Positions 1-64,000 of a stretch of 64,000 bases of DNA are shown here, one piece after another (within the stretch, counting starts at the first letter, position 1; the number at the start of each line of letters is the position of its first letter). The notes beneath the pieces are model-generated. The model had not been told where the DNA came from. It did not search any database and saw nothing but the letters and a program-made list of their open reading frames with translations. Location: contig NZ_JACHFD010000007.1 of NCBI RefSeq assembly GCF_014201715.1, forward strand, positions 124,001-188,000. Direction: 5' to 3'. This stretch comes from Haloferula luteola. GTDB taxonomy: Bacteria; Verrucomicrobiota; Verrucomicrobiia; Verrucomicrobiales; Akkermansiaceae. The position numbers and the translations under genes were made by a program.

Positions 1-513
1 GACCCTGAAGGCCCGGATGGAGAACTGGGCAGGCTGGCAGCTGCGCTCCCACAGGCAGTGGAGGTGTGGACGCCCACGAATTTGGAGAAAGGGATGGCCG
101 CCTTGCAAGCAAGGCTCGAGGCAGGTACGGAGGAAGAGGTATTTGTTTTGGTGCGGGATGTTCAGCGTTTCAAGGGACTGCGGGAGGAAGATGAGTTTCG
201 CTTTTCCTTCGATGACGATTCGTCCGGTGCTGTGAATACGGCGAAGGTCTTCCAGAGTTTGATCAGCGAGGGTCCGGCGGCGGGCATCCACCTGATCGTG
301 ACGGCGGATGCATGGAGCCACGTCTCGCGTTGGATTCCACGGAAGTTGCTCTCCGATTTCCGAATGCGGGTGCTGTTCCAGATGAGTGCGGCGGATTCGT
401 CGGCAATGATCGATTCGCCAATCGCCTCCAAGCTCGGATTGCATCGAGGGGTTCTCTATGACGAAGCGATGGCGACGGTGGAAACCTTTCGGCCCTATGC
501 ACGGGTCCGCTGA
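1..513 (+). CDS. FtsK/SpoIIIE-type ATPase, C-terminal fragment
   Basis: This is the 3' end of a gene that begins before the window; frame 1 is open from base 1. The 170 visible residues look like the last part of a P-loop ATPase of the FtsK/SpoIIIE/EssC type. A hydrophobic Walker B-like strand (VFVLVRDVQRF) is followed by a helix with ISEGPAAGIHLIVTAD, the usual strand after Walker B in which the protein contrasts a local, arriving request with its neighbours, then a FRMRVLFQMS strand and the segment DSPIASKLGLHRGVLYDE. Family knowledge: such proteins are DNA or protein translocases. Walker A lies outside the window, so function cannot be fixed. Confidence is moderate and rests on motif order only. 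Confidence 0.6.
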   Translation, partial: DPEGPDGELGRLAAALPQAVEVWTPTNLEKGMAALQARLEAGTEEEVFVLVRDVQRFKGLREEDEFRFSFDDDSSGAVNTAKVFQSLISEGPAAGIHLIVTADAWSHVSRWIPRKLLSDFRMRVLFQMSAADSSAMIDSPIASKLGLHRGVLYDEAMATVETFRPYARVR

Positions 514-554
514 AGCGATCCTCGGCAGGTGAAGCGGTCAGGGAGAGATGGAAG

Positions 555-839
555 TCAACGGGCGCGGATCGCGAAGTAGATTCCAAGGCCCGTGACAGCC
601 CAAGCTCCCATGCCGACCAAGCAGACGAACTTGGCTGTGAGACGCGGTGGATGTTCGGGGGGCGAAGGTCGATTTTTCTTGAGTTTGAGTTCGCGCATTT
701 CGCGAAAAGGAGCCATTCGGAGTCGCCCACCTGATAGAACTTTTAGTGCGACCCAACCGCTGCCATAGAAGAAGCGAGCGAGAAGACCCTCGAGGAGTGC
801 TTGGAAGAGGATCTCTCCGAGAAATGAATCCAGAGGCAT
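555..839 (-). CDS. small membrane protein of unknown function
   Basis: A 94-residue protein with one clear transmembrane segment near the C-terminus (about residues 70-90: FVCLVGMGAWAVTGLGIYFA), ending in a basic IRAR tail. The N-terminal half holds a second, weaker hydrophobic stretch (FLGEILFQALLEGLLARFFYG), and the middle is basic and proline-rich. It lies 36 bases downstream of the next minus-strand gene, so the two may be co-transcribed. I recognise no family. No clear Shine-Dalgarno site precedes the ATG. Confidence 0.5.
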   Translation of the reverse strand: MPLDSFLGEILFQALLEGLLARFFYGSGWVALKVLSGGRLRMAPFREMRELKLKKNRPSPPEHPPRLTAKFVCLVGMGAWAVTGLGIYFAIRAR

Positions 840-875
840 GGAAAAGACGAGAGGGCTAGGAGTCGGAATTCGGGC

Positions 876-1418
876 TCAAGGGGAATCAGAAGTCACCGTT
901 CTGGAGTGCACTTGATGGCTTTCAAGGTCGTATTCGATGGGAAGCTCCATGATTGGGGCGTCAGTTGCGGGATCCTTGCCTGATAGGGTGAGGTGAAGGA
1001 GCTGAGTCGGAGTGCTCCATGAGATCGAGGCGATTCCAGTATGAAAGAGAGCCAGATGTTTGACTCGGGTGGCGGCATCCCACTCCTTCCAGAGTTGTGC
1101 GTCGAATCCGAGGACTTCTGAGACGCGTCCGTTGGACTCAATCTGATATAGCATCGCGATGGCGTCGCCCGATCCGACTTTTTGCATGCGGCAAAGCCAT
1201 CGTCCGTCTGGGGAGAGAAAGTAAAGCCCAGGCCAAGGGAAGGCTTGCAGGGGAACGTCGGAGGATTCGGGGCGTTCGAACCGCAGCCATTCTTTGGGAT
1301 GCTCTCCCCGGATTTGGAGGATCTGGAATCTTCCTTCGCAGGAAAGAGCGACGTTTGGGGGCGCTGCCCCCAGCGGAAGGCACCCAGTCCAGGCAAGGAC
1401 GAGAAAGGTGGGTTTCAT
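876..1418 (-). CDS. secreted hypothetical protein
   Basis: About 180 residues starting at the ATG whose complement lies at 1416-1418; a TTG 12 bases upstream is the other option. The N-terminus (MKPTFLVLAWTGCLPLGAAPP) is a short signal peptide with a probable AxA-like cleavage site. The mature part has alternating beta-like segments (GLYFLSPDGRWLCRMQ, AIAMLYQIESNGRVSEVLG), reminiscent of WD/TolB-type blades, but it is too short for a propeller. It is followed closely by the small membrane protein on the same strand. No function can be assigned. Confidence 0.6.
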   Translation of the reverse strand: MKPTFLVLAWTGCLPLGAAPPNVALSCEGRFQILQIRGEHPKEWLRFERPESSDVPLQAFPWPGLYFLSPDGRWLCRMQKVGSGDAIAMLYQIESNGRVSEVLGFDAQLWKEWDAATRVKHLALFHTGIASISWSTPTQLLHLTLSGKDPATDAPIMELPIEYDLESHQVHSRTVTSDSP

Positions 1419-1651
1419 GGTGAGAAGCAAAAACCGGTATTCGGTGATCGGTGAATGAGTTCGCCAGGAGAAGGTATCCCCGTAAAGTTTGAATATTAAA
1501 GGTTTTGGGTGAAGATTAGGATCATGAAAAGATAAGAGGGTCTTGGGTTGGGTGATATTTTTGATTGTTGAAGAAAAGAGCTGTCACGAGAAGAGGCTTG
1601 CTTTGTTGGGGGGTGGGTTCATGGATGGGTATCGCTATCTAACTTTTGTCT

Positions 1652-4240
1652 ATGCTTTCGATGATACGTGGTTGGTTTTTTTGGTTTCTTGTCAGCGGTT
1701 TGCTTTCCCATGCGCTCGCTTTGTCTTCGGGTGAAACGGCTTCCGGGAATATCGCGACTCTTGGCGAAGTGGATGAAGTGACGTTTTACGCTGAAGGTGG
1801 GCAACATATCCGGATCGGTGTGGCTTCCCTGGCGAGTAGTTCTTCAGTCAGTATCACCAGTGAGTTGCTGGCTCCTGGGGGAGAGGTGGTGGGATCGGTT
1901 GCTACGACAACCGGAGGGCTGATTTTCTATCAGGCGGTGAACTCGGGGACTTACCGGATTCGGTTGAACGAGACAGGAAACAATAACGTCGGAGGGTGGC
2001 AGGTTCAGCTGTTTCTCGGTAGTGGGACTTCGGTGACGAGTGGGGATAGTGGGGTCATCACCCATGGTCAGGATCTCACGGGAACAATGGATATCGGGGA
2101 CATCGATTCCTGGACTTTTCAGGGGACTCGGGGGCGTCCAGTGAGGATGGGTTTCGGAGAAATCACCCCCAATTCTTATTTCGAACCGCGATTGCAAGTT
2201 TTTGCTCCCAATGGGGAGCTCATCGCGACGGATGTGGATTCGGAAGGGGCTGCGGTGGCCTTTACTCCTTCCGAAACAGGAGTTTATCGGGCGATTCTGA
2301 CTGAGCAGACGGGCAACCAAGCAAACAGTTATCGAATCTCACTGGTAAATCTGGATCCGGTCGTTGCGGCTTCGGTGGACAATGGAATCTTGACGAACGG
2401 AGCGGAGCTCGGAGGGACCATCCAATTTGGCGATTTTGATGTGTGGACCTTTCAAGCGGTGGCGGGACAAGCGGTTCGCTTCGGTATGGGTGAAGTGAGC
2501 CCAGATAGTTATTTCACTCCGCTGGTGGAGATTTTTGACCCCAGCGGTGCAAGGGTGGCGGTCGATGAAGATGGGGTCGGGGCATCCGTGGCGTTCTCTG
2601 CCAACCGCTCGGGAACTTACACGGCGGTTGTCAGTGAAAGTGGTCATGATCGTGAGAATTCCTATCGGGTCTTCCTCGCGCTGGGCGGGCATGTGTCCTC
2701 TGCGGATGCAGCGACCTTCTCGATTGGCAATGGTGAGGACGTGAACGGGATCACTCAATATGGGGATTTTGATTTGGCGACCTTTGAGGCGCATGCCGGG
2801 GAGGTCATTCGCTTCGGATTTGGAGAGATTTCTCCCGATTCCTACTTTGATCCCTTCCTAGAGATTTTCGATCCGATCGGCAATCGAGTCGCTTGGGATT
2901 TGGACTCAGAGGGGGCTTCGGTGGCCTTCACGGCGACTTCGAGTGGGGTGTTTACGGCGATTTTTAGCGAATCGGGCACGGACCGTGAGAATTCCTATCG
3001 GGTATCGCTAGCGATCTCCGCGGGAGCCTTTGTGGGTGAATTGGGTGATGGATGGATTGCCAATGGAGCGGATGTTCGGGGATCGATCGATTTTGGCGAC
3101 TTTGACCTTTGGAGATTTGAAGCATCCCTCGGCCAATCGGTGCGGTTGGGATTCGGGGAGATTTCGCCGGACTCCTATTTCGCTCCGGTCCTGGAAGTGT
3201 ATGCCCCTTCGGGGACTTTGGTGGCCTCGGATGTCTCCGATGTGGGAGCGGCCGTTGGATTCATGGCGAGTGAGACCGGGGAGTATCGAGTGATCGTCTA
3301 CGAATCGGACACCGATCGGCAGAACTCCTACCAACTGTCATTGGCGGTGGCGGGGAGGGATTTCACCGCGATGGCGGATAGCGGGCCATTGGCGAATGGT
3401 TCGACGGCCTCGGGAATGCTCAATTATGGAGATTTCGATTTATGGTCTTTTGAAGCGGAGGCAGGGAAAACGGTGAAGTTTGGATTCGGCGAGATTTCGG
3501 CCGACAGTTATTTCGAGCCCAAGCTTGAGATTTTTGATCCGGCTGGTGCCCGCGTGGCGTACGCGTCCGGGGATCCTGGTACGGAGGTGACGTTTGTGGC
3601 CAGTGTCTCCGGGGACTATACGGCGATCGTGAGTGAGGTGGAGGGGACCCGAGAAAACTCCTATGAGGTGTCACTCGCGGTGATTGGAACGGCGTTTGAG
3701 ACGGCGGGAAGATCTCTGGAAGCAGGGGTTTCGATGAATGGCGGGATTGGGCCGGGAAACCTTGAGCTGTATGCGTTTCGTGCTGCGATCGGAGATTCGA
3801 TTTCCCTGAATCTAGCGGAGACGTCGTCGAATAGTTACTTTTATCCTCACCTTGAAGTGTATTCGGCAGACGGGCAGTTGGTGTTCAGTGGCGTAGGCTC
3901 GACGGGCGTTTCGGGGAGTTTTGTCGCGATTGTGGGTGGAAACTACTTTGTCGTGGTTGGTGAAGATGGGGCGAACGAAGGTGGATCTTATTCGATCACC
4001 GTTGACGGGTTCACTGGAGGTGACGTCGTCTTTGATGAGGCTGCGGCACCGGATCTCTCGCTGGAACGTGCATCGGGTGAAAGCCTCCGTCTCAGCTGGG
4101 AGAATGTCCCGGATTGGTCGCTGAGCCGGTCACCGGATTTGCGGACCTGGAGCCCTGGGCCGGTGCCCGTTTTGGTTGGAGACCAAAATGAGTTGTTGAT
4201 TGAGCCAGAAGGCACGGAGTTTTTCCGCCTCGAAAAGTAA
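1652..4240 (+). CDS. large secreted protein of seven PPC-like tandem modules
   Basis: About 862 residues. The ATG at 1652 gives a good signal peptide (MLSMIRGWFFWFLVSGLLSHALA); a TTG 6 bases upstream is in frame. The mature protein is seven modules of about 110 residues. Each has a G-D-x-D-x-W/F-x-F-x-A core, then GFGEISPDSYFxP, LEIFDPxGxRVA and a terminal NSYxVSLA. Modules 2-6 are very alike; the first and last are divergent. The layout resembles bacterial pre-peptidase C-terminal (PPC) domains, which are secreted beta-sandwich appendages. The last 60 residues form a separate tail with LSWENVPDWSLSRSPDLRTW and a final FFRLEK, like three other proteins in the window. No catalytic domain is visible, so a surface or adhesive role is inferred. 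Confidence 0.85.
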   Translation: MLSMIRGWFFWFLVSGLLSHALALSSGETASGNIATLGEVDEVTFYAEGGQHIRIGVASLASSSSVSITSELLAPGGEVVGSVATTTGGLIFYQAVNSGTYRIRLNETGNNNVGGWQVQLFLGSGTSVTSGDSGVITHGQDLTGTMDIGDIDSWTFQGTRGRPVRMGFGEITPNSYFEPRLQVFAPNGELIATDVDSEGAAVAFTPSETGVYRAILTEQTGNQANSYRISLVNLDPVVAASVDNGILTNGAELGGTIQFGDFDVWTFQAVAGQAVRFGMGEVSPDSYFTPLVEIFDPSGARVAVDEDGVGASVAFSANRSGTYTAVVSESGHDRENSYRVFLALGGHVSSADAATFSIGNGEDVNGITQYGDFDLATFEAHAGEVIRFGFGEISPDSYFDPFLEIFDPIGNRVAWDLDSEGASVAFTATSSGVFTAIFSESGTDRENSYRVSLAISAGAFVGELGDGWIANGADVRGSIDFGDFDLWRFEASLGQSVRLGFGEISPDSYFAPVLEVYAPSGTLVASDVSDVGAAVGFMASETGEYRVIVYESDTDRQNSYQLSLAVAGRDFTAMADSGPLANGSTASGMLNYGDFDLWSFEAEAGKTVKFGFGEISADSYFEPKLEIFDPAGARVAYASGDPGTEVTFVASVSGDYTAIVSEVEGTRENSYEVSLAVIGTAFETAGRSLEAGVSMNGGIGPGNLELYAFRAAIGDSISLNLAETSSNSYFYPHLEVYSADGQLVFSGVGSTGVSGSFVAIVGGNYFVVVGEDGANEGGSYSITVDGFTGGDVVFDEAAAPDLSLERASGESLRLSWENVPDWSLSRSPDLRTWSPGPVPVLVGDQNELLIEPEGTEFFRLEK

Positions 4241-4255
4241 GGGGACTGCGCGGAT

Positions 4256-5002
4256 TCAGCGAGGGCACTCGACGGAGTCCCGCAGTCGGAGGGAACCATA
4301 GTAGAAAAACTCGGGGGTGGTGTGGATTTCGCCAGACCATCCCAGGTTCTCCAGTCTCGCCATCAATGCCTCTGGGTCAAAGAAGCGCTTCACGATGTGA
4401 AATGTTTCTCCGTGGTTGAGCCGGCGTTCGACGATGCCTGAATCATCCAATGGCTGATGGTCGAGAGCCGTTGATCTTTGGGTCTTAAGGCTATCGACGA
4501 AAAAGACTCTGCCCTGAGGTTTGAGGGCACGGCGCACGATTTCCCAGAAGGGTTGGAAATGAGTCTCCGGGACGTGGGAGAGCCAAAAGCCGAAGAAGAT
4601 GGAATCAAAACGTTCGGGAGGGTCCCACTGGAAGATGTCGGCCTTCTGAAATTGAACGGTGGAAGAACCCTGCTTCTGGCGATTGAGGCATAGGGTTTCG
4701 TTGGAGGAATCGATGGCCGTGAGGCGTTCCGCCAGTGCCGCCAAATGGTGGGTCCAAAGGCCGGTGCCTGCGGCGATTTCCAAGACAGTCCCGAGGGGTG
4801 CTTGGGAAGATAGGTGGCATCGGATGACGTCGAGTTCTTCGCCCCATTGTCTCCGGTGGGCATCTCCTCGATCATATCGGCCGGTGCGGAGGAACCATTC
4901 GTCATACTCACCTGCTCTGGCCCGATAGTAGGCGATTTGTTCGTCGATCAGCGAGGACGGGTGCATGAGGGGCATGGGTCGCGGAGCCGACGGAGGATTC
5001 AT
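4256..5002 (-). CDS. class I SAM-dependent methyltransferase
   Basis: A 248-residue protein with the Rossmann-type methyltransferase fold. Motif I is VLEIAAGTG at about residues 73-81; the acidic end of strand 2 is LTAID (D98). A motif-II-like FDSIFFGFWLSHVP and the late GRVFFVDS strand follow. It resembles the Methyltransf_11/25 group that acts on small molecules. The substrate is unknown. It is divergent from the CYTH gene at 5082. ATGs at residues 1, 10 and 13 are all possible starts. The 3' end lies 15 bases from the end of the convergent PPC-repeat gene. Confidence 0.8.
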   Translation of the reverse strand: MNPPSAPRPMPLMHPSSLIDEQIAYYRARAGEYDEWFLRTGRYDRGDAHRRQWGEELDVIRCHLSSQAPLGTVLEIAAGTGLWTHHLAALAERLTAIDSSNETLCLNRQKQGSSTVQFQKADIFQWDPPERFDSIFFGFWLSHVPETHFQPFWEIVRRALKPQGRVFFVDSLKTQRSTALDHQPLDDSGIVERRLNHGETFHIVKRFFDPEALMARLENLGWSGEIHTTPEFFYYGSLRLRDSVECPR

Positions 5003-5081
5003 GATGAGAGGCGGGAGGACGAGGGAATTGCGTTCCCCATTTTCTCATCGGGTCGAGGGGGGAAAGTGCCTAGGGTGGGGC

Positions 5082-5576
5082 ATGGGATGCGAGATTGAGC
5101 GGAAATTTTTGGTAGTCGGGGATGACTGGCGAGAAGGCCAGGGGGTGCTGTTCCGGCAGGGGTATTTGAATGGTCACCCTGATCGAACCGTGCGGGTGCG
5201 ATTGGAGGGAGATCGGGGCGTGCTCACGATCAAGGGACGCAGCGAGGGCATTTCCCGACTGGAGTTCGAATACCCCATTCCGTGTGAAGATGCGGCGGAG
5301 TTGTTGGAGAAATTGTGCGAGCGGCCGTTGATCGAAAAGCGGAGGTATCGGGTGCCGAGCGCGGGGAGCGTGTGGGAAGTTGACGAGTTTTTCGGCGAAA
5401 ATGAGGGATTGGTGGTCGCTGAAATCGAGTTGGAGAGTGCGGAGCAGGGGATCGAGCTTCCAACCTGGGTGGGACGCGAGGTCAGTGACGACCCAAGGTA
5501 TTTCAATTCGAACTTGGTGAAGTACCCCTTTCAGCAGTGGCCGGAGGTGCGGGGAATTCATGAAGAAGTCTCCTGA
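5082..5576 (+). CDS. CYTH-domain triphosphatase-like protein
   Basis: A 164-residue protein of the CYTH superfamily. The start at 5082 puts the diagnostic ExExK-type motif right at the N-terminus (MGCEIERKFLV); the frame is open further upstream but that part is not CYTH-like. Later strands carry the expected charged residues that line the tunnel: RQGYLN, TVRVRLEGDRGVLTIKG, RLEFEYPIP, IEKRRYRV, WEVDEFFGENEGLVVAEIELE. Size and motif order match short bacterial CYTH proteins that hydrolyse inorganic tripolyphosphate or related triphosphates with a divalent metal. Class IV adenylate cyclase activity cannot be excluded from sequence alone. Confidence 0.9.
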   Translation: MGCEIERKFLVVGDDWREGQGVLFRQGYLNGHPDRTVRVRLEGDRGVLTIKGRSEGISRLEFEYPIPCEDAAELLEKLCERPLIEKRRYRVPSAGSVWEVDEFFGENEGLVVAEIELESAEQGIELPTWVGREVSDDPRYFNSNLVKYPFQQWPEVRGIHEEVS

Positions 5577-5600
5577 TGGAGCTCGACTTGGCCCAAAATT

Positions 5601-5647
5601 GGCTTCGCAGAAAAAAGCGAAGCCGCCGGGGTCCCACGCCCGGCGGC
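5601..5647 (-). terminator. overlapping hairpins, probable terminator
   Basis: Two perfect stems overlap. GGCTTCGC (5601-5608) pairs with GCGAAGCC (5617-5624) around an AGAAAAAA loop. GCCGCCGGG (5622-5630) pairs with CCCGGCGGC (5639-5647). On the minus strand the GC-rich stem comes first and is followed by a run of six T within the second hairpin. This fits intrinsic termination of the minus-strand operon that ends at 5796. The rest of 5648-5795 shows no gene. Confidence 0.5.
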
Positions 5648-5795
5648 CTCAGGTCGTCAAAAGTCCCACACCCATGGGAATTTCGACATTGCTGTTACCC
5701 TTACATTGAATCCGCTTTCACGGTGTTCAGGGGGATAGACCTTTCGCCCATGCGAACGTTCAAAGTTTTTGAAAAGTTTTTTGAGTTGGGGGGAA

Positions 5796-7049
5796 TCAGG
5801 GTTCTTCGGGCGCGAGGTAGAGGGAGTCCAGGACCTGCTGTCGGGAAGATTCGGGGAGTTGATGGCGGTCCATAGCCTGTGTGAATTGTTGGAGGACGCG
5901 GTCGGCGGCTTCACCGCCTCGCGAGACCATGAGGCGGCAGGATGGCGCCATGTGAAGGAGCAGCTCCGTTTGGGCTGCGGGGGTGGGAAAGCAATGTAGA
6001 ACGCTATCGAATGTGGAGGAGGGAGACCAAGGAGACAGGACTTGGGAGGCATAGGTGAGGCGATCCTGCGAGGTGGGGAGGGCTTGAAGGATGGACTGGG
6101 CTTCGGGGCCGGAGACCGCTGCCGTGCCGCGGAGGGAGACGAGGGCTTGGCGTCGTTGATCGTCGGAAAAATGATCAAGCCAGGTGGCCATGTGGTGCGC
6201 GGCCTGGGCGTCGCCTTCGCTGGCGGCGATTCCCGAGAGCATGGGGTGGAGAAACCGAGCGGCGAGGCGCGGATCTTCGAGGCTGAGAACCCATTGACGG
6301 GCGGCGTCGGGATCGCGAGAGGCCCAAACGGTGACAGCGGAGATCAGTTGAGAGGGGTCCTGGGTGAGACGGGTGAGCTTTGAGAAATCAAAGGGATCTG
6401 GAAAGGAACAGACACTTCCGAGGTCGCCGCGAACCATTGATGGAAAATCGCTGTTGTAGAATGCGGCGAGATCTTCGGCACTGCGATGGGCGGCCCCTTT
6501 TTCGGCGGCGGCGACGAAGTGAATGGTGCTGCTTTCCAGATGGTTTTCCGGGTCCTCGGAGAGGCGTTTGAGCCAAACGAGAGCGAGCTGATGGGAGGCT
6601 TCGGAGGCCGGGTAGAAGAGGGAGCTGAGAAGGGCGGGCCGGAGGCGGGGATCGGTCTCGATGGCCCAAGGAAAGGCGTCGAAGCCCTGGCGGCGAAAGA
6701 TTTCCTGGGCGATGAGAGGGATCCGGTTTCGGAAAGCATCGAGGGAGTCTCCGGATTGATTTTCGGGGAGTTGAAAAAGGGCCTGCAGTTCGTCGAGAGA
6801 GAGGTGTTCGAGGTGGCGAGCAAGCGACTCATGGTGAGGCGTGCCTTGTCGAATGAGGCTTCGCAGGTGGGAGAGGGAGTGAGTCGAAGAGGTCGGTGAG
6901 GTGGGGCCACTCGGCCGCGATGATCGAGGGGGCGAAGGATGGGCGCCTTGGCCAACCTGATGGGGTGATGGGGATGAAGCGGGGGCGATGAACCAGCCTA
7001 AGGCCAAGCCACAAAGCCCTGAGCCTACGGAAAGGAGGGCGCGTTTCAT
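5796..7049 (-). CDS. secreted helical protein, paralogue 2 of tandem pair
   Basis: A 417-residue protein with an N-terminal signal or anchor (MKRALLSVGSGLCGLALGWFIA) and a Ser/Pro-rich linker up to about residue 60. A long helical region follows, with repeated W-A-x-x-D-P-x-A-A-x-x-W-like units (VWASRDPDAARQWV). It aligns over most of its length with the upstream neighbour: SLDELQALFQ against DLDEIRAALD, AAEKGAAH against SAERGASS, FDFSKL against FDYPTL. Its ATG overlaps the neighbour's stop by 4 bases (ATGA), so translation is probably coupled. No enzymatic motif is visible. A helical-repeat scaffold outside the cytoplasmic membrane is inferred. Confidence 0.75.
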   Translation of the reverse strand: MKRALLSVGSGLCGLALGWFIAPASSPSPHQVGQGAHPSPPRSSRPSGPTSPTSSTHSLSHLRSLIRQGTPHHESLARHLEHLSLDELQALFQLPENQSGDSLDAFRNRIPLIAQEIFRRQGFDAFPWAIETDPRLRPALLSSLFYPASEASHQLALVWLKRLSEDPENHLESSTIHFVAAAEKGAAHRSAEDLAAFYNSDFPSMVRGDLGSVCSFPDPFDFSKLTRLTQDPSQLISAVTVWASRDPDAARQWVLSLEDPRLAARFLHPMLSGIAASEGDAQAAHHMATWLDHFSDDQRRQALVSLRGTAAVSGPEAQSILQALPTSQDRLTYASQVLSPWSPSSTFDSVLHCFPTPAAQTELLLHMAPSCRLMVSRGGEAADRVLQQFTQAMDRHQLPESSRQQVLDSLYLAPEEP

Positions 7050-8275
7050 GGGGAAAAGGGGGCAAGAAGGTTGGAGATTTCGGAGGGTGAGGCGCCCCAG
7101 TCGACGAGCCGGTCGTGGAGGTTCTGGAGTTGTTCGGGAGACGATTTCATCATGGCGGAACGGTTCGGGATTTCTTCCATGATGCGGAGTCGCTGGGCGG
7201 GATCACGAATGGCATCCAGGTGCTGGAGGGCGGTCGTCAGGTCGTGGCGGAAGAGAGCGTGGGCGGCGAGAGCGTGGGCATCGTCGGCCAGGGGGGAATC
7301 GTTGAGGTGATTGGCGAAGGCGGAAGCGGCTTCGGGAAAGGATCGAAGGCGCGAACTGGCCTGATCAAAGAAGGCGGTTTGTTGATCTTCTGGAAGGGAT
7401 TGAATGGAGGGACCTAAGTCGCTCCAGAGGCGGTTGCGTTTTTCAGGGTCGATGGTGAATGGGAGCCCGCGGGTGGCATCGGCGAGCCCTTGGACTCCGT
7501 TTTTTTCCAACAGGAAGGCGACCGCCGGGCCGATGTCGGCGTTGAGCCATTCGGCAAGGATGGACAACTGCATGGAGTCCGACGCCAGGCGGTTGAAGGA
7601 TTCGGATTGGACGAGGGTGGGGTAGTCGAATCCCGGGGGGAAGTCTGTCCGAAGCATGAAGTCGGTGGGTAGTTCTTCACTCTGCAGGTGCTCCAGCAGA
7701 TGGATGAGAGAGGAGGCCCCGCGTTCGGCAGAGGCGATGATGTTCTTTTCGATGATGGCCCACGGGGAGGTGGTTTCGAAGAATGACCGGTGGCTGAGGA
7801 GGAATTCGAGCCCTGCGGCCGACTCTTCAGGGGGCCAGCCCATGCTCATGATGATGGCGAGGCGGCGTTGCACGGCGGGGATCGTTTGGGCATCGAACCA
7901 GGCACAGGCGCCATCAAGGTCGCGGCGGAGCCATTCTTTCAGCAGGGCGCTGGCGGCGAGTCCGGTCTCGTCCCCGCCGAGGACGAGTTGGGGATCGGCC
8001 GCGGCGGCGTCGAGGGCGGCGCGGATTTCATCGAGATCCCAGTCAGCAAGAAACGGCGCGTAGGGGGATTCGGCATTCAATCTGAAGAGGGACAGGGTGT
8101 CGGAATCGGCCTGAAGCAACATCTGACGAAGCTCCTCGAGGTTTGGAGGGGTTTCGGAAATCGCTCGAGGAGAGGCAGCGGGAGGGGATGGAGAGGAGAG
8201 GGGGGGCTGGGTCATGCGACTCGCCATCCCGCCTAGGAGGAGCCCGATTCCGAAGAGCAGGATGGGGATTTTCAT
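7046..8275 (-). CDS. secreted helical protein, paralogue 1 of tandem pair
   Basis: A 409-residue protein with signal/anchor MKIPILLFGIGLLLGGMA, a short Pro/Ser linker and a helical body of Ala/Leu-rich units such as WLRRDLDGACAWFDAQ. It is distantly related to the next gene, which it overlaps by 4 bases. The two have the same domain plan and similar size, indicating an old tandem duplication. Upstream is the divergent thrS, with 125 bases between them. No known catalytic residues are seen and no function is assigned. Confidence 0.75.
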   Translation of the reverse strand: MKIPILLFGIGLLLGGMASRMTQPPLSSPSPPAASPRAISETPPNLEELRQMLLQADSDTLSLFRLNAESPYAPFLADWDLDEIRAALDAAAADPQLVLGGDETGLAASALLKEWLRRDLDGACAWFDAQTIPAVQRRLAIIMSMGWPPEESAAGLEFLLSHRSFFETTSPWAIIEKNIIASAERGASSLIHLLEHLQSEELPTDFMLRTDFPPGFDYPTLVQSESFNRLASDSMQLSILAEWLNADIGPAVAFLLEKNGVQGLADATRGLPFTIDPEKRNRLWSDLGPSIQSLPEDQQTAFFDQASSRLRSFPEAASAFANHLNDSPLADDAHALAAHALFRHDLTTALQHLDAIRDPAQRLRIMEEIPNRSAMMKSSPEQLQNLHDRLVDWGASPSEISNLLAPFSP

Positions 8276-8400
8276 CGTAGGGAATTGGGAGGAAGGGAGA
8301 TGTTGAAGTCAATGCAGCGATTTGATCGTGAATGTCATGGCGGCCGTTGTCCCGATCCACGGTTGCAAGTTATTCGTTCCTCTGCTTTGTCCGGGGCCGC

Positions 8401-10275
8401 ATGTCCGAACGGAAGACCCTCGAAGAACGTGAGCAGATGTCCGATCTGGAGCGCCTCCGGCACTCCTGCGCCCACGTGATGGCCACCGCCATCCTCCGCA
8501 TTTGGCCGGATGCCCAATTCGCATACGGCCCGCCGGTGGAGAATGGTTTTTATTACGACTTCGAGATGAAGCACCGGATCACACCGGAAGACTTCGAGCA
8601 GATCGAGGCGGAGATGCGCAAGATCGCGAAGGAGAACCAGCGGTTTGAGAAGAAGATCATTTCCCGCGATGAAGCGAAGTTGATGGCCGAGAGCGGACGC
8701 CTCGGTGGACTTTCGGAACGACCGGGCAACGCCAGCCGTTTCAAGCTCGACCTGATCGACAAGATTCCTGAAGGCGAGGAGATCTCCTGTTTCCAAAACG
8801 GCGAGTTCATCGACTTGTGTGCGGGCCCGCATGTCGGCTCGACGGCGAAGACGAAGCACGTGAAGCTGATGTCGATTTCATCGTCGTTCTACATGGGGGA
8901 CGAAACGAAAGGGCAGCTCCAACGACTTTACGGCACGGCGTTTCCGACGAAGGATGAGCTGGACCAGCATTTGATGCGGCTGGAGGAGGCGAAAAAGCGC
9001 GACCACCGGAAGTTGGGCCGCGAGCTGCAGCTGTTCCATATCGATGAAGCGGTGGGTCAGGGGCTGATTCTCTGGAAACCGAAGGGCGGTCTGGTGCGCC
9101 GGGCGCTGCAGGACTTCATCACGGCAGAACTCGACAAGCAGGGCTATTCACAGGTCTTCACGCCGCATATTGGAAAGCTCGATCTTTATCGAACCTCGGG
9201 GCACTTCCCCTACTATCAGGAGAGCCAATATGCGCCGATTCCTGAGAGGAACATCCTTGAGAAGCTGCGCGATGAGAATGCGACCTGCGACCAGTTGATC
9301 AACGGCCTCGAGAACGGGGAATATGAAGGGTACATGCTCAAGCCGATGAACTGCCCGCATCACATCAAGATCTACGCCAGCGAGCACCGCTCGTATCGGG
9401 ATCTTCCGGTGCGATTGGCGGAATTCGGCACGGTTTACCGTTGGGAGCAGAGTGGGGAGCTGGGTGGCATGACGCGAGTGCGTGGCTTCACGCAGGATGA
9501 CGCGCATTTGTTCTGCACGCCGGAGCAGGTGGCGACGGAGATTCAGGGCTGCCTAGGTCTGGTGAAAAAGGTGCTCAACACCTTGGGCATGGCGAACTAT
9601 CGCGTGCGACTTTCGCTGCGTGACCCGGATAGCGACAAGTATGTGGGCTCCCCGGAGAATTGGGACAAGGCCGAGGCGGCGCTGCGGGAGGCCGTGCAAG
9701 TTCTCGATGTTGATTACACCGAAGCAGAGGGAGAAGCGGCGTTCTACGGGCCAAAGATCGACTTCATTGTGAAAGATGTGATCGGTCGCGATTGGCAGCT
9801 TGGGACGGTGCAGGTCGATTACAACCTGCCGGAGCGGTTTGGCTTGGAGTATGTCGGTGCGGACAACAAGACGCACCGACCGGTGATGATTCACCGTGCG
9901 CCGTTTGGTTCGTTGGAGCGATTCACTGGTCTGTTGATTGAGCACTTCGAGGGCAAGTTCCCGACGTGGTTGTCGCCGGAGCAGGTGCGCGTATTGCCGA
10001 TTTCGGATAAGTTCCTGGACGCGGCGGAGGAAGCGACGGCGAAATTGGCGGAAGCGGGGGTGCGGGTGTCGCTCGACCGGAGTTCTGACAAGGTGGGGGC
10101 TAAGATTCGTCTTGCTCGCTTGGAGCGGGTGCCTTATATGCTCGTCCTAGGCGCCCGCGAGGTGGAAGAGGGCACGGTCAGTGTCCGCCACCGGGATCGG
10201 GACGATCTCGGCTCCATGCCGCTCGATGATTTCATTGGAACGATATGCCAAGAAATTGCCAGCCGGTCGCTTTGA
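8401..10275 (+). CDS. thrS: threonyl-tRNA synthetase lacking the TGS domain
   Basis: A 624-residue enzyme that charges tRNA-Thr. The ATG at 8401 starts MSERKTLEER, and the N2 editing domain begins almost at once: HSCAH (H21, H25) and the second editing motif CAGPH are both intact. The class II catalytic core shows MLKPMNCPHHIKIY, motif 2 TVYRWEQSGELGGMTRVRG with FTQDDAHLFC, and motif 3 around RPVMIHRAPFGSLERF, including the Cys and two His that bind zinc. The anticodon-binding domain follows (QVRVLPI). The usual N-terminal TGS domain of about 60 residues is absent. The 125 bases upstream cannot encode one, because a divergent gene starts at 8275. Translation factor gene infC follows. Confidence 0.97.
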   Translation: MSERKTLEEREQMSDLERLRHSCAHVMATAILRIWPDAQFAYGPPVENGFYYDFEMKHRITPEDFEQIEAEMRKIAKENQRFEKKIISRDEAKLMAESGRLGGLSERPGNASRFKLDLIDKIPEGEEISCFQNGEFIDLCAGPHVGSTAKTKHVKLMSISSSFYMGDETKGQLQRLYGTAFPTKDELDQHLMRLEEAKKRDHRKLGRELQLFHIDEAVGQGLILWKPKGGLVRRALQDFITAELDKQGYSQVFTPHIGKLDLYRTSGHFPYYQESQYAPIPERNILEKLRDENATCDQLINGLENGEYEGYMLKPMNCPHHIKIYASEHRSYRDLPVRLAEFGTVYRWEQSGELGGMTRVRGFTQDDAHLFCTPEQVATEIQGCLGLVKKVLNTLGMANYRVRLSLRDPDSDKYVGSPENWDKAEAALREAVQVLDVDYTEAEGEAAFYGPKIDFIVKDVIGRDWQLGTVQVDYNLPERFGLEYVGADNKTHRPVMIHRAPFGSLERFTGLLIEHFEGKFPTWLSPEQVRVLPISDKFLDAAEEATAKLAEAGVRVSLDRSSDKVGAKIRLARLERVPYMLVLGAREVEEGTVSVRHRDRDDLGSMPLDDFIGTICQEIASRSL

Positions 10276-10450
10276 TGACCCGGCTCCAGCACCGTGACTC
10301 CGTATGATGGTTGTTCACGCTGATCGTTCCGGAACGACCTTCGCGGTCTGGGTTTCATGCCTGTCATGAAGCTCAGCGCGTCGCATTGAACCTACACCGA
10401 CCAAGACCATAGCTAAGCCAAAGAAACGCTTCAAACGGGAGCCGCGTGAC
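10261..10450 (+). promoter_or_regulatory. infC leader region
   Basis: The 175 bases between thrS and the infC ATG hold a hairpin over the thrS stop (AGCCGGTC at 10261-10268 with GACCCGGCT at 10277-10285, one bulge) and a perfect 14-base palindrome TCGTTCCGGAACGA at 10324-10337. The last 66 bases are an open in-frame extension of infC that includes an ATT at 10385 and an ATA at 10409. A GGGAG lies about 9 bases before the ATG at 10451. The region could carry autogenous control of IF3, but this is inference. Confidence 0.4.
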
Positions 10451-11098
10451 ATGACGCGGGTCAATGAACGCATTCGCGCCCCTCGCGTCCGCGTCGTCCT
10501 GCCGGACGGCCAGCAGCTCGGAATTATGAGCGCCCAAGAGGCCCTCGCGAAGGCGAAGTTGGTCGGGCTCGATTTGGTGGAGATCGCCTCCAAGGCTGAT
10601 CCGCCGGTGTGCCGGATCATCGACTACGGGAAGTACAAATATGAGCAGGCCAAGCTCAAAAAGACTCAGAAGAAGTCGCAGAGTGCTTCCAAGATGAAGG
10701 AAGTGAAGTTCCGGGTTCGCACGGAGCAGCACGACTACAACATCAAGCTGAACCGTCTCGAGACGTTCCTGGACGAAGGTCACAAGGTGCGGGTCGTGCT
10801 GCAGTTCCGGGGTCGGGAGAATGCCCACCGTGAGCTGGGATTCGACAAGATGAAGCGCATCATCGAGGACTTGAAGACCATGGCTCATGTCGATCAGGAG
10901 CCGCGTCTGCAGGGCCGGATGGTGGGGATGACGCTGTCGCCACTGCCGCAGTCTCAGCGCAAACGGCGCTTCCAGCTCTTCCACGGGGAATTGATCGAAG
11001 AAGACGACTTCGACGAGGACGAGGAAGACGAGGATGTGATCGTTTCCTCGGACGACGAAGAAGAAGAGGAAGAGAGCGACGAGACGGCGAAAGCTTGA
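10451..11098 (+). CDS. infC: translation initiation factor IF-3 with acidic tail
   Basis: IF-3 binds the 30S subunit and checks start-codon selection. The N-domain (VNERIRAPRVRVV ... GIMSAQEALAKA ... DLVEIASKADPPVCRIIDYGKYKYE), the lysine-rich linker and the C-domain (EVKFRVRTEQHDYNIKL ... VVLQFRGRENAH ... GRMVGMTLSPLP) are complete. About 40 extra residues at the end are almost all Glu/Asp (EDDFDEDEEDED, EEEEEE), well beyond the usual 170-180-residue length. The ATG has a GGGAG Shine-Dalgarno, but the frame continues upstream with a basic stretch (KPKKRFKREPRD) that could be translated from a non-AUG codon. rpmI and rplT, which often follow infC, are absent here. Confidence 0.95.
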   Translation: MTRVNERIRAPRVRVVLPDGQQLGIMSAQEALAKAKLVGLDLVEIASKADPPVCRIIDYGKYKYEQAKLKKTQKKSQSASKMKEVKFRVRTEQHDYNIKLNRLETFLDEGHKVRVVLQFRGRENAHRELGFDKMKRIIEDLKTMAHVDQEPRLQGRMVGMTLSPLPQSQRKRRFQLFHGELIEEDDFDEDEEDEDVIVSSDDEEEEEESDETAKA

Positions 11099-11793
11099 TG
11101 TCGCGAGCCGCGCTCTGGTTGTTCGACATTGACGGCACCCTGGTGGATACCGGAGGTGCCGGCTTGGTCGCCCTTGGAGATGCGGCGGAAGAGGTGTTTG
11201 GAGATCGGGGCCCGGCGCTGGATTTGCGCGGGGCCACGGACTCAGGTCTGCTGCGGGATTATTTCGTGCACTTTGGACGGGAGGCGAACGATGAAGATCG
11301 TGAGCGCTTCTACGCTTTTTACCTGAGGCGTCTGGAGCAGCACTTGCAGAGTGGGGATTTCCCCTCTCGGGTTCTGCCCGGAGTGGTGGAGCTATTGGAG
11401 CGGGTGGCGGAGCGGGAGGAAGTGGCGGTGGGGTTGCTCACCGGCAACATTGAAGAGGGGGCGTGGTTGAAGGTCCGTCATTTTGGGTTGGAGCGATTTT
11501 TCGAGTTCGGGGCTTTTGGCTGCGAGCATGCTGACCGCAATTTGCTCGGCCCGGTGGCTTTGGCGAAGGCGGCCGCCCACGCTGGGCGAAGCTTTGGGGC
11601 AGAAGAGATCGTGGTGGTGGGTGACACTCCGAAGGACATTGCTTGTGCCGCGGCGATCGGAGCCCGTTGTTTGGCGGTGGCGACCGGTCATGTGCCGGCC
11701 GCGGATTTGCGAGGGGCATGGCGGGTGGTTGAGGATCTGAGCGATCCGAAGGGATGGGCGGATCTCTTGGAGGGGGTAGTCGAAGGGGGTTGA
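11098..11793 (+). CDS. HAD-superfamily phosphatase
   Basis: A 231-residue hydrolase whose ATG overlaps the infC stop (TGATG). All HAD motifs are present: motif I LFDIDGTLVDTGG with the nucleophile Asp, motif II VGLLTGNI (Thr/Ser position), motif III Lys in the VALAKAAAHAG region, and motif IV VVVGDTPKDIACA. A helical cap separates I and II, as in subclass I phosphoglycolate-phosphatase-like enzymes. The substrate is unknown. The overlap suggests co-transcription with infC. Confidence 0.9.
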   Translation: MSRAALWLFDIDGTLVDTGGAGLVALGDAAEEVFGDRGPALDLRGATDSGLLRDYFVHFGREANDEDRERFYAFYLRRLEQHLQSGDFPSRVLPGVVELLERVAEREEVAVGLLTGNIEEGAWLKVRHFGLERFFEFGAFGCEHADRNLLGPVALAKAAAHAGRSFGAEEIVVVGDTPKDIACAAAIGARCLAVATGHVPAADLRGAWRVVEDLSDPKGWADLLEGVVEGG

Positions 11794-11874
11794 GGCTTCG
11801 CGGTCCGATTTGCTGCTTGGCTCGGGCGGGGTGGCATTGACCTGAAGTGCGACGAGGGTTAGAAGGCGGCAGGA

Positions 11875-12681
11875 ATGTCGGAGCAAAAGGACGAATGGTG
11901 GGTCTCCCGCGGTGGTCATACGTTTGGTCCAGTGACTTTCGCGCAGGTCGTGGAGTCCGCCAAAGAGGGCCGATTGGAACCTCGGACCGACATGCTCTTT
12001 GGCGGAGGTCTTTCGGATTGGGTTCCAGCGGGGGAAGTGGAAGGAGTCTTTGAGCGGCGGGCTGCGGGCGATTCGGCATGGGAGGCTCCGCCGGTGATGG
12101 GTGATGAGAAATTTTCCGAGAGTGGAGAGTTCGATTTCAAGAAGACCGGTGCGGAGAAGCTCGATTTGCCGGGTGCGACTCGATTGACGTGGTTTCTCGG
12201 CATGACTTTGTTTCCTGGCCTGCTTGTGGCGGGGATTTCGGTGCTGATCCCGATGGTGGCACCGCGCTTGGGTCAGGGGCATGAGCCGTATGCCGCCTTG
12301 TTGTTTCTGGTTGTCCCGCTGGTGATGCTGTGGGTGACGCTCATGAGGTTTCAGAATCTAGCGATGCACCGATGGTGTGTGCTGTTGCTGTGGGTGCCGA
12401 TATTGAATCTATGGCTTCAATACCGTCTGTTTGCCTGTCCCTCGGGATATGGACACACCAAGAGGATGGATGGGATCGGGACCGTATTGGCGGTGATTTT
12501 TTGGTTGGGGACGGCGTTGTCGATGGCGTCGGCTGGTTTCATTTTCGCTCAGGGTGGCATGGCGGCGTTGAAAGCCTCAGAGGAAAATGGTCAGTTGCGG
12601 GTGTTGCTCAATCAATGGGATGAGCTCAAAGGGGCGGTGGAGAAGGACGGTGGCGCGGAGGCGCCAGCTCCGGAAAATTGA
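11875..12681 (+). CDS. GYF_2-domain membrane protein
   Basis: A 268-residue protein. Residues 7-60 form a GYF_2-type domain (WWVSRGGHTFGPVTFAQVV ... GGGLSDWVPAGEV), common at the N-terminus of bacterial membrane proteins in this phylum. From about residue 105 there are four transmembrane segments (TWFLGMTLFPGLLVAGISVL, YAALLFLVVPLVMLWVTLM, WCVLLLWVPILNLWLQYRLF, GTVLAVIFWLGTALSMASAG) with short loops. The C-terminus is acidic. The next gene starts 1 base after the stop, so they are probably one unit. No specific function is known. Confidence 0.8.
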   Translation: MSEQKDEWWVSRGGHTFGPVTFAQVVESAKEGRLEPRTDMLFGGGLSDWVPAGEVEGVFERRAAGDSAWEAPPVMGDEKFSESGEFDFKKTGAEKLDLPGATRLTWFLGMTLFPGLLVAGISVLIPMVAPRLGQGHEPYAALLFLVVPLVMLWVTLMRFQNLAMHRWCVLLLWVPILNLWLQYRLFACPSGYGHTKRMDGIGTVLAVIFWLGTALSMASAGFIFAQGGMAALKASEENGQLRVLLNQWDELKGAVEKDGGAEAPAPEN

Positions 12682-12682
12682 C

Positions 12683-14248
12683 ATGAGCGTGCGGATTGAA
12701 ACGGTGGATGTGGTGTTGCCTTTGGCGGCCTCGGAAGATGGCGATGCTTGGAAGAAGGCTGCTGCGAGGAAATTGGGGGTGAAGTCGGTGGCGGAGGTGC
12801 GATTGCTGAAGCATTCGATCGATGCCCGGCAGCGAGAGGTTAAGGTGCAGCTGCGCCTGGTGGTGGGAGTGGATGGAGCGTTGCCGGAAGAAGGGGTTCC
12901 GGTCTGGGAGTGCCCTCCGTTGGCGGCCTCGGCGAGACAGGTGGTGATTGTCGGCTGTGGACCTGCGGGGTTGTTTGCGGCGTTGAATTGTCTGGAGCGG
13001 GGTTGGAAGCCGATCGTGCTGGAGCGGGGGAAGGATGCCTCGGCACGCCGTTTTGATTTGGCCCCGATTCTCAGGGAGGGAAGGGTGATCGAAGACTCGA
13101 ATTATTGCTTCGGTGAAGGGGGGGCGGGCACGTTTTCGGACGGAAAGCTCTACACCCGGGCGACCAAGCGAGGTCCGGTGCGCAAGGTGTATGAGATTTT
13201 GGTCGCTCACGGGGCTCCGGAACGGATCCTGATCGATGCGCACCCACACATTGGCTCGAATTTGCTGCCAAAGGTGGTGATGGCCATGCGCGAGTCGATT
13301 CGCGCTGCGGGAGGCGAGGTGCGCTTTGGAGCGAAAGTCACCGGACTGTTGCGCCAGGGTGACAAGGTGGCGGGAGTGCGGTTGGCAGGGGGCGGCGAAG
13401 TCACCGGTGAAGCGGTGATTTTGGCGACGGGTCACAGTGCGCGGGACATTTACCGGATGCTGGCGGAGGAGGGATTGCTGTTGGAGCAGAAGCCCTTCGC
13501 GGTCGGCGTGCGGATCGAGCATCCACAGCCCTTCATCGACCGCTGTCAGTATCATTTGGGGAAGGACGATGAGAGGCCGCGCGAGTTGCCTGCGGCGCGG
13601 TATGCCTTGGCAACCAAGATCCGCGGCCGGGGAGTGCACTCGTTTTGCATGTGCCCTGGCGGATTCATTGTGCCGGCTTCGACAGAGAATGACGAGGTGG
13701 TGGTGAATGGAATGAGTCTCGCGCGGCGAGATTCTCCTTTTGCGAATTCGGGTTTGGTGGTGACGGTTGAACCGGAAGACACGGAGAAGTTTCAAGCAGA
13801 GCACGGTGTCCTGGCGGGATTGGCCTACCAGAAAGCGTTGGAGCAGGCGGCCAAGCTGGCCGGAGGGGGAGGCCAGGTGGCGCCGGGGCAGCGGGTTCCG
13901 GACTTTTTGAAAGGTCGGATTTCGGATGATTTGCCGGAGATGAGTTATTTTCCGGGGGCACGTTGTGCGCCCTTGCATGAGATTCTTCCCGGGGCGGTGG
14001 CGTCTCGGATGCGTGAAGGGCTGCAATTGTTTGACCGCAAGATTCGCGGCTATGCGGGAGGGGGGGGCTTGTTGCTCGGGTTTGAAACGCGCACGAGTTC
14101 ACCAGTGCGGATTCCTCGAGAGGACTCAAGTTTGCAGCATCCGGAGTTGCAGGGGTTGTTTCCCTGCGGCGAAGGCGCGGGCTATGCCGGTGGGATTGTG
14201 AGCGCGGCTTTGGATGGGATGCGGGTGGCCGAGGCGGTGACCGGATGA
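12683..14248 (+). CDS. FAD-dependent oxidoreductase, COG2509-like
   Basis: A 521-residue flavoprotein. The first 85 residues are an alpha/beta domain (ETVDVVLPLAASED ... SIDARQREVKVQLRLVV). It is followed by the FAD-binding GxGxxG motif VVIVGCGPAGLFAALN and the GG-type continuation IVLERGKDASARRFD. The long FGEGGAGTFSDGKLYTR segment, the ATGHSARD motif and the late GEGAGYAGGIVSAALDG, which closes the FAD site, are typical of COG2509 dehydrogenases. The ATG at 12683 was chosen because it lies 1 base after the upstream stop and opens the conserved N-domain. The substrate is unknown. Confidence 0.9.
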   Translation: MSVRIETVDVVLPLAASEDGDAWKKAAARKLGVKSVAEVRLLKHSIDARQREVKVQLRLVVGVDGALPEEGVPVWECPPLAASARQVVIVGCGPAGLFAALNCLERGWKPIVLERGKDASARRFDLAPILREGRVIEDSNYCFGEGGAGTFSDGKLYTRATKRGPVRKVYEILVAHGAPERILIDAHPHIGSNLLPKVVMAMRESIRAAGGEVRFGAKVTGLLRQGDKVAGVRLAGGGEVTGEAVILATGHSARDIYRMLAEEGLLLEQKPFAVGVRIEHPQPFIDRCQYHLGKDDERPRELPAARYALATKIRGRGVHSFCMCPGGFIVPASTENDEVVVNGMSLARRDSPFANSGLVVTVEPEDTEKFQAEHGVLAGLAYQKALEQAAKLAGGGGQVAPGQRVPDFLKGRISDDLPEMSYFPGARCAPLHEILPGAVASRMREGLQLFDRKIRGYAGGGGLLLGFETRTSSPVRIPREDSSLQHPELQGLFPCGEGAGYAGGIVSAALDGMRVAEAVTG

Positions 14249-14286
14249 TGCTCTTTGGCGCTCGGAGCCCATCTTGGCGAGAATCC

Positions 14287-15393
14287 TCAGCGAGGGGTTG
14301 AACCGATCCGGAGGATTGCTTCGAAAGCGGGCTTGGGTTGGAGCGAGCGGTCGAAGAGTAGCGGGTAGTTGGTTCGGCCCCGGATGGGGAAGTCATTGAG
14401 CCAGCTCCGGCCGTCGTGGAGGCCCCAGAAAGTCACCCGGGAGATGGCGTGGTGGTGGCGGAGAAAGACTTGGAACAGGCTGGTGTAGCGGTCGGCGAGT
14501 TGTTGGGAAACGGTCGCGGGAAGGGTGTCTGCGAAAGGATTGAGGGCAGGATCTGAAGCTTCGGTGCGAGCGATGTCGGCGATACCGGAGGCACCGCGCG
14601 ACGGGAGGACATCGATGTCGAGTTCGGTGATCATGACCTTGAGGCCGAGTTGATGGAAGGCGATGATGGACTTTTCGACTTCGGCAGGATCTGGCCAGGA
14701 AAGGGAGTAGTGCCCCTGCATCCCGACGGCGGAGATGGGCACGTCTTGATCGATGAGTCTTTGCAGGAGGCGCACGGCGCGGGCGCGCTTTTCGGGCTGA
14801 GCAAGGCCGTAATCGTTGTAGTAGAGTTGGGCAGTAGGATCCGCAGCGTGGGCGAAGTGAAATGCCTGCTGGATGAAATCATCGCCGATTATGCGGCGCC
14901 ACGGGCTGTCGCGGAGATCCTCTCCGGGGCTGTCGGAGAGGGCTTCATTGACAACGTCCCAACCGTGGACTTTCCCCCGGAAATGGCCGACGACGGTGTC
15001 GATGTGATCTTTCATCCTGGCGAGCAGAAGTTCGCGATCAGCTGGTTGGCCTTCCGCGCCTTGAAACACCCATTCGGGAGTTTGGCTGTGCCAAACGAGG
15101 GTGTGGCCGATCAGCTTCATGTGGTGTTGCTCGGCAAAATGGACGTAGGCATCGCCTCGGGTGAAATCGTAGCGTTCCGGGTGGGGGTGGAGGCTCGCCC
15201 ACTTCATGTCGTTTTCGGGCGTGAGAGCGGAGAATTGAGAGCCTGCCACGGTGGCGGCATCGACTTCGCGTCCATCGACTGTCGACGAGGGCAGGGCCAC
15301 ACCGACAAGGAAATCCTTTTCAAAGGATTCGCGCAGAGTGGGTTCGGCGCGACCGAGCAGGGGGAGAAGGAGAAAGCCGAGTAGGCGTTTCAT
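14287..15393 (-). CDS. GH10 endo-beta-1,4-xylanase
   Basis: A 368-residue secreted enzyme cutting internal xylan bonds. Signal peptide MKRLLGFLLLPLLGRA. The GH10 barrel shows SALTPENDMKWASLHP, LIGHTLVWHSQTPEW, the acid/base in HGWDVVNEAL (E150), YYNDYGLAQP, GMQGHYS and the nucleophile in VMITELDIDV (E257), followed by FWGLHDGRSW. All catalytic residues are present and the length is normal for a single-domain GH10 without a binding module. It lies 27 bases downstream of the PA14-like gene on the same strand, so they probably form an operon. Confidence 0.95.
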   Translation of the reverse strand: MKRLLGFLLLPLLGRAEPTLRESFEKDFLVGVALPSSTVDGREVDAATVAGSQFSALTPENDMKWASLHPHPERYDFTRGDAYVHFAEQHHMKLIGHTLVWHSQTPEWVFQGAEGQPADRELLLARMKDHIDTVVGHFRGKVHGWDVVNEALSDSPGEDLRDSPWRRIIGDDFIQQAFHFAHAADPTAQLYYNDYGLAQPEKRARAVRLLQRLIDQDVPISAVGMQGHYSLSWPDPAEVEKSIIAFHQLGLKVMITELDIDVLPSRGASGIADIARTEASDPALNPFADTLPATVSQQLADRYTSLFQVFLRHHHAISRVTFWGLHDGRSWLNDFPIRGRTNYPLLFDRSLQPKPAFEAILRIGSTPR

Positions 15394-15420
15394 GGAGGGT
15401 GGAAGGTTGGGGTGGAGGGG

Positions 15421-16626
15421 CTATTCGCGCCCGGGCCAAATCGACCAAGAAGTGTCGGGGGCGAGGTCGGGCAAGGCCACGCCGCGGGGCGGGGCCGAGC
15501 TGGGTGCCATTTTGAAAAGTGGAAGCTTGCGGGCGCCACTTTCGTCGGGGGCGTAGTCTTCGCCGTCTTTCTCGATCAGGAGGTAGCAACTGAAGTTTCC
15601 CCCGGGACGTTCGCCCGTGAGGATCGTGAGGTCGAGTTCCTCGCCGGCGGTGACATCGAACCAAGTGCCTTCGTAGCTTGGCCACGTTCCGCCGAGGTGC
15701 TCTTGATGGTAGAAGGTGCGCTCACTGGCATCGGGCAGGGGCGATTGCAGGCCGCCATCGAGCAGGACTTGGGAGCGGGCCATGACGATCAGTTCATCAT
15801 CGGCAAATCCGACGAAGCGGTAGCGACCACTGACGGGTGGGGTGACGGTTCCCCGGTAGATGATGACCCATCGGCGACCCCGGACTTTCTCTTCCACCCG
15901 AAATGCTTTGGGCGCCTCATCGGCGAGGATCTGATGGATTGAAAGTTGGGTGATGCGGAGGTGGGACGGGGCTCGGAAGTAACGTTCAAAGGAAGACTTG
16001 GGAAGCTTTTGGGAGATGGCTTCACGGAGAGTATCGGAGTAGGTTTGATTGACCTGATGCTCCATGTAATCACGGCGAAAAAGGTCGTCCTCTTCGAAAT
16101 CCTGCAGTGCCATTTCGGACGGTTGGCCATCGCGAGTGACCTTCAGATCATAGTAGGTGCCGATGAGGCCGGGGCCGACCAGGTGGCCGAACATTCCGCC
16201 ACTGCCGAGGCCTTCTCCTCCGGTGGATTCGATGCCGCCGTGGGCCCAGTCGTTGCCAAGGCAGTCGAAGGCTCCAAAATCGGGGGTGGGTCCACCGAAA
16301 TCCCGTTCCGGCACCGGGATGGCCAGCGCGCTCATGGCGTGAGCAGCGATCACCGGGGATGAGACCGCAGAAGGGGCAGAAGGCGAGCTGTGAAGTGGAT
16401 GGATTTTCGGCTTTTCCTCGAATTTCTGGATTTCCCGGACGGGGGGTACGTAGGTGATCAGCACGGGGGTTTCCTTGATCAGAGGGGGGACGAGAATCAG
16501 AGCGAGTGAGATTCCCAGCAGCAGCAAGGAAAGCAGTGCGACGATGAGTGAGGCGATCTTGGATTTCCTGAGGTCGCTCTGGAGGTGGGCCTCAGCCTCC
16601 GGAGTCGATTGGACATGCAAGCTCAT
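15421..16626 (-). CDS. membrane-anchored PA14-like protein
   Basis: A 401-residue protein. Residues 24-48 form one transmembrane segment (KIASLIVALLSLLLLGISLALILVP region) after a short cytoplasmic tail. A Pro/Ser-rich linker spans about residues 52-110, giving a TonB-like N-terminal plan, and a glycine-rich patch (GGEGLGSGGMFGH) follows. From about 150 on there is a PA14-like beta-sandwich: LIGTYYDLK, IIYRGTVTPPVSGRYRFVG, FADDELIVM, GTWFDVTAGEELDLTILTGE. PA14 domains often bind glycans or sense them. Co-transcription with the GH10 xylanase suggests a role in polysaccharide binding. The function is inferred. Confidence 0.7.
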   Translation of the reverse strand: MSLHVQSTPEAEAHLQSDLRKSKIASLIVALLSLLLLGISLALILVPPLIKETPVLITYVPPVREIQKFEEKPKIHPLHSSPSAPSAVSSPVIAAHAMSALAIPVPERDFGGPTPDFGAFDCLGNDWAHGGIESTGGEGLGSGGMFGHLVGPGLIGTYYDLKVTRDGQPSEMALQDFEEDDLFRRDYMEHQVNQTYSDTLREAISQKLPKSSFERYFRAPSHLRITQLSIHQILADEAPKAFRVEEKVRGRRWVIIYRGTVTPPVSGRYRFVGFADDELIVMARSQVLLDGGLQSPLPDASERTFYHQEHLGGTWPSYEGTWFDVTAGEELDLTILTGERPGGNFSCYLLIEKDGEDYAPDESGARKLPLFKMAPSSAPPRGVALPDLAPDTSWSIWPGRE

Positions 16627-16787
16627 GAAGCGGCTGGGTTACGGGACAGGCCGTTGGATCTGGCACCAGCATGTCCCAGGAAACGGACTGGAGAAAGAAA
16701 ACTTGGGAGTTCTTTCCGGCACATGACGGAGATGGGAAGGTCATCTTTTTCCTTGAGGATGCTCCGGTCGCGCTTCTGGTGAGCACG

Positions 16788-17648
16788 ATGAAAGTGCTGA
16801 CAATCATGGGGCTGGGTAGCATCGGCTTGGCCGCGGCCGCGGAAGAAGGCTGGAGCGAAAAAATGGAAGCCTTGGAAGCTCGGCATGGAGGACGCCTGGG
16901 GGTAGCCGCTCTGCAGGTGAAAGGGGGAAAGGAAGTGGCCTATCGAGGCGACGAAGCCTTTGCGATGTGCAGCACGTTCAAGTTGTTGCTGGCGGCGACC
17001 ATTGCGTCTGAGGTGGAGAAAGGGACGCTGCGTTGGGATCAAGAGATCGCCTATGGAAAATCGGATTTGCTGGATTGGGCGCCAGTGACCGGCAAGGAAG
17101 AGGCGCTCGAAGCAGGGCGCCTTTCGGTCGCCGCATTGGCGGAGGCGGCCGTGACGTGGAGCGACAATCCCGCGGCTAACTTGTTGTTGGCGTCCTGCGG
17201 CGGGCCGGAGGGATTGACGGCGTGGTTGCGCGGCACCGGCGATGAGGTGACTCGGCTGGATCGGAATGAACCGACCCTCAACGAGAATCTCCAAGGAGAT
17301 CCGCGAGATACTTCGAGCCCACAGGCGATGGCGTCGACATGGGAAACGGTGCTCTTCGGAGATGTTTTGAATGAAGGATCTCGTGAGAAACTGCTCAGCT
17401 GGCTGGTGGACAATCACACAGGCGACCAACGGATCCGCGCGGGGCTGGATCCGACTTGGAAAGTCGGAGACAAAACTGGAACAGGAGGCCACGGGGCGGC
17501 AAACGATGTGGCGGTGGTTTGGCCCGAGCCCGGTGAGCCGGTGATTGTGGTGGTGTTCACGGATCGCATGGAAGCTTCCCCGGCGGAGCGGGATGCGGTG
17601 ATCGCCGACGCGGGGAGGGCGGCATTGGATGCGGTGATCCGGGAGTAA
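16788..17648 (+). CDS. class A (serine) beta-lactamase
   Basis: A 286-residue periplasmic enzyme opening the beta-lactam ring. The ATG at 16788 has a GGTGAG about 4 bases before it and starts a signal peptide (MKVLTIMGLGSIGLAAAA). All class A motifs are there: S-x-x-K as C-STFK (S62, K65), SDN (S125-N127), the omega-loop Glu in RNEPTLNEN (E161), and KTG (K229-G231) in WKVGDKTGTGG. A Cys precedes the active Ser, as in KPC-type enzymes, but the partner Cys after KTG is replaced by Gly, so that disulphide is not possible. No mobile element or regulator is next to it, which suggests a resident chromosomal gene. Confidence 0.95.
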   Translation: MKVLTIMGLGSIGLAAAAEEGWSEKMEALEARHGGRLGVAALQVKGGKEVAYRGDEAFAMCSTFKLLLAATIASEVEKGTLRWDQEIAYGKSDLLDWAPVTGKEEALEAGRLSVAALAEAAVTWSDNPAANLLLASCGGPEGLTAWLRGTGDEVTRLDRNEPTLNENLQGDPRDTSSPQAMASTWETVLFGDVLNEGSREKLLSWLVDNHTGDQRIRAGLDPTWKVGDKTGTGGHGAANDVAVVWPEPGEPVIVVVFTDRMEASPAERDAVIADAGRAALDAVIRE

Positions 17649-17660
17649 GGATCGCTGGGG

Positions 17661-17677
17661 TCTCACGGCTCGTGAGA
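17661..17677. terminator. short hairpin at convergent gene ends
   Basis: TCTCACG (17661-17667) and CGTGAGA (17671-17677) form a perfect 7-base stem with a 3-base loop, just after the beta-lactamase stop. It overlaps the last codons of the convergent minus-strand gene. There is no T-run, so termination is only a possibility. Confidence 0.3.
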
Positions 17678-18994
17678 TTCGCGCGCCCACTGCTGAAGCA
17701 TCAGGATGGCCTTGCCGAGAACGCCCGCGGACCCACGAAATTCTCCGGAACCTTGGGGATGATCCTGCATGTCGAACCACTCGAAGAAGCCATCATGCCG
17801 CTGGACTCGGTGGACCATGGGGAGAAGTTCGGTGTAGGCTTCTGCGCCCATTCCACGGGAGATCAAGGCCTGGACCATGCGACCGCCGAACCAGTCCCAG
17901 TCGCCTCCATTTTGGTAAACTCCCGGGAGCACATGATCGTTGGCAAACAGTCCGGCTGGGTAGTGGGGATGGTTGGTGATGCCGATGGTGCGTGCTCCGG
18001 CGGCGGCGCGATTGAGGCGCATGAATTCCAGTGAAGATCGTACTTCGTCGTCGGTAAGGATTCCGGCTTGGATCGCCACGGCGGTGCCGCCCTGATACCA
18101 GATGGCCTCCTCGTCAAAGTCTGCAGGAAATGGGCTGTCGCCGAGATAGAGGTGGTTGCGAAATTTTTGACGGCTGGCGTCCCATAGGTGCTGGCGGGCG
18201 TGTTGGCGGATCTCCTCGCGAAGGGCGAGCCAGCCGGCGGCTTCGGATTCATGGAGGAGAGGAGCCAGTGCCTCAAGGGCCAGCATGAAAAGGGCGTTGT
18301 CGTAGATGTCGATCGCGCGATGGGAGCTGCCACGTAGCACGGCACCGGGATCGTCTTCGGGGGCGATGTCCCCCCAGTCGATGGTGGTTGCACCCCAGAT
18401 GAGATGGTGCTCTGGGGACCAACGGTCGCGGTGGAGGAAGTCCATGGCACGCGTGACCCGTTGTTTGACGGTTTGCCCCTCGACGATTTCCTCAAGAATC
18501 CCGCGATCTCCCGTGGCGTCGATGTAGGACTTTAGGGCCAACACCAACGAGCTTTCCTGATCGGTTTCGACGCTGTTTTTGAAGGCCTGAAAATCGTGGA
18601 TTTCAGGGTGGGTGATGACCTCCCGCCAGCCAGCATCCACGGTGTGGAGACCGGTAGCTTCCGCGGGATATTCGGGGGGCGAGTTGAGATGATAAACACC
18701 ATCGGGAATATTGCCATCACTTCGCTGAAAGCGGAGGAGCCGGAGCAATCCATCGTGGACGCGGGCGGGGTCGTTGACTTGGCAGGACAAATCCATGAAC
18801 GACGCCCAGTCACGGATCCAGACTTCGCCATAGCCGGATCCGGCATTGAATCCCCGCCCCAGCAGGTCTTTGGCTTTCTGAAGAACGTCGTCGAGATCGC
18901 GGTCGGCTTGAATCCGTTCAGCGGCGACCTTTTCCAAGGGGCCCGCGGTCAAGGGGGTGGCTAAGAGGGAGAGAGCGAGCAGGGCGCGAAGCAT
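17663..18994 (-). CDS. secreted six-hairpin glycosidase-like protein
   Basis: A 443-residue protein with signal peptide MLRALLALSLLATPLTAG. The rest has the helix-pair pattern of (alpha/alpha)6 glycosidases: GEVWIRDWASFMDL near the start, RSDGNIPDGVYH, ETDQESSLVLALKSYIDATG, IDIYDNALFMLALEAL, EAIWYQGGTAVAIQAG, and NGGDWDWFGGRMVQAL with GEFRGSAGVLGKAI at the end. Such patterns occur in the GH63, GH37 and GH15 group and amylo-1,6-glucosidase-like families. The acidic residues in WIRDW and DWDW are candidates for catalysis. I cannot name the family with certainty. It is divergent from the clan GH-A gene at 19072. Confidence 0.7.
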   Translation of the reverse strand: MLRALLALSLLATPLTAGPLEKVAAERIQADRDLDDVLQKAKDLLGRGFNAGSGYGEVWIRDWASFMDLSCQVNDPARVHDGLLRLLRFQRSDGNIPDGVYHLNSPPEYPAEATGLHTVDAGWREVITHPEIHDFQAFKNSVETDQESSLVLALKSYIDATGDRGILEEIVEGQTVKQRVTRAMDFLHRDRWSPEHHLIWGATTIDWGDIAPEDDPGAVLRGSSHRAIDIYDNALFMLALEALAPLLHESEAAGWLALREEIRQHARQHLWDASRQKFRNHLYLGDSPFPADFDEEAIWYQGGTAVAIQAGILTDDEVRSSLEFMRLNRAAAGARTIGITNHPHYPAGLFANDHVLPGVYQNGGDWDWFGGRMVQALISRGMGAEAYTELLPMVHRVQRHDGFFEWFDMQDHPQGSGEFRGSAGVLGKAILMLQQWARESHEP

Positions 18995-19071
18995 CAGCTC
19001 GATACGCGGCGGAGCCGGCTCTCTTTCTCAAGGAAGGAAAGCCGGGGGTGGTCGAGGGCGTATGCGAGAGG

Positions 19072-20790
19072 ATGAACCGATGGCATCTGCTGGCGCTTGT
19101 GGCCTTGGGAAGCGTGGGGATGGAAGTGTCCGCTGCAGAGGAGACGCGCACTCCCTTTGGCGTGGGTTCCTGCCATGTGAATGGCCGCTCGGTGGAGGAC
19201 TACCAACGGTGGGTTCCTCAGATGGTGGAGTTGGGGCTAAAGGATCAGCGCAGTCTGATGAGTGGGTGGGGGGAACTGGAGCGCACACCCGGGGAGTGGC
19301 ATTGGGAAAATATGGATGCTCAGTGGAGTTACCTCCATGAGCGAGGGATCGAAACGGGGACCCTTCTCCTGGGGAATCCGGCATGGAATCAAAAGGATCC
19401 CCCGGGGCATTTGCCGGTGAATTTCATCGATGGATGGTCGGAGTATGTCCGGCAGGTGGTGCGTCATTTTCGCGGGAGAATCCGTCGATACGAAGTCTGG
19501 AATGAGCCTCCCAATTTCACTGGGCCTCAACAAACGGCTGCCGACTACGCGCGACTGGTCGTCGCGGCCTATGATGCTGCCAAAGCAGTTGACCCCGATG
19601 CGCAAATCGGTCTGACGACGAAATCAGCGCACTTGGTCTATCTACGGCAAGCGATCGAGGCGGGTGCGGCGGATCATTTCGATTGGATTTCCCTGCATCC
19701 CTATGAGGTTCTCGACGGGATCGTGGCTGACATCGGGATGGAGCCGATCTATGCCAATCTGGTCCCTTCCGTGCGCCGAATGTTGGCCGAGGTGAATCCA
19801 GGGAGAAAAGACGTCCCCGTGGTATTTACCGAGCTGGGGGTGGATGCGGGTCGCCATGGCGAAGCCAAGCAGGCGGATGCTTTGGTCAAAGCTTACGTCA
19901 TCGGGATGGCTCAAGGTTTGGAGAACCTGCAGTGGTTCGAGGGGCGCGATGGCGATAGTGGGCCGATGGGCTTGCTTGATGGGCAAGGACGGCCGCGGGC
20001 CGCCTACCATGCATACGGGCGACTGATTCAAGCGTTGGGGCTCCATCCTCAGCCACGGGGCTGGGCGGTGCTGGGGGCATCGACCTATGGGTGGCTCTTT
20101 GAGTGCGACGGGAAAGATGTGGTGGTCGCCTGGTGCCCACGGGGTGGTCGAGAGGAATTGAGTTTTTCCGGTGAAGTGGAGTTCGTTCACGCTCGCGATG
20201 GGAGAGAAGGGCGGGCGTCTTCGTTGGTGGTCGGAACGTCGCCTGTGTTTTTGTCTCAAGTCCCCTCGAAGGACCTCGGTCGAGTGACCGCCGTGACGGA
20301 AGCATTGCCTCCATGGCCGGGGGACCCGGGGACGTACCACGATGCTCAGGAGGTGAAGATCGATTACGCACTCGACCCGCCGGAGCGAGGTCTGCATTCC
20401 CGAGGTGGCGCGGAGGTGGCCGAGGCCATCGTCAACTACGGTGGCTCAGCACGGGCAGGGGATGCACCAGGGGGCAATCTGTTGATGGTCGATCCCTCGT
20501 TCCTGGGCGACGAATCCGTTCCACTCAAAATCACGGCGGAGGTTCGGCGCAAGGATCCGGCTGTGAACGCGGGCTTCAAGCTCGTCTATGAAGGGCCGGA
20601 TGGTTTCAAAACCGCCGGGAGTTGGCGAACCATCCCTGAGGAGGATCGCTGGCATGTCATCGAGTGGTCCATTCAGGATCCCCGTTTTGTGAGTTTCTGG
20701 GGTTACCATTTTCGACTGGAATCCGACGGGGCGGAATATGGTCAGTATCTGCTGAGGCGTTTGACCGTGAGCAAAGAGGCATCGCCCTGA
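19072..20790 (+). CDS. secreted clan GH-A glycoside hydrolase (GH39/GH5-like)
   Basis: A 572-residue protein. The ATG at 19072 follows GAGAGG and starts the signal peptide MNRWHLLALVALGSVGMEVSA. The (beta/alpha)8 barrel shows the clan GH-A pair: acid/base in YEVWNEPPN (about residue 145) and nucleophile in VVFTELGVD. WISLHPYEV, LQWFEGRDGD and an AAYHAYGRL helix also fit. From about residue 430 there is a separate beta-rich C-terminal part (GGNLLMVDPSFL ... ITAEVRRKDP ... FRLESDG) like a carbohydrate-binding module. GH39 is likely but not certain. The substrate is unknown. Confidence 0.8.
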   Translation: MNRWHLLALVALGSVGMEVSAAEETRTPFGVGSCHVNGRSVEDYQRWVPQMVELGLKDQRSLMSGWGELERTPGEWHWENMDAQWSYLHERGIETGTLLLGNPAWNQKDPPGHLPVNFIDGWSEYVRQVVRHFRGRIRRYEVWNEPPNFTGPQQTAADYARLVVAAYDAAKAVDPDAQIGLTTKSAHLVYLRQAIEAGAADHFDWISLHPYEVLDGIVADIGMEPIYANLVPSVRRMLAEVNPGRKDVPVVFTELGVDAGRHGEAKQADALVKAYVIGMAQGLENLQWFEGRDGDSGPMGLLDGQGRPRAAYHAYGRLIQALGLHPQPRGWAVLGASTYGWLFECDGKDVVVAWCPRGGREELSFSGEVEFVHARDGREGRASSLVVGTSPVFLSQVPSKDLGRVTAVTEALPPWPGDPGTYHDAQEVKIDYALDPPERGLHSRGGAEVAEAIVNYGGSARAGDAPGGNLLMVDPSFLGDESVPLKITAEVRRKDPAVNAGFKLVYEGPDGFKTAGSWRTIPEEDRWHVIEWSIQDPRFVSFWGYHFRLESDGAEYGQYLLRRLTVSKEASP

Positions 20791-20863
20791 GGCTAGCCTG
20801 AAGGGGCTGAAGTGGCATGAAGCCCTCAAGAGAGGAGAAAAGGCTCGGTAGTCGGATGTTGAC

Positions 20864-20878
20864 TGAACGGCTCATTCA
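20864..20878. promoter_or_regulatory. quasi-palindromic operator candidate before TetR
   Basis: TGAACGGCTCATTCA is an imperfect dyad (outer TGAA/TTCA, inner G/C) 16 bases before the TetR start. TetR regulators usually bind such a site in front of their own gene. A TTGACT hexamer at 20859-20864 runs into it. The first part, ACTGAACG-N4-ATTCA (20862-20878), recurs at 46258-46274. Confidence 0.35.
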
Positions 20879-20893
20879 TTTTAGCAAGATGCC

Positions 20894-21604
20894 ATGCCAC
20901 GACTTCGAGCGGATTTATCAGCGCAGCGGCTTGCCGAGTTGGCCGAGGCGGGATTGCAGGTGTTTTGTCGGCAGGGCTTTGAGCGATCGCAGGTGGCGGA
21001 TGTGGCCCGGGAGATGGGGGTGGCGGTCGGCACGGTGTATTTGTATGTGGAAGGGAAAGAGGCCTTGTTTGATTTGGTGGTGCGGCATGCCTCGGAGCCG
21101 GATGCGGCCTGGATGGCGGATTTGGAAGTGCCGGTGAAAACACCGGAGCCGGGTTCGACCTTGGGTTATTTGAAGGCGTGCTTTGATGCGGTGAGCTGGC
21201 CGGTTTTGGAGGCGGCGATGGATGCAGAAAGCGTCGAAGACCCTGTGGCCGAACTGGAAGGGGTGCTGCGCGAGCAATACGGGCTGATCCATCGCCATCG
21301 TCGGGGATTGCTGCTGCTGATGCGATCGGCCCTCGATTTCCCTGGATTGGCGCAAATTTTCGTTTTGGGCCTGCGCAACAAGCTTCTCGATTCCCTGTGT
21401 CTCTATCTTGAGCGTCGAATCGTGGGAGGAGTCATGGCGCCGGTGCCCAACCTCCGAGCGCGGAGTGCGGTGGCGATTCAGGCGATCACTTGGGCGAACC
21501 TCCAGCGGCCTCAAGATCCCGGACTGTCCGACCTCACGGATGAAGAGATCGAAACCGCCACCCTTGGCCTCGTTGTCCGGGGTCTCATTCCATCCCAAGC
21601 ATGA
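20894..21604 (+). CDS. TetR-family transcriptional regulator
   Basis: A 236-residue repressor-type protein. The N-terminal helix-turn-helix is typical: LAEAGLQVFCRQGFERSQV then VAREMGVAVGTVYLYVEGKEALF. The rest is a helical ligand-binding and dimerisation domain. Its stop overlaps the start of the P450 gene (ATGA), so both come from one mRNA and the P450 is the obvious target. A dyad lies just upstream at 20864-20878. The ligand is unknown, perhaps a P450 substrate such as a lipid or a terpene. Confidence 0.93.
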   Translation: MPRLRADLSAQRLAELAEAGLQVFCRQGFERSQVADVAREMGVAVGTVYLYVEGKEALFDLVVRHASEPDAAWMADLEVPVKTPEPGSTLGYLKACFDAVSWPVLEAAMDAESVEDPVAELEGVLREQYGLIHRHRRGLLLLMRSALDFPGLAQIFVLGLRNKLLDSLCLYLERRIVGGVMAPVPNLRARSAVAIQAITWANLQRPQDPGLSDLTDEEIETATLGLVVRGLIPSQA

Positions 21605-22947
21605 AAATCTCCGATCCACCTCCATCGGTCGAAAGCCCAAGGCATTGGCTGATGGGCTCGGCATTCTATATTCAGCGCGACCCCTTGAAATGGATCCCGC
21701 AGTGGATGGCGGAATATGGAGATCTGTTTTCAATTCATTCTCCGTTCGGTGGGGTGACCGTGGTGGGTAGCCCGACCTTGGCGAGGCAGGTATTGGTCGA
21801 ACGCTATCCCAAATATCTTGAGAAGGGTCGGTCGTACGCGCTGCTCCGGATTTTGATGGGAAATGGCTTGGTGACGAGCAGTGGCGAGTTTTGGCGGGGA
21901 CAGCGCAAGATGACCCAGCCCGCTTTTCACCGACGTCGTCTCGATGCCATTTTCCGCATGATGGTTGCCTGCACTGATCATGCGGTGGACCGATTGGCAG
22001 CGGGAGAGGATGGCCGAGACCTTGCCCCGGTGTTTTCGCGGCTGACTCTGGAGATCATCTCCCGGGCGATGTTCAGCACCGATGGCGATGAGGGTGCCGA
22101 TCGGGTAGGGGAGCACATTGCGACACTCAATGAGGGAGCTTTGCGGATGCTGCGCCAACCCTGGCGATTCCTTCTGCCGCGGAAGATCCCCACACCTTTC
22201 ACGGCTCAGGAAGTGGCGGCACGCCGCGATTTGGATGCGATCGTGCATCGCATCATCGCGCGGAGACGAGAGAAGCCGGACGAGCATGATGATTTGCTGG
22301 CAATGTTCCTTTCTGCCTGTGATGAGGAAACCGGGCGGGGCATGTCCGATGCCCAATTGCGGGACGAAGTGATGACGATGTACGTCGCGGGTCATGAAAC
22401 GACCGCAAACGCGATGTGCTGGCTCCTGCATTTGGTGGCTAGGCATCCGGAAATCCAAGCACGCCTTCATGAAGAAGTGGATGCCGCGGGTGATGCCCTG
22501 GAGCAGGGCCAATTGAATGCCTACCCGCTGGTGAGAGCGGTGATTGATGAATCGCTCCGGTTTTATCCGACGATTTGGTCCATTGGGCGTCGTTGCGTGG
22601 AGGCGGACGAACTGGGAGGGTATCGGATTCCGACGGGGATGCCCATGCTGGTGCCGATCTTCCAATTTCACCGCGATCCCCGATGGTGGGATCGCCCCGA
22701 GCTCTTTCGGCCGGACCGCTTTCTGGAGGGCAAGCCCTGTCCTGATGGGGTTTACATGCCCTTCGGGGCGGGGCCACGCATCTGCATCGGCAATCAATTT
22801 GCCCTTCAGGAGCTGGTCATCATGACGGTGGGATTCCTGAGGCGTTTGAAGGTGGCTCCCTTGGAGGAGTTTCCGGTAGAGCCTGCACCTTTGATCACCC
22901 TGCGGCCCAAGCATGGGATGCGCTTGCGTTGGTCCGCGCGGACGTAG
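21601..22947 (+). CDS. cytochrome P450
   Basis: A 448-residue soluble haem monooxygenase. I-helix motif AGHETT (263-268), K-helix ExxR as ESLR (317-320), the PERF-type region PDRF, and haem loop FGAGPRICIG (388-397) with the haem-ligand Cys395. The early WRGQRKMTQPAF and the size resemble the CYP102/CYP4-like or bacterial fatty-acid-type P450s. There is no membrane anchor and no ferredoxin or reductase gene next door, so electron partners must be encoded elsewhere. Translation is coupled to the upstream TetR gene through a 4-base overlap. Confidence 0.95.
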   Translation: MKISDPPPSVESPRHWLMGSAFYIQRDPLKWIPQWMAEYGDLFSIHSPFGGVTVVGSPTLARQVLVERYPKYLEKGRSYALLRILMGNGLVTSSGEFWRGQRKMTQPAFHRRRLDAIFRMMVACTDHAVDRLAAGEDGRDLAPVFSRLTLEIISRAMFSTDGDEGADRVGEHIATLNEGALRMLRQPWRFLLPRKIPTPFTAQEVAARRDLDAIVHRIIARRREKPDEHDDLLAMFLSACDEETGRGMSDAQLRDEVMTMYVAGHETTANAMCWLLHLVARHPEIQARLHEEVDAAGDALEQGQLNAYPLVRAVIDESLRFYPTIWSIGRRCVEADELGGYRIPTGMPMLVPIFQFHRDPRWWDRPELFRPDRFLEGKPCPDGVYMPFGAGPRICIGNQFALQELVIMTVGFLRRLKVAPLEEFPVEPAPLITLRPKHGMRLRWSART

Positions 22948-22969
22948 CGATGACTGGACTTCTTTGAGG

Positions 22970-22981
22970 AGAAACGTTTCT
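22970..22981. promoter_or_regulatory. LacI-type palindrome upstream of GH43
   Basis: AGAAACGTTTCT is a perfect 12-base palindrome with a central CG, as in operators of LacI-family regulators (PurR, CcpA type). It lies directly before the GGGAGG ribosome site of the GH43 gene at 22995, a position where a bound repressor would block transcription. No LacI-family gene is in the window. Confidence 0.4.
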
Positions 22982-22994
22982 TTGGGAGGCATCC

Positions 22995-23972
22995 ATGCCT
23001 GAGTGCGCCATGAAACGACTGCTTTTCCCCCTCCTCATCGCCTGTTCGACGCCCTTTTCTCTGGTGGCCGAAGAAACCGCGGAGACGCGGGGAAATCCGA
23101 TCGTTACGGATCTTTTCACCGCTGATCCCTGCCCGATGGTTCACGGTGACACGCTCTACATTTACACTGGGCACGATGAGCAGACTGAGGAGGGTAAAGG
23201 ATTCGTGATGAACGACTGGTACTGCTTTTCCACTCAGGACATGGTGACCTATGAGAAGCATGGTCCCCTGCTGTCTTGGAAAGACTTTTCCTGGTCAAAA
23301 GGGGACGCCTTCGCGAGCCATGTGATTGAGCACGAAGGGAAGTTTTTCTGGTTTGTTTCCATCCGTCACAAGGACGTCAAGGTTCACGAAGGATTTGCGA
23401 TTGGCGTGGCGGTGTCCGATCGTCCGACGGGTCCCTTTAAAGACGCCATCGGCAAGGCGCTGATCACGGATGAAACGCCGAACTCGGTGGTTTTGAACAT
23501 CGACCCAGCGGTTTACATTGATGACGACGGGCAGGCTTATCTTTTCTGGGGGTCGTGGAATGCGGGGCGCTGGGTCAAACTGAAGGACAGCCTGCTTGAA
23601 CTCGATGGTGAGGTGCAGACGCTTGAAGCGGACCATTTTTTTGAAGCCCCCTTCGTCCATAAGAAAGGCGAGACGTATTATTTGACCTACGCCTCTCACT
23701 ATCCATCGACGACAGAATACTCTACAAGCAAGAGCATTACGGGGCCATGGACCTATGGAGGGGTCATCCATGACTTGCTCCCGAAGTCGGAAACCAATCA
23801 CCAAGGGATTGTGGAATTCAAAGGGCAGACCTATTTTGTCTATCACAATGCGCAGCTCCCGGGAGGAACTGTATTTCGCCGCTCCTTGTGCGTGGACAAG
23901 TTGGAATATCAAGAGGACGGCTCGATCAAGAAGGTGGTGCGGACCACTACCAGTGTTCCTAAAGTAGAGTAG
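22995..23972 (+). CDS. secreted GH43 glycosidase
   Basis: A 325-residue five-bladed propeller enzyme that removes arabinose, xylose or galactose units. The start at 22995 has GGGAGG 5 bases upstream; an ATG 15 bases on is the alternative. Signal peptide: MKRLLFPLLIACSTPFSLVA. The three catalytic acids are visible: base in DLFTADPCPMVHGDTLYIY, pKa-setting Asp in NIDPAVYIDDDGQAYLFWG, and acid in HFFEAPFVHKKGETYYLTY. Length is that of the catalytic domain alone. A LacI-type palindrome lies just upstream. Confidence 0.9.
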   Translation: MPECAMKRLLFPLLIACSTPFSLVAEETAETRGNPIVTDLFTADPCPMVHGDTLYIYTGHDEQTEEGKGFVMNDWYCFSTQDMVTYEKHGPLLSWKDFSWSKGDAFASHVIEHEGKFFWFVSIRHKDVKVHEGFAIGVAVSDRPTGPFKDAIGKALITDETPNSVVLNIDPAVYIDDDGQAYLFWGSWNAGRWVKLKDSLLELDGEVQTLEADHFFEAPFVHKKGETYYLTYASHYPSTTEYSTSKSITGPWTYGGVIHDLLPKSETNHQGIVEFKGQTYFVYHNAQLPGGTVFRRSLCVDKLEYQEDGSIKKVVRTTTSVPKVE

Positions 23973-23986
23973 TGGATGGGGTATCT

Positions 23987-24066
23987 CTTTAGTTCGTCAT
24001 CCATGAAAGATAGAACTAAGGAGTTTCGTTGAGGGGGGTTCCGGTCAACCTACCGGTCCATCACCC
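23987..24066 (+). promoter_or_regulatory. structured leader of PEP-CTERM gene with mini-ORF
   Basis: CTTTAGTTC (23987-23995) pairs with GAACTAAGG (24013-24021), and CCGGT (24041-24045) with ACCGG (24052-24056). An AAGGAG at 24018-24023 precedes a TTG at 24029 that opens a 13-codon reading frame. Its TGA (24068-24070) overlaps the ATG of the PEP-CTERM gene. The ATG itself has no Shine-Dalgarno site. Translational coupling is possible. The first hairpin may also end GH43 transcription. Confidence 0.35.
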
Positions 24067-24855
24067 ATGAAACCCGTCCTTGCCTTTCTCGTGCTATCGC
24101 TGCCCGCTTCGGCAGTTCTTTCGGTGGATTTTGAATCCGTCGACGATCTCAGCAACTCATTCACGGTGGCCGGGGGAACGACCGGGATTTCGGTGATCGG
24201 AACTGGGGTGGGCTTCGATGGGTCTGATGGTGTGAACAATCTGACGGCCACTCGGGCGCATGCTTTCGTGGTTCCTCAGAGCTTTTCTGGGGACCTGAGT
24301 TCCTGGAGCACCAGCATCCTGTGGAATCCTGGGAATTCCACCGCCTCTCAATTTACCATCGGGGTGGCGGATTCACCTGATGTGTTCATGACAGGGACGG
24401 TTCCTAGCGCGATTCAGAATGCTGGGGACAGTACCTTCCTGTTTGGTTCTATTTACTCTATTTTCGCCTCGGGAGGCATCAATGTGACGACCACCGAGCC
24501 TGGTGTGAATCCGGTGATTAGGGATCAGACCTTGACCACTCTGGGGCTGAATACCTGGTATCATGTCTCTTTGGATGTGACCTTCAACGGAGGGATCAGC
24601 TACACCGCGACGGCCTCGATTTCGGCGGTGGATGGAACGGGTGCCCCGACCTCGACCTTGGTCTCTGCGAGTTCGACTTTCGACAATGCGACCCTTTCAG
24701 CCGACGGGGAAGTTTACACCTTTTTTGGGGTGACGGATATTGCGGGAACCATGGATGAATTCGTCACCACTGCGGTGGTGCCCGAACCTCATTCGCTGCT
24801 GCTGTGCAGTCTATCGACGGGCCTTTTGTTCCTGCGGCGTCGGCGGAGTTGTTGA
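24067..24855 (+). CDS. PEP-CTERM sorting-domain protein
   Basis: A 262-residue secreted protein. Signal peptide MKPVLAFLVLSLPASAVLS. The middle is beta-rich with many Thr/Ser/Gly (FESVDDLSNSFTVAGGT, YHVSLDVTFNGGISYTATAS), similar to lectin-like or LamG-like folds. The end is a classic PEP-CTERM tail: VVPEPHS, a hydrophobic helix (LLLCSLSTGLLFL) and a basic cluster RRRRS. Such proteins are cut and moved by an exosortase; a candidate enzyme is encoded at 27953-28756. The function of the mature part is unknown. Confidence 0.85.
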   Translation: MKPVLAFLVLSLPASAVLSVDFESVDDLSNSFTVAGGTTGISVIGTGVGFDGSDGVNNLTATRAHAFVVPQSFSGDLSSWSTSILWNPGNSTASQFTIGVADSPDVFMTGTVPSAIQNAGDSTFLFGSIYSIFASGGINVTTTEPGVNPVIRDQTLTTLGLNTWYHVSLDVTFNGGISYTATASISAVDGTGAPTSTLVSASSTFDNATLSADGEVYTFFGVTDIAGTMDEFVTTAVVPEPHSLLLCSLSTGLLFLRRRRSC

Positions 24856-24992
24856 TCGCCATTCACTGGACGCCGAGAAGGTGGTCGACCGTTTTCGCCC
24901 CATTTCGACAAGGGGATTTGTGTTGGTTGAAGGGAAGAATCGGCTTTCAAATGATCCGCAGGATGAAGACCCGTGAGAAATGCGGCTGAGAC

Positions 24993-25646
24993 ATGAACTG
25001 CATCGACCGTCCAAGTTCACCCCAAGTTGTCAGTCGTCCGGAGAGAAAAACGGGACGATTGCAGCAATGGGACGATTCCCGGGGCTATGGGTGGGTCGAA
25101 ATGGGCAAGCATCGGATCTTCGTCCACATCAAGGAATTTGAGCCGCGACGGCGCAGGCCGATGGACGGGGACGAAATCGAGTTTGCAGTGGGACTGGATC
25201 TCCAGGGGAGAACGTGTGCTCGGCAGGTCCACCTCGTCCGCTCGGGAGGGAAGGTCTCCATCGGGCGGTGGAGTTCTTTGTTACTTCTTTTAGTTCTACC
25301 CGTTTCAGCAGGATGCCAAATTCCTGGAGCTCCCTTTTGGATCGTCCCGAGTGGGATGGCGGTCAGTTCAGTGGTCGCATGGGCGATGTATCGAGCAGAC
25401 AAGCATCGAGCCGAATCTCATCGTTGGCGTATTCCTGAATCGAGGCTCCACTTCTGGGAGTTTTGGGGAGGTTGGCCAGGTGGTTTTTTGGCCCAAGCCT
25501 GGTTCCGGCACAAGACTCGCAAATCCACCTTTCAAGTCTTGTTCTGGTTGATCGTCGCGATCCATCAGCTGATCGCTTTTGCGTGGATCATGAGGGACCA
25601 CTGGGAAGTGTGGCGTCAGGGCGTGGGTCGGCTGTTCAGCGAATGA
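24993..25646 (+). CDS. cold-shock domain/DUF1294 membrane protein
   Basis: A 217-residue fusion. Residues 20-82 form a cold-shock OB-fold: GRLQQWDDSRGYGWVE carries the RNP1-like motif and RIFVHIKEF the RNP2-like motif. The second half is a DUF1294 membrane domain with about four segments and the characteristic MYRADKHRAESHRWRIPE and GGWPGGFLAQAWFRHKTRK. This CSD-DUF1294 pairing is known in many proteobacteria and relatives; its role is not established. It probably couples nucleic-acid binding to the membrane. Confidence 0.92.
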   Translation: MNCIDRPSSPQVVSRPERKTGRLQQWDDSRGYGWVEMGKHRIFVHIKEFEPRRRRPMDGDEIEFAVGLDLQGRTCARQVHLVRSGGKVSIGRWSSLLLLLVLPVSAGCQIPGAPFWIVPSGMAVSSVVAWAMYRADKHRAESHRWRIPESRLHFWEFWGGWPGGFLAQAWFRHKTRKSTFQVLFWLIVAIHQLIAFAWIMRDHWEVWRQGVGRLFSE

Positions 25647-25717
25647 CGCCTTTGAGGTTCATCATCATGCCGCTCTTTCCTTTTGGGGGATCGTTGCTGG
25701 GTTTCCGGTGACTGACC

Positions 25718-26827
25718 TTACTGGGCGTTGGCTTCGGAAACGAGATCGAGATCGCTAAGCGACCAGGATTTGGGGCAAACGATCTTGATCCGATCGTTTT
25801 CAAAGTTCACGGGGAGCCAAAGGTAGCGGCCATCGATGGGATCTTTGGGGCGCCAAACGTCAAACATGGCGATGAATTGGCCGGGCTTCCCGTGGATCGG
25901 GAGGATGTAGGTGCTCTGTCCTCCCCAGGTTTTTTCGGGCCCCATGCCACCGGCTCCGTTGGGCCCGGAGCAAGGATTGCCCAAGGAGGTCCAAGGCCCG
26001 GCCATCGAGTCGGCGACATAGGAGCGGGCTTCGTTGGGGTCCCAGCCGGTGCAGCCAGAAGCGATGAGCCAGTATTTGCCATCGTGCTTGCAGATGGCGG
26101 GCGCTTCGTTGTGGCCGCCTGGAAAGATGCGCCAGAAGGTGCCGGTGAAGTCGAGATAGTCGTCGGTGAGAAGGGAGATGTTCAGTGTGTAGTTTTCCTC
26201 TGCAGAGGAGATGATGTAGGCCTTGTCGTCGTCGTCGACAAAGACCGTCATATCGCGAGCCATCTGGCCTTTTCGGCGATCTCGCTTGAGATACTCGACC
26301 CACTGATCGTTGGTTTCCCGGCGGTCATAATTTTGGGGCCATTCGCCTCGGTTGGGTCGATGGCTTTCGACGAAACGATAGGGACCGGTGACCTGGTCAG
26401 CGGTGGCGACGGCACAGCGAGCGGTGGCGTAGCTTTGGCCGCGGTGTTCGAGGTGGAACCACATCACGAACTTCTTGGTCTTACGATTGTAGACGACCTT
26501 GGGGCGTTCGATGATGCAGCCGCGGGTGATTTCGCTGCTGTGTTTTTCTTCGACGGCGAGGGCGGTGCCTTGGTTCGTCCAGTTGTAGAGATCGGTGGAG
26601 GAGTAGCAGCTTACCCCGACTTGAGCGGAGTTGCCGCCTGGGCCCGAGATCTTGTGTTCTCCGAACCAGTAGTAGGTGCCCTCATGAAAAAGCACGCCGC
26701 CACCGTGGGCGTTGATGTGGACGCCCTGATCATCGGGCCAGATTTCTCCGGGCGTGAATTGGTCCGCCGCCCGGCCTGGAAGGGCGACGGCGAGGATCAG
26801 TGTGAGCAAGGCCAAGGCGCGATTCAT
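25718..26827 (-). CDS. secreted GH43 glycosidase, galactanase-like
   Basis: A 369-residue enzyme; the ATG at 26827 starts the signal peptide MNRALALLTLILAVALPGRA (the frame is open 38 codons further upstream). Propeller blades show INAHGGGVLFHEGTYYWFGE, IERPKVVYNRKTKKFVMWFH, ARDMTVFVDDDDKAYIISS and NEAPAICKHDGKYWLIASG. The WFGEH and GCTGWDPNEA patterns resemble the GH43 branch with exo-beta-1,3-galactanases (GH43_24 and relatives). The subfamily is inferred. It lies 67 bases downstream of the exosortase operon on the same strand and 4.9 kb from a GH30. Confidence 0.85.
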   Translation of the reverse strand: MNRALALLTLILAVALPGRAADQFTPGEIWPDDQGVHINAHGGGVLFHEGTYYWFGEHKISGPGGNSAQVGVSCYSSTDLYNWTNQGTALAVEEKHSSEITRGCIIERPKVVYNRKTKKFVMWFHLEHRGQSYATARCAVATADQVTGPYRFVESHRPNRGEWPQNYDRRETNDQWVEYLKRDRRKGQMARDMTVFVDDDDKAYIISSAEENYTLNISLLTDDYLDFTGTFWRIFPGGHNEAPAICKHDGKYWLIASGCTGWDPNEARSYVADSMAGPWTSLGNPCSGPNGAGGMGPEKTWGGQSTYILPIHGKPGQFIAMFDVWRPKDPIDGRYLWLPVNFENDRIKIVCPKSWSLSDLDLVSEANAQ

Positions 26828-26894
26828 TCCGCTATCATCCGGGCGAAGCTTGGTTTGGCAAGAATCCGCCGAACGAACCGCACGAACAGAGGGG

Positions 26895-27482
26895 TCAGGG
26901 GGCGCCCAGCAGCGGAAGCAGGCCCTCGAGTGCCGGGCCAAGTTCGACCCGTGGGTCGACAGGCTGCACCATCACGAGAACGGGTTCTTCCCCGCCCCAT
27001 TGGCGGAGCCAGCGTCGGAGGGTGGTTCGCGACCAGTACTCGATGGGGGAGTCAAAGAGGTGGCGGCCATCGGAGTAGTAGAAAAGAGCCTCGGTGGAAA
27101 TACCATCGCGAGTGAGATGAAGTTGTCGGACGTGGCCTCCTGCAAGATCATGAGATTGCTCTTCGTCGATTTCCCAACCGGCACCGCGGAAGCAATAGCG
27201 GGGATCGTGGACGACTTGGCGGTTGTGAGTGCCATCAATGATGGTGAGGGAGTAGCGAAGCCCCTTCCAAAGATAGATGGATTTGTAGCCCTTTGCGGCG
27301 CCGAGGGTGTCTTTCTCGAATTCACTTAGTTCGACCGGTTTGGACGTAAATCCCGGCCCTTCGCGGGGAAACTGGGCGATGCGATCCGTGGCGTCCGGCA
27401 ACTCCAGATGGCGGAGGGCGAGGGCGAGGAGGATGAGACCGAGGAGGCCGCTAAAAACGAGCAGGTTTTTCTTCGAACTCAT
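26895..27482 (-). CDS. exosortase-associated EpsI-like protein
   Basis: A 195-residue protein with one N-terminal membrane segment (LLVFSGLLGLILLALALRHL). The periplasmic part has the pattern of EpsI/DUF3485 proteins: YLWKGLRYSLTIIDGTHN, VHDPRYCFRGAGWEI, and GGHVRQLHLTRDG followed by a FYYSDG strand. Such proteins are encoded next to exosortases, often fused to them, and are linked to PEP-CTERM protein and exopolysaccharide export. The start overlaps the end of the small membrane protein gene by 32 bases. Confidence 0.8.
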   Translation of the reverse strand: MSSKKNLLVFSGLLGLILLALALRHLELPDATDRIAQFPREGPGFTSKPVELSEFEKDTLGAAKGYKSIYLWKGLRYSLTIIDGTHNRQVVHDPRYCFRGAGWEIDEEQSHDLAGGHVRQLHLTRDGISTEALFYYSDGRHLFDSPIEYWSRTTLRRWLRQWGGEEPVLVMVQPVDPRVELGPALEGLLPLLGAP

Positions 27483-27951
27483 GGCGCGATGGGTAGAAGC
27501 GGAGGGCGATGGAAAGGAGGCAGAGCCCTGCGGCGAGGCCGAGGCTGAGAGGGCTGAGAGTGGTTCCTACATAGGGACGCAGAATCCAGTACCACGCGGG
27601 CATCCAAAGCAGCCCAGCGGCGGTAAGGCCGAGGCGGGTGAGCGGGTGAGGAATGGGTTGGCAGATCAGCAAGGCAAGGGCGAGGTAGATGAGCGCCTGC
27701 ATTTCTCCGAGGATGCCGAGAGATAGCGCGATGGACGCGAGCGTGGATGGGCGCAGCGATATCGGGGATTTCTGCCACTGGAGGATGACAGCGGCGCACC
27801 ATAAAATGAAAGTTGGCGCGCCCAACCTCATCGTAGGGTCGTGCAACCACGCTTTGAACAAGGGGACTGACATGGCGAGCGCGATGGCGGCCATTGCCAA
27901 GCAAATCAGGGCGACGATCCGCTTTTCCGAGAATCTTGAGGCGGAGGACAC
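27451..27951 (-). CDS. exosortase-cluster membrane protein
   Basis: A 166-residue membrane protein that starts with a GTG 1 base after the exosortase stop. Four or five transmembrane segments are seen (IVALICLAMAAIALAMSVPL, APTFILWCAAVILQW, TLASIALSLGILGEMQALIYL, GLTAAGLLWMPAWYWIL, LSLGLAAGLCLLSIALRF). No known family is recognised. Its place between exosortase and EpsI-like genes, with an overlap on one side and a 1-base gap on the other, makes an accessory role in the same pathway likely. Confidence 0.65.
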   Translation of the reverse strand: MSSASRFSEKRIVALICLAMAAIALAMSVPLFKAWLHDPTMRLGAPTFILWCAAVILQWQKSPISLRPSTLASIALSLGILGEMQALIYLALALLICQPIPHPLTRLGLTAAGLLWMPAWYWILRPYVGTTLSPLSLGLAAGLCLLSIALRFYPSRHEFEEKPARF

Positions 27952-27952
27952 G

Positions 27953-28756
27953 TCAGGCGAAACGTTTGGAGATCCAGTGGGAGAGGGCAAGATAGCTGCC
28001 AAGCATGGTGCCGATGACTCCCATGGCGCCCCAAGTGTGGAAGGCGCCGGCGGCGGCATCGATGCCGAATCGCAGGCTCCAGCCCGTGATGACAATGATG
28101 CGCAAGGTATTGGCCAACCATGCGAGCACGGGGAGCAGTCCGACCATGATCCAAAAGCCGCGTTGGCGGGGGAACTGGAGGGCGGTCAGAGCGACGCCCC
28201 CGCTCATCAGGACCTGAAGAAGTTTCATGCCGCCGCAGGCAGCTTCGACAGAGATGGGAATGCCTCCTACCACCAGCTCGGTGCCGTGGGCGACGACGTG
28301 GTATCCGGCTGCTTCATAAGTGAGCGCGGTGAGATGGGCGCCGGTCAGGCGAAACCACCAACCGATGGGATCGCCATCGGTGAGCACCCAGGGAAAGGCC
28401 CCGGTAAGCAGGCATCCGAGGCGGGCGGGTGAAATGGAAGTGGCGGGGAGGAAATAGCTGACCGCCAGCCAGGACCAGCCGAACGCCATGAGGGTCATCT
28501 GATTCGCAAGAATGCCGATTCCCAGCAAGATGGCGGCAGGTAAGGTGAAACGGGGCCGTGAAGGTTGGACCGCGGAATGTTGGCGGGCCAAACGCCAGCT
28601 CAATGGAAGGATGGCAAGGATGACGAGAACATCAGGCGAAAGCTGCCACCATCGGCGGTCCAGCGCCCAGATGAGCGGAAAGATGACGCCGAGCAATGCT
28701 ACGGAGCTGCGTTCCAACGGACGAAGTCCTTCAAGTGTTGGTGCGGTCGAGCTCAT
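27953..28756 (-). CDS. exosortase (transpeptidase-like, PEP-CTERM sorting)
   Basis: A 267-residue multi-pass membrane enzyme thought to cut PEP-CTERM proteins. The start MSSTAPTLEG at 28756 overlaps the upstream TPR gene by 26 bases; the longer open frame is antisense-like noise over that gene. The three exosortase residues are present in order: Cys174 in VEAACGGMKLL, Arg219 in LANTLRIIVIT and His240 in AGAFHTWGAMG. About eight hydrophobic segments are visible. It sits in an operon with a PEP-CTERM substrate, TPR, membrane and EpsI-like proteins. Confidence 0.92.
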   Translation of the reverse strand: MSSTAPTLEGLRPLERSSVALLGVIFPLIWALDRRWWQLSPDVLVILAILPLSWRLARQHSAVQPSRPRFTLPAAILLGIGILANQMTLMAFGWSWLAVSYFLPATSISPARLGCLLTGAFPWVLTDGDPIGWWFRLTGAHLTALTYEAAGYHVVAHGTELVVGGIPISVEAACGGMKLLQVLMSGGVALTALQFPRQRGFWIMVGLLPVLAWLANTLRIIVITGWSLRFGIDAAAGAFHTWGAMGVIGTMLGSYLALSHWISKRFA

Positions 28757-30659
28757 GGAGCCATTGATGGAAGATCGGTTCGTTCGGGGCGAGGCGGAGG
28801 AGATCCTGAAGGAGGGTGCGGGCGGTGTCCCGTTGGTCGGCGGCGAGAGCTTCGCGGAAACGGTAGACCAGGCCTTCGATCGAGTCGGTGCCGAGGCCCT
28901 GATAGATCGCGAGGGCCGTATCGGGATCCTTGCGGGCGAGGGCGGCACGGGCGGTGAGTTCTCTGCCACCGACAGAGTCGGCGAGATCCGTGCGAGCGGC
29001 GAGTCGTGCATCGAAGGCTTTCCAATCGCGGCGCTCCAGTTCGGCGAGTGCGAGCAGGTAGTTGGCTCGAGTTCCGGGGCCCTGGGTGTCCGAGGCGACG
29101 GATTCAAGTTGAGCGAGACCTTCGTCGGTCTTGCCGAGGCTTAGCAGCAACTCACCGGCGAGCCCTTGGACGGCGAGGTCGTTTGGATACTGCGCGGCAA
29201 CTTGCAGCGCCATTTCTGCACCGGCCTGGCGTGTGCGCATTTTGGTGAGGGCATAGGGCAACCAATCGAGTTCAGTGGGGAGGTCGGCTGCGAGGGGGAA
29301 ATCAGCAGGTGCCAGCAGACGATCTGCAGCCCCCGTCCAACCTTGAGCGAGGATCAGGGCGGCGGGAGCAGCGGATGAACGCAGGAAAGTCTCGAGGGAA
29401 GGAGATTGACCGGGTTTTAGGTTCGCCAATGTCGCGAAAAACCGGTGATTGAGTCGGTCGGTCGAGAGCGTGAATTCGGCCGGCCAGGAGGCGCCTGCCC
29501 GCCAATCAAGAAGGGCTGAAAGTAGGGTCTGGAGATCCCGTGCGGTGCTATCGGGCGCGAGCTTGATGGCATCGAGCGTGGCGCGAGCGGCAGCTTCCTG
29601 ACCGGTGCGGATTTGCTCGAGAATCGTGAGCCACTGAAAGGCTTCATTGTCGGCGAGAATCGCAGGAGCTTCGGCGTTGGGGGTCAGAAAATTCTCCGGC
29701 AGGAAGGCATCGATGGGGGTGTTGGCGAGGTCAAGGGCGACGCCTCCCCACCATTCGCCAGCCCGCGGGGCAAGAGGTTGGCCGCGGGATTGGGTCACGC
29801 GTTCCCAAAACCAATCATTGAACCAACTGCGGACGTCGCCGGTCTTCTCATACGTCTGGCGCCAGGTTTCGATGGCCTGGGGCAAAGCGCGAGTGCGCAG
29901 GTAGAAGCGTGCCAATTGCTCGCCATGGAGAGGATTTGAGGGCTCGAGAAGATAGGCGGCAATGTACTCGCGGCGCGCATCACTCAGACGGCCGAAGCTT
30001 TCAAGGTAGCCAGCCGCGGTCGCTCGAAGATCGACAGATTGGGGATTCTCCGCGAAGGCGGCATTCAGGGCGCGAGTGACGGTGGCGGGATCCTTATCGG
30101 CGAGCAGGGCGAGCCGAAGCTGGCGATTCACCTCGTCATTGCCCTCGGCCTTCCAGGTATCGAGAGATTCCCGAGCTTCGCGGCGACGGCCATCGTGGAT
30201 GCATTGATCCGCTTCGAGGAGCTTCCAAGCGTGGGGTTGCTGGCGCTTTTCTGGCGGCCAAAGTTCGAGCACAGGCAGGGCGGTGTCCCATTGCCCGCGG
30301 TGGAGCTTCATGCGCATCCACCAAAGAGCGGCGGATTCGCATTCACGCAGGGTAAATGGATAGCGACCCACCAAGGACTCCAATTGTCCGTAGTCTCTCG
30401 ACTCTGCCGCAGCGTTGACCATCAGGCTCGGCCACTCTGCCATATCGGAAAACGCGAGGTCGGCCTTGAAATGAGCCTGCAGGAGCTTGAGGGCCTCACC
30501 CGGGTTCTCCGTTTGAAGCAGTTTCCTGGCTTGATCGACCACCCCTTGGCGAGCCACCTGCGCGGCCTTTTGAGTCGATTGGCGATGGAGGTAGAAGCCG
30601 CCCGTCCCCAAGATGGCGAGGACAATGGCGGCGAGTGCAAGCCTGAGAAACGTTTTCAT
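28731..30659 (-). CDS. TPR-like membrane-anchored protein of exosortase operon
   Basis: A 642-residue protein. An N-terminal transmembrane helix (ALAAIVLAILGTGGFYLHR) is followed by a long series of helix pairs of TPR type, e.g. ARKLLQTENPGEALKLLQAHF, AAGYLESFGRLSDARREYIAAYLLEPSNP, ELLLSLGKTDEGLAQLESVA, AALARKDPDTALAIYQGLG. The superhelix would lie outside the cytoplasm. TPR proteins frequently occur in PEP-CTERM/exopolysaccharide loci. It starts 8 bases after the DUF4114 gene and overlaps the exosortase gene. Confidence 0.85.
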   Translation of the reverse strand: MKTFLRLALAAIVLAILGTGGFYLHRQSTQKAAQVARQGVVDQARKLLQTENPGEALKLLQAHFKADLAFSDMAEWPSLMVNAAAESRDYGQLESLVGRYPFTLRECESAALWWMRMKLHRGQWDTALPVLELWPPEKRQQPHAWKLLEADQCIHDGRRREARESLDTWKAEGNDEVNRQLRLALLADKDPATVTRALNAAFAENPQSVDLRATAAGYLESFGRLSDARREYIAAYLLEPSNPLHGEQLARFYLRTRALPQAIETWRQTYEKTGDVRSWFNDWFWERVTQSRGQPLAPRAGEWWGGVALDLANTPIDAFLPENFLTPNAEAPAILADNEAFQWLTILEQIRTGQEAAARATLDAIKLAPDSTARDLQTLLSALLDWRAGASWPAEFTLSTDRLNHRFFATLANLKPGQSPSLETFLRSSAAPAALILAQGWTGAADRLLAPADFPLAADLPTELDWLPYALTKMRTRQAGAEMALQVAAQYPNDLAVQGLAGELLLSLGKTDEGLAQLESVASDTQGPGTRANYLLALAELERRDWKAFDARLAARTDLADSVGGRELTARAALARKDPDTALAIYQGLGTDSIEGLVYRFREALAADQRDTARTLLQDLLRLAPNEPIFHQWLHELDRTNT

Positions 30660-30667
30660 GAGTGGGG

Positions 30668-31573
30668 TCAGGAATCCGTGATCCGAACCGGAACGGGCAC
30701 CGCCTTTGGTTGGCGCCGAAGTTGCCAGAAGCCGATGCCGACGAGCGCGGCCATCATGATCCAGAAGGACGGTTCGGGATTGGCGAGGCGTGCGACGTTG
30801 GCAGCGCCGATGTCGATGGCGATGACGAGGTCATTGAAGTCGAGATCGCCTCCGCCGTAGAGGTCCTCGAATCCGATGAGTAGGTAGGGACTGCCCTCAA
30901 GGGCAAAGGCGACGAGGTGCTGCAGAGAATCCGGATTGGATGCGGCATCGGCCGTGTAGACATCGCTGCCACCATAGGCACCGTTGGCGATGAGGAAGAA
31001 GTCGAGAAAGTTCCCCGCGGCGATTGTGCCGAGGTCGACGAAGTCGCCGGGAGTGATCGGCACACTGTCGTTGCGGGTGATATCGGAAGATGTCGGGTCG
31101 GAATAGTAGACGTTGTCCGAGGATGCGTCGGGGAAAATGAGTAGTGGATCGCTGGTGGTTCCGTTGGCGACGCTCTCGGTCGTGTAGCCGAGAGTGTTCA
31201 GATATCCGGCCCCTTCGCTAAGGAAGTAGACGCGCACGGAGGAATCCTGGCCGAGCGTGAGCGCAGCGGGATCCAAGCTGACGGCGGAGATGTCCTGAAG
31301 AGCGGTCGCCTCACTTAGGTTCTGGTTGACGAAGTTGAGAAGGACCGGGAGGTCGGTGGTTTGGAAACTGGCGGAGGCTTCGTCTGAGCCTGCGGCCATC
31401 ACAGGGCCCGCCACTTCGAGTCCGAAGGGTCGGGCCGCGTCTTGAAAGCTGGCTTCGGTCTGAGCCTGCGCTGCGGTCAAGCTGACAGTGCCAAGCCCGA
31501 GGGCGATGGCCCGGAGGAAGAGCCCTCGGGAGTAGGAAGCGGGGGAGTGAGAGATTAGGGGGGATGTTTTCAT
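30668..31573 (-). CDS. DUF4114-type PEP-CTERM protein
   Basis: A 301-residue secreted protein, first gene of the exosortase operon. Start at the ATG at 31573 (MKTSPLISHS); an ATG 57 bases upstream is in frame. Signal peptide LFLRAIALGLGTVSLTAAQAQ. The centre has the DUF4114 motif YLLIGFEDLYGGGDLDFNDLVIAIDI, a calcium-site-like acidic loop. The tail is PEP-CTERM: ANPEPSFW, a hydrophobic helix (IMMAALVGIGFW) and QLRRQ. It is probably the dedicated substrate of the neighbouring exosortase. Confidence 0.85.
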   Translation of the reverse strand: MKTSPLISHSPASYSRGLFLRAIALGLGTVSLTAAQAQTEASFQDAARPFGLEVAGPVMAAGSDEASASFQTTDLPVLLNFVNQNLSEATALQDISAVSLDPAALTLGQDSSVRVYFLSEGAGYLNTLGYTTESVANGTTSDPLLIFPDASSDNVYYSDPTSSDITRNDSVPITPGDFVDLGTIAAGNFLDFFLIANGAYGGSDVYTADAASNPDSLQHLVAFALEGSPYLLIGFEDLYGGGDLDFNDLVIAIDIGAANVARLANPEPSFWIMMAALVGIGFWQLRRQPKAVPVPVRITDS

Positions 31574-31707
31574 GGGGGCAGGGAGAACGCCCGACGGGGA
31601 GGGGGGGATCCCGTTGCGGACGAGCGTCATCCTGCCTTTGGAGGGCGTGAAAGGCTATGCCACGATCACGTTTCCCTCAATTGCGGGGTGGTGACACGAA
31701 GTGATGG

Positions 31708-33153
31708 TTAGAGATCCAGATTGCGAATTTCGACCGTCACGATGGAGTCGGCAGGAAGGGTGCATTTCATGGCGCCTTGCTCCACCTGGAGGTCACGGCG
31801 GAATTCGTATCGTGCGGCCCCGCGGGGTTCGGTGATCCAACGAGCGGCGGCGGCTTGGCCAGTGCGGAACGAGGAAAGATCCAGGGAGATCTCTTTTTCG
31901 TCGCCCTCATTGAGAGTGACGAGAACGAGTCGGCGAAGGTCGCGACTGTAGGCCGCCACGGCTTCCCGAGAGCTGGTGCCGATGATATTCATACCGGGCA
32001 GGATATGTCGGGAGAACTGGGCGAGAACGTGATGTTTCGGATTCACGGCCTTGAGTTCGGCACGTGGCATATCGGCATCGATGAGACCCCAGCCCCCACC
32101 GTCGAGAGGCTGCCAGTAGGCCCAAGCGGTAGGTCGGAGATATTCGAAATCGAGAAGAAGGTTTTTAGCCATTTCGATGCCGTCGCCATTTCCATCGCCG
32201 TATTCCGAGTTCCATAGTTTTTTGCCATCCTTCTCGGCGATTCGCTGGAGACGATCGCGGCTGCCCTGGCCATATTGGTATCCGTGGACATTGATTTGCT
32301 CGACCAGCTTGCGCACGGCAGGCCGGAAGCTGCGCCAAGTATCGATGGCCTCGTCGTACGTGTTTTCATCGGAGGCGGCGAGGGGGAGATCGTGAAGGTC
32401 TTCGCTATCCAGGGCTTTGCGGACCAGGGGAAGAATCTTCTCCTGTGCTTCGCGTGAAACGTGGCAGCCTTCTTGTTTGCAATCGGCAAACCACCACGCG
32501 GAGATCGGTTCATTGAAGGGAGAGACGGTGGTGAAAGGAACCCCCCATTCATCCTTAGCTTTCCGGGCGATCGTTGCGAGGTAATGGGCGAAGTTGGAAT
32601 ACTGATCCTCTCGTAGATTGTCGGCCCTGGCATCCGCTGCGCCGGAGGGGTTGTCATTTCGACACATCCACCACATGGGGGAATTGGAGAAGAGTTCGAA
32701 GTGAGTGGCGCCGCGTGCTTTGGCCATCTGCATCATCTGCCGCTGATTGGCATCGACGGACCAATCCCAACTTGCGGAATCGGGATCGGGGTCGGCACCA
32801 TCGAGCCAAAATCCCTCCATTTGACGATAGGGCAGGATGATCTTGGAGACTCCCATCTTGCGTCCCTCGACTTCCTTCCAAGAGCAAGCACCCGCGTTGT
32901 AGCGAACAAAGGTCATTCCCAGACCGGGTTGCTCGGCACCCAGGATAGGGACATTTTGGGTGGTGAAGAACAGATCGGCGAGGTCCTCGCGGTCGCCGAA
33001 AACCTTCCCCCACCACGCCAGCGAGCATCCCCAGGCTTCCCAGGTGCCGCGGTCTTCAGAGGGGTCGATGTGAATGTCCCGGGTGGCGGAGTGGGCAGCA
33101 CCCGAGAGGGCGAAAAGGGATAGCAAAGGGGTCAGAATTCCTCGAAACGTCAT
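31708..33153 (-). CDS. secreted GH30 glycosidase, beta-1,6-galactanase-like
   Basis: A 481-residue enzyme. The ATG at 33153 has GGGAGG 6 bases upstream and starts a signal peptide (MTFRGILTPLLSLFALSGAAHS). GH30 barrel: GTWEAWGCSLAWWGKVFG, FVRYNAG, FELFSNSPMWWM, acid/base in TVSPFNEPISAWW (E215) and nucleophile in KLWNSEYGDGNG (E317), with a beta-sandwich at the C-terminus (VAAYSRDLRRLVLVTLN). The N-terminal GWGCSLAWW type and the SPFNEP region match the GH30_5 branch with endo-beta-1,6-galactanases. Together with GH43 it would act on arabinogalactan. A strong dyad lies upstream (33197-33215). Confidence 0.9.
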   Translation of the reverse strand: MTFRGILTPLLSLFALSGAAHSATRDIHIDPSEDRGTWEAWGCSLAWWGKVFGDREDLADLFFTTQNVPILGAEQPGLGMTFVRYNAGACSWKEVEGRKMGVSKIILPYRQMEGFWLDGADPDPDSASWDWSVDANQRQMMQMAKARGATHFELFSNSPMWWMCRNDNPSGAADARADNLREDQYSNFAHYLATIARKAKDEWGVPFTTVSPFNEPISAWWFADCKQEGCHVSREAQEKILPLVRKALDSEDLHDLPLAASDENTYDEAIDTWRSFRPAVRKLVEQINVHGYQYGQGSRDRLQRIAEKDGKKLWNSEYGDGNGDGIEMAKNLLLDFEYLRPTAWAYWQPLDGGGWGLIDADMPRAELKAVNPKHHVLAQFSRHILPGMNIIGTSSREAVAAYSRDLRRLVLVTLNEGDEKEISLDLSSFRTGQAAAARWITEPRGAARYEFRRDLQVEQGAMKCTLPADSIVTVEIRNLDL

Positions 33154-33196
33154 GTGTGCCTCCCAATACGCAGGTGACGCGCCGGATGCATCAGGA

Positions 33197-33215
33197 AATC
33201 GATCACTGATCGTTT
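33197..33215. promoter_or_regulatory. dyad upstream of GH30, operator candidate
   Basis: CGATCACTGATCG (33200-33212) is a perfect palindrome around a central C; with the flanks AAT and TTT the symmetry covers 19 bases with one mismatch. It lies 44 bases before the GH30 ATG. TCGATCACTGATCG (33199-33212) matches 46252-46265, upstream of the esterase/GH92/GH130 operon, in 13 of 14 positions. Confidence 0.45.
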
Positions 33216-33232
33216 CTTGTGGTCTTCCTGGG

Positions 33233-33553
33233 TCAGGGTCGGCCTCGCGATCGTTCCAGTGCCATTTGGAATCCTGCGCGTCGTTCGGCGATTTCACGCC
33301 GCAGGCGGAGACGTTCTTGAGGATCGGTGCAATCCACCAGTTCCGACTCAAGGCGTTCTGCCTGGCGGAGCCACTCGATTTCCGGGGGAGTGAAGCCGTT
33401 GCCCTTCAAAATCGAAAAGCTAGCTCTCCATTCCACGGGAGTGGCAAAATAGCTCTCGTGGTCAGTCTGAGTACCCGCGGGTGGGGGTTGAAGGGCTCCG
33501 GAGGCGATCGCCTCATCAATGAGGCTTTCGCCTATCTTGGAAAGTTCGCTCAT
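33233..33553 (-). CDS. small hypothetical protein
   Basis: A 106-residue soluble protein starting MSELSKIGESLIDEAI. The N-terminal ESLIDEAIASGAL resembles the start of DUF1992 (DnaJ C28-like), but the PLPGKGKP-type motif is absent. The C-terminal half is a charged helix pair (EIEWLRQAERLESELVDCTDPQERLRLRREIAERRAGF region), perhaps a coiled coil. It is divergent from the subtilase gene. No function is known. Confidence 0.6.
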   Translation of the reverse strand: MSELSKIGESLIDEAIASGALQPPPAGTQTDHESYFATPVEWRASFSILKGNGFTPPEIEWLRQAERLESELVDCTDPQERLRLRREIAERRAGFQMALERSRGRP

Positions 33554-33678
33554 CCCCAGCGGGATTCGCTCATTCGGTGATGGGTTGCACGCTCGGAATG
33601 CAAAACATGCAGGCGCAATGGGGGCTTTTCCCCGGTCGGATTTCCTTCCAAGCTCTGAAGCATCTTCCAAATATCATT

Positions 33679-36600
33679 GTGAAAAAAGCGCACCTCATTC
33701 TCCCTGTGGGCCTCGCGGCGATCTCCGCGGTCCTCTTGAGGCACGGATCGTCTGACGTTCCGACTTTACCGCAGCCCGCTTCCAGTCGGGACGATCGTCC
33801 TTCTTCGGGTCGATCGATTGAGGAGCCTGCTCCCTTTCAAGCGAACGGTCCCGAGGGGGCTTCGACGTCGTTCGATCTGATTTTGGATCGGGTTTTGGTT
33901 CGCGGTGAGGATGGAAAGGATGAGGTTGTGGTTCTCGATCCGGTCGCGACGAAAGAAACCTTAGCGCGGCGGATTTCGGAGATGGGGGGGCAGGTTCTGC
34001 CACTTTGTCGCCCCGAGGCGCAACCCGACCGCTGGTGGGCAGTGACACGAGACATCACTGTGCGACTGGCGGATGGCGTCCGGGAGCCGGATCTGCCTGC
34101 AGGCTTGGAGGTCAAAGAACGGCCTGACTATGCGCCCGGCTTTCTCGTGCTGAGTGCCGAGGATCCCATGGCCGCGCTGGCGGCAGTCGATGGGCTGCGT
34201 GACGATTCGTCGATTGCGATGGCGGAGGTTCAACTCGCCCGCCAGCACACCCCGCGGTCGCTTCCAAACGACCCATTGGTGGTCAATCAATGGCAATATC
34301 AGCAAGCGAATGGTTCGAGTGCCGGAACGGATATCGGTGTTGAACCGGTGTGGGCCTATGGTGGAACGGGCGGGATTCGAGGTGGGGGTGTGGTCGTAGG
34401 GGTCGTCGATGATGGGGTAGAAACCGGACATCCGGATTTTGTCGGGAACATCGACACCGTTAACGACTGGGACTGGAATGGTAATGACGACAACCCGAAC
34501 CCGGGTTCGGGGGATGATCACGGGACGGCTTGTGCAGGAAATGTGGCGGCGCGGGGCAACAATGGGATTGGTGTCACGGGAACCGCACCAGAGGCGACGC
34601 TTGTTGGGATGCGGTTGATTGCCGCGGCGACGACGGACAGCCAGGAGGCTTCGGCGATGAATTATTTGCCTGATCTCATCGACATCAAATCCAACTCTTG
34701 GGGTCCCGCGGATGATGGAGTGACCCTGGAAGCGCCGGGCCCCTTGACTCGTGCGGCTTTTGCGAACGCTGCCGAAAATGGGCGCGGCGGACTGGGGACG
34801 ATTTTTGTGTGGGCAGCAGGCAACGGTTTGGAGGCGAACGACAACTCCAACTACGATGGCTATGCGAATGATATTCATACGATTGCGGTGACTGCGGTGG
34901 ATTCACTGGGCCGGCAGTCTTATTATGCGGAGCCTGGAGCCAATATCCTGGTGGCGGCGCCGTCGGATGGCTCTGGATCGGCGATGGGGATCACGACGAC
35001 GGACCGGTCGGGAAACCAGGGGTACAACACCTCTAGTTCTGCATCGGGAGGAGACTATACCGATGAATTTGGAGGGACCTCGTCGGCGACGCCTGTGGTG
35101 TCCGGCGTGGTGGCCCTGATGTTGGAAAGAAATCCCTCGTTGGGTTGGCGAGATGTTCAGGAGATTCTGATTCAAAGTGCAGCGAAGTTCCGGCCGACGG
35201 ATTCCGATTGGACGACCAATGGGGGAGGATTCCACTTCAACCACAAATTCGGTGCAGGCTTGGTCGATGCCGAAGCGGCTGTGGCGTTGGCGGACTCTTG
35301 GACCCTTCTTGAGGAGGCCACCACCTTGACCTCGAGCCTCACCGGGCTTTCCGACTCGATTCCTGACGAAAGCTCGACTGGTGTGACGCGGACCTTCGAT
35401 TTCACGGAGACCAATGTCCGCTGCGAGCAGGTGGAGGTGACCTTAACGGTCAACCACACGTTTCGAGGCGACCTCGCAGTGACGCTGACCTCACCCTCGG
35501 GCACGGTCAGTCGTTTGGCGGAGAATCACGAAGATGGTGCGGCCAATTACAGCGCCTGGACCTTCACCAGTGTCCGGCATTGGGGCGAGAGTTCGACGGG
35601 GGTGTGGACTTTGAAAGTGGCGGACCTTGCTCCGGATGACACCGGCACCTTGAAGGCAGCGAGCATCACCTTGAATGGCACGGTGGCCGGCCCAGTGAAT
35701 CCTGCACCGACGGTGACGATTGATTCGCCGACTGACGGTCAGGAATTTAGCCCTGGGAGTGAGGTGGAAGTGCTGGTGAGTGCAACGGACCTGACCGGAT
35801 TCGGGGAGGTTGGCACGGTGGCCAGTGTGGAACTCCGCGATGGCGGGACAACGATTGCGACCGATACGACGGAGCCGTTTTCCTTTACCTTTGCCCCGGC
35901 CGAAGGGGAGCACGTGTTGACGGTCCTCGCGACGGATTCCGAGGGGGCTCGCAAAGAATCCGAGGCGGTGACCATCCAAGTGAAGAACCGTGCGCCGATT
36001 TTCTCGGGTGGCGAGATTCTCCCAGTCGATCCTGCTTATTCCGATGAGGATTTGGTCGTGACGGGCTTGGTGGCCACCGACCCTGAGGGCGCGGATGTGA
36101 CCGTGAGTTATGATTGGCAGTATTCGACCGATGGTTTGACGTGGCATGGCTCTGGGGAGACCTCGGACACCCTGCCGGCGGAAGCCTCGCGAGCTGGCAA
36201 ATTGTGGTTGTGCCGGGTGACGGCGAGCGACGGCAACCTCATTTCTGATCCGCTTGATTTGGGGCCGGTCAACGTGTTCGAGCGCCCGGTCGAGTGGGTG
36301 GAAATGGGCAGCAGTTACGCCTACACGAGTGGCCTGGTGCTGCGAGGAGACGATGGCGACTTTGAGAAGCAGGCCATCGTCAATGAGTTCAGCCAATCGA
36401 GCAGTGGATTGGCCGAGTGGGTGGAGATCCTGATGTTGCGACGTGCTTCGCTTCGGAATTGGAGCCTCATGGACGCGGCGGGGAATTCCCTGACGTTTGC
36501 CGACAGCGAGGTATGGGATGACCTGAGTCCGGGAACCTTGGTGGTCGTCTATTATGGACTTTCCAAGGACTCACTATTGCCGGCGGATGATGGCGACGCC

Positions 36601-37503
36601 ACGGATGGAGCGCTGGTCGTTTCCAGTACCGACACGAGTCGCTTTACTGGAACCTGGCCGGGATATTCCAACAGTGGAGATGCGGTGCTTTTGAAGGATG
36701 CTTCCGGAGCCGTCATGACCTCGTTCTCCTACGGTTCGGCGACCAAGCTCGCGCTCCATTTCGGTGGTGCGGGTATCTCTTCGGGAAAAGCGCTCTACTA
36801 CGAATCCAATACCGAATCAGGCTTGGCGACATCAGCCAATTGGACCGTGACGGATGCCACCACGATCGCCGCGAATGGATCTACCGTCGGGGTGACCCCG
36901 GCGGCTGGAAATCCCATGGACAACGCGGCTTTTGTGGCGGATTTGCGCAGTGGTGTGTTTGGGGAGCCTGCGGTGTTTCGATTGGCAGATGGAGTCACAC
37001 TTCCGGAAGGTCTTACCTTCGCCGCGGCGACAGGTACGATTTCGGGGACGATTACCGGCGCATCGGGCGCCTATCCCGTGACGATTGAGCGAGCGAATGG
37101 TTTCGGTGAAGTGGTTTCGCAGTCCTTCACCCTCACTGTGACCGAGAGCTTGAGCTATCAGGAATGGATCGCGGGCTTCACGCTGGATTCGATCGATCCC
37201 ACGGGTGATCCCGACGGAGATGGTTACAGCAATTTGTTGGAGTATTACTTCGGCTCCGACCCTGGAATCGCCCAAGCTTTGGTGACTTGGGAATCGGTGG
37301 ACGGTGAGTGGGTGCTTTCGTTCCCCCGTCAGTTGGCGAATCTCGACGTTGATGGAGTGGTGGAGTGGTCCGACGATCTCGTCCAATGGCAGACGGACGA
37401 TGTGGAGACTCAGATGACCGCATCCTCCGGTGCCCAGGCGACCATGACTGCGACGGTTCCTGCGGGAACAAATCGGCGGTTCGTGCGCATTCGGGTGGAA
37501 TGA
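33679..37503 (+). CDS. kexin-like subtilase with P-domain and lamin-tail module
   Basis: About 1274 residues if GTG 33679 is the start (VKKAHLILPVGLAAISAVLL is the signal anchor; an in-frame ATG at 33598 is the alternative). An N-terminal prodomain precedes the S8 domain: Asp in VVGVVDDGVETGHPDF, His in GDDHGTACAGNVAA, Asn in VWAAGNG, Ser in GGTSSATPVVSG (about residue 468). A proprotein convertase P-domain follows (VEVTLTVNHTFRGDLAVTLTS ... GVWTLKVADLAPDDTG), then Ig-like modules, a lamin-tail-like module (IVNEFSQSSSGLAEWVEIL) and an EF-hand-like DPDGDGYSNLLEYYFGSDP with the shared C-terminal tail (VVEWSDDLVQW ... FVRIRVE). A secreted processing protease. The end is convergent with the next gene, with a weak hairpin at 37501-37522. 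Confidence 0.9.
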   Translation: MKKAHLILPVGLAAISAVLLRHGSSDVPTLPQPASSRDDRPSSGRSIEEPAPFQANGPEGASTSFDLILDRVLVRGEDGKDEVVVLDPVATKETLARRISEMGGQVLPLCRPEAQPDRWWAVTRDITVRLADGVREPDLPAGLEVKERPDYAPGFLVLSAEDPMAALAAVDGLRDDSSIAMAEVQLARQHTPRSLPNDPLVVNQWQYQQANGSSAGTDIGVEPVWAYGGTGGIRGGGVVVGVVDDGVETGHPDFVGNIDTVNDWDWNGNDDNPNPGSGDDHGTACAGNVAARGNNGIGVTGTAPEATLVGMRLIAAATTDSQEASAMNYLPDLIDIKSNSWGPADDGVTLEAPGPLTRAAFANAAENGRGGLGTIFVWAAGNGLEANDNSNYDGYANDIHTIAVTAVDSLGRQSYYAEPGANILVAAPSDGSGSAMGITTTDRSGNQGYNTSSSASGGDYTDEFGGTSSATPVVSGVVALMLERNPSLGWRDVQEILIQSAAKFRPTDSDWTTNGGGFHFNHKFGAGLVDAEAAVALADSWTLLEEATTLTSSLTGLSDSIPDESSTGVTRTFDFTETNVRCEQVEVTLTVNHTFRGDLAVTLTSPSGTVSRLAENHEDGAANYSAWTFTSVRHWGESSTGVWTLKVADLAPDDTGTLKAASITLNGTVAGPVNPAPTVTIDSPTDGQEFSPGSEVEVLVSATDLTGFGEVGTVASVELRDGGTTIATDTTEPFSFTFAPAEGEHVLTVLATDSEGARKESEAVTIQVKNRAPIFSGGEILPVDPAYSDEDLVVTGLVATDPEGADVTVSYDWQYSTDGLTWHGSGETSDTLPAEASRAGKLWLCRVTASDGNLISDPLDLGPVNVFERPVEWVEMGSSYAYTSGLVLRGDDGDFEKQAIVNEFSQSSSGLAEWVEILMLRRASLRNWSLMDAAGNSLTFADSEVWDDLSPGTLVVVYYGLSKDSLLPADDGDATDGALVVSSTDTSRFTGTWPGYSNSGDAVLLKDASGAVMTSFSYGSATKLALHFGGAGISSGKALYYESNTESGLATSANWTVTDATTIAANGSTVGVTPAAGNPMDNAAFVADLRSGVFGEPAVFRLADGVTLPEGLTFAAATGTISGTITGASGAYPVTIERANGFGEVVSQSFTLTVTESLSYQEWIAGFTLDSIDPTGDPDGDGYSNLLEYYFGSDPGIAQALVTWESVDGEWVLSFPRQLANLDVDGVVEWSDDLVQWQTDDVETQMTASSGAQATMTATVPAGTNRRFVRIRVE

Positions 37504-37522
37504 TCACGGCGTCGGGTGGTCA

Positions 37523-39607
37523 TCAAGGGATGGCCACGCCGACTCGATAGAATCGCCGGCCCGAAATCGGCGCTGCCCCACTGGTGGTTCCTGAGAAATC
37601 GTCGACAAAAGTGTGGGTGGCCGACACGGCTGAGGTTTCGACGAAGGTCGCCAAGGAACTCTGAAGGAAAGGAGTCCACTCGGTGAGTTGATCGTCTGAA
37701 AATTCAATGGTGTAGGCCCTGCCCGGGCGGGTGGAGCAGGTCACGCTGACACCCCCTTGAGCTGCTTGAACGGAGAGGATGGAAAAGTGGGACTGAGGAT
37801 CGAGGGGGTCGGTATTGGCCTGATACTCCTGCCAGTTGAGCTGACCATCGCCGTCTGAATCGAGCAAGTCAGAGGATTCAAAGTCGGGGCCCAGTTGGTG
37901 AAGTTCGAGCCACGACTGAGGGGTGCCGTGGGAAGTCCGAGAGTTCTCAGTCTCTGACGGCAGTTGGTAGGCTTTCACGACTGCCATGTGCTGCATCATG
38001 CTCACTCCGGAATCGCCGATTTGCGCTGGGCTTGGGGTCGGACTCCACTCTCGGGTATCAAAGACACATCCATCGGGAAAGGTGATGCCGCCGATGGTAT
38101 AGGCTTGATGAAGGACCTCCAGCGCCGCATTGGGCATGACCCAATCGTAAGGTTTGTTCCGGTTGAGGTTGGTATTGTCGTTGCCGTCTCGACCCACCGG
38201 AACATGATCATCGGAGAAGATTTGCTTGAGGGTGGTGACGGCGCTTTCGGTGCGAGTGGTGGTATTGAAGTCTCCGCAAAGGACAATGTAGTCGTCGGCT
38301 GGAAAGGAAGCCCGGGTTCGTTCGACGAGGACGCCCGCTTCCGTGTTTCTCGATCCGGTGCCACCTGAACCGTGGAGATGGACGCTGATCACATGGAGAT
38401 CTTTCTCGCCAGGGATATCGATGGTCGCCCAGGCAAAATCTCGATCCGAAACCTGGGGGTCGTCCCACTCTCCTGACGCGGTGATGGGGTAGCGGCTGAT
38501 GACTCCGCAGGGGATGGAGTCACTGCCCGGTTCAATCATGTAGTGGAAATCCGCGCCGAACACCCGATCGACCCAATCGCGAACTCCGCCAGAGTCGGGA
38601 ACATTCAGTTCCTGAATGCCGATGACGTCGGCGCCAATCGCCTGAAGGATGCGATCTCCAGCAGCTTCATATTCCTGGTAATTACCGCTGGTGATGTTGG
38701 CTGAGGCGATGACAAGAGTTTCTCCGGTGTTAGAAGAGGCGCTATCGTCGTCGAGAAGGGTGACGGTATGCCCAGTCGTGGAGACCGTCGCACCACTGGC
38801 AGCAGTCAGGCGGAGATCGATGGTTTCGGGGCCTTCAGCGAGGTCGTCGTTCGTGACCTCAAGTTCGACCCATTGCGTGGTGGTATCGGAATCGAACGTA
38901 ACGGTGGTGGAGCGCAGGACGAAATCGTCTGGAGTCGAGGCGCTGCCACCTACGATCTGAATTTGGGCGGAGGCGGTCGCGGCTTCTGATAGGGTCACCG
39001 GGATCCTCATAGCTCCACCGGATTCGAGGAAAGTCGAGGTCGGCGATGCAAAGGCGATCTCGGGCAGGTCGGGTTCTGGCTCTCCTCCTTCGGTGGTCAG
39101 CGAGAAGTCATCAATCACCAGGCGCTCGGGAGCTGAGGTAGGACGAATGCGAATGCGGAGGTCGTCGCCGGTGAGGTTCAGGGATCGACGGCACTCCTCG
39201 TAATTGGTGGATGAGGTGCTTCCGGTGGCGACTTCGGCCCAGCCAGTGTTGGAGGCATTGACCTCGATGGCGAAGGTGATTTCAGTGCCGTCACCGTTCC
39301 AATGTCGGACCCAGAAGGATACCGTGCCGATACCTCCATCGACTCCCTGACCGTCGGAGCCCTTAAATTCGAGATAAGCGGCGGAGCTTTTGTTGAGGCG
39401 GACGGAGCTGCCCGTGCGGGCGTTTTGAGTGGCCACTACCGCGTCGTTGCTTTCCCAAATCCCGACGCCGCTATGGTCCCAAGTCGAGATATTGGAGTAG
39501 GAAGCATCCGACCAACCTGCGTCGAAGGTTTCCGCAATATCCGCGCGGAGGGGCAGTGCCAGGAGGGTGAGCCCCAGCCCTGAGAAGAATGGAAGTGCGG
39601 CTTTCAA
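37523..39607 (-). CDS. secreted endonuclease/exonuclease/phosphatase-fold protein
   Basis: About 694 residues. The frame is open to 39781, but TTG 39607 gives a clean signal peptide (MKAALPFFSGLGLTLLALPLRA) and avoids overlap with the DUF4336 gene. Order: an N-terminal beta-sandwich (STWDHSGVGIWESND ... ERLVIDDFSL), a Calx-beta-like repeat (VTLSEAATASAQIQIVGG ... FVLRSTTVTFDSDTTT), then the EEP domain: IASANITSG, GADVIGIQELN (metal Glu), GVISRYPI, VISVHLHGSG, IVLCGDFNTTT and DWVMPNAALEVL. An EF-hand-like DSDGDGQLNWQEYQ and the shared tail (YTIEFSDDQLTEW ... FYRV) end it. A secreted nuclease is the best guess. Confidence 0.85.
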   Translation of the reverse strand: MKAALPFFSGLGLTLLALPLRADIAETFDAGWSDASYSNISTWDHSGVGIWESNDAVVATQNARTGSSVRLNKSSAAYLEFKGSDGQGVDGGIGTVSFWVRHWNGDGTEITFAIEVNASNTGWAEVATGSTSSTNYEECRRSLNLTGDDLRIRIRPTSAPERLVIDDFSLTTEGGEPEPDLPEIAFASPTSTFLESGGAMRIPVTLSEAATASAQIQIVGGSASTPDDFVLRSTTVTFDSDTTTQWVELEVTNDDLAEGPETIDLRLTAASGATVSTTGHTVTLLDDDSASSNTGETLVIASANITSGNYQEYEAAGDRILQAIGADVIGIQELNVPDSGGVRDWVDRVFGADFHYMIEPGSDSIPCGVISRYPITASGEWDDPQVSDRDFAWATIDIPGEKDLHVISVHLHGSGGTGSRNTEAGVLVERTRASFPADDYIVLCGDFNTTTRTESAVTTLKQIFSDDHVPVGRDGNDNTNLNRNKPYDWVMPNAALEVLHQAYTIGGITFPDGCVFDTREWSPTPSPAQIGDSGVSMMQHMAVVKAYQLPSETENSRTSHGTPQSWLELHQLGPDFESSDLLDSDGDGQLNWQEYQANTDPLDPQSHFSILSVQAAQGGVSVTCSTRPGRAYTIEFSDDQLTEWTPFLQSSLATFVETSAVSATHTFVDDFSGTTSGAAPISGRRFYRVGVAIP

Positions 39608-39681
39608 CGCCGCGCATTGAAGGCAAAACGTTCCGGTGAGCAAGATTGGAAATCCCGCGAAAGCCCGTGGTTCTGCGGATT

Positions 39682-40356
39682 TTAGAGCCAGCCGGCAGAG
39701 CGGAAGGCCGCGGCTGCCCGCGACTTGGCATCCTGAAGGAGAGGTTCTCCATGCCCGACGAGGATGGCTTGAAAGTCCCAATCCATGATGCGCCGGAGGG
39801 AGTGTTTGAAGGCTGCTGGATCCGTGATGGCTCCTTTAAGTCGCCGAGAGACTCCCGGATTGAGGGCGGGAATCAAAAAGGCTCCCAGCAGCCACCGCTG
39901 CCAGATGGGGCGTCGGGGCGAGAAATTCATGAGCAAGTCACACACAATCAAGGCGCGGCTTTGATGATGGTAAAAGACGTGTTCGGAGAACCCAGGCGCG
40001 CCTTCGAGGGGGAGGACTTCGAGTTCACCCTCCCAGGCAAGGGGTGCAGGAAGGAGAGGCCGAGGTGGGGCTTCCCAGTCTTTTCCCAATCCGGGCGGGG
40101 CCAAGTATTCAGCTTCAGGGAGCGCGGCGATTCCCTCGCGGGAATACGTGTCGTGATCGATCATCGGATCGGTCAGCCAGCGCACCGGGCCCAAGGCTCG
40201 GATTTCAGCGACTTGGGTGGACGTGAAAGGGGCGGTGGAGTGGACGAGCACGTCTCCATCGGAGAGGCGGATGGCGGTGACATTGCGGCCGATGTCGACG
40301 CCGAGCACCGAAAACCGGAAGTGCTGGTGCCATAGGTGGGGAAGAATTTCGTCCAT
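39682..40356 (-). CDS. DUF4336 metallo-beta-lactamase-fold protein
   Basis: A 224-residue cytoplasmic protein. The ATG at 40356 has GGGAG 5 bases upstream. The sequence fits DUF4336: MDEILPHLWHQHFRFSVLGVDIGRNVTAIRL, LVHSTAPF, FSEHVFYHHQSRALIVCDLLMNF, and HSLRRIMDWDFQAILVGHGE, which is the late His of the MBL-like fold. The canonical HxHxDH motif is degenerate, so hydrolase activity is uncertain. It is convergent with the nuclease-like gene in the sense that its 3' end abuts that gene's upstream part on the same strand. Confidence 0.85.
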   Translation of the reverse strand: MDEILPHLWHQHFRFSVLGVDIGRNVTAIRLSDGDVLVHSTAPFTSTQVAEIRALGPVRWLTDPMIDHDTYSREGIAALPEAEYLAPPGLGKDWEAPPRPLLPAPLAWEGELEVLPLEGAPGFSEHVFYHHQSRALIVCDLLMNFSPRRPIWQRWLLGAFLIPALNPGVSRRLKGAITDPAAFKHSLRRIMDWDFQAILVGHGEPLLQDAKSRAAAAFRSAGWL

Positions 40357-40404
40357 ATTCGCTCCCACCCCTCGCACTTCCGATGGGGATGATCCACGGC
40401 AGAT

Positions 40405-40447
40405 GCCGGGAAAAGTGAGGACTTTTCCGGCGAGCAGGAGATCCTGC
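40405..40447 (-). terminator. hairpin pair after unknown gene
   Basis: GCCGGGAAAAGT (40405-40416) pairs with ACTTTTCCGGC (40421-40431) around GAGG with one bulged base; GCAGG/CCTGC at 40434-40447 forms a second stem. On the minus strand this follows the stop of the gene at 40464. There is no clear T-run, so the call is tentative. Confidence 0.45.
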
Positions 40448-40463
40448 CCGCCGAAAGAGGGAT

Positions 40464-40994
40464 TCAGGGCTTGATGCCTGCCAGCTCGAGGAACTTGTCG
40501 AGCGGCATCGACACCTGCACCTGGGGCGAGGTTTGCACCACGTGGATGTCGGTCGCGTTGGACGGCATCGGGGCAAACTTCAGGCCAAGGTTGGTGATGG
40601 AAGCAGGCACTTGAGTTTCCAAGGCTCCGCTGAGCAGGTCCTGGGTGATTTTCACCGAGAAGCCTTTGCCGTGGAGGACTTTGTAGAACACCGTCTCGTC
40701 GATTTTTGATTCCGGCTTCGACGCGCTGCTGGTGCTGGCGGCACGTGTGGAAGTCTTGGGAGCGCGGTCATCCTTCTCTCCGGTAGCCGGGCAGATGCCG
40801 GTCGCGGTGAGGTATTTTCCGGAGATGAAAATCGGTGAGCGGCCCGCTTGACGATAGCGTGGAGTTTCGGCGAGCGTCCACTTGCACTTGCTTTTTGCAA
40901 GGTCGTCGTAGACGGCGGATTCGTTGGCTTCGAGGCCGTTTTCAGCCCGGAGGGCGATGACTTGTTGCAGGGTGTCTGACGGAATTGTGTCCAT
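40464..40994 (-). CDS. hypothetical protein
   Basis: A 176-residue protein, start chosen at MDTIPSDTLQQV; 18 further codons are open upstream. The first 70 residues are charged with a CKWTLAETPRYRQAGRSPIF stretch and a Cys pair (K-C-K, GICPATG). A Ser/Thr/Ala-rich linker follows (TSTRAASTSSASKPES). The last 70 residues look like an alpha/beta domain (ETVFYKVLHGKGFSVKI ... VQVSMPLDKFLELAGIKP). No signal peptide. The family is not recognised. A hairpin pair lies at its 3' end. Confidence 0.55.
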   Translation of the reverse strand: MDTIPSDTLQQVIALRAENGLEANESAVYDDLAKSKCKWTLAETPRYRQAGRSPIFISGKYLTATGICPATGEKDDRAPKTSTRAASTSSASKPESKIDETVFYKVLHGKGFSVKITQDLLSGALETQVPASITNLGLKFAPMPSNATDIHVVQTSPQVQVSMPLDKFLELAGIKP

Positions 40995-41069
40995 AGGTTG
41001 CGGGAGGAGGCTGAGCGACGATGAGGGCGAGTGCAATGGATGATTCACCTATTTATGGGGATTTCCGGC

Positions 41070-42170
41070 CTATCGGATAGGGCTCATAGCCACCCCGACG
41101 AAACTATCCGCACAGCCATAGTAGATGATCCAACGGCCTTTGTGGTAGACGAGGCCCTCGGCGAATGTCGTGCCTGAGGCATACTGGCCGGTCTTTTCCC
41201 AATCGAGTTCGGGCTGGAAGAAAGGTTCGTCGAGCTGGCCGATCACTCGTGTGGGATCTTGGGCGTCAAAGCCGACCTGCCCACAGCCGTAGACACCGGG
41301 GGTGAGGTTGGGATCTCGATGGCTGTCGGTCGCATTCTTCGCGTTGTAGATGAGTGCGATGCCCTGTTCGGTTTTGACGGCTTGGGGGCCGACTTCGGTG
41401 AGGGCACTGTCGAATTTCCCTTTGCGTGGCCGGATCAAAACAAGGAGCTCACCCGAATCATCGACTACTGGAGTCCAATGAATAAGGTCCTCGGAGGTGG
41501 CGATATTGATCTGCCGCTCACCGAAGTACATCCAGAATTTGCCATCGATGCGGCTGGCCACCAAGACTCCATCGCGGAGTTCATGGACGATGGCGGCCGA
41601 CTTGGTGCGGAGGTTCTCGTAGGCACTGCCTTCGAAGGGAGATCCTTGTTTTTGCCAATGAATCAGGTCTTTGGAGGTGGCCAGACCGAGTCGAAAGTCC
41701 TGGTGATTCCATTGGGTGTAGGTGACGACGTAGCCCCCGTCCGGATGAGTAGCGAGGCGAGGGTCCTCGCATCCGCCGGGCCATTCGTGGGCCTTTTGGG
41801 CATCCTCGGCGGGAAAGAGAACCGGGGTGTCGCGGCGAGTGAAATGGATGCCGTCTTCGCTCATTGCCAGCCCGAAGCGAGAAGTGTGGCCGCCGATTTT
41901 CATGTCTCCGCTGTCGTCTTCAGCGCGGTAGAGGACGTGAATCGTTCCGTTGTGAACCACCGCAGCGGGATTGAAGGTGTGCAGTTTTTCCCAGGCGATC
42001 GAAGTGCCGGTGATCGGATCTTTGAACCGCGATTCGGAGATGGGGCGGATCACCGGCTGGGCGTCGGTGGGGCGCTCGAAAGGCCCGAGAGCCCAAGCAG
42101 GCAAGTCGGCAGCATGGAGAATCGGGAAGGCAAAGAGCAGGGTGGACAGGCGGGTGGGAATGAATTTCAT
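41070..42170 (-). CDS. GH130 mannosidase/mannoside phosphorylase-like enzyme
   Basis: A 366-residue propeller enzyme of the GH130 family. Signal peptide MKFIPTRLSTLLFAFPILHA. The key motif GCEDPRL (133-139), the earlier FNPAAVVHNGTIHVLYRA and the later DLIHWTPVVDDSGELL, LIYNAKN and GRWIIYYGCADSF strands are typical. GH130 enzymes split beta-mannosides, either by phosphorolysis or hydrolysis; export argues for hydrolysis, since phosphorylases need cytoplasmic phosphate (inference). Its start overlaps the GH92 stop (ATGA), so they are translated together. Confidence 0.88.
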   Translation of the reverse strand: MKFIPTRLSTLLFAFPILHAADLPAWALGPFERPTDAQPVIRPISESRFKDPITGTSIAWEKLHTFNPAAVVHNGTIHVLYRAEDDSGDMKIGGHTSRFGLAMSEDGIHFTRRDTPVLFPAEDAQKAHEWPGGCEDPRLATHPDGGYVVTYTQWNHQDFRLGLATSKDLIHWQKQGSPFEGSAYENLRTKSAAIVHELRDGVLVASRIDGKFWMYFGERQINIATSEDLIHWTPVVDDSGELLVLIRPRKGKFDSALTEVGPQAVKTEQGIALIYNAKNATDSHRDPNLTPGVYGCGQVGFDAQDPTRVIGQLDEPFFQPELDWEKTGQYASGTTFAEGLVYHKGRWIIYYGCADSFVGVAMSPIR

Positions 42171-44389
42171 CGGAAGTCGTTGGGTGGAAGATCGGCGGGT
42201 TGGCTGCCCCATTGAGGATTGGGTTGCGGGCCCATCTCGAATTCGAGGAGTCCTCCGGCAGTGAGTGTTTCGTGCGAAATCCAACTGCGGGTGAAGGGTT
42301 TCCCATTGAGACGGGCGGATTGGATGTAGGGGTGATCGGGCTGATTGTGGTGGGCGCGCACGGTGAAGGAAGCACCCCCGGGGAGTTGAAGGGACGTTTC
42401 CTCGAACAACGGGCTGCCGATCAGGTAGTGAGGAGAACCCGGACAGAAGGGATAGAATCCAGCGGCATTGAAAACATACCACGCCGACATTTGCCCGGTA
42501 TCCTCATCGCCGAACATCCCGTGAATATCGTAGAGCTCGTCCATTACCCGGCGAACCGCTTTCTGCGTTTTCCAAGGTTGTCCGGCGAAGCAGTAGAGGA
42601 AGAGAACGTGGTGATCGGGCTCGTTGACGTGGGCATACTGGCCCATCTCGGCTTTCTCAACTTCGCGCATTTCGTGGATAAGATGGCCGTAGCTGCCCAC
42701 GACGGGGGTGGATGGCAGGGCAAGAAAGGCGTCGAGCTTGGAGGCCAGCTTCTCAGGGCCACCGAGCAATTGGATTAGGCCATACGGATCGTGTTGAACC
42801 GACCACAGCCATTGCCAGGCGTTGCCTTCGACAAAGGCCCCTCCCCAGGCGAGAGGATCGAAGGGCTCCTGCCAGCTCCCATCGGACAGGCGACCGCGCA
42901 TGAACCCTGTCTCAGGGTCCCAGACGTGGCGGTAGTTACCGGCACGTTTCATCAGTTCCTCGAACTCTGTTTCATGGCCTGCCGCGCGGGCGATCCTAGA
43001 AACGCAGTAGTCACCGTAAGCATACTCAAGGGTGCAGGAGGTTGCAGCATCCTTGCGACGATCGGCAGGCACGAAGCCGAGCTCGCGATATTCGTCGAGG
43101 TGATCGCGCCCAGCCCAACCAGCCGGATCATTTTCGTAGGCATTCTTCCGCGTCGCATTCCAGGCGTCGGTGAGATCGAAGGTGCGCAGGCCCTTCACCC
43201 AGGCATCGGCGAAGATGGAGTCGCTGTGAGAGCCGATCATGCACGGGCGATTCCCGGGACTCGGCCAATTCGGAAGCCGACCTCCTTCACGATAGGCGTT
43301 CAGCCAACCTTCAAGGATGCTTGCGGAGCGGTCGGGAGCGGCCAGCAAAAGGAGGGGAAACGCCGCCCGGTAGGTATCCCATAGTCCGTTGTCCGTGTAG
43401 AGCGGACCTTTGAAGGTTTGTCCCTGAGCGAATGGGCTGTAGTGAACCCATTGACCTTCGGCGTTGCGTTCATGAAACATCCTGGGGAACTGGAACGACC
43501 GATAGAGGGCGGTATAAAATGTGGATTTTTGATCGTCACTGGCACCTTGGATCGCAAAGCGCGATAGCTCGCGTGACCACATTTCGCGGGCTCTCTGCTT
43601 GGCAGCTTCATAGGAGAAGTCGGGGAGTTCGGAGGCCAAATTCCTCTCTGCCTGGGCGGAGTCGATGAACGAGGTTCCAATTCGGGCATGCACGGGATCG
43701 CCGTCTGCAAGGGGCGCGAAGGCGACCGCCAGGGTGCTGATGTTGCCATCGCGCTCGATTTCGCTGGATGCGATCGGGTGGTCGAAATGAACGACGAAGT
43801 ATTTGCCGAACCCGTCCGGTGCGCCAAAGGTGACATGCGTTGCTTTTCCTCGTAGCACTCCACGAGCCGCGTCGATTTCCAACTCTCCCTCAGTGTGAAA
43901 GACCAGTTTTGCTTGGTCGGTGGCGGGGTAGGTGATTCTCAGCAGCGCGCAACGTTCGCTGGGAGTGATTTCAAAGGTTGTCTCGTAGCGATCGAGAAAA
44001 ACCGAGTAGTGATAGGGGCGGGCCTCCTCGCGATCGTGGCTGAAGGTGGACGCGCGATCTCTCACCGTTCCTTTCCACGGTCCCACCACGGGGGTGATCA
44101 AAAAATTGGCGTAGTCGCGAATCCAGATGCTCGGCTGATGGGTGGCGCGAAGGCCTTCCCATTGCTGGTGCTTCATCTGGTAGAAAGGTCCCGCATTTTC
44201 TTCCGTTTGGGGAGCCCAAGTGGTCATTCCGAACGGAGCGACAATGGCAGCAAGGGTGTTGCCGCGGGAAAACTCGGCATCGCCATCGGTGCCGGAAAGA
44301 GGGTTCACGCAGTCCACCGGATCGCCGGTCAATGGCGCGGCGGCGTGGGAAAGGGTGGCCAGAAAGAGGCCCATCAGCGGAATTCTCAT
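42167..44389 (-). CDS. GH92 alpha-mannosidase
   Basis: A 740-residue secreted exo-alpha-mannosidase; GH92 needs calcium. Signal peptide MRIPLMGLFLATLSHAAA. Typical strings: VNPLSGTDGDAEFSRGNTLA near the start, GPFYQMKHQQWEGLRATHQPS, FYTALYRSFQFPRMF, YTDNGLWDTYRAAFPLL, AFVEGNAWQWLWSVQHD and FGDEDTGQMSAWYVFNAAG with the catalytic acids. GH92 enzymes trim alpha-mannose from N-glycans and yeast mannan. It is the second gene of an operon with the acetylesterase (19 bases upstream) and GH130 (4-base overlap). Confidence 0.95.
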   Translation of the reverse strand: MRIPLMGLFLATLSHAAAPLTGDPVDCVNPLSGTDGDAEFSRGNTLAAIVAPFGMTTWAPQTEENAGPFYQMKHQQWEGLRATHQPSIWIRDYANFLITPVVGPWKGTVRDRASTFSHDREEARPYHYSVFLDRYETTFEITPSERCALLRITYPATDQAKLVFHTEGELEIDAARGVLRGKATHVTFGAPDGFGKYFVVHFDHPIASSEIERDGNISTLAVAFAPLADGDPVHARIGTSFIDSAQAERNLASELPDFSYEAAKQRAREMWSRELSRFAIQGASDDQKSTFYTALYRSFQFPRMFHERNAEGQWVHYSPFAQGQTFKGPLYTDNGLWDTYRAAFPLLLLAAPDRSASILEGWLNAYREGGRLPNWPSPGNRPCMIGSHSDSIFADAWVKGLRTFDLTDAWNATRKNAYENDPAGWAGRDHLDEYRELGFVPADRRKDAATSCTLEYAYGDYCVSRIARAAGHETEFEELMKRAGNYRHVWDPETGFMRGRLSDGSWQEPFDPLAWGGAFVEGNAWQWLWSVQHDPYGLIQLLGGPEKLASKLDAFLALPSTPVVGSYGHLIHEMREVEKAEMGQYAHVNEPDHHVLFLYCFAGQPWKTQKAVRRVMDELYDIHGMFGDEDTGQMSAWYVFNAAGFYPFCPGSPHYLIGSPLFEETSLQLPGGASFTVRAHHNQPDHPYIQSARLNGKPFTRSWISHETLTAGGLLEFEMGPQPNPQWGSQPADLPPNDFR

Positions 44390-44408
44390 CGGGACGGGTG
44401 ATGGCAAA

Positions 44409-46223
44409 TTACGGGATCCATCGGATTTCCTGTCGGGCATGACCTGGAACTTTTACGATCAGGGTTGATTCGCCATCACGCTGACTGATCCCCTCAATGG
44501 TTACCGAGGTGCCGTCGCGAGTGAGCTTGGCGGTGGTGCCCTTGAGATCGACGGAGACGGCAGGATCGAGAGCGATGTGAAAATCGATGGGGTCGTTTCC
44601 ATCGTTGGCGACGATCCAGAGCGAGGTGGCTGCATCGCCGGTGAGAGTCAGCGAAATCGTGCTTTCTGAGAGGATGAGGCGGCGAGGGCCGTCCACGATG
44701 GTGGAGGAAAGGTTTCGCGGTCCAAAGGGAGTGGGGATCCAAGTGCCTCCTCCAGGTCCGCTGGCAATGAAAGGCTTGCCTTGAACTTGGAACGAGGTGA
44801 CGGCGCCGAGTGCGCCCGTTTCCAGCCGATATCTTGGGGTTTCGAGTTGGTAGCTTGTGGGCAGCGGTTGGAAGACCATTGAATCTGGAGGCAGTGAGTC
44901 GGTGCGAAACGGCACGGGGGGGATGCCGGCAGAGTTGGTGAGATTGGCTTCGGGGATCGGCCCCCAGGCGAATCGCACCCACTGGGGGTCGTTGACGGCG
45001 TCGGATTCCAGAATGACTTCGTCTCCATGCAGGACGGCTTTCGCATGGTGAAACTCCCCGTCTTTGCCGGCTAGTATGAATCCGTTTGGGTGAAAGCCTT
45101 TGCTGACGACCAAGGGCTGGTCGAAAGTCAGGTGCAGTTGAGAAGCTTCCGTATGGACCGATTCCAGTTGTGGCGCCTGGGATGGCAGGGATTCACCGAG
45201 TACCTCACGACGGGCAAGCAAAGCGGTACGTCGCCCGATTTCGCGTTTTTGCCTCGGGTGAAGGTCAAAGCCATCGGTGGTATCGTAGGTGACTACTAAC
45301 CAGGCGTGATCGGTTTGTTGGCAAGCTTTTGCCTGGGCTTCGCGCAACCAGGAGAAATCGAGCCCGTTGATGCGGCCGCTAAAGGCGGGCAGCTGAATGA
45401 TGAAGAAGGGCATTTCCGGTTGGTGCCACGCCCGTCGCCAATCGCGCATCATCTGTTGAAGCAATTCTGCGTAGGCCTCGGGGTGCCCGGAATTCGATTC
45501 TCCTTGATACCATAGGGCTCCTTTGACGGTGAGGGGGGTGATGGGATGGATCATCCCATTGTAAAGAACGGTCGGCGCCATGTCGAACATCGAGCCACTG
45601 ATCTGCTCCTTGGGGACCTCGGGTTGGGAGGCGAGCCATGCTTCCACCGCAGTGCCTCCAAAGCTGGCGTTCACCAGGCCGATCGGTACATGGGCCAACG
45701 TGGGATCCTCGCGCAGGGCCAGTCCGAACGACCAAGCGACGGCCGAGAAATCCGCCAAGGTGGTGGCGTCAGGGGCGACCCATTCTGCAGGGCCTTCATA
45801 TCGGGGGGAATCCGCACCGCCGCGAGGGAGAGTTAGCAATCTCACCTGGGTCGGGCGGGCGGCCAAGCATTCGCGGGCGCTCTCGATTTCACGAACACCC
45901 ATTTGCATATTGGATTGCCCGGAGCACAACCACACGTCTCCGATCCATACGTCTTGGGCCGTTGAGTCCCCGGCGGTCAATTGGTAGGGACCACCAGCCG
46001 GGAAGGCGGACAAGACGGTCTTCCAGCGGCCGTGCTCGTCCACTTCGGTGGTGGCCGACTGCTCTCCGAGTCGAACTTCCAAGGTCTCGCCAGGATTTCC
46101 GCTGCCGCTGAGGCGGAGGGGTTGATCGCGCTGAAGCACCATGCCGGACGAAAACACGGGATCGAGCACCGCTGCGTTCAGGGTCGCAGCCAATAGGGGT
46201 AGGAGAGCCAAAGAGCGATTCAT
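44409..46223 (-). CDS. sialate O-acetylesterase-like SGNH esterase
   Basis: A 604-residue secreted esterase, first gene of the mannose-glycan operon. Signal peptide MNRSLALLPLLAATLNA. Typical features: an N-terminal beta domain (FSSGMVLQRDQPLRLSGSG), the catalytic Ser in WLCSGQSNMQMG (S104), VNASFGGTAVEAWL, GALWYQGESN and the His in FDLHPRQKREIGRR. A beta-sandwich ends the protein (VSVDLKGTTAKLTRDGTSV). It removes acetyl groups from sugars. The ATG at 46223 is used; 12 codons more are open upstream. Confidence 0.92.
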   Translation of the reverse strand: MNRSLALLPLLAATLNAAVLDPVFSSGMVLQRDQPLRLSGSGNPGETLEVRLGEQSATTEVDEHGRWKTVLSAFPAGGPYQLTAGDSTAQDVWIGDVWLCSGQSNMQMGVREIESARECLAARPTQVRLLTLPRGGADSPRYEGPAEWVAPDATTLADFSAVAWSFGLALREDPTLAHVPIGLVNASFGGTAVEAWLASQPEVPKEQISGSMFDMAPTVLYNGMIHPITPLTVKGALWYQGESNSGHPEAYAELLQQMMRDWRRAWHQPEMPFFIIQLPAFSGRINGLDFSWLREAQAKACQQTDHAWLVVTYDTTDGFDLHPRQKREIGRRTALLARREVLGESLPSQAPQLESVHTEASQLHLTFDQPLVVSKGFHPNGFILAGKDGEFHHAKAVLHGDEVILESDAVNDPQWVRFAWGPIPEANLTNSAGIPPVPFRTDSLPPDSMVFQPLPTSYQLETPRYRLETGALGAVTSFQVQGKPFIASGPGGGTWIPTPFGPRNLSSTIVDGPRRLILSESTISLTLTGDAATSLWIVANDGNDPIDFHIALDPAVSVDLKGTTAKLTRDGTSVTIEGISQRDGESTLIVKVPGHARQEIRWIP

Positions 46224-46251
46224 GGGGATGGGTTGGGCCAAGGTTCGACGT

Positions 46252-46277
46252 TCGATCACTGAACGAGTGATTCAGTG
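46252..46277. promoter_or_regulatory. overlapping dyads, operator candidate of mannose-glycan operon
   Basis: ATCACT (46255-46260) pairs with AGTGAT (46266-46271), and CACTGAA (46257-46263) with TTCAGTG (46271-46277). The site lies 30 bases before the esterase ATG, between this operon and the divergent phosphatase. TCGATCACTGAACG (46252-46265) matches 33199-33212, before the GH30 gene, with one mismatch. ACTGAACG-N4-ATTCA (46258-46274) is also found before the TetR gene. Confidence 0.45.
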
Positions 46278-46381
46278 GCTGGCTTTCAGATATTTCTCTG
46301 GGTTCACGGGGGGCGGAGGATCGGGCGAAATGTTGGAGCCGATGGGCGCGTAGAAATGGGCCTTTCAGCCCGACCAGCATC

Positions 46382-47395
46382 ATGTCTGACCTCGTCTCTT
46401 TGACCCGCCGCGACGCCCTCAAAACCACGCTTCTTTTCAGTTCCGGCCTGCTTGCGGGCATGCAGCCCTTCAAAGTGCACGCCGCCGACCGGCTGAAGTC
46501 CCAGGTCGGCGGCGAGGGTCTCCATTTTCTCACGGTCGGCGATTTCGGCACAAACAATGGGAAGCAGCGGCAAGTGGCTGACTCGATGGTCGCATTTGCG
46601 GATCAGCTTGGTGCGCCCTTGGCGTCAGTTTTGGCGCTTGGAGACAACTTTTACGGTCACCTGACTCCCGATACCATTCACCCCCGATTCAGTGGCTACT
46701 ATCCGAAGTCGAAATTGGATGCGCCGTTCTATGCGGTTCTAGGGAATCATGATTACGGCCCGGGTTACGATTCGAAGCAGGGGCGTGCGAAGGCTGAGAT
46801 GGAGCTCGCCTATTCGGTGGCGCATCCGGGGTCTCGGTGGAAGATGCCCGCGAAGTGGTATGCGCGGGAGTTCGGTCCGAAGGAGGATCCGATGGTGAAG
46901 ATCATCTTCCTGGATGGAAACTATTTCGAAGGGGCCATGACTCCTCAGGAAAAGATCGCCCAGCGGCGTTGGCTAGCGGAGGAACTGGACCGGCCCACGA
47001 AAGCTCGTTGGATGTGGCTGGTGTCCCACTATCCGGTGTTCTCCCATGCCAATCCTGGGCGGGAAGGCGAGCGCAAGCATCTCATGAAGGAATGGAAGGA
47101 GGCGTTCCACGATCCTCGGATTTCGCTCTATCTCGCAGGGCACGATCATACCCTCCAGCATCTTCGCGCCGAAGGACTGAAGCAGGATTTCATCGTCTCT
47201 GGAGGTGGTGGTGCCAGTCGTCATGATGTGGCCGAGGCGGGTGAGGATTTCTCGATGAAGACCCGTGGCTTCAATCACATTCATGTGACCCGTGATCGGG
47301 TGGCGGTGAACTTTATCAATGCCGAGGGAGATTTGATTCATGCCTTTGAGAGGGATCTTCTGGGGAAAATGAAGATTCTTCCGCTGAAGAGCTGA
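46382..47395 (+). CDS. Tat-exported acid-phosphatase-like metallophosphatase
   Basis: A 337-residue phosphoesterase. The N-terminus has a twin-arginine signal (LTRRDALKTTLLFSSGLLAG). The calcineurin-like motifs are in order: VGDFGTNNGKQRQV, LALGDNFYGH, AVLGNHDYGPG, WLVSHYPVFSHA, YLAGHDHTLQHL. This is the pattern of tartrate-resistant (purple) acid phosphatases, with two metals. Export by Tat suggests the metal site is filled in the cytoplasm (inference). The gene is divergent from the esterase operon. Confidence 0.92.
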   Translation: MSDLVSLTRRDALKTTLLFSSGLLAGMQPFKVHAADRLKSQVGGEGLHFLTVGDFGTNNGKQRQVADSMVAFADQLGAPLASVLALGDNFYGHLTPDTIHPRFSGYYPKSKLDAPFYAVLGNHDYGPGYDSKQGRAKAEMELAYSVAHPGSRWKMPAKWYAREFGPKEDPMVKIIFLDGNYFEGAMTPQEKIAQRRWLAEELDRPTKARWMWLVSHYPVFSHANPGREGERKHLMKEWKEAFHDPRISLYLAGHDHTLQHLRAEGLKQDFIVSGGGGASRHDVAEAGEDFSMKTRGFNHIHVTRDRVAVNFINAEGDLIHAFERDLLGKMKILPLKS

Positions 47396-47525
47396 TGGCT
47401 CCAAGAGGGGACCGAAGGCTTTCTGGCAATAAACCGCTAGCTCGGGTTTCCTGGCTCCTTCCGTCACGGATTCAAGAAGTCTGATGCACGGAGGAGATGG
47501 TATAAAATGTGCTTTTGCGGCAGGG

Positions 47526-48350
47526 ATGAAGACTCTGCTGAAATGGCCGATGGTTGTGATTCCCGCTGTGTCTCTGTTGCCGGCGGCGACTCAAGTTCAC
47601 CCGACTTATTTTTCCAAATCCAATGCGGATGCTCCCTATCAAGGGAGTGGAAATGAGCAACTGGTGGGATCCGATTATTTTGTGGCGACCCTCCAACCTT
47701 TTGATGAGGCACTGGGCACACTGATTTCGTTTTCGGTCAGTGCGGAAATGGATGCGGCGATTGGGGGCACCGTGGGAGAAAACGGGACTTCCGGTTCGAC
47801 ATCGGGATCCATCAGTGGGGATTTCTTTCTGAATGACCTGTATTTCGCCTCAGCCGGAGGAGGATATGGAAACGGGGGGCTGACCGGAACCAAGGTGGAG
47901 GTGCCTTTTTCGATCAGTCCGTTGGACGAATTGTTTCAGGTCTCCGAGCCGTTTGATGAGGACTATATTGAGGTGGTGACGGGAGACTCTCCTTACCAGG
48001 TGATCTACGACAGTCCTATGAACGTGTTTTATAACAACATGTCGGATCTCGTGGCCTCGGTGGAGGGAAACATTGTGGTGACTTATACGTACGAAACGAG
48101 TTCGGGGGAGATCCGAACGCTGCGGGTGGTCGGGATTTTGCGGAACGTCCAACGCGGTGAAGTGACGGTGGAGTGGACGTCTCAGCCGGGTAAAACCTAC
48201 ACCTTGGAAGCGGGGAGTTCGCTAACGGAGGGATCATTGATGGCGATCGATGCCTCGGTGGAAGCGAGTGAGGGCGAGACCACGAGCTACACTGAGGCCG
48301 TGGAAAGCAGTGTGAAATCGCGCTTTTACCGAGTTCGCGAGAACGAGTGA
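47526..48350 (+). CDS. secreted beta-rich protein with shared C-terminal tail
   Basis: A 274-residue protein. Start at ATG 47526, signal peptide MKTLLKWPMVVIPAVSLLPAATQ; 14 more codons are open upstream. The middle is rich in Gly, Ser and acidic residues without a known domain (FSVSAEMDAAIGGTVGENGT). The last 60 residues carry the tail seen in three other proteins of the window: TVEWTSQPGKTYTLEAGSSL ... KSRFYRVRENE. A surface or extracellular role is inferred from this tail and the signal peptide. Confidence 0.7.
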   Translation: MKTLLKWPMVVIPAVSLLPAATQVHPTYFSKSNADAPYQGSGNEQLVGSDYFVATLQPFDEALGTLISFSVSAEMDAAIGGTVGENGTSGSTSGSISGDFFLNDLYFASAGGGYGNGGLTGTKVEVPFSISPLDELFQVSEPFDEDYIEVVTGDSPYQVIYDSPMNVFYNNMSDLVASVEGNIVVTYTYETSSGEIRTLRVVGILRNVQRGEVTVEWTSQPGKTYTLEAGSSLTEGSLMAIDASVEASEGETTSYTEAVESSVKSRFYRVRENE

Positions 48351-48358
48351 CACGATCC

Positions 48359-48391
48359 GGAGGCGAAGAACTCGCGGATTTCTTCGCCTCC
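48359..48391 (+). terminator. strong 12-base stem, terminator-like
   Basis: GGAGGCGAAGAA (48359-48370) and TTCTTCGCCTCC (48380-48391) form a perfect 12-base stem around CTCGCGGAT, starting 8 bases after the stop of the preceding gene. There is no long T-run after it, so the efficiency is unknown. Confidence 0.6.
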
Positions 48392-48515
48392 AGTGAACTC
48401 TCTTGTCGGGTTTGGCAGACGAGAGTCGCATGAGGAGATGGGCGGATCCTTTTCTGCCCAAGCTCACCTTCGTCCTTCGGAACAAGAAGGATGATGAACC
48501 CATGTGTCCCTCAAT

Positions 48516-49409
48516 ATGAAGCCAACCCAGCGATTTCAGTTTTCAGGAGGGAGCCTCAGGGCTTCCTCGTTTCTTTCTCTTGCCCTTTTAGCGGGGGGGA
48601 CAGTGCCATGTTTGAAGGGCGCGATCACCGCAGATTTTTCCGGCGGAAATGGCAGTGACTCTGTGGATCAGTTTACGGGAGTCGCTGGAGGCGGATGGGC
48701 GGGGGCCTGGCAATCCAACACCGCGGGGACCAGTGGGGGAACGAGCTTTTCGAGTTCAGTTCTCGGCAGCAGCCCCCTGAACTCAGGTGGGGATTATTTG
48801 AGCACCGTCCTTATCGGAGGCAGCGGGACGTCCAAGGGGGGTGTGCAGCGGGCCTACGAAACCTCAGGCTCGGTGGATTTGTCGGCTGTCCATCAGCTGT
48901 CTTTCGACTTCCGGATCGATAGTGATCTGAGCACCTTCACTTCGACCACGGACTATCTCCAGGCGTTTGATCGGCCCGCGAGTTCGGATTTTGGCTCGAA
49001 TGGAACGTGGTTGATCCGGGCTGCCGGGGCATCGGTGAATGGCATCAACGCCCTGAACTGGATGTTCTATGACGGTGGGCAGGATGGGGCGGGTTTCAAT
49101 ACGGCCAATTTCGTCGATTCAGGCGTCGCATTGGCTTCGGGGACCGTGTATCATTTCGAGGTTTTTATCGATCCGGCGGCACTCGAGTATTCGGTGAGTA
49201 TCAATGGCGGGCCGATCTCGGCCCCCTTGGGTTTCCGCACGGGGGATGCAGGCAACCTCGGGAACCTGAATTTTGGAGGTCAGGTATCGAGTGCAGGAGA
49301 AGAGATGGCATTTTCCTTGGATTCGGTAGCGGTGGTTCCCGAGCCGTCAGCCACGGCTTTGCTGCTCGTCGCGGGCTGTGGAATCGGATTGCGGCGTCGT
49401 CGGGGTTGA
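48516..49409 (+). CDS. PEP-CTERM sorting-domain protein
   Basis: A 297-residue secreted protein. Start at ATG 48516; a GTG 12 bases upstream is in frame. The signal peptide lies around residues 16-35 (RASSFLSLALLAGGTVPCLKG). The body is Gly/Ser-rich with lectin-like strands (LSFDFRIDSDLSTFTSTTDYL, YHFEVFIDPAALEYSVSIN). The tail is VVPEPSATALLLVAGCGIG followed by LRRRRG, a full PEP-CTERM signal. It is convergent and overlaps the AraC gene by 63 bases, the two tails lying antisense to each other. Confidence 0.85.
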   Translation: MKPTQRFQFSGGSLRASSFLSLALLAGGTVPCLKGAITADFSGGNGSDSVDQFTGVAGGGWAGAWQSNTAGTSGGTSFSSSVLGSSPLNSGGDYLSTVLIGGSGTSKGGVQRAYETSGSVDLSAVHQLSFDFRIDSDLSTFTSTTDYLQAFDRPASSDFGSNGTWLIRAAGASVNGINALNWMFYDGGQDGAGFNTANFVDSGVALASGTVYHFEVFIDPAALEYSVSINGGPISAPLGFRTGDAGNLGNLNFGGQVSSAGEEMAFSLDSVAVVPEPSATALLLVAGCGIGLRRRRG

Positions 49410-50285
49410 TGGCGCCTGGGGACCTTCCCGATCCGTACTGGCGCTTTCGCGCCGGTAACGGGCGGGGGGCTTTCCGGTCACCCGGGTGAAAACTCGGGTC
49501 AAATAGTAGCGATTGGGGAAACCCGTTCGTTCGGCGATTTCATCGATGCTCAGGGGGCTTTGCTCGAGGAGTCGGGCGGCTTCCCGGGTTCGAACACGGG
49601 CGATGAACTGAGGGACCGTGGTGCGAAATTCGCGTTGAAACAGGGTTGCCAAGGCCCGGGGGGAGATGCCGGCGATTTGTGCGAGCCGTGGGACTTCCAA
49701 GGGCTCGGCAAAGTGATGAGCGATGTGTTCTGCGACTTTGAGGACTTGAGGAGATCGGGGGCGTTCGTCCCAGTCGATTTCCTGGCGGAGAAAAACGTCG
49801 TGCAAAAGGGCGGAGGCTTCGTGGAGGAGGTGAAATCGTCGTCGCGGAGACGGGTGAGACACCCATTGCGCCATGCGTTCTGCGCGAGCCCGTTCCGAGG
49901 CTTGGATGGGCAAAACGATGGAGTCGCCTTGGCGAAGGGAGAGGGCGATGGAAAAGGTGATCCAAAGATGGCGGACGGGGACGGAGCCCCGGGAGTCGAA
50001 CACTTGATGATCGGGAATCAGAACGAGGTGGTCTGGAATCAAATCGATGGCATGATCGCGAAAAACGACACGGTGTCCTGGATCGAAGTTGTAGTAGAGT
50101 CGCCAGAAAGGACTCACCGTGTTGGGGAACATCCAGCGTTCGTTTCGTGGTAGGTAGCCCACTTCGTGGATGAGGATTTGCCCTTCGGAGAGCGCTCCGC
50201 CGAGAGGGGTGTACTCGATGCCGACGCCTGAGTGGGGGTGCTCGTAGGCGCCTCGGTTGATTCCTTGCGGTGCTGAAAAAGACAC
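49347..50285 (-). CDS. AraC-family transcriptional regulator
   Basis: About 312 residues if the GTG at 50285 is the start (MSFSAPQGINRGA); TTG 50321 is the other option. The N-terminal cupin-like sugar-sensing half has HPHSGVGIEYTPLGGALSEGQ, VFRDHAIDLIPDHLVLIPDH. The C-terminal half holds two helix-turn-helix units: PRLAQIAGISPRALATLFQRE and SIDEIAERTGFPNRYYLTRVF followed by TGKPPARYRR. It is divergent from the GH29 fucosidase (63 bases apart), so control of that gene is likely, perhaps with fucose as signal. Confidence 0.9.
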   Translation of the reverse strand: MSFSAPQGINRGAYEHPHSGVGIEYTPLGGALSEGQILIHEVGYLPRNERWMFPNTVSPFWRLYYNFDPGHRVVFRDHAIDLIPDHLVLIPDHQVFDSRGSVPVRHLWITFSIALSLRQGDSIVLPIQASERARAERMAQWVSHPSPRRRFHLLHEASALLHDVFLRQEIDWDERPRSPQVLKVAEHIAHHFAEPLEVPRLAQIAGISPRALATLFQREFRTTVPQFIARVRTREAARLLEQSPLSIDEIAERTGFPNRYYLTRVFTRVTGKPPARYRRESASTDREGPQAPSTPTTPQSDSTARDEQQSRG

Positions 50286-50348
50286 AAATGAGGAGCTAAG
50301 TGGACATCGACGCCTTGTCAAACCGCTGGCAGGCTAGGCGGCGGAATC

Positions 50349-51746
50349 ATGACTCGTTTCACCCTTTTGCTGGCGCTGCTTGGCGGCGCGATTTGGACTC
50401 CCGTGAAAGCCGCCGAACCCACCCGCAGCCTGCACGCGTTGCAGGAGGATTTTGTGAACTTGCGATTTGGTATGTTCATTCACTTCAACATGCCGACGTT
50501 TTTCCCGGGGGATTGGCCGGATCCGGATGCTTCTCCGGAGGCCTTCACGCCCCGGCATCTTGACTGTGACCAGTGGGCAGAGGCGGCGGTTTCCGCACAC
50601 ATGAGTTATGGTTGCCTGACCACCAAACATCATAGCGGATTCTGTATTTGGGACACGAGGACGACGGATTACAGTTCGATGCATAGCCCAGTGAAACGGG
50701 ATGTGGTGAAGGAGTATGTGGAGGCCTTCCGCAAGAGGGGGTTGAAGACGATGCTCTATTATTCGATGCTCGACACGCATCACCGGATTCGCCCGGGTCA
50801 CATCAAGCCGGAGAATACGGAGATGATTCTGCAGCAGCTCACCGAGTTGCTGACGCATTATGGGGAGATCGATGCGTTGGTGATTGATGGCTGGGACGCG
50901 CCGTGGTCTCGGATTTCTTATGAGGAGATTCCGTTCGAGCGCATTTATCTGCACATCAAGTCCCTGCAGCCGAATTGCTTGGTGATGGACTTGAATGCCG
51001 CGAAGTATCCCGCGGATGCTCTCTTTTACGGGGATATCAAGCCGTACGAACAAAACGCTGGGCAGCACATCTCTAAGGAGACCAACCGGCTGCCGGCGAT
51101 GTCTTGCTTGCCGTTGAATGGGGCATGGTTTTGGGAGCCGCGCTTTCCCGAGGAGCCGGTCAAAGATCCCCAGGAGTTGGTGGAAAAGAATTTGCGTCCC
51201 TTCAATGAGGCCTACTGCAATTTTATGCTCAACGTTTCGCCGAATGCCGATGGCAAGCTTGATGACAATGCGTTGGTGGCGTTGAAGGAGATGGGCGAGA
51301 TGTGGGAGCCCTCGAAAAAGCGAATCCGGGTTCCGGACGGGATCGCGCCGATTGTGGCGTCGAACTTGGCCAAGGGGCGACCGGCAGAGTCGAGTTGGAG
51401 CGATGACATGTGGATCATGGATTTTGCGAACGACGATGATTTCGGGACATCGTGGATCTCGCACCCTTCCGTGGAGAAGCCATGGTGGGAGGTGGAGCTA
51501 GGGAAGGGAACCCGGTTCAACATGATCACTTTGTTTGAAGCCGAGCCGCGGGTCGAGTCCTACAAGCTTGAGTTCTGGGACGGAAGTCATTGGAAAACGT
51601 TGGCAGCAGGCCGCGGTGAGAAGCAGGGGAGGCTGACGGTGCATCGCTTTGAGGAGGTCGAAGCCGAGAAGGTGCGAATTGAGATCGAGAAGTTTCACGC
51701 GCCTCCGGTGATTGCTGAATTCGGGGTCTACCACGAGACTCGCTGA
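50349..51746 (+). CDS. GH29 alpha-L-fucosidase with F5/8-like module
   Basis: A 465-residue secreted enzyme. Signal peptide MTRFTLLLALLGGAIWTPVKA. GH29 barrel: FGMFIHFNMPTFFPGDW, YGCLTTKHHSGFCIWDT, LKTMLYYSMLDTHHR, nucleophile Asp in DALVIDGWDAPW, CNFMLNVSPNADGKL. From about residue 330 an F5/8-type (discoidin) beta-sandwich follows (GRPAESSWSDDMW ... TSWISHPSVEKPWWEVELG ... VESYKLEFWDG). It releases terminal alpha-fucose. A probable terminator is at 51801-51825. The divergent AraC gene is the likely regulator. Confidence 0.93.
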   Translation: MTRFTLLLALLGGAIWTPVKAAEPTRSLHALQEDFVNLRFGMFIHFNMPTFFPGDWPDPDASPEAFTPRHLDCDQWAEAAVSAHMSYGCLTTKHHSGFCIWDTRTTDYSSMHSPVKRDVVKEYVEAFRKRGLKTMLYYSMLDTHHRIRPGHIKPENTEMILQQLTELLTHYGEIDALVIDGWDAPWSRISYEEIPFERIYLHIKSLQPNCLVMDLNAAKYPADALFYGDIKPYEQNAGQHISKETNRLPAMSCLPLNGAWFWEPRFPEEPVKDPQELVEKNLRPFNEAYCNFMLNVSPNADGKLDDNALVALKEMGEMWEPSKKRIRVPDGIAPIVASNLAKGRPAESSWSDDMWIMDFANDDDFGTSWISHPSVEKPWWEVELGKGTRFNMITLFEAEPRVESYKLEFWDGSHWKTLAAGRGEKQGRLTVHRFEEVEAEKVRIEIEKFHAPPVIAEFGVYHETR

Positions 51747-51800
51747 GCCGACTTCTCAGCGGGGGGGAACTGTGGGGAAACTGACACAGAATTCAGGTAG

Positions 51801-51825
51801 CGTCCCCCGTGACTGGGGGACGTTT
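51801..51825 (+). terminator. intrinsic terminator after GH29
   Basis: CGTCCCCC (51801-51808) and GGGGGACG (51815-51822) form a perfect 8-base stem with a 6-base loop, followed by TTTATC. A second stem, CGCTGAG/CTCAGCG at 51741-51761, overlaps the GH29 stop. The terminator ends only 9 bases before the ATG of the next gene. Confidence 0.75.
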
Positions 51826-51833
51826 ATCGGGGG

Positions 51834-53324
51834 ATGTGGAGATGGTTGATGTTGGTAGGGATCCTCGCGGTGACGGGAGGGAGTTGCGGTGCGGAAGAAG
51901 GCACAGCGGCAGGCATTTTGAGTCGGGGAACGTCCGCTGCGACGCCGTGGTTTGTGGTGGAAGGTAAGGAGCCGGGACCGTTGGTGGTGATCAGCGGCGG
52001 AGTGCACGGGGATGAGCCGGCGGGAGCGCGCGCTGCCGAACAGGTCCGCCACTGGAAGATCCAAAAGGGACGATTATTGGTGCTGCCGCGCGCGAATGTG
52101 ACGGCGCTCGCGGCCGGAAAGAGGAAGATTCCTGGGGAAAATCGTGATCTGAATCGGAGTTTTCCGAAGGCTGGCGAGCAAGGAATGGCAGAGGGGACGA
52201 TCGCGGAATCGATCTGGGAGTGGCTGCAAGCGCAGCGACCGGATTGGGTGATCGATCTCCACGAAGGCTACGACTTTCATGGACGGCAACCGGCGTCGGT
52301 CGGGTCGAGTATTATTGAGGCGGGAGGGAGTGAGGTGGAGGCGATGGTGCCGTTGATGTTGGAGGCGGTGAATGCGGAGATTGTCGATCCCCAGCGGAAG
52401 TTTCAGCACCTGCATCCGCCCGTGAATGGGAGTCTTGCGAGGGCTGCTGCGGCGCACTTGGGATGCCACGCAATGATCTTGGAAACCACGACGCGGGATC
52501 AGGCGCTCTCGCTTCGGGTGCGGCAGCATCGGACGATGCTGAAAGTGTTGCTGGAGGAGTTGGGGATGTTGGCAACGGATGCGCCAGATTATCCGCGTCC
52601 CCGGGAGGGAGCGTTTGCTGTTGCGTTGTTTGATGATGCGGGCGCGAGTGGATCGGGGCCGCAGCAGGTCGAAGCGACCTTAAGCAAGGTGCAGGGTGCC
52701 GAGGTGTGGAGGGTCGGCGGTGACGATGTGCGCGATGGCGCCTTGGCAGGTTTCGATTTGGTGGTGTTCCCAGGTGGGAGTGCCAGCCGCCAAGCCGAGG
52801 CATTGGGGGAAGGAGGTCGTGAGAAAGTCAGGACGTTTGTGCGGGAGGGAGGAGGGTATGCCGGAATTTGCGCGGGTGCCTATTTGGCGGCGACGAATTA
52901 TTCATGGTCGCTGGGGATCAGCAATCATCGCACCTTCTGCGAGATGAGAGAAGTGCCCGGTCAGGGGGAGAAGAGCATGTGGTACCGAGGTCCGTCCTCG
53001 ACCGTGGAAATGGAACTGACGGAGGAAGGCAGGAAAATGATGGGGAACATTTCGGGCGAATTGGGAGTCCGCTATCACAATGGGCCGATCATGTCGCCCG
53101 CGGGCGAGAGCGATTTGCCGGAGTTTCGGGTGTTGGCGCGATTCCGAAGTGAGGTCTCCCATTATGCGGTGCAGGAAGGAACCATGGAAGGAACGCCAGC
53201 GATTTTAGCAACGGAATGTGGAAGGGGGCGCGTGGTGTGCATCAGCCCTCATCCTGAATCGACGCCGGAATGGCGTCCAATGATGGCTCGATCATTGAGT
53301 TGGGCGGGTCGACAAGATGGGTGA
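51834..53324 (+). CDS. fusion of AstE/AspA-like zinc deacylase and BPL_N amidotransferase-like domain
   Basis: A 496-residue secreted or membrane-attached protein (signal MWRWLMLVGILAVTGGSC; ATG 51849 is also possible). The first half is an M14/AspA-type zinc hydrolase: GGVHGDEPAG (H58, E61), RDLNRSFP (substrate loop), IDLHEGYDFH (H143), and Glu in AMILETTT (E217). From about residue 258 a class I glutamine-amidotransferase-like BPL_N domain follows: AVALFDDAGASG, FDLVVFPGGSAS, GGGYAGICAGAYLAA with Cys346 at the nucleophilic elbow, and CISPHPEST. It is the first gene of a three-gene unit. The substrate is unknown, an amidated or acylated cell-wall compound being possible. Confidence 0.85.
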   Translation: MWRWLMLVGILAVTGGSCGAEEGTAAGILSRGTSAATPWFVVEGKEPGPLVVISGGVHGDEPAGARAAEQVRHWKIQKGRLLVLPRANVTALAAGKRKIPGENRDLNRSFPKAGEQGMAEGTIAESIWEWLQAQRPDWVIDLHEGYDFHGRQPASVGSSIIEAGGSEVEAMVPLMLEAVNAEIVDPQRKFQHLHPPVNGSLARAAAAHLGCHAMILETTTRDQALSLRVRQHRTMLKVLLEELGMLATDAPDYPRPREGAFAVALFDDAGASGSGPQQVEATLSKVQGAEVWRVGGDDVRDGALAGFDLVVFPGGSASRQAEALGEGGREKVRTFVREGGGYAGICAGAYLAATNYSWSLGISNHRTFCEMREVPGQGEKSMWYRGPSSTVEMELTEEGRKMMGNISGELGVRYHNGPIMSPAGESDLPEFRVLARFRSEVSHYAVQEGTMEGTPAILATECGRGRVVCISPHPESTPEWRPMMARSLSWAGRQDG

Positions 53325-53380
53325 GAAAGTTGGAAATTCTGAGAGGGTTTCGGAAGGAAGGTGGGTAAAGATCGACTGCC

Positions 53381-54226
53381 ATGATGCAAATTTTGAGGAA
53401 CTGCCTAGTCGCTGGATGGGTCTGCGGAGTTGTGGCCGGCGAGGAGCAAGCATGGGAGCCATTGTTTGTGGGTGTGGAGCACCGTGAGGTGACGCTGGAG
53501 AAACCTCGCAAGGTGAAAATCCATGAGGTGCGGGTCGATACTCAAGCCTCTGGAGTTCGGTTTTTTGTGACTCCCTCGAATGGAGACAAGCCGGGTGAGG
53601 TCGATGGAAGGGTGACGGGAGCCTTTTTGGAGGAGTTTGGCCTGGAGGTGGCAATCAATGGTTCGGCCTTCGATCCGGTAACCACTCCCGGCAAGCCTCT
53701 CGATATCCTGGGGCTTTCCATCGCAGATGGTGAAACGGTGAGTCCCGTAGATCTGGCGAGCGGGAATCCCGTTTTCTGGGTAGGGCGAGACGGGCGAGCG
53801 CATGTGGCGACGGACGAGGAGGCCATTGTTGAAGTTGCGAAGGACCCGCAAGTCGTGGTGGCATTGCAGGGCCACTATGGGAGGAATGCGGTGTTGGTGG
53901 ATGATGCCAAGGTGGTGAGTGAGGGGCGCGACATCCATCCGCGGACGGCCGTGGGGGTCTCGAAGGATGGTCGATGGGTGCATGGTGTGGTGGTGGACGG
54001 TCGGCAACCTGGCTATAGCGAGGGCATGTCTCTAGTGGAGTTGGCGGAGTGGATGAAAGAGGCCGGGATCTGGGATGCGATGAATCTCGATGGTGGGGGA
54101 TCGACGACTTTGGTGATTGCGGATGAGGCCGGAAAAGCCCGGGTGCTGAATCGGCCATCCGGGAGGCGACAGCGGAGTGTGGGGAACCATTTGGGGGTTC
54201 GAGCGGCTCGATTGACCGAGCGATGA
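53381..54226 (+). CDS. NAGPA-type phosphodiester glycosidase
   Basis: A 281-residue secreted protein with signal MMQILRNCLVAGWVCGVVAG. It fits the phosphodiester glycosidase (NAGPA/DUF2233) family: VAINGSAFDPVTTPGKPLDILGL, ALQGHYGRNAVLVDD, HPRTAVGVSKDGRWVHGVVVDGRQPGYS and the signature WDAMNLDGGGSTTL. Family members cut GlcNAc-1-phosphodiester or similar sugar-phosphate bonds. It follows the deacylase fusion with a gap of 56 bases and precedes the small protein by 43, so the three are probably an operon. Confidence 0.9.
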   Translation: MMQILRNCLVAGWVCGVVAGEEQAWEPLFVGVEHREVTLEKPRKVKIHEVRVDTQASGVRFFVTPSNGDKPGEVDGRVTGAFLEEFGLEVAINGSAFDPVTTPGKPLDILGLSIADGETVSPVDLASGNPVFWVGRDGRAHVATDEEAIVEVAKDPQVVVALQGHYGRNAVLVDDAKVVSEGRDIHPRTAVGVSKDGRWVHGVVVDGRQPGYSEGMSLVELAEWMKEAGIWDAMNLDGGGSTTLVIADEAGKARVLNRPSGRRQRSVGNHLGVRAARLTER

Positions 54227-54269
54227 TCAAGAGGATTTTCTGCTGGAAGGTCTTCGGGAATTCCTTAGC

Positions 54270-54899
54270 GTGAGTGCTATGGAGATCCTGAAGGGAGTCT
54301 TGGTAGGGGCCTTGGGTGGGTTGGTGAGTTCGTGTTTTGCACTGCGCGGGACGAAGCACACTTACGTTTCAGGTGGGCAGGCGACGGTGGCGGGTGCGGA
54401 GCTGACGATGGCATTTCGGCCGGAGGGGAGTCGATCCGGCTCGGTGATGGTTTCCGCGATGGTGGTGGGTGGAGGAATGGCAACGCTCGAAGGCCCCTTT
54501 TCATGGAGGGTGGTGGCTGTGGGAACCGCAGGGGTGCATGAAGGGCTGGTGGTGCATCGGGTTCGCACGCGCACGACGAAGTCTGGACGTGACGAGTGGT
54601 ATCCCTCTGCGGAATTGGGACGGAAGGCGGAATTCCGGCCATGGAAGGACCATGGGGGAAAGGTGCGCGCTCGGTACCCGATCCCCGGGCTGCTTAAGGT
54701 ACAGCCCGAGGAGGACGGGAAGTTGGAGATGTGGGTGGATTTGAGTGTGAGAACGCGTTCGGGTGACACCCGAAAGACGGTTCACTTCGAGCTCGATCCC
54801 GCGGTGAAGGATGCGAGTCAGGTCGTCTTTTTGCCGAAGGAGGTGGTAGAGAGTTTCGGCCGGGAATGGGAGGATTGGGACGACCCGTTGTGGGAGTGA
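54270..54899 (+). CDS. hypothetical exported protein
   Basis: A 209-residue protein starting at GTG 54270 or ATG 54279 (MEILKGVLVGALGGLVSSC). LGGLVSSC is near a lipobox, so a lipoprotein is possible. The rest is beta-rich (GGQATVAGAELTMAFRPEG, GFVHRVRTRTTKSG type strands, LEMWVDLSVRTRSGDTRKTVHF) with an acidic, Trp-rich end (EWEDWDDPLWE). No family is recognised. It is third in the unit with the deacylase fusion and the phosphodiester glycosidase, which may give a clue to its role in the cell wall or envelope. Confidence 0.6.
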   Translation: MSAMEILKGVLVGALGGLVSSCFALRGTKHTYVSGGQATVAGAELTMAFRPEGSRSGSVMVSAMVVGGGMATLEGPFSWRVVAVGTAGVHEGLVVHRVRTRTTKSGRDEWYPSAELGRKAEFRPWKDHGGKVRARYPIPGLLKVQPEEDGKLEMWVDLSVRTRSGDTRKTVHFELDPAVKDASQVVFLPKEVVESFGREWEDWDDPLWE

Positions 54900-54903
54900 T
54901 CCC

Positions 54904-55623
54904 TCACTTTTCTCCTAGGTAGCAGGCGAAGACGCTGTTTCGGTGAAGAATATCCCAGTGGGAGAAGCCGCATTGCTCAAGCAACCGAATTTGATAGGGA
55001 AGGGAGCGTGGGGAGTCTTCTTGATCGATGTAGGCAAAGACCCGGTCGCGATAGTCTTCTCCGCCGAGCGTTGTGAGGTAATCCCCGTAGTTTTGCCACA
55101 TCTTTGCTTGCACCCTCGGATCATCGAACTCGACGAGGTCGGCAACGTAGAGCCTTCCTCCCGGGCGGAGCCAGCGATGAAGTTGGCGAAACACGTGAGA
55201 CCAATCGTCATCCTCCCGCAAGTGGTGCAGGACGGCTCCGGCGAGGATGGCATCAAAGGAGTTCTCGGGAAGTTCGAGGTCGCGGAGATCGGAGGCGAGC
55301 GTGTGGATGGCTGTGGCGCCAGCATCGGCGACGCGTTTTCGTGCCCGCTCCAACATCGGTGTGCTGAGGTCGACGAGGGTGCAGTCCATGGTTCCGCATT
55401 CCTGCATCACGCGCAGGGTGAAATTGCCGGCACCACAACCGAGGTCGAGGAGGCGGTCTCCTGAGCGGAGGTGGGTGGAGGCGGTATGGGCCACGCGGTC
55501 GAGGACGAGGGGGGCATCGAGAGTGGCTTGTTGTCCGGTTTCTAGTTGGCTGAAGCGGTCGACATCGGCATCGAATCGGGCCCGGATTTCGTCGAGGGAG
55601 GATTTGCGTGAAAGGGGTGTCAT
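54904..55623 (-). CDS. class I SAM-dependent methyltransferase
   Basis: A 239-residue enzyme, start at ATG 55623 (MTPLSRKSSLDEI). Motif I is LLDLGCGAGNFTL, motif II-like LVDLSTPMLERARKR, then LELPENSFDAILAGAVLHHL and LRPGGRLYVADLVEFDD. The late segment DYRDRVFAYIDQEDSPRSL and LLEQCGFSHWDILHRN closes the fold. It acts on a small molecule; the identity is unknown. It is divergent from a LysR gene 70 bases away, so it is likely under that control. Confidence 0.87.
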   Translation of the reverse strand: MTPLSRKSSLDEIRARFDADVDRFSQLETGQQATLDAPLVLDRVAHTASTHLRSGDRLLDLGCGAGNFTLRVMQECGTMDCTLVDLSTPMLERARKRVADAGATAIHTLASDLRDLELPENSFDAILAGAVLHHLREDDDWSHVFRQLHRWLRPGGRLYVADLVEFDDPRVQAKMWQNYGDYLTTLGGEDYRDRVFAYIDQEDSPRSLPYQIRLLEQCGFSHWDILHRNSVFACYLGEK

Positions 55624-55669
55624 GCAGAGAGGATGCCGTGATTTGGCTAATACCAGAATTGCTAATTGA

Positions 55670-55684
55670 GCATCGAATTGATGC
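55670..55684. promoter_or_regulatory. LysR-type dyad between methyltransferase and lysR
   Basis: GCATC-GAATT-GATGC is a perfect 5-base dyad with a 5-base spacer, 10 bases before the LysR start and inside the 70-base divergent promoter region. LysR regulators commonly bind such a site before their own gene. Confidence 0.5.
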
Positions 55685-55693
55685 AAAAAACGT

Positions 55694-56602
55694 ATGAATC
55701 GACCGAGCGTTCGCGAGTTGGAATGTTTCGTGGCAGTGGCGGAAGAGTTGAGCTTCAGTCGCGCCGCGGTGAGGATGCATTTGAGTCAGCCTCCGTTGTC
55801 GAGGCAGGTGCGATCATTGGAGGAGCGACTGGGTTGCCGATTGTTTGAGCGGGATACGCGGAAGGTGACGCTGACTCCCGCGGGAGAGAAGTTGTTGCAA
55901 GAAGTCCGGCCGTGGTTGGGTGGATTGGATCGGATGGTGGACGAGGTGAAACGATTTGCGGCGGGGGAGACCACGCGTCTGCGTTTGGGATTTGTCGGTG
56001 CGCTTTTGGATGAAGATTTGGCGGGGGTGCTGGCTAAGTTCCGGGAGGGGCGGCCGAACTGTCAGGTGCAGCTGGAGGATCTTTCGCCGGCGGACCAAGA
56101 GTTGGCGTTGCAGGAGGGACGGATCGATGGGGCTCTGATTGGGGAGAGGCCGGCGAAGTTGTCTCAGGAATGGGTGTCGTTCACCTGGAAGCGTGAGCCA
56201 TTGGTGGTGGTTTTGCCGAAGGGGCATCGCTGGGAGGATGAGCCATCGCTGAAGCTGGCGCAGCTGCGGGAGGAGCGTTGGGTGATGGTGGCGCGTGAGG
56301 GCGCCCCTGCATTTCGTCGGCAATTCGACGAGTGGTGTCGCCAGGCAGGTTTCGGGCCGCAGATCGTCCACGAGTCGAAACGGGTCGCTGCGGTGCTGAC
56401 CTGGGTGGCGGCGAATCAGGGGATCAGCCTCGTGCCATCCGGGCTCACACGGATGCTCGATGCGGCTGTGGTGTTTCTCCCTCTGGTGGGAAAGCCCCGG
56501 CCGGTGTTGGCGCACGGCTTTGTCTATCGGCGCACGGCAAAGAACCCGGCGCTGCGGGAGTGGGTGAAGCTGCTGCGAGGATTTTCGATGGAGCCTCCTT
56601 AG
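55694..56602 (+). CDS. LysR-family transcriptional regulator
   Basis: A 302-residue protein. N-terminal winged helix: MNRPSVRELECFVAVAEEL, AAVRMHLSQPPLSRQVRSLE, GCRLFERDTRKVTLTPAG. The C-terminal half is the periplasmic-binding-protein-like effector domain (LRLGFVGALLDED, GRIDGALIGERPAK, EWVSFTWKREPLVVVLPKGH, WVAANQGISLVPSGLTRM). The divergent methyltransferase gene is the obvious target; a dyad at 55670-55684 lies in between. A bidirectional hairpin follows the stop. Confidence 0.94.
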   Translation: MNRPSVRELECFVAVAEELSFSRAAVRMHLSQPPLSRQVRSLEERLGCRLFERDTRKVTLTPAGEKLLQEVRPWLGGLDRMVDEVKRFAAGETTRLRLGFVGALLDEDLAGVLAKFREGRPNCQVQLEDLSPADQELALQEGRIDGALIGERPAKLSQEWVSFTWKREPLVVVLPKGHRWEDEPSLKLAQLREERWVMVAREGAPAFRRQFDEWCRQAGFGPQIVHESKRVAAVLTWVAANQGISLVPSGLTRMLDAAVVFLPLVGKPRPVLAHGFVYRRTAKNPALREWVKLLRGFSMEPP

Positions 56603-56611
56603 AGGATGGCG

Positions 56612-56643
56612 AGCCTTCCGGAGGGCCATCCGGAAGGCTTTGC
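56612..56643. terminator. bidirectional terminator between lysR and katG
   Basis: AGCCTTCCGG (56612-56621) and CCGGAAGGCT (56630-56639) form a perfect 10-base stem with an 8-base loop, followed by TTTGC. It sits in the 51 bases between two convergent genes and can serve both. Confidence 0.75.
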
Positions 56644-56653
56644 ATGAGGTGGC

Positions 56654-59092
<2,439 letters not shown>

Positions 59093-59126
59093 TCATGCCA
59101 GAGGAATCGCAGGGAGGATGGGAGCG

Positions 59127-59816
59127 ATGAGAATGGCGGTGCACGGATTCAAAGGTTTGATGCGCGAGCAGGGCGTGCTGGTGGGGTTGATGGCCCTGAT
59201 GGTGGGCTCTTTTTTGGTGCAGATTTTCGGTCCGGCGCGCTACGAAATGGCAGGGGTTTTGGTGCCGGCAAAAGTGATCGACAGTTTTCACCATGTGCGT
59301 GCTGGCCAAGGAGATGTGGCCGATGCGTGGCAGTTTTTCACTTTGCTGAGTTATGCCTTTCTCCATGGGGACGGATTCCACCTGACGGGGAATCTTTTGT
59401 ATTTCTGGGGGTTTGGCGCGTTGGTTTCGGAGCTGTTGGGATGGCGTTGGATGCTGGGGATTTTTTTCATGACGGCAGTAGCGGCTGGGTTGGTGCATCT
59501 TGGATTGAATCGGTCCGATTTGATTCCGACTCTGGGCGCTTCCGGGGCGGTCTCGGGGTTCATGGGTGCTTACCTGGGGATGGCGTTGCGGTGGCATCTG
59601 CCCAATCCTCACATTTGGCCGATGGCGGAGCCGGTACCTCCGCACTATCTGGCTCTCCTGGCGGGGGGATTTGTGGTGATGGACTACTACTCGCAGTTTT
59701 CTGGCTCGGAGGAGGGCATTGCCTTTGGTGCGCACATTGGAGGTTTCACGATGGGGTTGGTGTTGACGGCCTTGGTGGTCCCGAAGCCTGCCCTCGCAGG
59801 GAAGCGGATCGGGTAG
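59127..59816 (+). CDS. rhomboid-family intramembrane serine protease
   Basis: A 229-residue membrane protein with six transmembrane segments. The catalytic pair is Ser139 in LGASGAVSGFMGAYLG and His203 in FGAHIGGFTMG; the HxxxN oxyanion motif HLTGN (H85, N89) is in place. The start at 59127 has AGGGAGG 9 bases upstream; ATGs at 59118 and 59133 are also in frame. Rhomboids cut membrane proteins near the outer leaflet. Its target is unknown. The C-terminus is short and has no cytoplasmic extension. Confidence 0.93.
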   Translation: MRMAVHGFKGLMREQGVLVGLMALMVGSFLVQIFGPARYEMAGVLVPAKVIDSFHHVRAGQGDVADAWQFFTLLSYAFLHGDGFHLTGNLLYFWGFGALVSELLGWRWMLGIFFMTAVAAGLVHLGLNRSDLIPTLGASGAVSGFMGAYLGMALRWHLPNPHIWPMAEPVPPHYLALLAGGFVVMDYYSQFSGSEEGIAFGAHIGGFTMGLVLTALVVPKPALAGKRIG

Positions 59817-59952
59817 ATCGAGTGGAGGTTGAGGAAAATTTGTGCGGCATGTCGGGTGCCGGGCACAGAAACGGCACGAGGGGATCAATCCATTTGATTC
59901 CGGTCCGGCTTCCGGTTGCGATGTCTCAAAGGAGTACTTCCTACCCGTCGTC

Positions 59953-62900
59953 ATGTTTGCTCGGAAAATCCTGACTGCCCTCACCATGCTTGCCGCCGCT
60001 GCTTCCAGCGTATCTGCCCAGACGCCTCCCGATTGGGAAAACAAAGAGGTGTTTCGCGTTCATAAGGAAGCTCCGCACGCGGTGAAGATGCCTTTCCCGG
60101 ATGCGCGAAGTGCGCGCACGATGTCGAGGATGGAGAGTCCGTGGTGCCAGATGCTGAATGGGGATTGGCAATTCTCTTGGGTGCCGGAGCCGTCCCAGCG
60201 TCCCATGGGATTCGAAAAGCCTGACTTTGATGCCTCGGGGTGGGACACTTTGGCGGTGCCATCGTGTGTGGAAATGCACGGCTACGGCACTCCCATCTAT
60301 GTGAGTGCCGGGTATGTTTTCAAGATCGACCCTCCCAAGGTGATGGAGGAGCCCGATCCGAAGTATACTACCTTCAAGGAGCGCAATCCTGTGATGTCGT
60401 ATCGGAAGACTTTCACGCTTCCTGATGCGTGGGAGAACCGGCAGACGATGGTGGTGTTCAATGGAGTGATTTCCGCATTTTACCTGTATGTGAATGGGGA
60501 AAAGGTGGGCTACTCCCAAGATAGCCGCACTCCGGCCGAATTCAATATCACCCCTTACCTGCACGAAGGAGAAAACCTGATCGCGGTGGAGGTCTACCGT
60601 TACAGCGATGGAACCTATTTGGAGGATCAGGATTTCTGGCGATTTTCGGGGATTTTTCGGGATGTGTATCTTTGGTCAGCGGCGGATCTCGATCTGAGGG
60701 ATTTTGAGGTGAAGTCGGGTCTCACGGACGATTTTGAGAGGGGCACCTTTCAGGTGAAAACGACGACTCATCAGGCTGGGGGAGAAGCGGCCGGGTATGC
60801 GATTGAGGGACAACTGACAGACAGGGATGGTGCCACGTTGACGACTTTCCAACTTGCGGGAACGGCGCCCGCCAGAGGGGAAGAGGTCCTTGAGTCGTTG
60901 CCGACGGAATTGGAGATCGAGCCATGGTCAGCGGAGAATCCGAAGCTCTACACACTGCTTTTGACTCTCAAGGACGCGGAAGGAAGGGAGGTCGCCCACT
61001 ACGCGTCGCGGATCGGCTTCCATCGATCGGAGATTCGCGATGGCAATTTGTGGGTGAATGGCCAGCCGGTATTGATCAAGGGGGTGAATCGGCATGATCA
61101 CGACCTACGGACGGCCCAGTATGTCACGGAGGCGAGCATGCTTGCGGATTTGAAGGCGATGAAACGCCTGAATATCAATACGATTCGGACGGCCCATTAT
61201 CCCAACGATCCTCGCTTCCTGGAATGGGTGGACGAGTATGGGTTCTACGTGATCAGTGAAGCGAACATCGAATCGCATGGCATGGGCTACGAGGAGGCTT
61301 CGTTGGCCAAGGATCCAAGTTGGCAAGCCCAGCATCTCGACCGGGTGAAGAACATGGTGGAAGCGTTCAAAAACCATCCATCGATCATTCTTTGGTCCTT
61401 GGGCAATGAGGCCGGCAACGGGATCAATTTTGTCCGTTGTGCGGAGTGGTTGCGTGAGCGCGACCCAAGCCGCCCGATTCATTACGAACAGGGCCGAATG
61501 GATGACTACGTGGATGTGTTTTCGCCGATGTATTATCCGATCGGCCGACTGGAGTCCTGGCTGGAAGAGGAAAAAGCCAAGCCGCTGGGTGAGCGCCGAC
61601 CGATGATCCAGTGCGAATATAGCCACGCCATGGGGAACTCCTGTGGTGGTTTGGCGGATTATTGGGACGCGATTCGCCGCGAGCCGCTTCTTCAGGGCGG
61701 GAGTATCTGGGATTGGAAAGATCAGGGCTTTTTCAAGGAGATGCCGTTTCCTGGTGAGGGCAAACCGGCTCTCGCTGCCTATGATTCCGAGCGCTATTTG
61801 ACGGCCGACGGTAAGCTTCAGGGTTTCGCGTATGGTGGCGACTTCGGAGACTATCCGAATAGTGATAACTTTGCATTCAATGGTGTGGTTCAGGCGGATC
61901 TAACTCCCAATCCCCATGCCAAGGAGGTGTTTCATCAGTATCGCAATTGGGTGGTGACGGCGGTCGATCGCTCCCTTTCCAGTCCGAAGGTCAAGGTGCT
62001 GAATGAGCTGTTCTTCACCACTCAGGAGAATCAGCCCTATCGTTGGTCTCTGTTGGAGGACGGCCGCGTCGTTCAGTCGGGCGAAGCGGTGCTGCCTCGG
62101 GTGGCACCCCAATCGGAAGTGGAGGTGACGGTTCCCGTGGAGGCATTCGAAGCCAAGCCGGGCGCTGAGTATTTCGTGCAATTCGAGTTTTTCCAGGGAG
62201 TGGATCGCCCATGGGCCACGGCAGACTATGTGGTGGCTGTGGAGCAGATTCCGCTGGATGGAGGCGTCCCTGCGAAATCAGAGAAGGTGTCGGGAGTGGC
62301 TCCGCAGATGGCGGTGAAGCAAGGTCGGACGACGATCACTGGTGAGGGCTTTGAGGCGGTCTTCGACGACTCGACGGGGCAATGTGTTGCCTATCGGCTT
62401 GGAGGGCAGGAGATGCTGGCTGGCCCCTTGGAATTGAATTTCTGGCGCCCGCCGACGGACAATGATCGGGGCAGTACGATGCCGAAGGACTGCGAGGTCT
62501 GGAGAGCTGCGGGAGCAGGGGCGACGGTGATTTCGCGAAGCCAAAAGGCCGAAGAGGGAGCGGTGGAATTGACCTATACATTGAAGATTCCTGTGGGCGA
62601 GAGCACGGCGGTGTGGAGCTATCGCGTTGCCAGTGGTGGAGCGCTTGAAGTGAAGCTTCATTTTACGCCGAAAGGGGAGAAGTTGCCGGTATTGCCGCGG
62701 GTGGGGATGAGCTGTGCTTTGATGCCCGAATATTCGGAATGGAGTTGGTATGGTCGCGGTCCAGAGGAGAACTACGTCGATCGGAATACCGGGACGATGG
62801 TGGGAGTATGGTCGGGGTCGGTGACGAAGCTCTGGTTCCCTTATGGTGAACCTGGCGAAACGGCCAACCGGACCGGGATCCGATGGAGTCGTTTTACACG

Positions 62901-63171
62901 GCCGGATGGCAAGGGCTTGGAGGTCCGTCCGAATGACGGTCAACTTCTGGAAATGGCCGCCTATCCATTCTTGCAAGAGGACCTGGAAGGCAAAGGACAC
63001 CCGACCGATATTCCCTTGCGCGATCGGGTCACGGTGCAGATCAGCCACGTTCAGATGGGAGTAGGGGGAGAGAATTCGTGGGGTGCCTGGCCATTGGCAA
63101 AATACCAGTTCCCGGCGGACCGGAGCTACGACTACGCCTTTGTCATTGGGCCGATCGCGGAAGGGAGATAA
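59953..63171 (+). CDS. GH2 beta-galactosidase, LacZ type
   Basis: A 1072-residue enzyme with signal peptide MFARKILTALTMLAAAASSVSA, so it is exported, unlike E. coli LacZ. The domains are complete: sugar-binding (MLNGDWQFSWVPEP ... FYLYVNGEKVGYSQDSRTP ... YLEDQDFWRFSGIFRDV), Ig-like, barrel (IKGVNRHDHDLRTAQYV, IRTAHYPNDPRF, acid/base in WSLGNEAGNG, nucleophile in IQCEYSHAMGNSCGG, GSIWDWKDQG), and the C-terminal beta-sandwich (FWRPPTDNDRG ... WYGRGPEENYVDRNTG). AAGGAG lies 18 bases upstream of the ATG, farther than usual. It would release galactose from oligomers made by GH43/GH30 enzymes. Confidence 0.96.
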   Translation: MFARKILTALTMLAAAASSVSAQTPPDWENKEVFRVHKEAPHAVKMPFPDARSARTMSRMESPWCQMLNGDWQFSWVPEPSQRPMGFEKPDFDASGWDTLAVPSCVEMHGYGTPIYVSAGYVFKIDPPKVMEEPDPKYTTFKERNPVMSYRKTFTLPDAWENRQTMVVFNGVISAFYLYVNGEKVGYSQDSRTPAEFNITPYLHEGENLIAVEVYRYSDGTYLEDQDFWRFSGIFRDVYLWSAADLDLRDFEVKSGLTDDFERGTFQVKTTTHQAGGEAAGYAIEGQLTDRDGATLTTFQLAGTAPARGEEVLESLPTELEIEPWSAENPKLYTLLLTLKDAEGREVAHYASRIGFHRSEIRDGNLWVNGQPVLIKGVNRHDHDLRTAQYVTEASMLADLKAMKRLNINTIRTAHYPNDPRFLEWVDEYGFYVISEANIESHGMGYEEASLAKDPSWQAQHLDRVKNMVEAFKNHPSIILWSLGNEAGNGINFVRCAEWLRERDPSRPIHYEQGRMDDYVDVFSPMYYPIGRLESWLEEEKAKPLGERRPMIQCEYSHAMGNSCGGLADYWDAIRREPLLQGGSIWDWKDQGFFKEMPFPGEGKPALAAYDSERYLTADGKLQGFAYGGDFGDYPNSDNFAFNGVVQADLTPNPHAKEVFHQYRNWVVTAVDRSLSSPKVKVLNELFFTTQENQPYRWSLLEDGRVVQSGEAVLPRVAPQSEVEVTVPVEAFEAKPGAEYFVQFEFFQGVDRPWATADYVVAVEQIPLDGGVPAKSEKVSGVAPQMAVKQGRTTITGEGFEAVFDDSTGQCVAYRLGGQEMLAGPLELNFWRPPTDNDRGSTMPKDCEVWRAAGAGATVISRSQKAEEGAVELTYTLKIPVGESTAVWSYRVASGGALEVKLHFTPKGEKLPVLPRVGMSCALMPEYSEWSWYGRGPEENYVDRNTGTMVGVWSGSVTKLWFPYGEPGETANRTGIRWSRFTRPDGKGLEVRPNDGQLLEMAAYPFLQEDLEGKGHPTDIPLRDRVTVQISHVQMGVGGENSWGAWPLAKYQFPADRSYDYAFVIGPIAEGR

Positions 63172-63246
63172 TGCGGGAGTTTCTGCGGGCAAGTGGCTTG
63201 ACCGCAGCAAGGATTGACGGATGGGTGCGGGAGTCGCTGTTTCGCC

Positions 63247-64000
63247 ATGAATCTCTCCCACCCTCCTGCTTTCGTTGTCTCTTTGGGCTTGTCCCTGCTG
63301 GTTTCCTGTGTGCGCGGCGAGCAGGCGCGGGATCCGGATCGGGCGGCGAAGGAAGAGCTTTCCCAAGAGCCCCCGGTGACGGTGAAAACTGCGGTGGGAG
63401 ATCTGACGTTGCCGCCTCCTTATCAGACGGCTTCGGCGCGAAATTCGACGCGTCAGGTGGCTTGGCCGGAAGGGGTGACGCCGACGGCTCCGGAGGGATT
63501 CAAGGTCACGCGATTCGCGGATGCATTGAAGCATCCGCGCTGGGCTTATGTTGGCCCCAATGGGGATGTGTTCGTCGCCGAATCGAACACGCGGGGCAGT
63601 GCTGATCGCATCACGTTGTTGCGGGACCAGGATGGTGATGGAGTTCCGGAGGAGAGAATGGGGTTCGTGGAGGGATTGAATCAGCCATTTGGGATGCTGA
63701 TTCTCGGAGGACGATTCTACGTCGCCAACACGGGGGAGCTTCTAAGTTTTCCCTACTCGGAGGGTTCGACGGAGCTGAAGGGGAAAGGGGAGAAGGTGTT
63801 GGATCTTCCCGCTGGAGGATACAACAACCATTGGACGCGCAATTTGTTGGCCTCGAAGGATGGGAAAAGGATCTACATCACGGTGGGTTCAGGGAGCAAT
63901 GTGGGCGAGAACGGGATGGACGATGAGGAGCGCCGGGCAGCGATTTTGGAAGTCCGTCCGGATGGTTCTGGTGAGCGGGTGTATGCTTCCGGGCTGCGCA
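63247..64000 (+). CDS. sorbosone/glucose dehydrogenase-like lipoprotein, 5' part
   Basis: The frame is open from the ATG at 63247 to the end of the window; 251 codons are visible. The N-terminus (MNLSHPPAFVVSLGLSLLVSC) has a lipobox LVSC, so it is probably a lipoprotein. The body has the propeller pattern of PQQ-dependent sorbosone/glucose dehydrogenases: VTRFADALKHPRWAYVGPNG, VFVAESNTRG, LLRDQDGDGVPEERMGF, FGMLILGGRFYVANTGELL, NHWTRNLLASKDGKRIYITVGSGSNVGENGMD. The rest lies outside the window. Many such proteins in this phylum are of unknown substrate. Confidence 0.85.
   Translation, partial: MNLSHPPAFVVSLGLSLLVSCVRGEQARDPDRAAKEELSQEPPVTVKTAVGDLTLPPPYQTASARNSTRQVAWPEGVTPTAPEGFKVTRFADALKHPRWAYVGPNGDVFVAESNTRGSADRITLLRDQDGDGVPEERMGFVEGLNQPFGMLILGGRFYVANTGELLSFPYSEGSTELKGKGEKVLDLPAGGYNNHWTRNLLASKDGKRIYITVGSGSNVGENGMDDEERRAAILEVRPDGSGERVYASGLR

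Follow-up and report, generated by a model that had tools for sequence, protein, structure and literature searches.

Five adjoining intact ORFs, encoding SUB, the TPR protein, XRT, SMP, and EPSI, lie on the minus strand at positions 26895-31573 of the window (the whole 64,000-nucleotide stretch analyzed), within a glycoside-hydrolase region. Their features are collected in Table 1. In gene order, the junctions comprise an 8-nt gap (SUB/TPR), a 26-nt overlap (TPR/XRT), a 1-nt gap (XRT/SMP), and a 32-nt overlap (SMP/EPSI), in agreement with an earlier note on this DNA, which had described five minus-strand genes overlapping or at most 8 bases apart. Of the families that it had named, three were recovered above their cut-offs: PF13448 (DUF4114) in SUB (45.4 vs. 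27 bits), PF09721 (Exosortase_EpsH) in XRT (49.7 vs. 25.7 bits), and PF11984 (DUF3485) in EPSI (30.7 vs. 26.1 bits). A scan for promoters and terminators returned 1 and 4 sites, respectively, compared with 0.8 and 4.3 in shuffled sequences.

Table 1. Coordinates of the five genes and their main features in the window
Feature	Position	Strand	Description
SUB	30668-31573	minus	DUF4114 protein of 301 aa; PEP-CTERM-like tag at the C-terminus; predicted to be the dedicated substrate
DUF4114 domain of SUB	30812-31021	minus	Residues 185-254
C-terminal sorting tag of SUB	30671-30778	minus	Pro266-Glu267-Pro268, hydrophobic stretch, basic cluster, tail
TPR protein	28731-30659	minus	642 aa, one N-terminal membrane helix; PF14559 45.9 bits
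XRT	27953-28756	minus	Exosortase, 267 aa
Catalytic Cys174 of XRT	28235-28237	minus	
Catalytic Arg219 of XRT	28100-28102	minus	
Catalytic His240 of XRT	28037-28039	minus	
SMP	27451-27951	minus	166-aa membrane protein, GTG start
WMPA stretch of SMP	27595-27606	minus	Residues 116-119; Trp116 and Pro118 invariant in 10/10
EPSI	26895-27482	minus	195 aa, DUF3485/EpsI-like, one N-terminal membrane helix

XRT additionally exceeds the cut-off of the superfamily model TIGR04178 (34.1 vs. 23 bits). Its Cys174, Arg219, and His240, which the earlier note had correctly picked out, are invariant in all 11 aligned cassette exosortases (window included), and XRT is predicted to cleave PEP-CTERM tails. No named NCBIfam exosortase subtype was reached by the window XRT, its best single match being exosortase N (XrtN, TIGR04476) with 35 bits vs. 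a cut-off of 200; such bit scores refer to the window member, the other ten members being represented by member counts and best E-values. Jointly with the reading of the whole cassette given below, we regard it as fairly likely that XRT is an exosortase superfamily member outside the named subtypes and that the cassette represents a new exosortase subtype. A literature search found no papers joining PEP-CTERM with DUF4114, or exosortase with DUF3485, and a prior description of the subtype is possible.

In EPSI, only PF11984 exceeded its cut-off, TIGR02914 scoring 15 bits (cut-off 42.8). The best single NCBIfam match of this protein is exosortase O (TIGR04489; 32.1 bits vs. a cut-off of 250). 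Unlike the cassette, the exosortase N and O models combine both regions, exosortase and EpsI, in a single chain. The motif His92-Asp93-Pro94-x2-Cys97 (27192-27209) forms invariant columns in 15 of 15 aligned EPSI sequences; according to a 2006 description (PMC1569441), no function of EpsI was known at that time. The TPR protein, aligned from 15 loci, did not reach the cut-off of the PrsT model TIGR02917 (36.9 vs. 312.2 bits), and a check for a lipoprotein signal found no Cys among its first 50 residues. By profile score, it is remote from PrsT.

A DUF4114 match (E ≤ 0.01) was present in all 12 SUB members, and the window SUB shares 41-60% identity with those of 11 other loci. The acidic residues Glu236, Asp237, Asp245, and Asp248 of the domain are unchanged across the 12 aligned sequences, and Pro-Glu-Pro is kept in each of them, window included; a hydrophobic stretch and basic C-terminal residues are present in the tags as judged by eye from the alignment. 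The tag of the window SUB missed the PF07589 PEP-CTERM cut-off of 20.7 bits (14.1 bits; 18.0 in the genome scan), and the window genome has 46 other places above it, so another exosortase could process SUB, or XRT could process other proteins. Three exosortases are encoded in this genome.

Recurrence of the gene order and of the SUB family

The order XRT-SMP-EPSI was found in 17 other genomes (18 with the window), preceded by the TPR gene in 16 and by SUB in 12 of these 17 (17 and 13 with the window). Carriers belong to Verrucomicrobiota and Chlamydiota and also include a metagenome-assembled genome (MAG) labelled Deltaproteobacteria and one genome of that MAG's phylum. In these counts, the pairs L020/L009, L021/L010, L022/L011, and L055/L015 are the same places and were counted once, and two matches of 63-68 bits (G831 and G787) were set aside; L009 has neither TPR nor SUB. 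The SMP profiles were made without the frameshifted copy from L011/L022, and the truncated XRT and SUB of L059 are absent from the sets of these two proteins and from the tree. L127 and L149 came to light once the profiles and tree had been built and lie outside both. Since the same gene order recurs in distant genomes, a chance neighborhood is ruled out, and the five-gene set is a real, rare cassette. The comparison across Verrucomicrobiota that the earlier note had proposed thus found the order kept across families and phyla.

Regarding closer relatives, the order is present in some of them but patchily: XRT had no match at E ≤ 0.001 in any of the 17 other genomes of the same genus (two of them <75% complete), which rules out the cassette as a general genus trait. 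In the tree, G289 adjoins the window group (96%). The GH30 neighbor of the cassette has homologs in five of these 17 genomes. In the 12.5-13 kb surrounding each homolog, tblastn (1e-5) gave no match to any of 12 further window proteins from the cassette and its flanks, so these places do not allow insertion into a known site to be demonstrated. We infer a probable lateral transfer, with the window copy on the receiving side.

The SUB family tracks the cassette. In the window genome, one SUB-family match was obtained at E ≤ 1e-15, adjoining XRT (best 6 of 16 candidates scored). Among 387 genomes of the phylum, the SUB HMM gave a best match of at least 200 bits in 10, including seven of the eight EPSI-positive genomes, and 63 bits in two further ones; the EPSI subfamily is set apart by a gap (at least 182 bits in 8 of 387, next best 59 bits). 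In each genome, these searches scored the top 6 (SUB) or top 8 (EPSI) candidates from a first look, so additional copies may be missed. Beyond the carriers, SUB genes of two genomes (G261 and G359) adjoin a core-first exosortase-EpsI fusion, one G359 copy ending in Pro-Glu-Ala instead of Pro-Glu-Pro, and in a third (G402) SUB has no tag. Where cassettes have no adjoining SUB, relatives with Pro-Glu-Pro tails occur elsewhere in three genomes (three in G356, three in G425, and four in G482), a dispersed pattern known for dedicated sorting systems (PMC3237569). G289 has a second SUB gene apart from its cassette, and in G036 and G426, which have XRT-SMP-EPSI, the SUB search found none.

Probable relationship between SMP and exosortases

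The earlier note had assigned SMP to no known family. This held insofar as the window SMP has no Pfam or NCBIfam match at E ≤ 1, whereas profile comparisons place SMP, with moderate support, with the N-terminal half of exosortases. The comparison used 30 canonical exosortases (of 31 loci) chosen by a Cys and Asn-x2-Arg motif filter, so the invariance of Cys and Arg among them is partly by construction. Using hhalign, SMP aligned with the exosortase N-terminal half with a score of 30.1 (E 2e-4, probability 47%), and 100 shuffles reached at most 20.8. The WMPA stretch stands where XRT has Phe-Pro-Trp (residues 121-123), whose Pro122 is invariant in the aligned exosortases, and the SMP alignment has no invariant Cys, Arg, or His. 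On these profiles, SMP is probably related to the N-terminal half of exosortases and non-catalytic.

Shared hydrophobic helix patterns could instead account for a weak similarity between exosortases and an unrelated small membrane chaperone, an explanation that we consider unlikely. Although hhalign gave low to moderate probabilities across comparisons (7-47%) and also aligned 44 columns of SMP with the catalytic half (score 23.8), 90 windows from 26 unrelated multi-helix proteins reached no more than 16.4, compared with 26-30 for SMP. Eight of the ten scanned SMPs, as well as the window SMP, match no exosortase model, but the other two match that of exosortase T (positions 19-98 and 19-114 of 472; E 0.0087 and 0.014), whose N-terminal half, in register, was their best match in an open scan of 18,950 models. 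Moreover, of the eight core-first exosortases, one is matched in its central part by the SMP HMM (i-E 5.5e-5 in a search space of 100). The AF2 models of XRT and SMP (mean pLDDT 75.3 and 74.4), built on 10-11 sequences and compared by helix boundaries alone, leave room for the chaperone explanation; neither matched a solved structure in the PDB at E ≤ 0.001, so SMP and exosortase cannot be compared via a third structure. The cassette exosortase profile likewise found no relatives at E ≤ 10 among the sequences of solved structures.

The core-first exosortases (exosortase Z of the window genome and the fusions L033, L035-L037, L057, L120, and L121) have the catalytic core first, then a membrane domain and, in seven of the eight, an EpsI-like region; in some, an SMP-like domain separates the core from EpsI. 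Unlike in XRT, no N-terminal half precedes their core, and the SMP-like part is attached. Exosortase Z itself (544 bits vs. a cut-off of 475) has no SMP or EpsI match, and the fusions of G261 and G359 adjoin the same SUB family as the cassette. In addition, a single 663-aa ORF in one genome (G269; one MAG contig) joins XRT (35-299), SMP (314-459), and EPSI (477-662). We tentatively suggest, at somewhat less than even chances, that exosortases consist of interchangeable membrane modules, in which a non-catalytic half of four to five helices lies before the catalytic core, after it, or apart from it (SMP), and that the cassette forms an XRT-SMP-EPSI pseudo-heterodimer. If so, XRT would keep its own half, with SMP as a detached second half that would present the substrate or acceptor to the catalytic core.

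Exopolysaccharide genes and known sorting systems

The earlier note had stated that no glycosyltransferases lie at this locus, and indeed no homolog of nine glycosyltransferase/exopolysaccharide seed proteins was detected at 14000-45000 of the window. Elsewhere, glycosyltransferase or polysaccharide-export genes adjoin 10 of 19 cassette loci. They are thus frequent but not constant, which rules out the constant partnership that the earlier note had named as a refutation; independence from exopolysaccharide loci is, in turn, only partly right. The proposed minimal sorting module with a dedicated substrate therefore stands as to its compactness, the co-occurrence of SUB, and the conserved order, but not as to that independence. 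It could be that the cassette is an ordinary accessory of exopolysaccharide loci, i.e., a classical exosortase with the exopolysaccharide genes elsewhere and SUB as one substrate of many; we judge this slightly less probable still than the chaperone explanation of SMP. In Coraliomargarita (L015 being from strain SDUM461004), the cassette lies downstream of polysaccharide-export and flippase genes, and contig C4 of the window genome encodes a flippase of 58% identity as well as a glycosyltransferase homolog, which, together with the 46 PEP-CTERM places, would suit such an accessory. Against this, the other nine loci have no homolog of the seeds (L058 and L060 with >8 kb on either side of SMP), XRT falls outside every named subtype, and SUB follows the cassette. 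That the window operon is a decaying remnant out of use is very improbable, since its five ORFs are intact with catalytic residues kept and tight junctions, despite the patchy distribution and the remnants in relatives (G103 has lost most of SUB, TPR, and XRT; G762 and G809 retain fragments).

As described (Haft 2006, PMC1569441), the PEP-CTERM/EpsH (XrtA) system with EpsI and PrsT resembles the cassette in its Cys-Arg-His exosortase, the EpsI-like gene directly downstream, a TPR protein, and a PEP-CTERM substrate. It differs in that the cassette has no PrsK/PrsR, one in-operon substrate, and SMP in addition, scores far below the XrtA and PrsT cut-offs, and is not obligately amid exopolysaccharide genes. 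In rhombosortase/GlyGly-CTERM genomes (PMC3237569), a lone target adjoins the enzyme and several targets are dispersed; the cassette likewise has its single target adjacent to the enzyme, and XRT may act on SUB alone. However, rhombosortase belongs to another protease class, and the cassette carries three further genes along. Similarly, in Flavobacterium johnsoniae, deleting either XrtF or its adjacent partner lowers surface colonization and biofilm (PMC10936215 and PMC12188702). The likeness here, an exosortase with an adjacent partner protein, is by description rather than sequence, and unlike XrtF, whose targets are not known in those accounts, the cassette has a candidate target in SUB.

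Proposed working of the cassette

Building on the computed gene order, families, catalytic residues, SUB co-occurrence, and single XRT-SMP-EPSI fusion, we think it fairly likely that the five genes form an exosortase cassette dedicated to a DUF4114 surface protein, with SMP as a non-catalytic half subunit and probable lateral acquisition. After export, SUB would stay anchored in the inner membrane through its PEP-CTERM tail, the Cys-Arg-His triad of XRT would cut this tail, and the cut protein would be handed to a surface acceptor. SMP and the membrane-anchored EPSI, with its invariant His-Asp-Pro-x2-Cys, may join XRT in one complex, probably serving substrate docking and transfer, and the TPR protein may be a membrane-bound adaptor or chaperone. 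DUF4114 in other proteins has been proposed to bind sugars or exopolysaccharide in a Ca2+-dependent manner (PMC9109919); through this domain, SUB may serve as a lectin on the cell surface that retains polysaccharide there. This could be self-made exopolysaccharide in many relatives and, because the cassette lies in a glycoside-hydrolase region, possibly plant-type polysaccharide in the window.

Exosortase biochemistry is poorly known, and the cassette offers a compact system for studying how exosortases work. With one candidate substrate, a natural three-subunit fusion, and a detached non-catalytic half, it may serve as a minimal system for transfer to a laboratory host, in which cleavage, the need for each subunit, and the acceptor could be tested. 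Export of a PEP-CTERM protein by E. coli is on record (PMC10957091). Moreover, the SUB family links exosortase sorting to DUF4114, suggesting a testable tie between protein sorting and the holding of polysaccharide.

Organization and recurrence of the exosortase cassette

The five minus-strand genes that the earlier note had placed in one row are real and tightly packed, with ORF junctions ranging from -32 to +8 nt (SUB/TPR, 8-nt gap; TPR/XRT, 26-nt overlap; XRT/SMP, 1-nt gap; SMP/EPSI, 32-nt overlap). They encode a 301-aa DUF4114 protein with a PEP-CTERM-like tail (SUB), a TPR protein (TPR), an exosortase (XRT), a 166-aa membrane protein (SMP) and an EpsI-like protein (EPSI).

Window coordinates and Pfam matches of the cassette genes
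Gene	Coordinates	Strand	Pfam
SUB	30668-31573	-	DUF4114
TPR	28731-30659	-	TPR_19
XRT	27953-28756	-	Exosortase_EpsH
SMP	27451-27951	-	no match
EPSI	26895-27482	-	DUF3485

In NCBIfam, XRT falls within the exosortase/archaeosortase signature and far under the cut-off of every named exosortase subtype listed (best XrtN, 35 of 200 bits), and EPSI comes closest to the EpsI portion of exosortase O, with 32.1 of 250 bits. The window genome has three exosortases, one of the others being a full exosortase Z (544 bits vs a cut-off of 475). In a scan of this genome the PEP-CTERM cut-off was exceeded at 46 places, the SUB tag lying under it (18.0 vs 20.7 bits). Two more PEP-CTERM proteins in the window, at 24067-24855 (22.2 bits; 19.4 in the protein scan) and 48504-49409 (22.8 bits), are above the cut-off in the genome scan, and their tag is short, unlike that of SUB.

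When XRT was searched against 57 relatives, matches appeared in the window genome and three others of the same taxonomic order (G036, G050 and G056), weakly also in G027, and in none of the 17 other genomes of the window genus among them. A pattern scan of GTDB contigs yielded ten named loci, in a Coraliomargarita isolate, Parachlamydiales and Chlamydiae MAGs, a Deltaproteobacteria-labelled MAG and six Verrucomicrobiota MAGs. One of these six (locus L022, genome G056) is labelled Akkermansia muciniphila, probably wrongly, since its genome has 5.1 Mb and that of the species is much smaller. Loci and genomes found by an EPSI profile were mapped with HMMs of all five families, each place being counted once. 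The gene-order comparison proposed for Verrucomicrobiota showed that XRT-SMP-EPSI recurs there and in other phyla, in 18 genomes including the window, a count that takes in G056 (SMP frameshifted) and G269 (all three in one ORF). TPR precedes XRT in 17 of the 18 (exception G036) and SUB precedes TPR in 13 (exceptions G036, G356, G425, G426 and G482); at a 19th locus, in G103, most of SUB, TPR and XRT has been lost. The EPSI profile leaves a sharp gap, with 8 of 387 phylum genomes scoring at least 182 bits and the next 59 bits. At E<=1e-12 it also matched 3 of 151 Chlamydiota genomes and 6 of 297 in the phylum of the Deltaproteobacteria-labelled MAG; among four of these six that were examined, two matches are full length (>230 bits) with the five-gene order and two are fragments of decayed cassettes. 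Decay is visible in G103 (L059 10294-10604), where what begins SUB directly adjoins the XRT terminus, in G762 (L150 9000-9936), which keeps XRT and EPSI fragments, and in G809 (L151 9798-10004), with an EPSI fragment.

An unrooted tree built from 1112 columns of XRT+EPSI+TPR for 16 cassettes separates a trio of the window, Coraliomargarita and G226 from the remaining 13 at 100% ultrafast bootstrap; G289, which belongs to the same family as the window, falls outside the trio and next to it (96%). The window XRT shares 50% identity with its counterpart in Coraliomargarita (order Puniceicoccales) and 26-37% with those of loci from the window's order, taken to be Verrucomicrobiales. Because of this grouping, these identities and the absence from 17 same-genus genomes, lateral transfer of the cassette is the favoured reading of the sequences. 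In a search for an empty insertion site, homologues of the GH30 neighbour occurred in five of these 17 genomes, and the 12.5-13 kb around each gave no tblastn match (1e-5) to any of 12 other window proteins from the cassette and its flanks.

Genomic surroundings and the exopolysaccharide link

According to Haft et al. (PMC1569441), epsH homologues nearly always lie among exopolysaccharide genes. We searched the cassette neighbourhoods for homologues of nine Pfam-confirmed seeds (glycosyltransferase, flippase, polysaccharide export and O-antigen ligase). Ten of the 19 loci (L010, L015, L016, L019, L024, L057, L059, L061, L127 and L149) have such homologues next to the cassette; none was found in the other nine (the window, over 31 kb, and L009, L017, L018, L022, L023, L056, L058 and L060), although several of these extend only a short way on one side. 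The exopolysaccharide linkage is therefore frequent but not constant, and the cassette stands apart in the window. The earlier statement that no glycosyltransferases occur here holds for over 31 kb and all nine seeds; independence from exopolysaccharide genes as a general feature of the cassette is only partly right, seed homologues being absent from the stretches searched in eight other loci and present in ten. Glycosyltransferases as constant partners, which the note had regarded as evidence against its module, were not encountered, seed homologues being present in the 10 of 19 loci only.

In L015 (Coraliomargarita) and L057 (G226), polysaccharide-export and flippase genes directly precede the cassette, and a sigma-54-type regulator (by Pfam in L057, by homology in L015) and a glycosyltransferase follow it. 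A neighbour in L023 is homologous to a 659-residue protein next to the L015 cassette, both without a Pfam match. On contig C4 of the window genome, about 4-5 kb from exosortase Z (L014 8139-16206), lie a glycosyltransferase homologue and a flippase that shares 58% identity with the flippase next to the Coraliomargarita cassette. Around the window cassette, the region 14287-63171 is rich in glycoside hydrolases (GH10, GH39, two GH43, GH30 and GH92), with an alpha-L-fucosidase, a GH2 beta-galactosidase and an acetylesterase-type (SASA) protein, and looks like a polysaccharide-degradation region. A second exosortase operon lies about 4 kb from the G226 cassette (L057 462-5511), encoding a 324-aa protein without a Pfam match, a 783-aa, possibly TPR, protein and a 559-aa core-first exosortase-EpsI fusion, in which the catalytic core precedes the membrane domain and EpsI-like region.

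The DUF4114 protein as predicted substrate

SUB homologues are 41-60% identical to the window protein; all 12 members contain DUF4114, and Pro-Glu-Pro and the acidic DUF4114 residues are invariant across the 12 aligned sequences. The best SUB match reaches at least 200 bits in 10 of 387 phylum genomes (63 bits in two further), seven of the ten belonging to the eight EPSI-positive genomes; in the eighth, G103, a remnant of SUB survives. Since only the best first-look candidates per genome were scored (six for SUB, eight for EPSI), copies may have been missed. The sorting module with its own candidate substrate, as proposed earlier, is well supported by gene order in 18 genomes and by SUB in seven of eight EPSI-positive ones.

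In G261 and G359, a pair of adjacent SUB genes lies next to a core-first exosortase-EpsI fusion (L120 6675-12938; L121 6514-12784), followed by a gene for 963 and 961 residues, respectively; the former protein matches the PrsT TPR model with 80 bits, and the cassette TPR profile matches neither at E<=1e-4. Here the substrate family is the same and the machine is rearranged. The G402 SUB (L122 6534-7610) has one hydrophobic segment and no PEP-CTERM tag; no exosortase gene occurs in the 13.5 kb seen around it, and this genome is outside the 118 matching the EPSI profile.

Of the genomes without SUB beside the cassette, G356 (three), G425 (three, weak, 43-74 bits) and G482 (four) have SUB relatives elsewhere. 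One of those in G482 lies roughly 11 kb from the cassette, all others are on different contigs, and all ten end in a Pro-Glu-Pro tail; G036 and G426 have no SUB at E<=1e-10. Adjacent if single and scattered if several, SUB follows the pattern described for dedicated sorting systems (PMC3237569), in which a lone target adjoins the enzyme and multiple targets are dispersed. However, the rule is not clean, as G289 carries an additional SUB gene located apart from its cassette and one G359 SUB ends in Pro-Glu-Ala.

The small membrane protein and the proposed mechanism

The earlier description of SMP as a membrane protein of no known family stands for Pfam, a scan of the window protein giving no match, and is modified by profile comparisons, which moderately place it near the N-terminal half of exosortases. 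With hhalign, 16 SMPs matched this half of 46 exosortases (16 from cassettes, 30 others) with a score of 30.1 (E 2e-4, probability 47%) and the 30 non-cassette exosortases alone with 26.7, compared with maxima of 20.8 for 100 block-shuffled SMP profiles and 16.4 (mean 11.3) for 90 windows from 26 unrelated multi-helix proteins; smaller alignments reproduced the collinear match at probabilities of 7-18%. In an open scan of 18,950 NCBIfam models, exosortase T was the best match for two of ten SMPs, in register at its N-terminal half (19-98, E 0.0087, and 19-114, E 0.014, of 472); six had no match and two matched other families only. AF2 models, both of medium confidence, share helix order and similar lengths (XRT 13-32, 34-39, 41-59, 71-84, 87-102, 110-119, 121-125 and 129-149; SMP 4-27, 29-37, 44-61, 70-82, 85-97, 103-115, 118-128 and 133-152) and a matching helix break (Phe-Pro-Trp, XRT 121-123; Trp-Met-Pro, SMP 116-118).

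The fused XRT-SMP-EPSI ORF of G269 has 663 residues. In eight core-first exosortases the catalytic core is followed by a membrane domain of about 190 residues and, in seven, an EpsI-like region. A profile built from this middle domain aligned with SMP along 151 columns (score 29.5, E 6e-4, probability 30%) and with the exosortase N-terminal half (29.1, 36%); when the G261 and G359 proteins were left out, the scores were 20.5 (shuffled middle domain at most 16.4) and 26.9, respectively. In searches of the eight proteins one by one, the SMP HMM picked out the middle region of that from G359 (i-E 5.5e-5 in a search space of 100) and gave weak or no matches in the remaining seven. SMP is thus a probable, moderately supported half-exosortase subunit. 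Forty-four of its columns also match the exosortase catalytic half (score 23.8), residues 82-127 (window 27571-27708) corresponding to the stretch after the catalytic Cys, and SMP may alternatively be a truncated form of a complete exosortase. On either reading it is not a second enzyme, because invariant Cys, Arg and His are missing.

The cassette, well supported as a module, appears from its sequences to represent a subtype of exosortase that has a DUF4114 protein as its dedicated substrate and, probably, a half-exosortase as a further subunit. SUB would first be exported and then retained by its tail, XRT would attack with Cys174, SMP and EPSI may assist docking or hand-over, as suggested by the XRT-SMP-EPSI fusion and constant gene order, and SUB would finally be released or attached at the surface. 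A precedent for the importance of an exosortase partner protein is found in Flavobacterium johnsoniae, where deletion of XrtF or its neighbour reduced surface colonisation and biofilm (PMC10936215). For DUF4114 of Myxococcus PilY1.1, binding of Ca2+ and exopolysaccharide has been proposed (PMC9109919), and a putative surface lectin is therefore the best reading of SUB.
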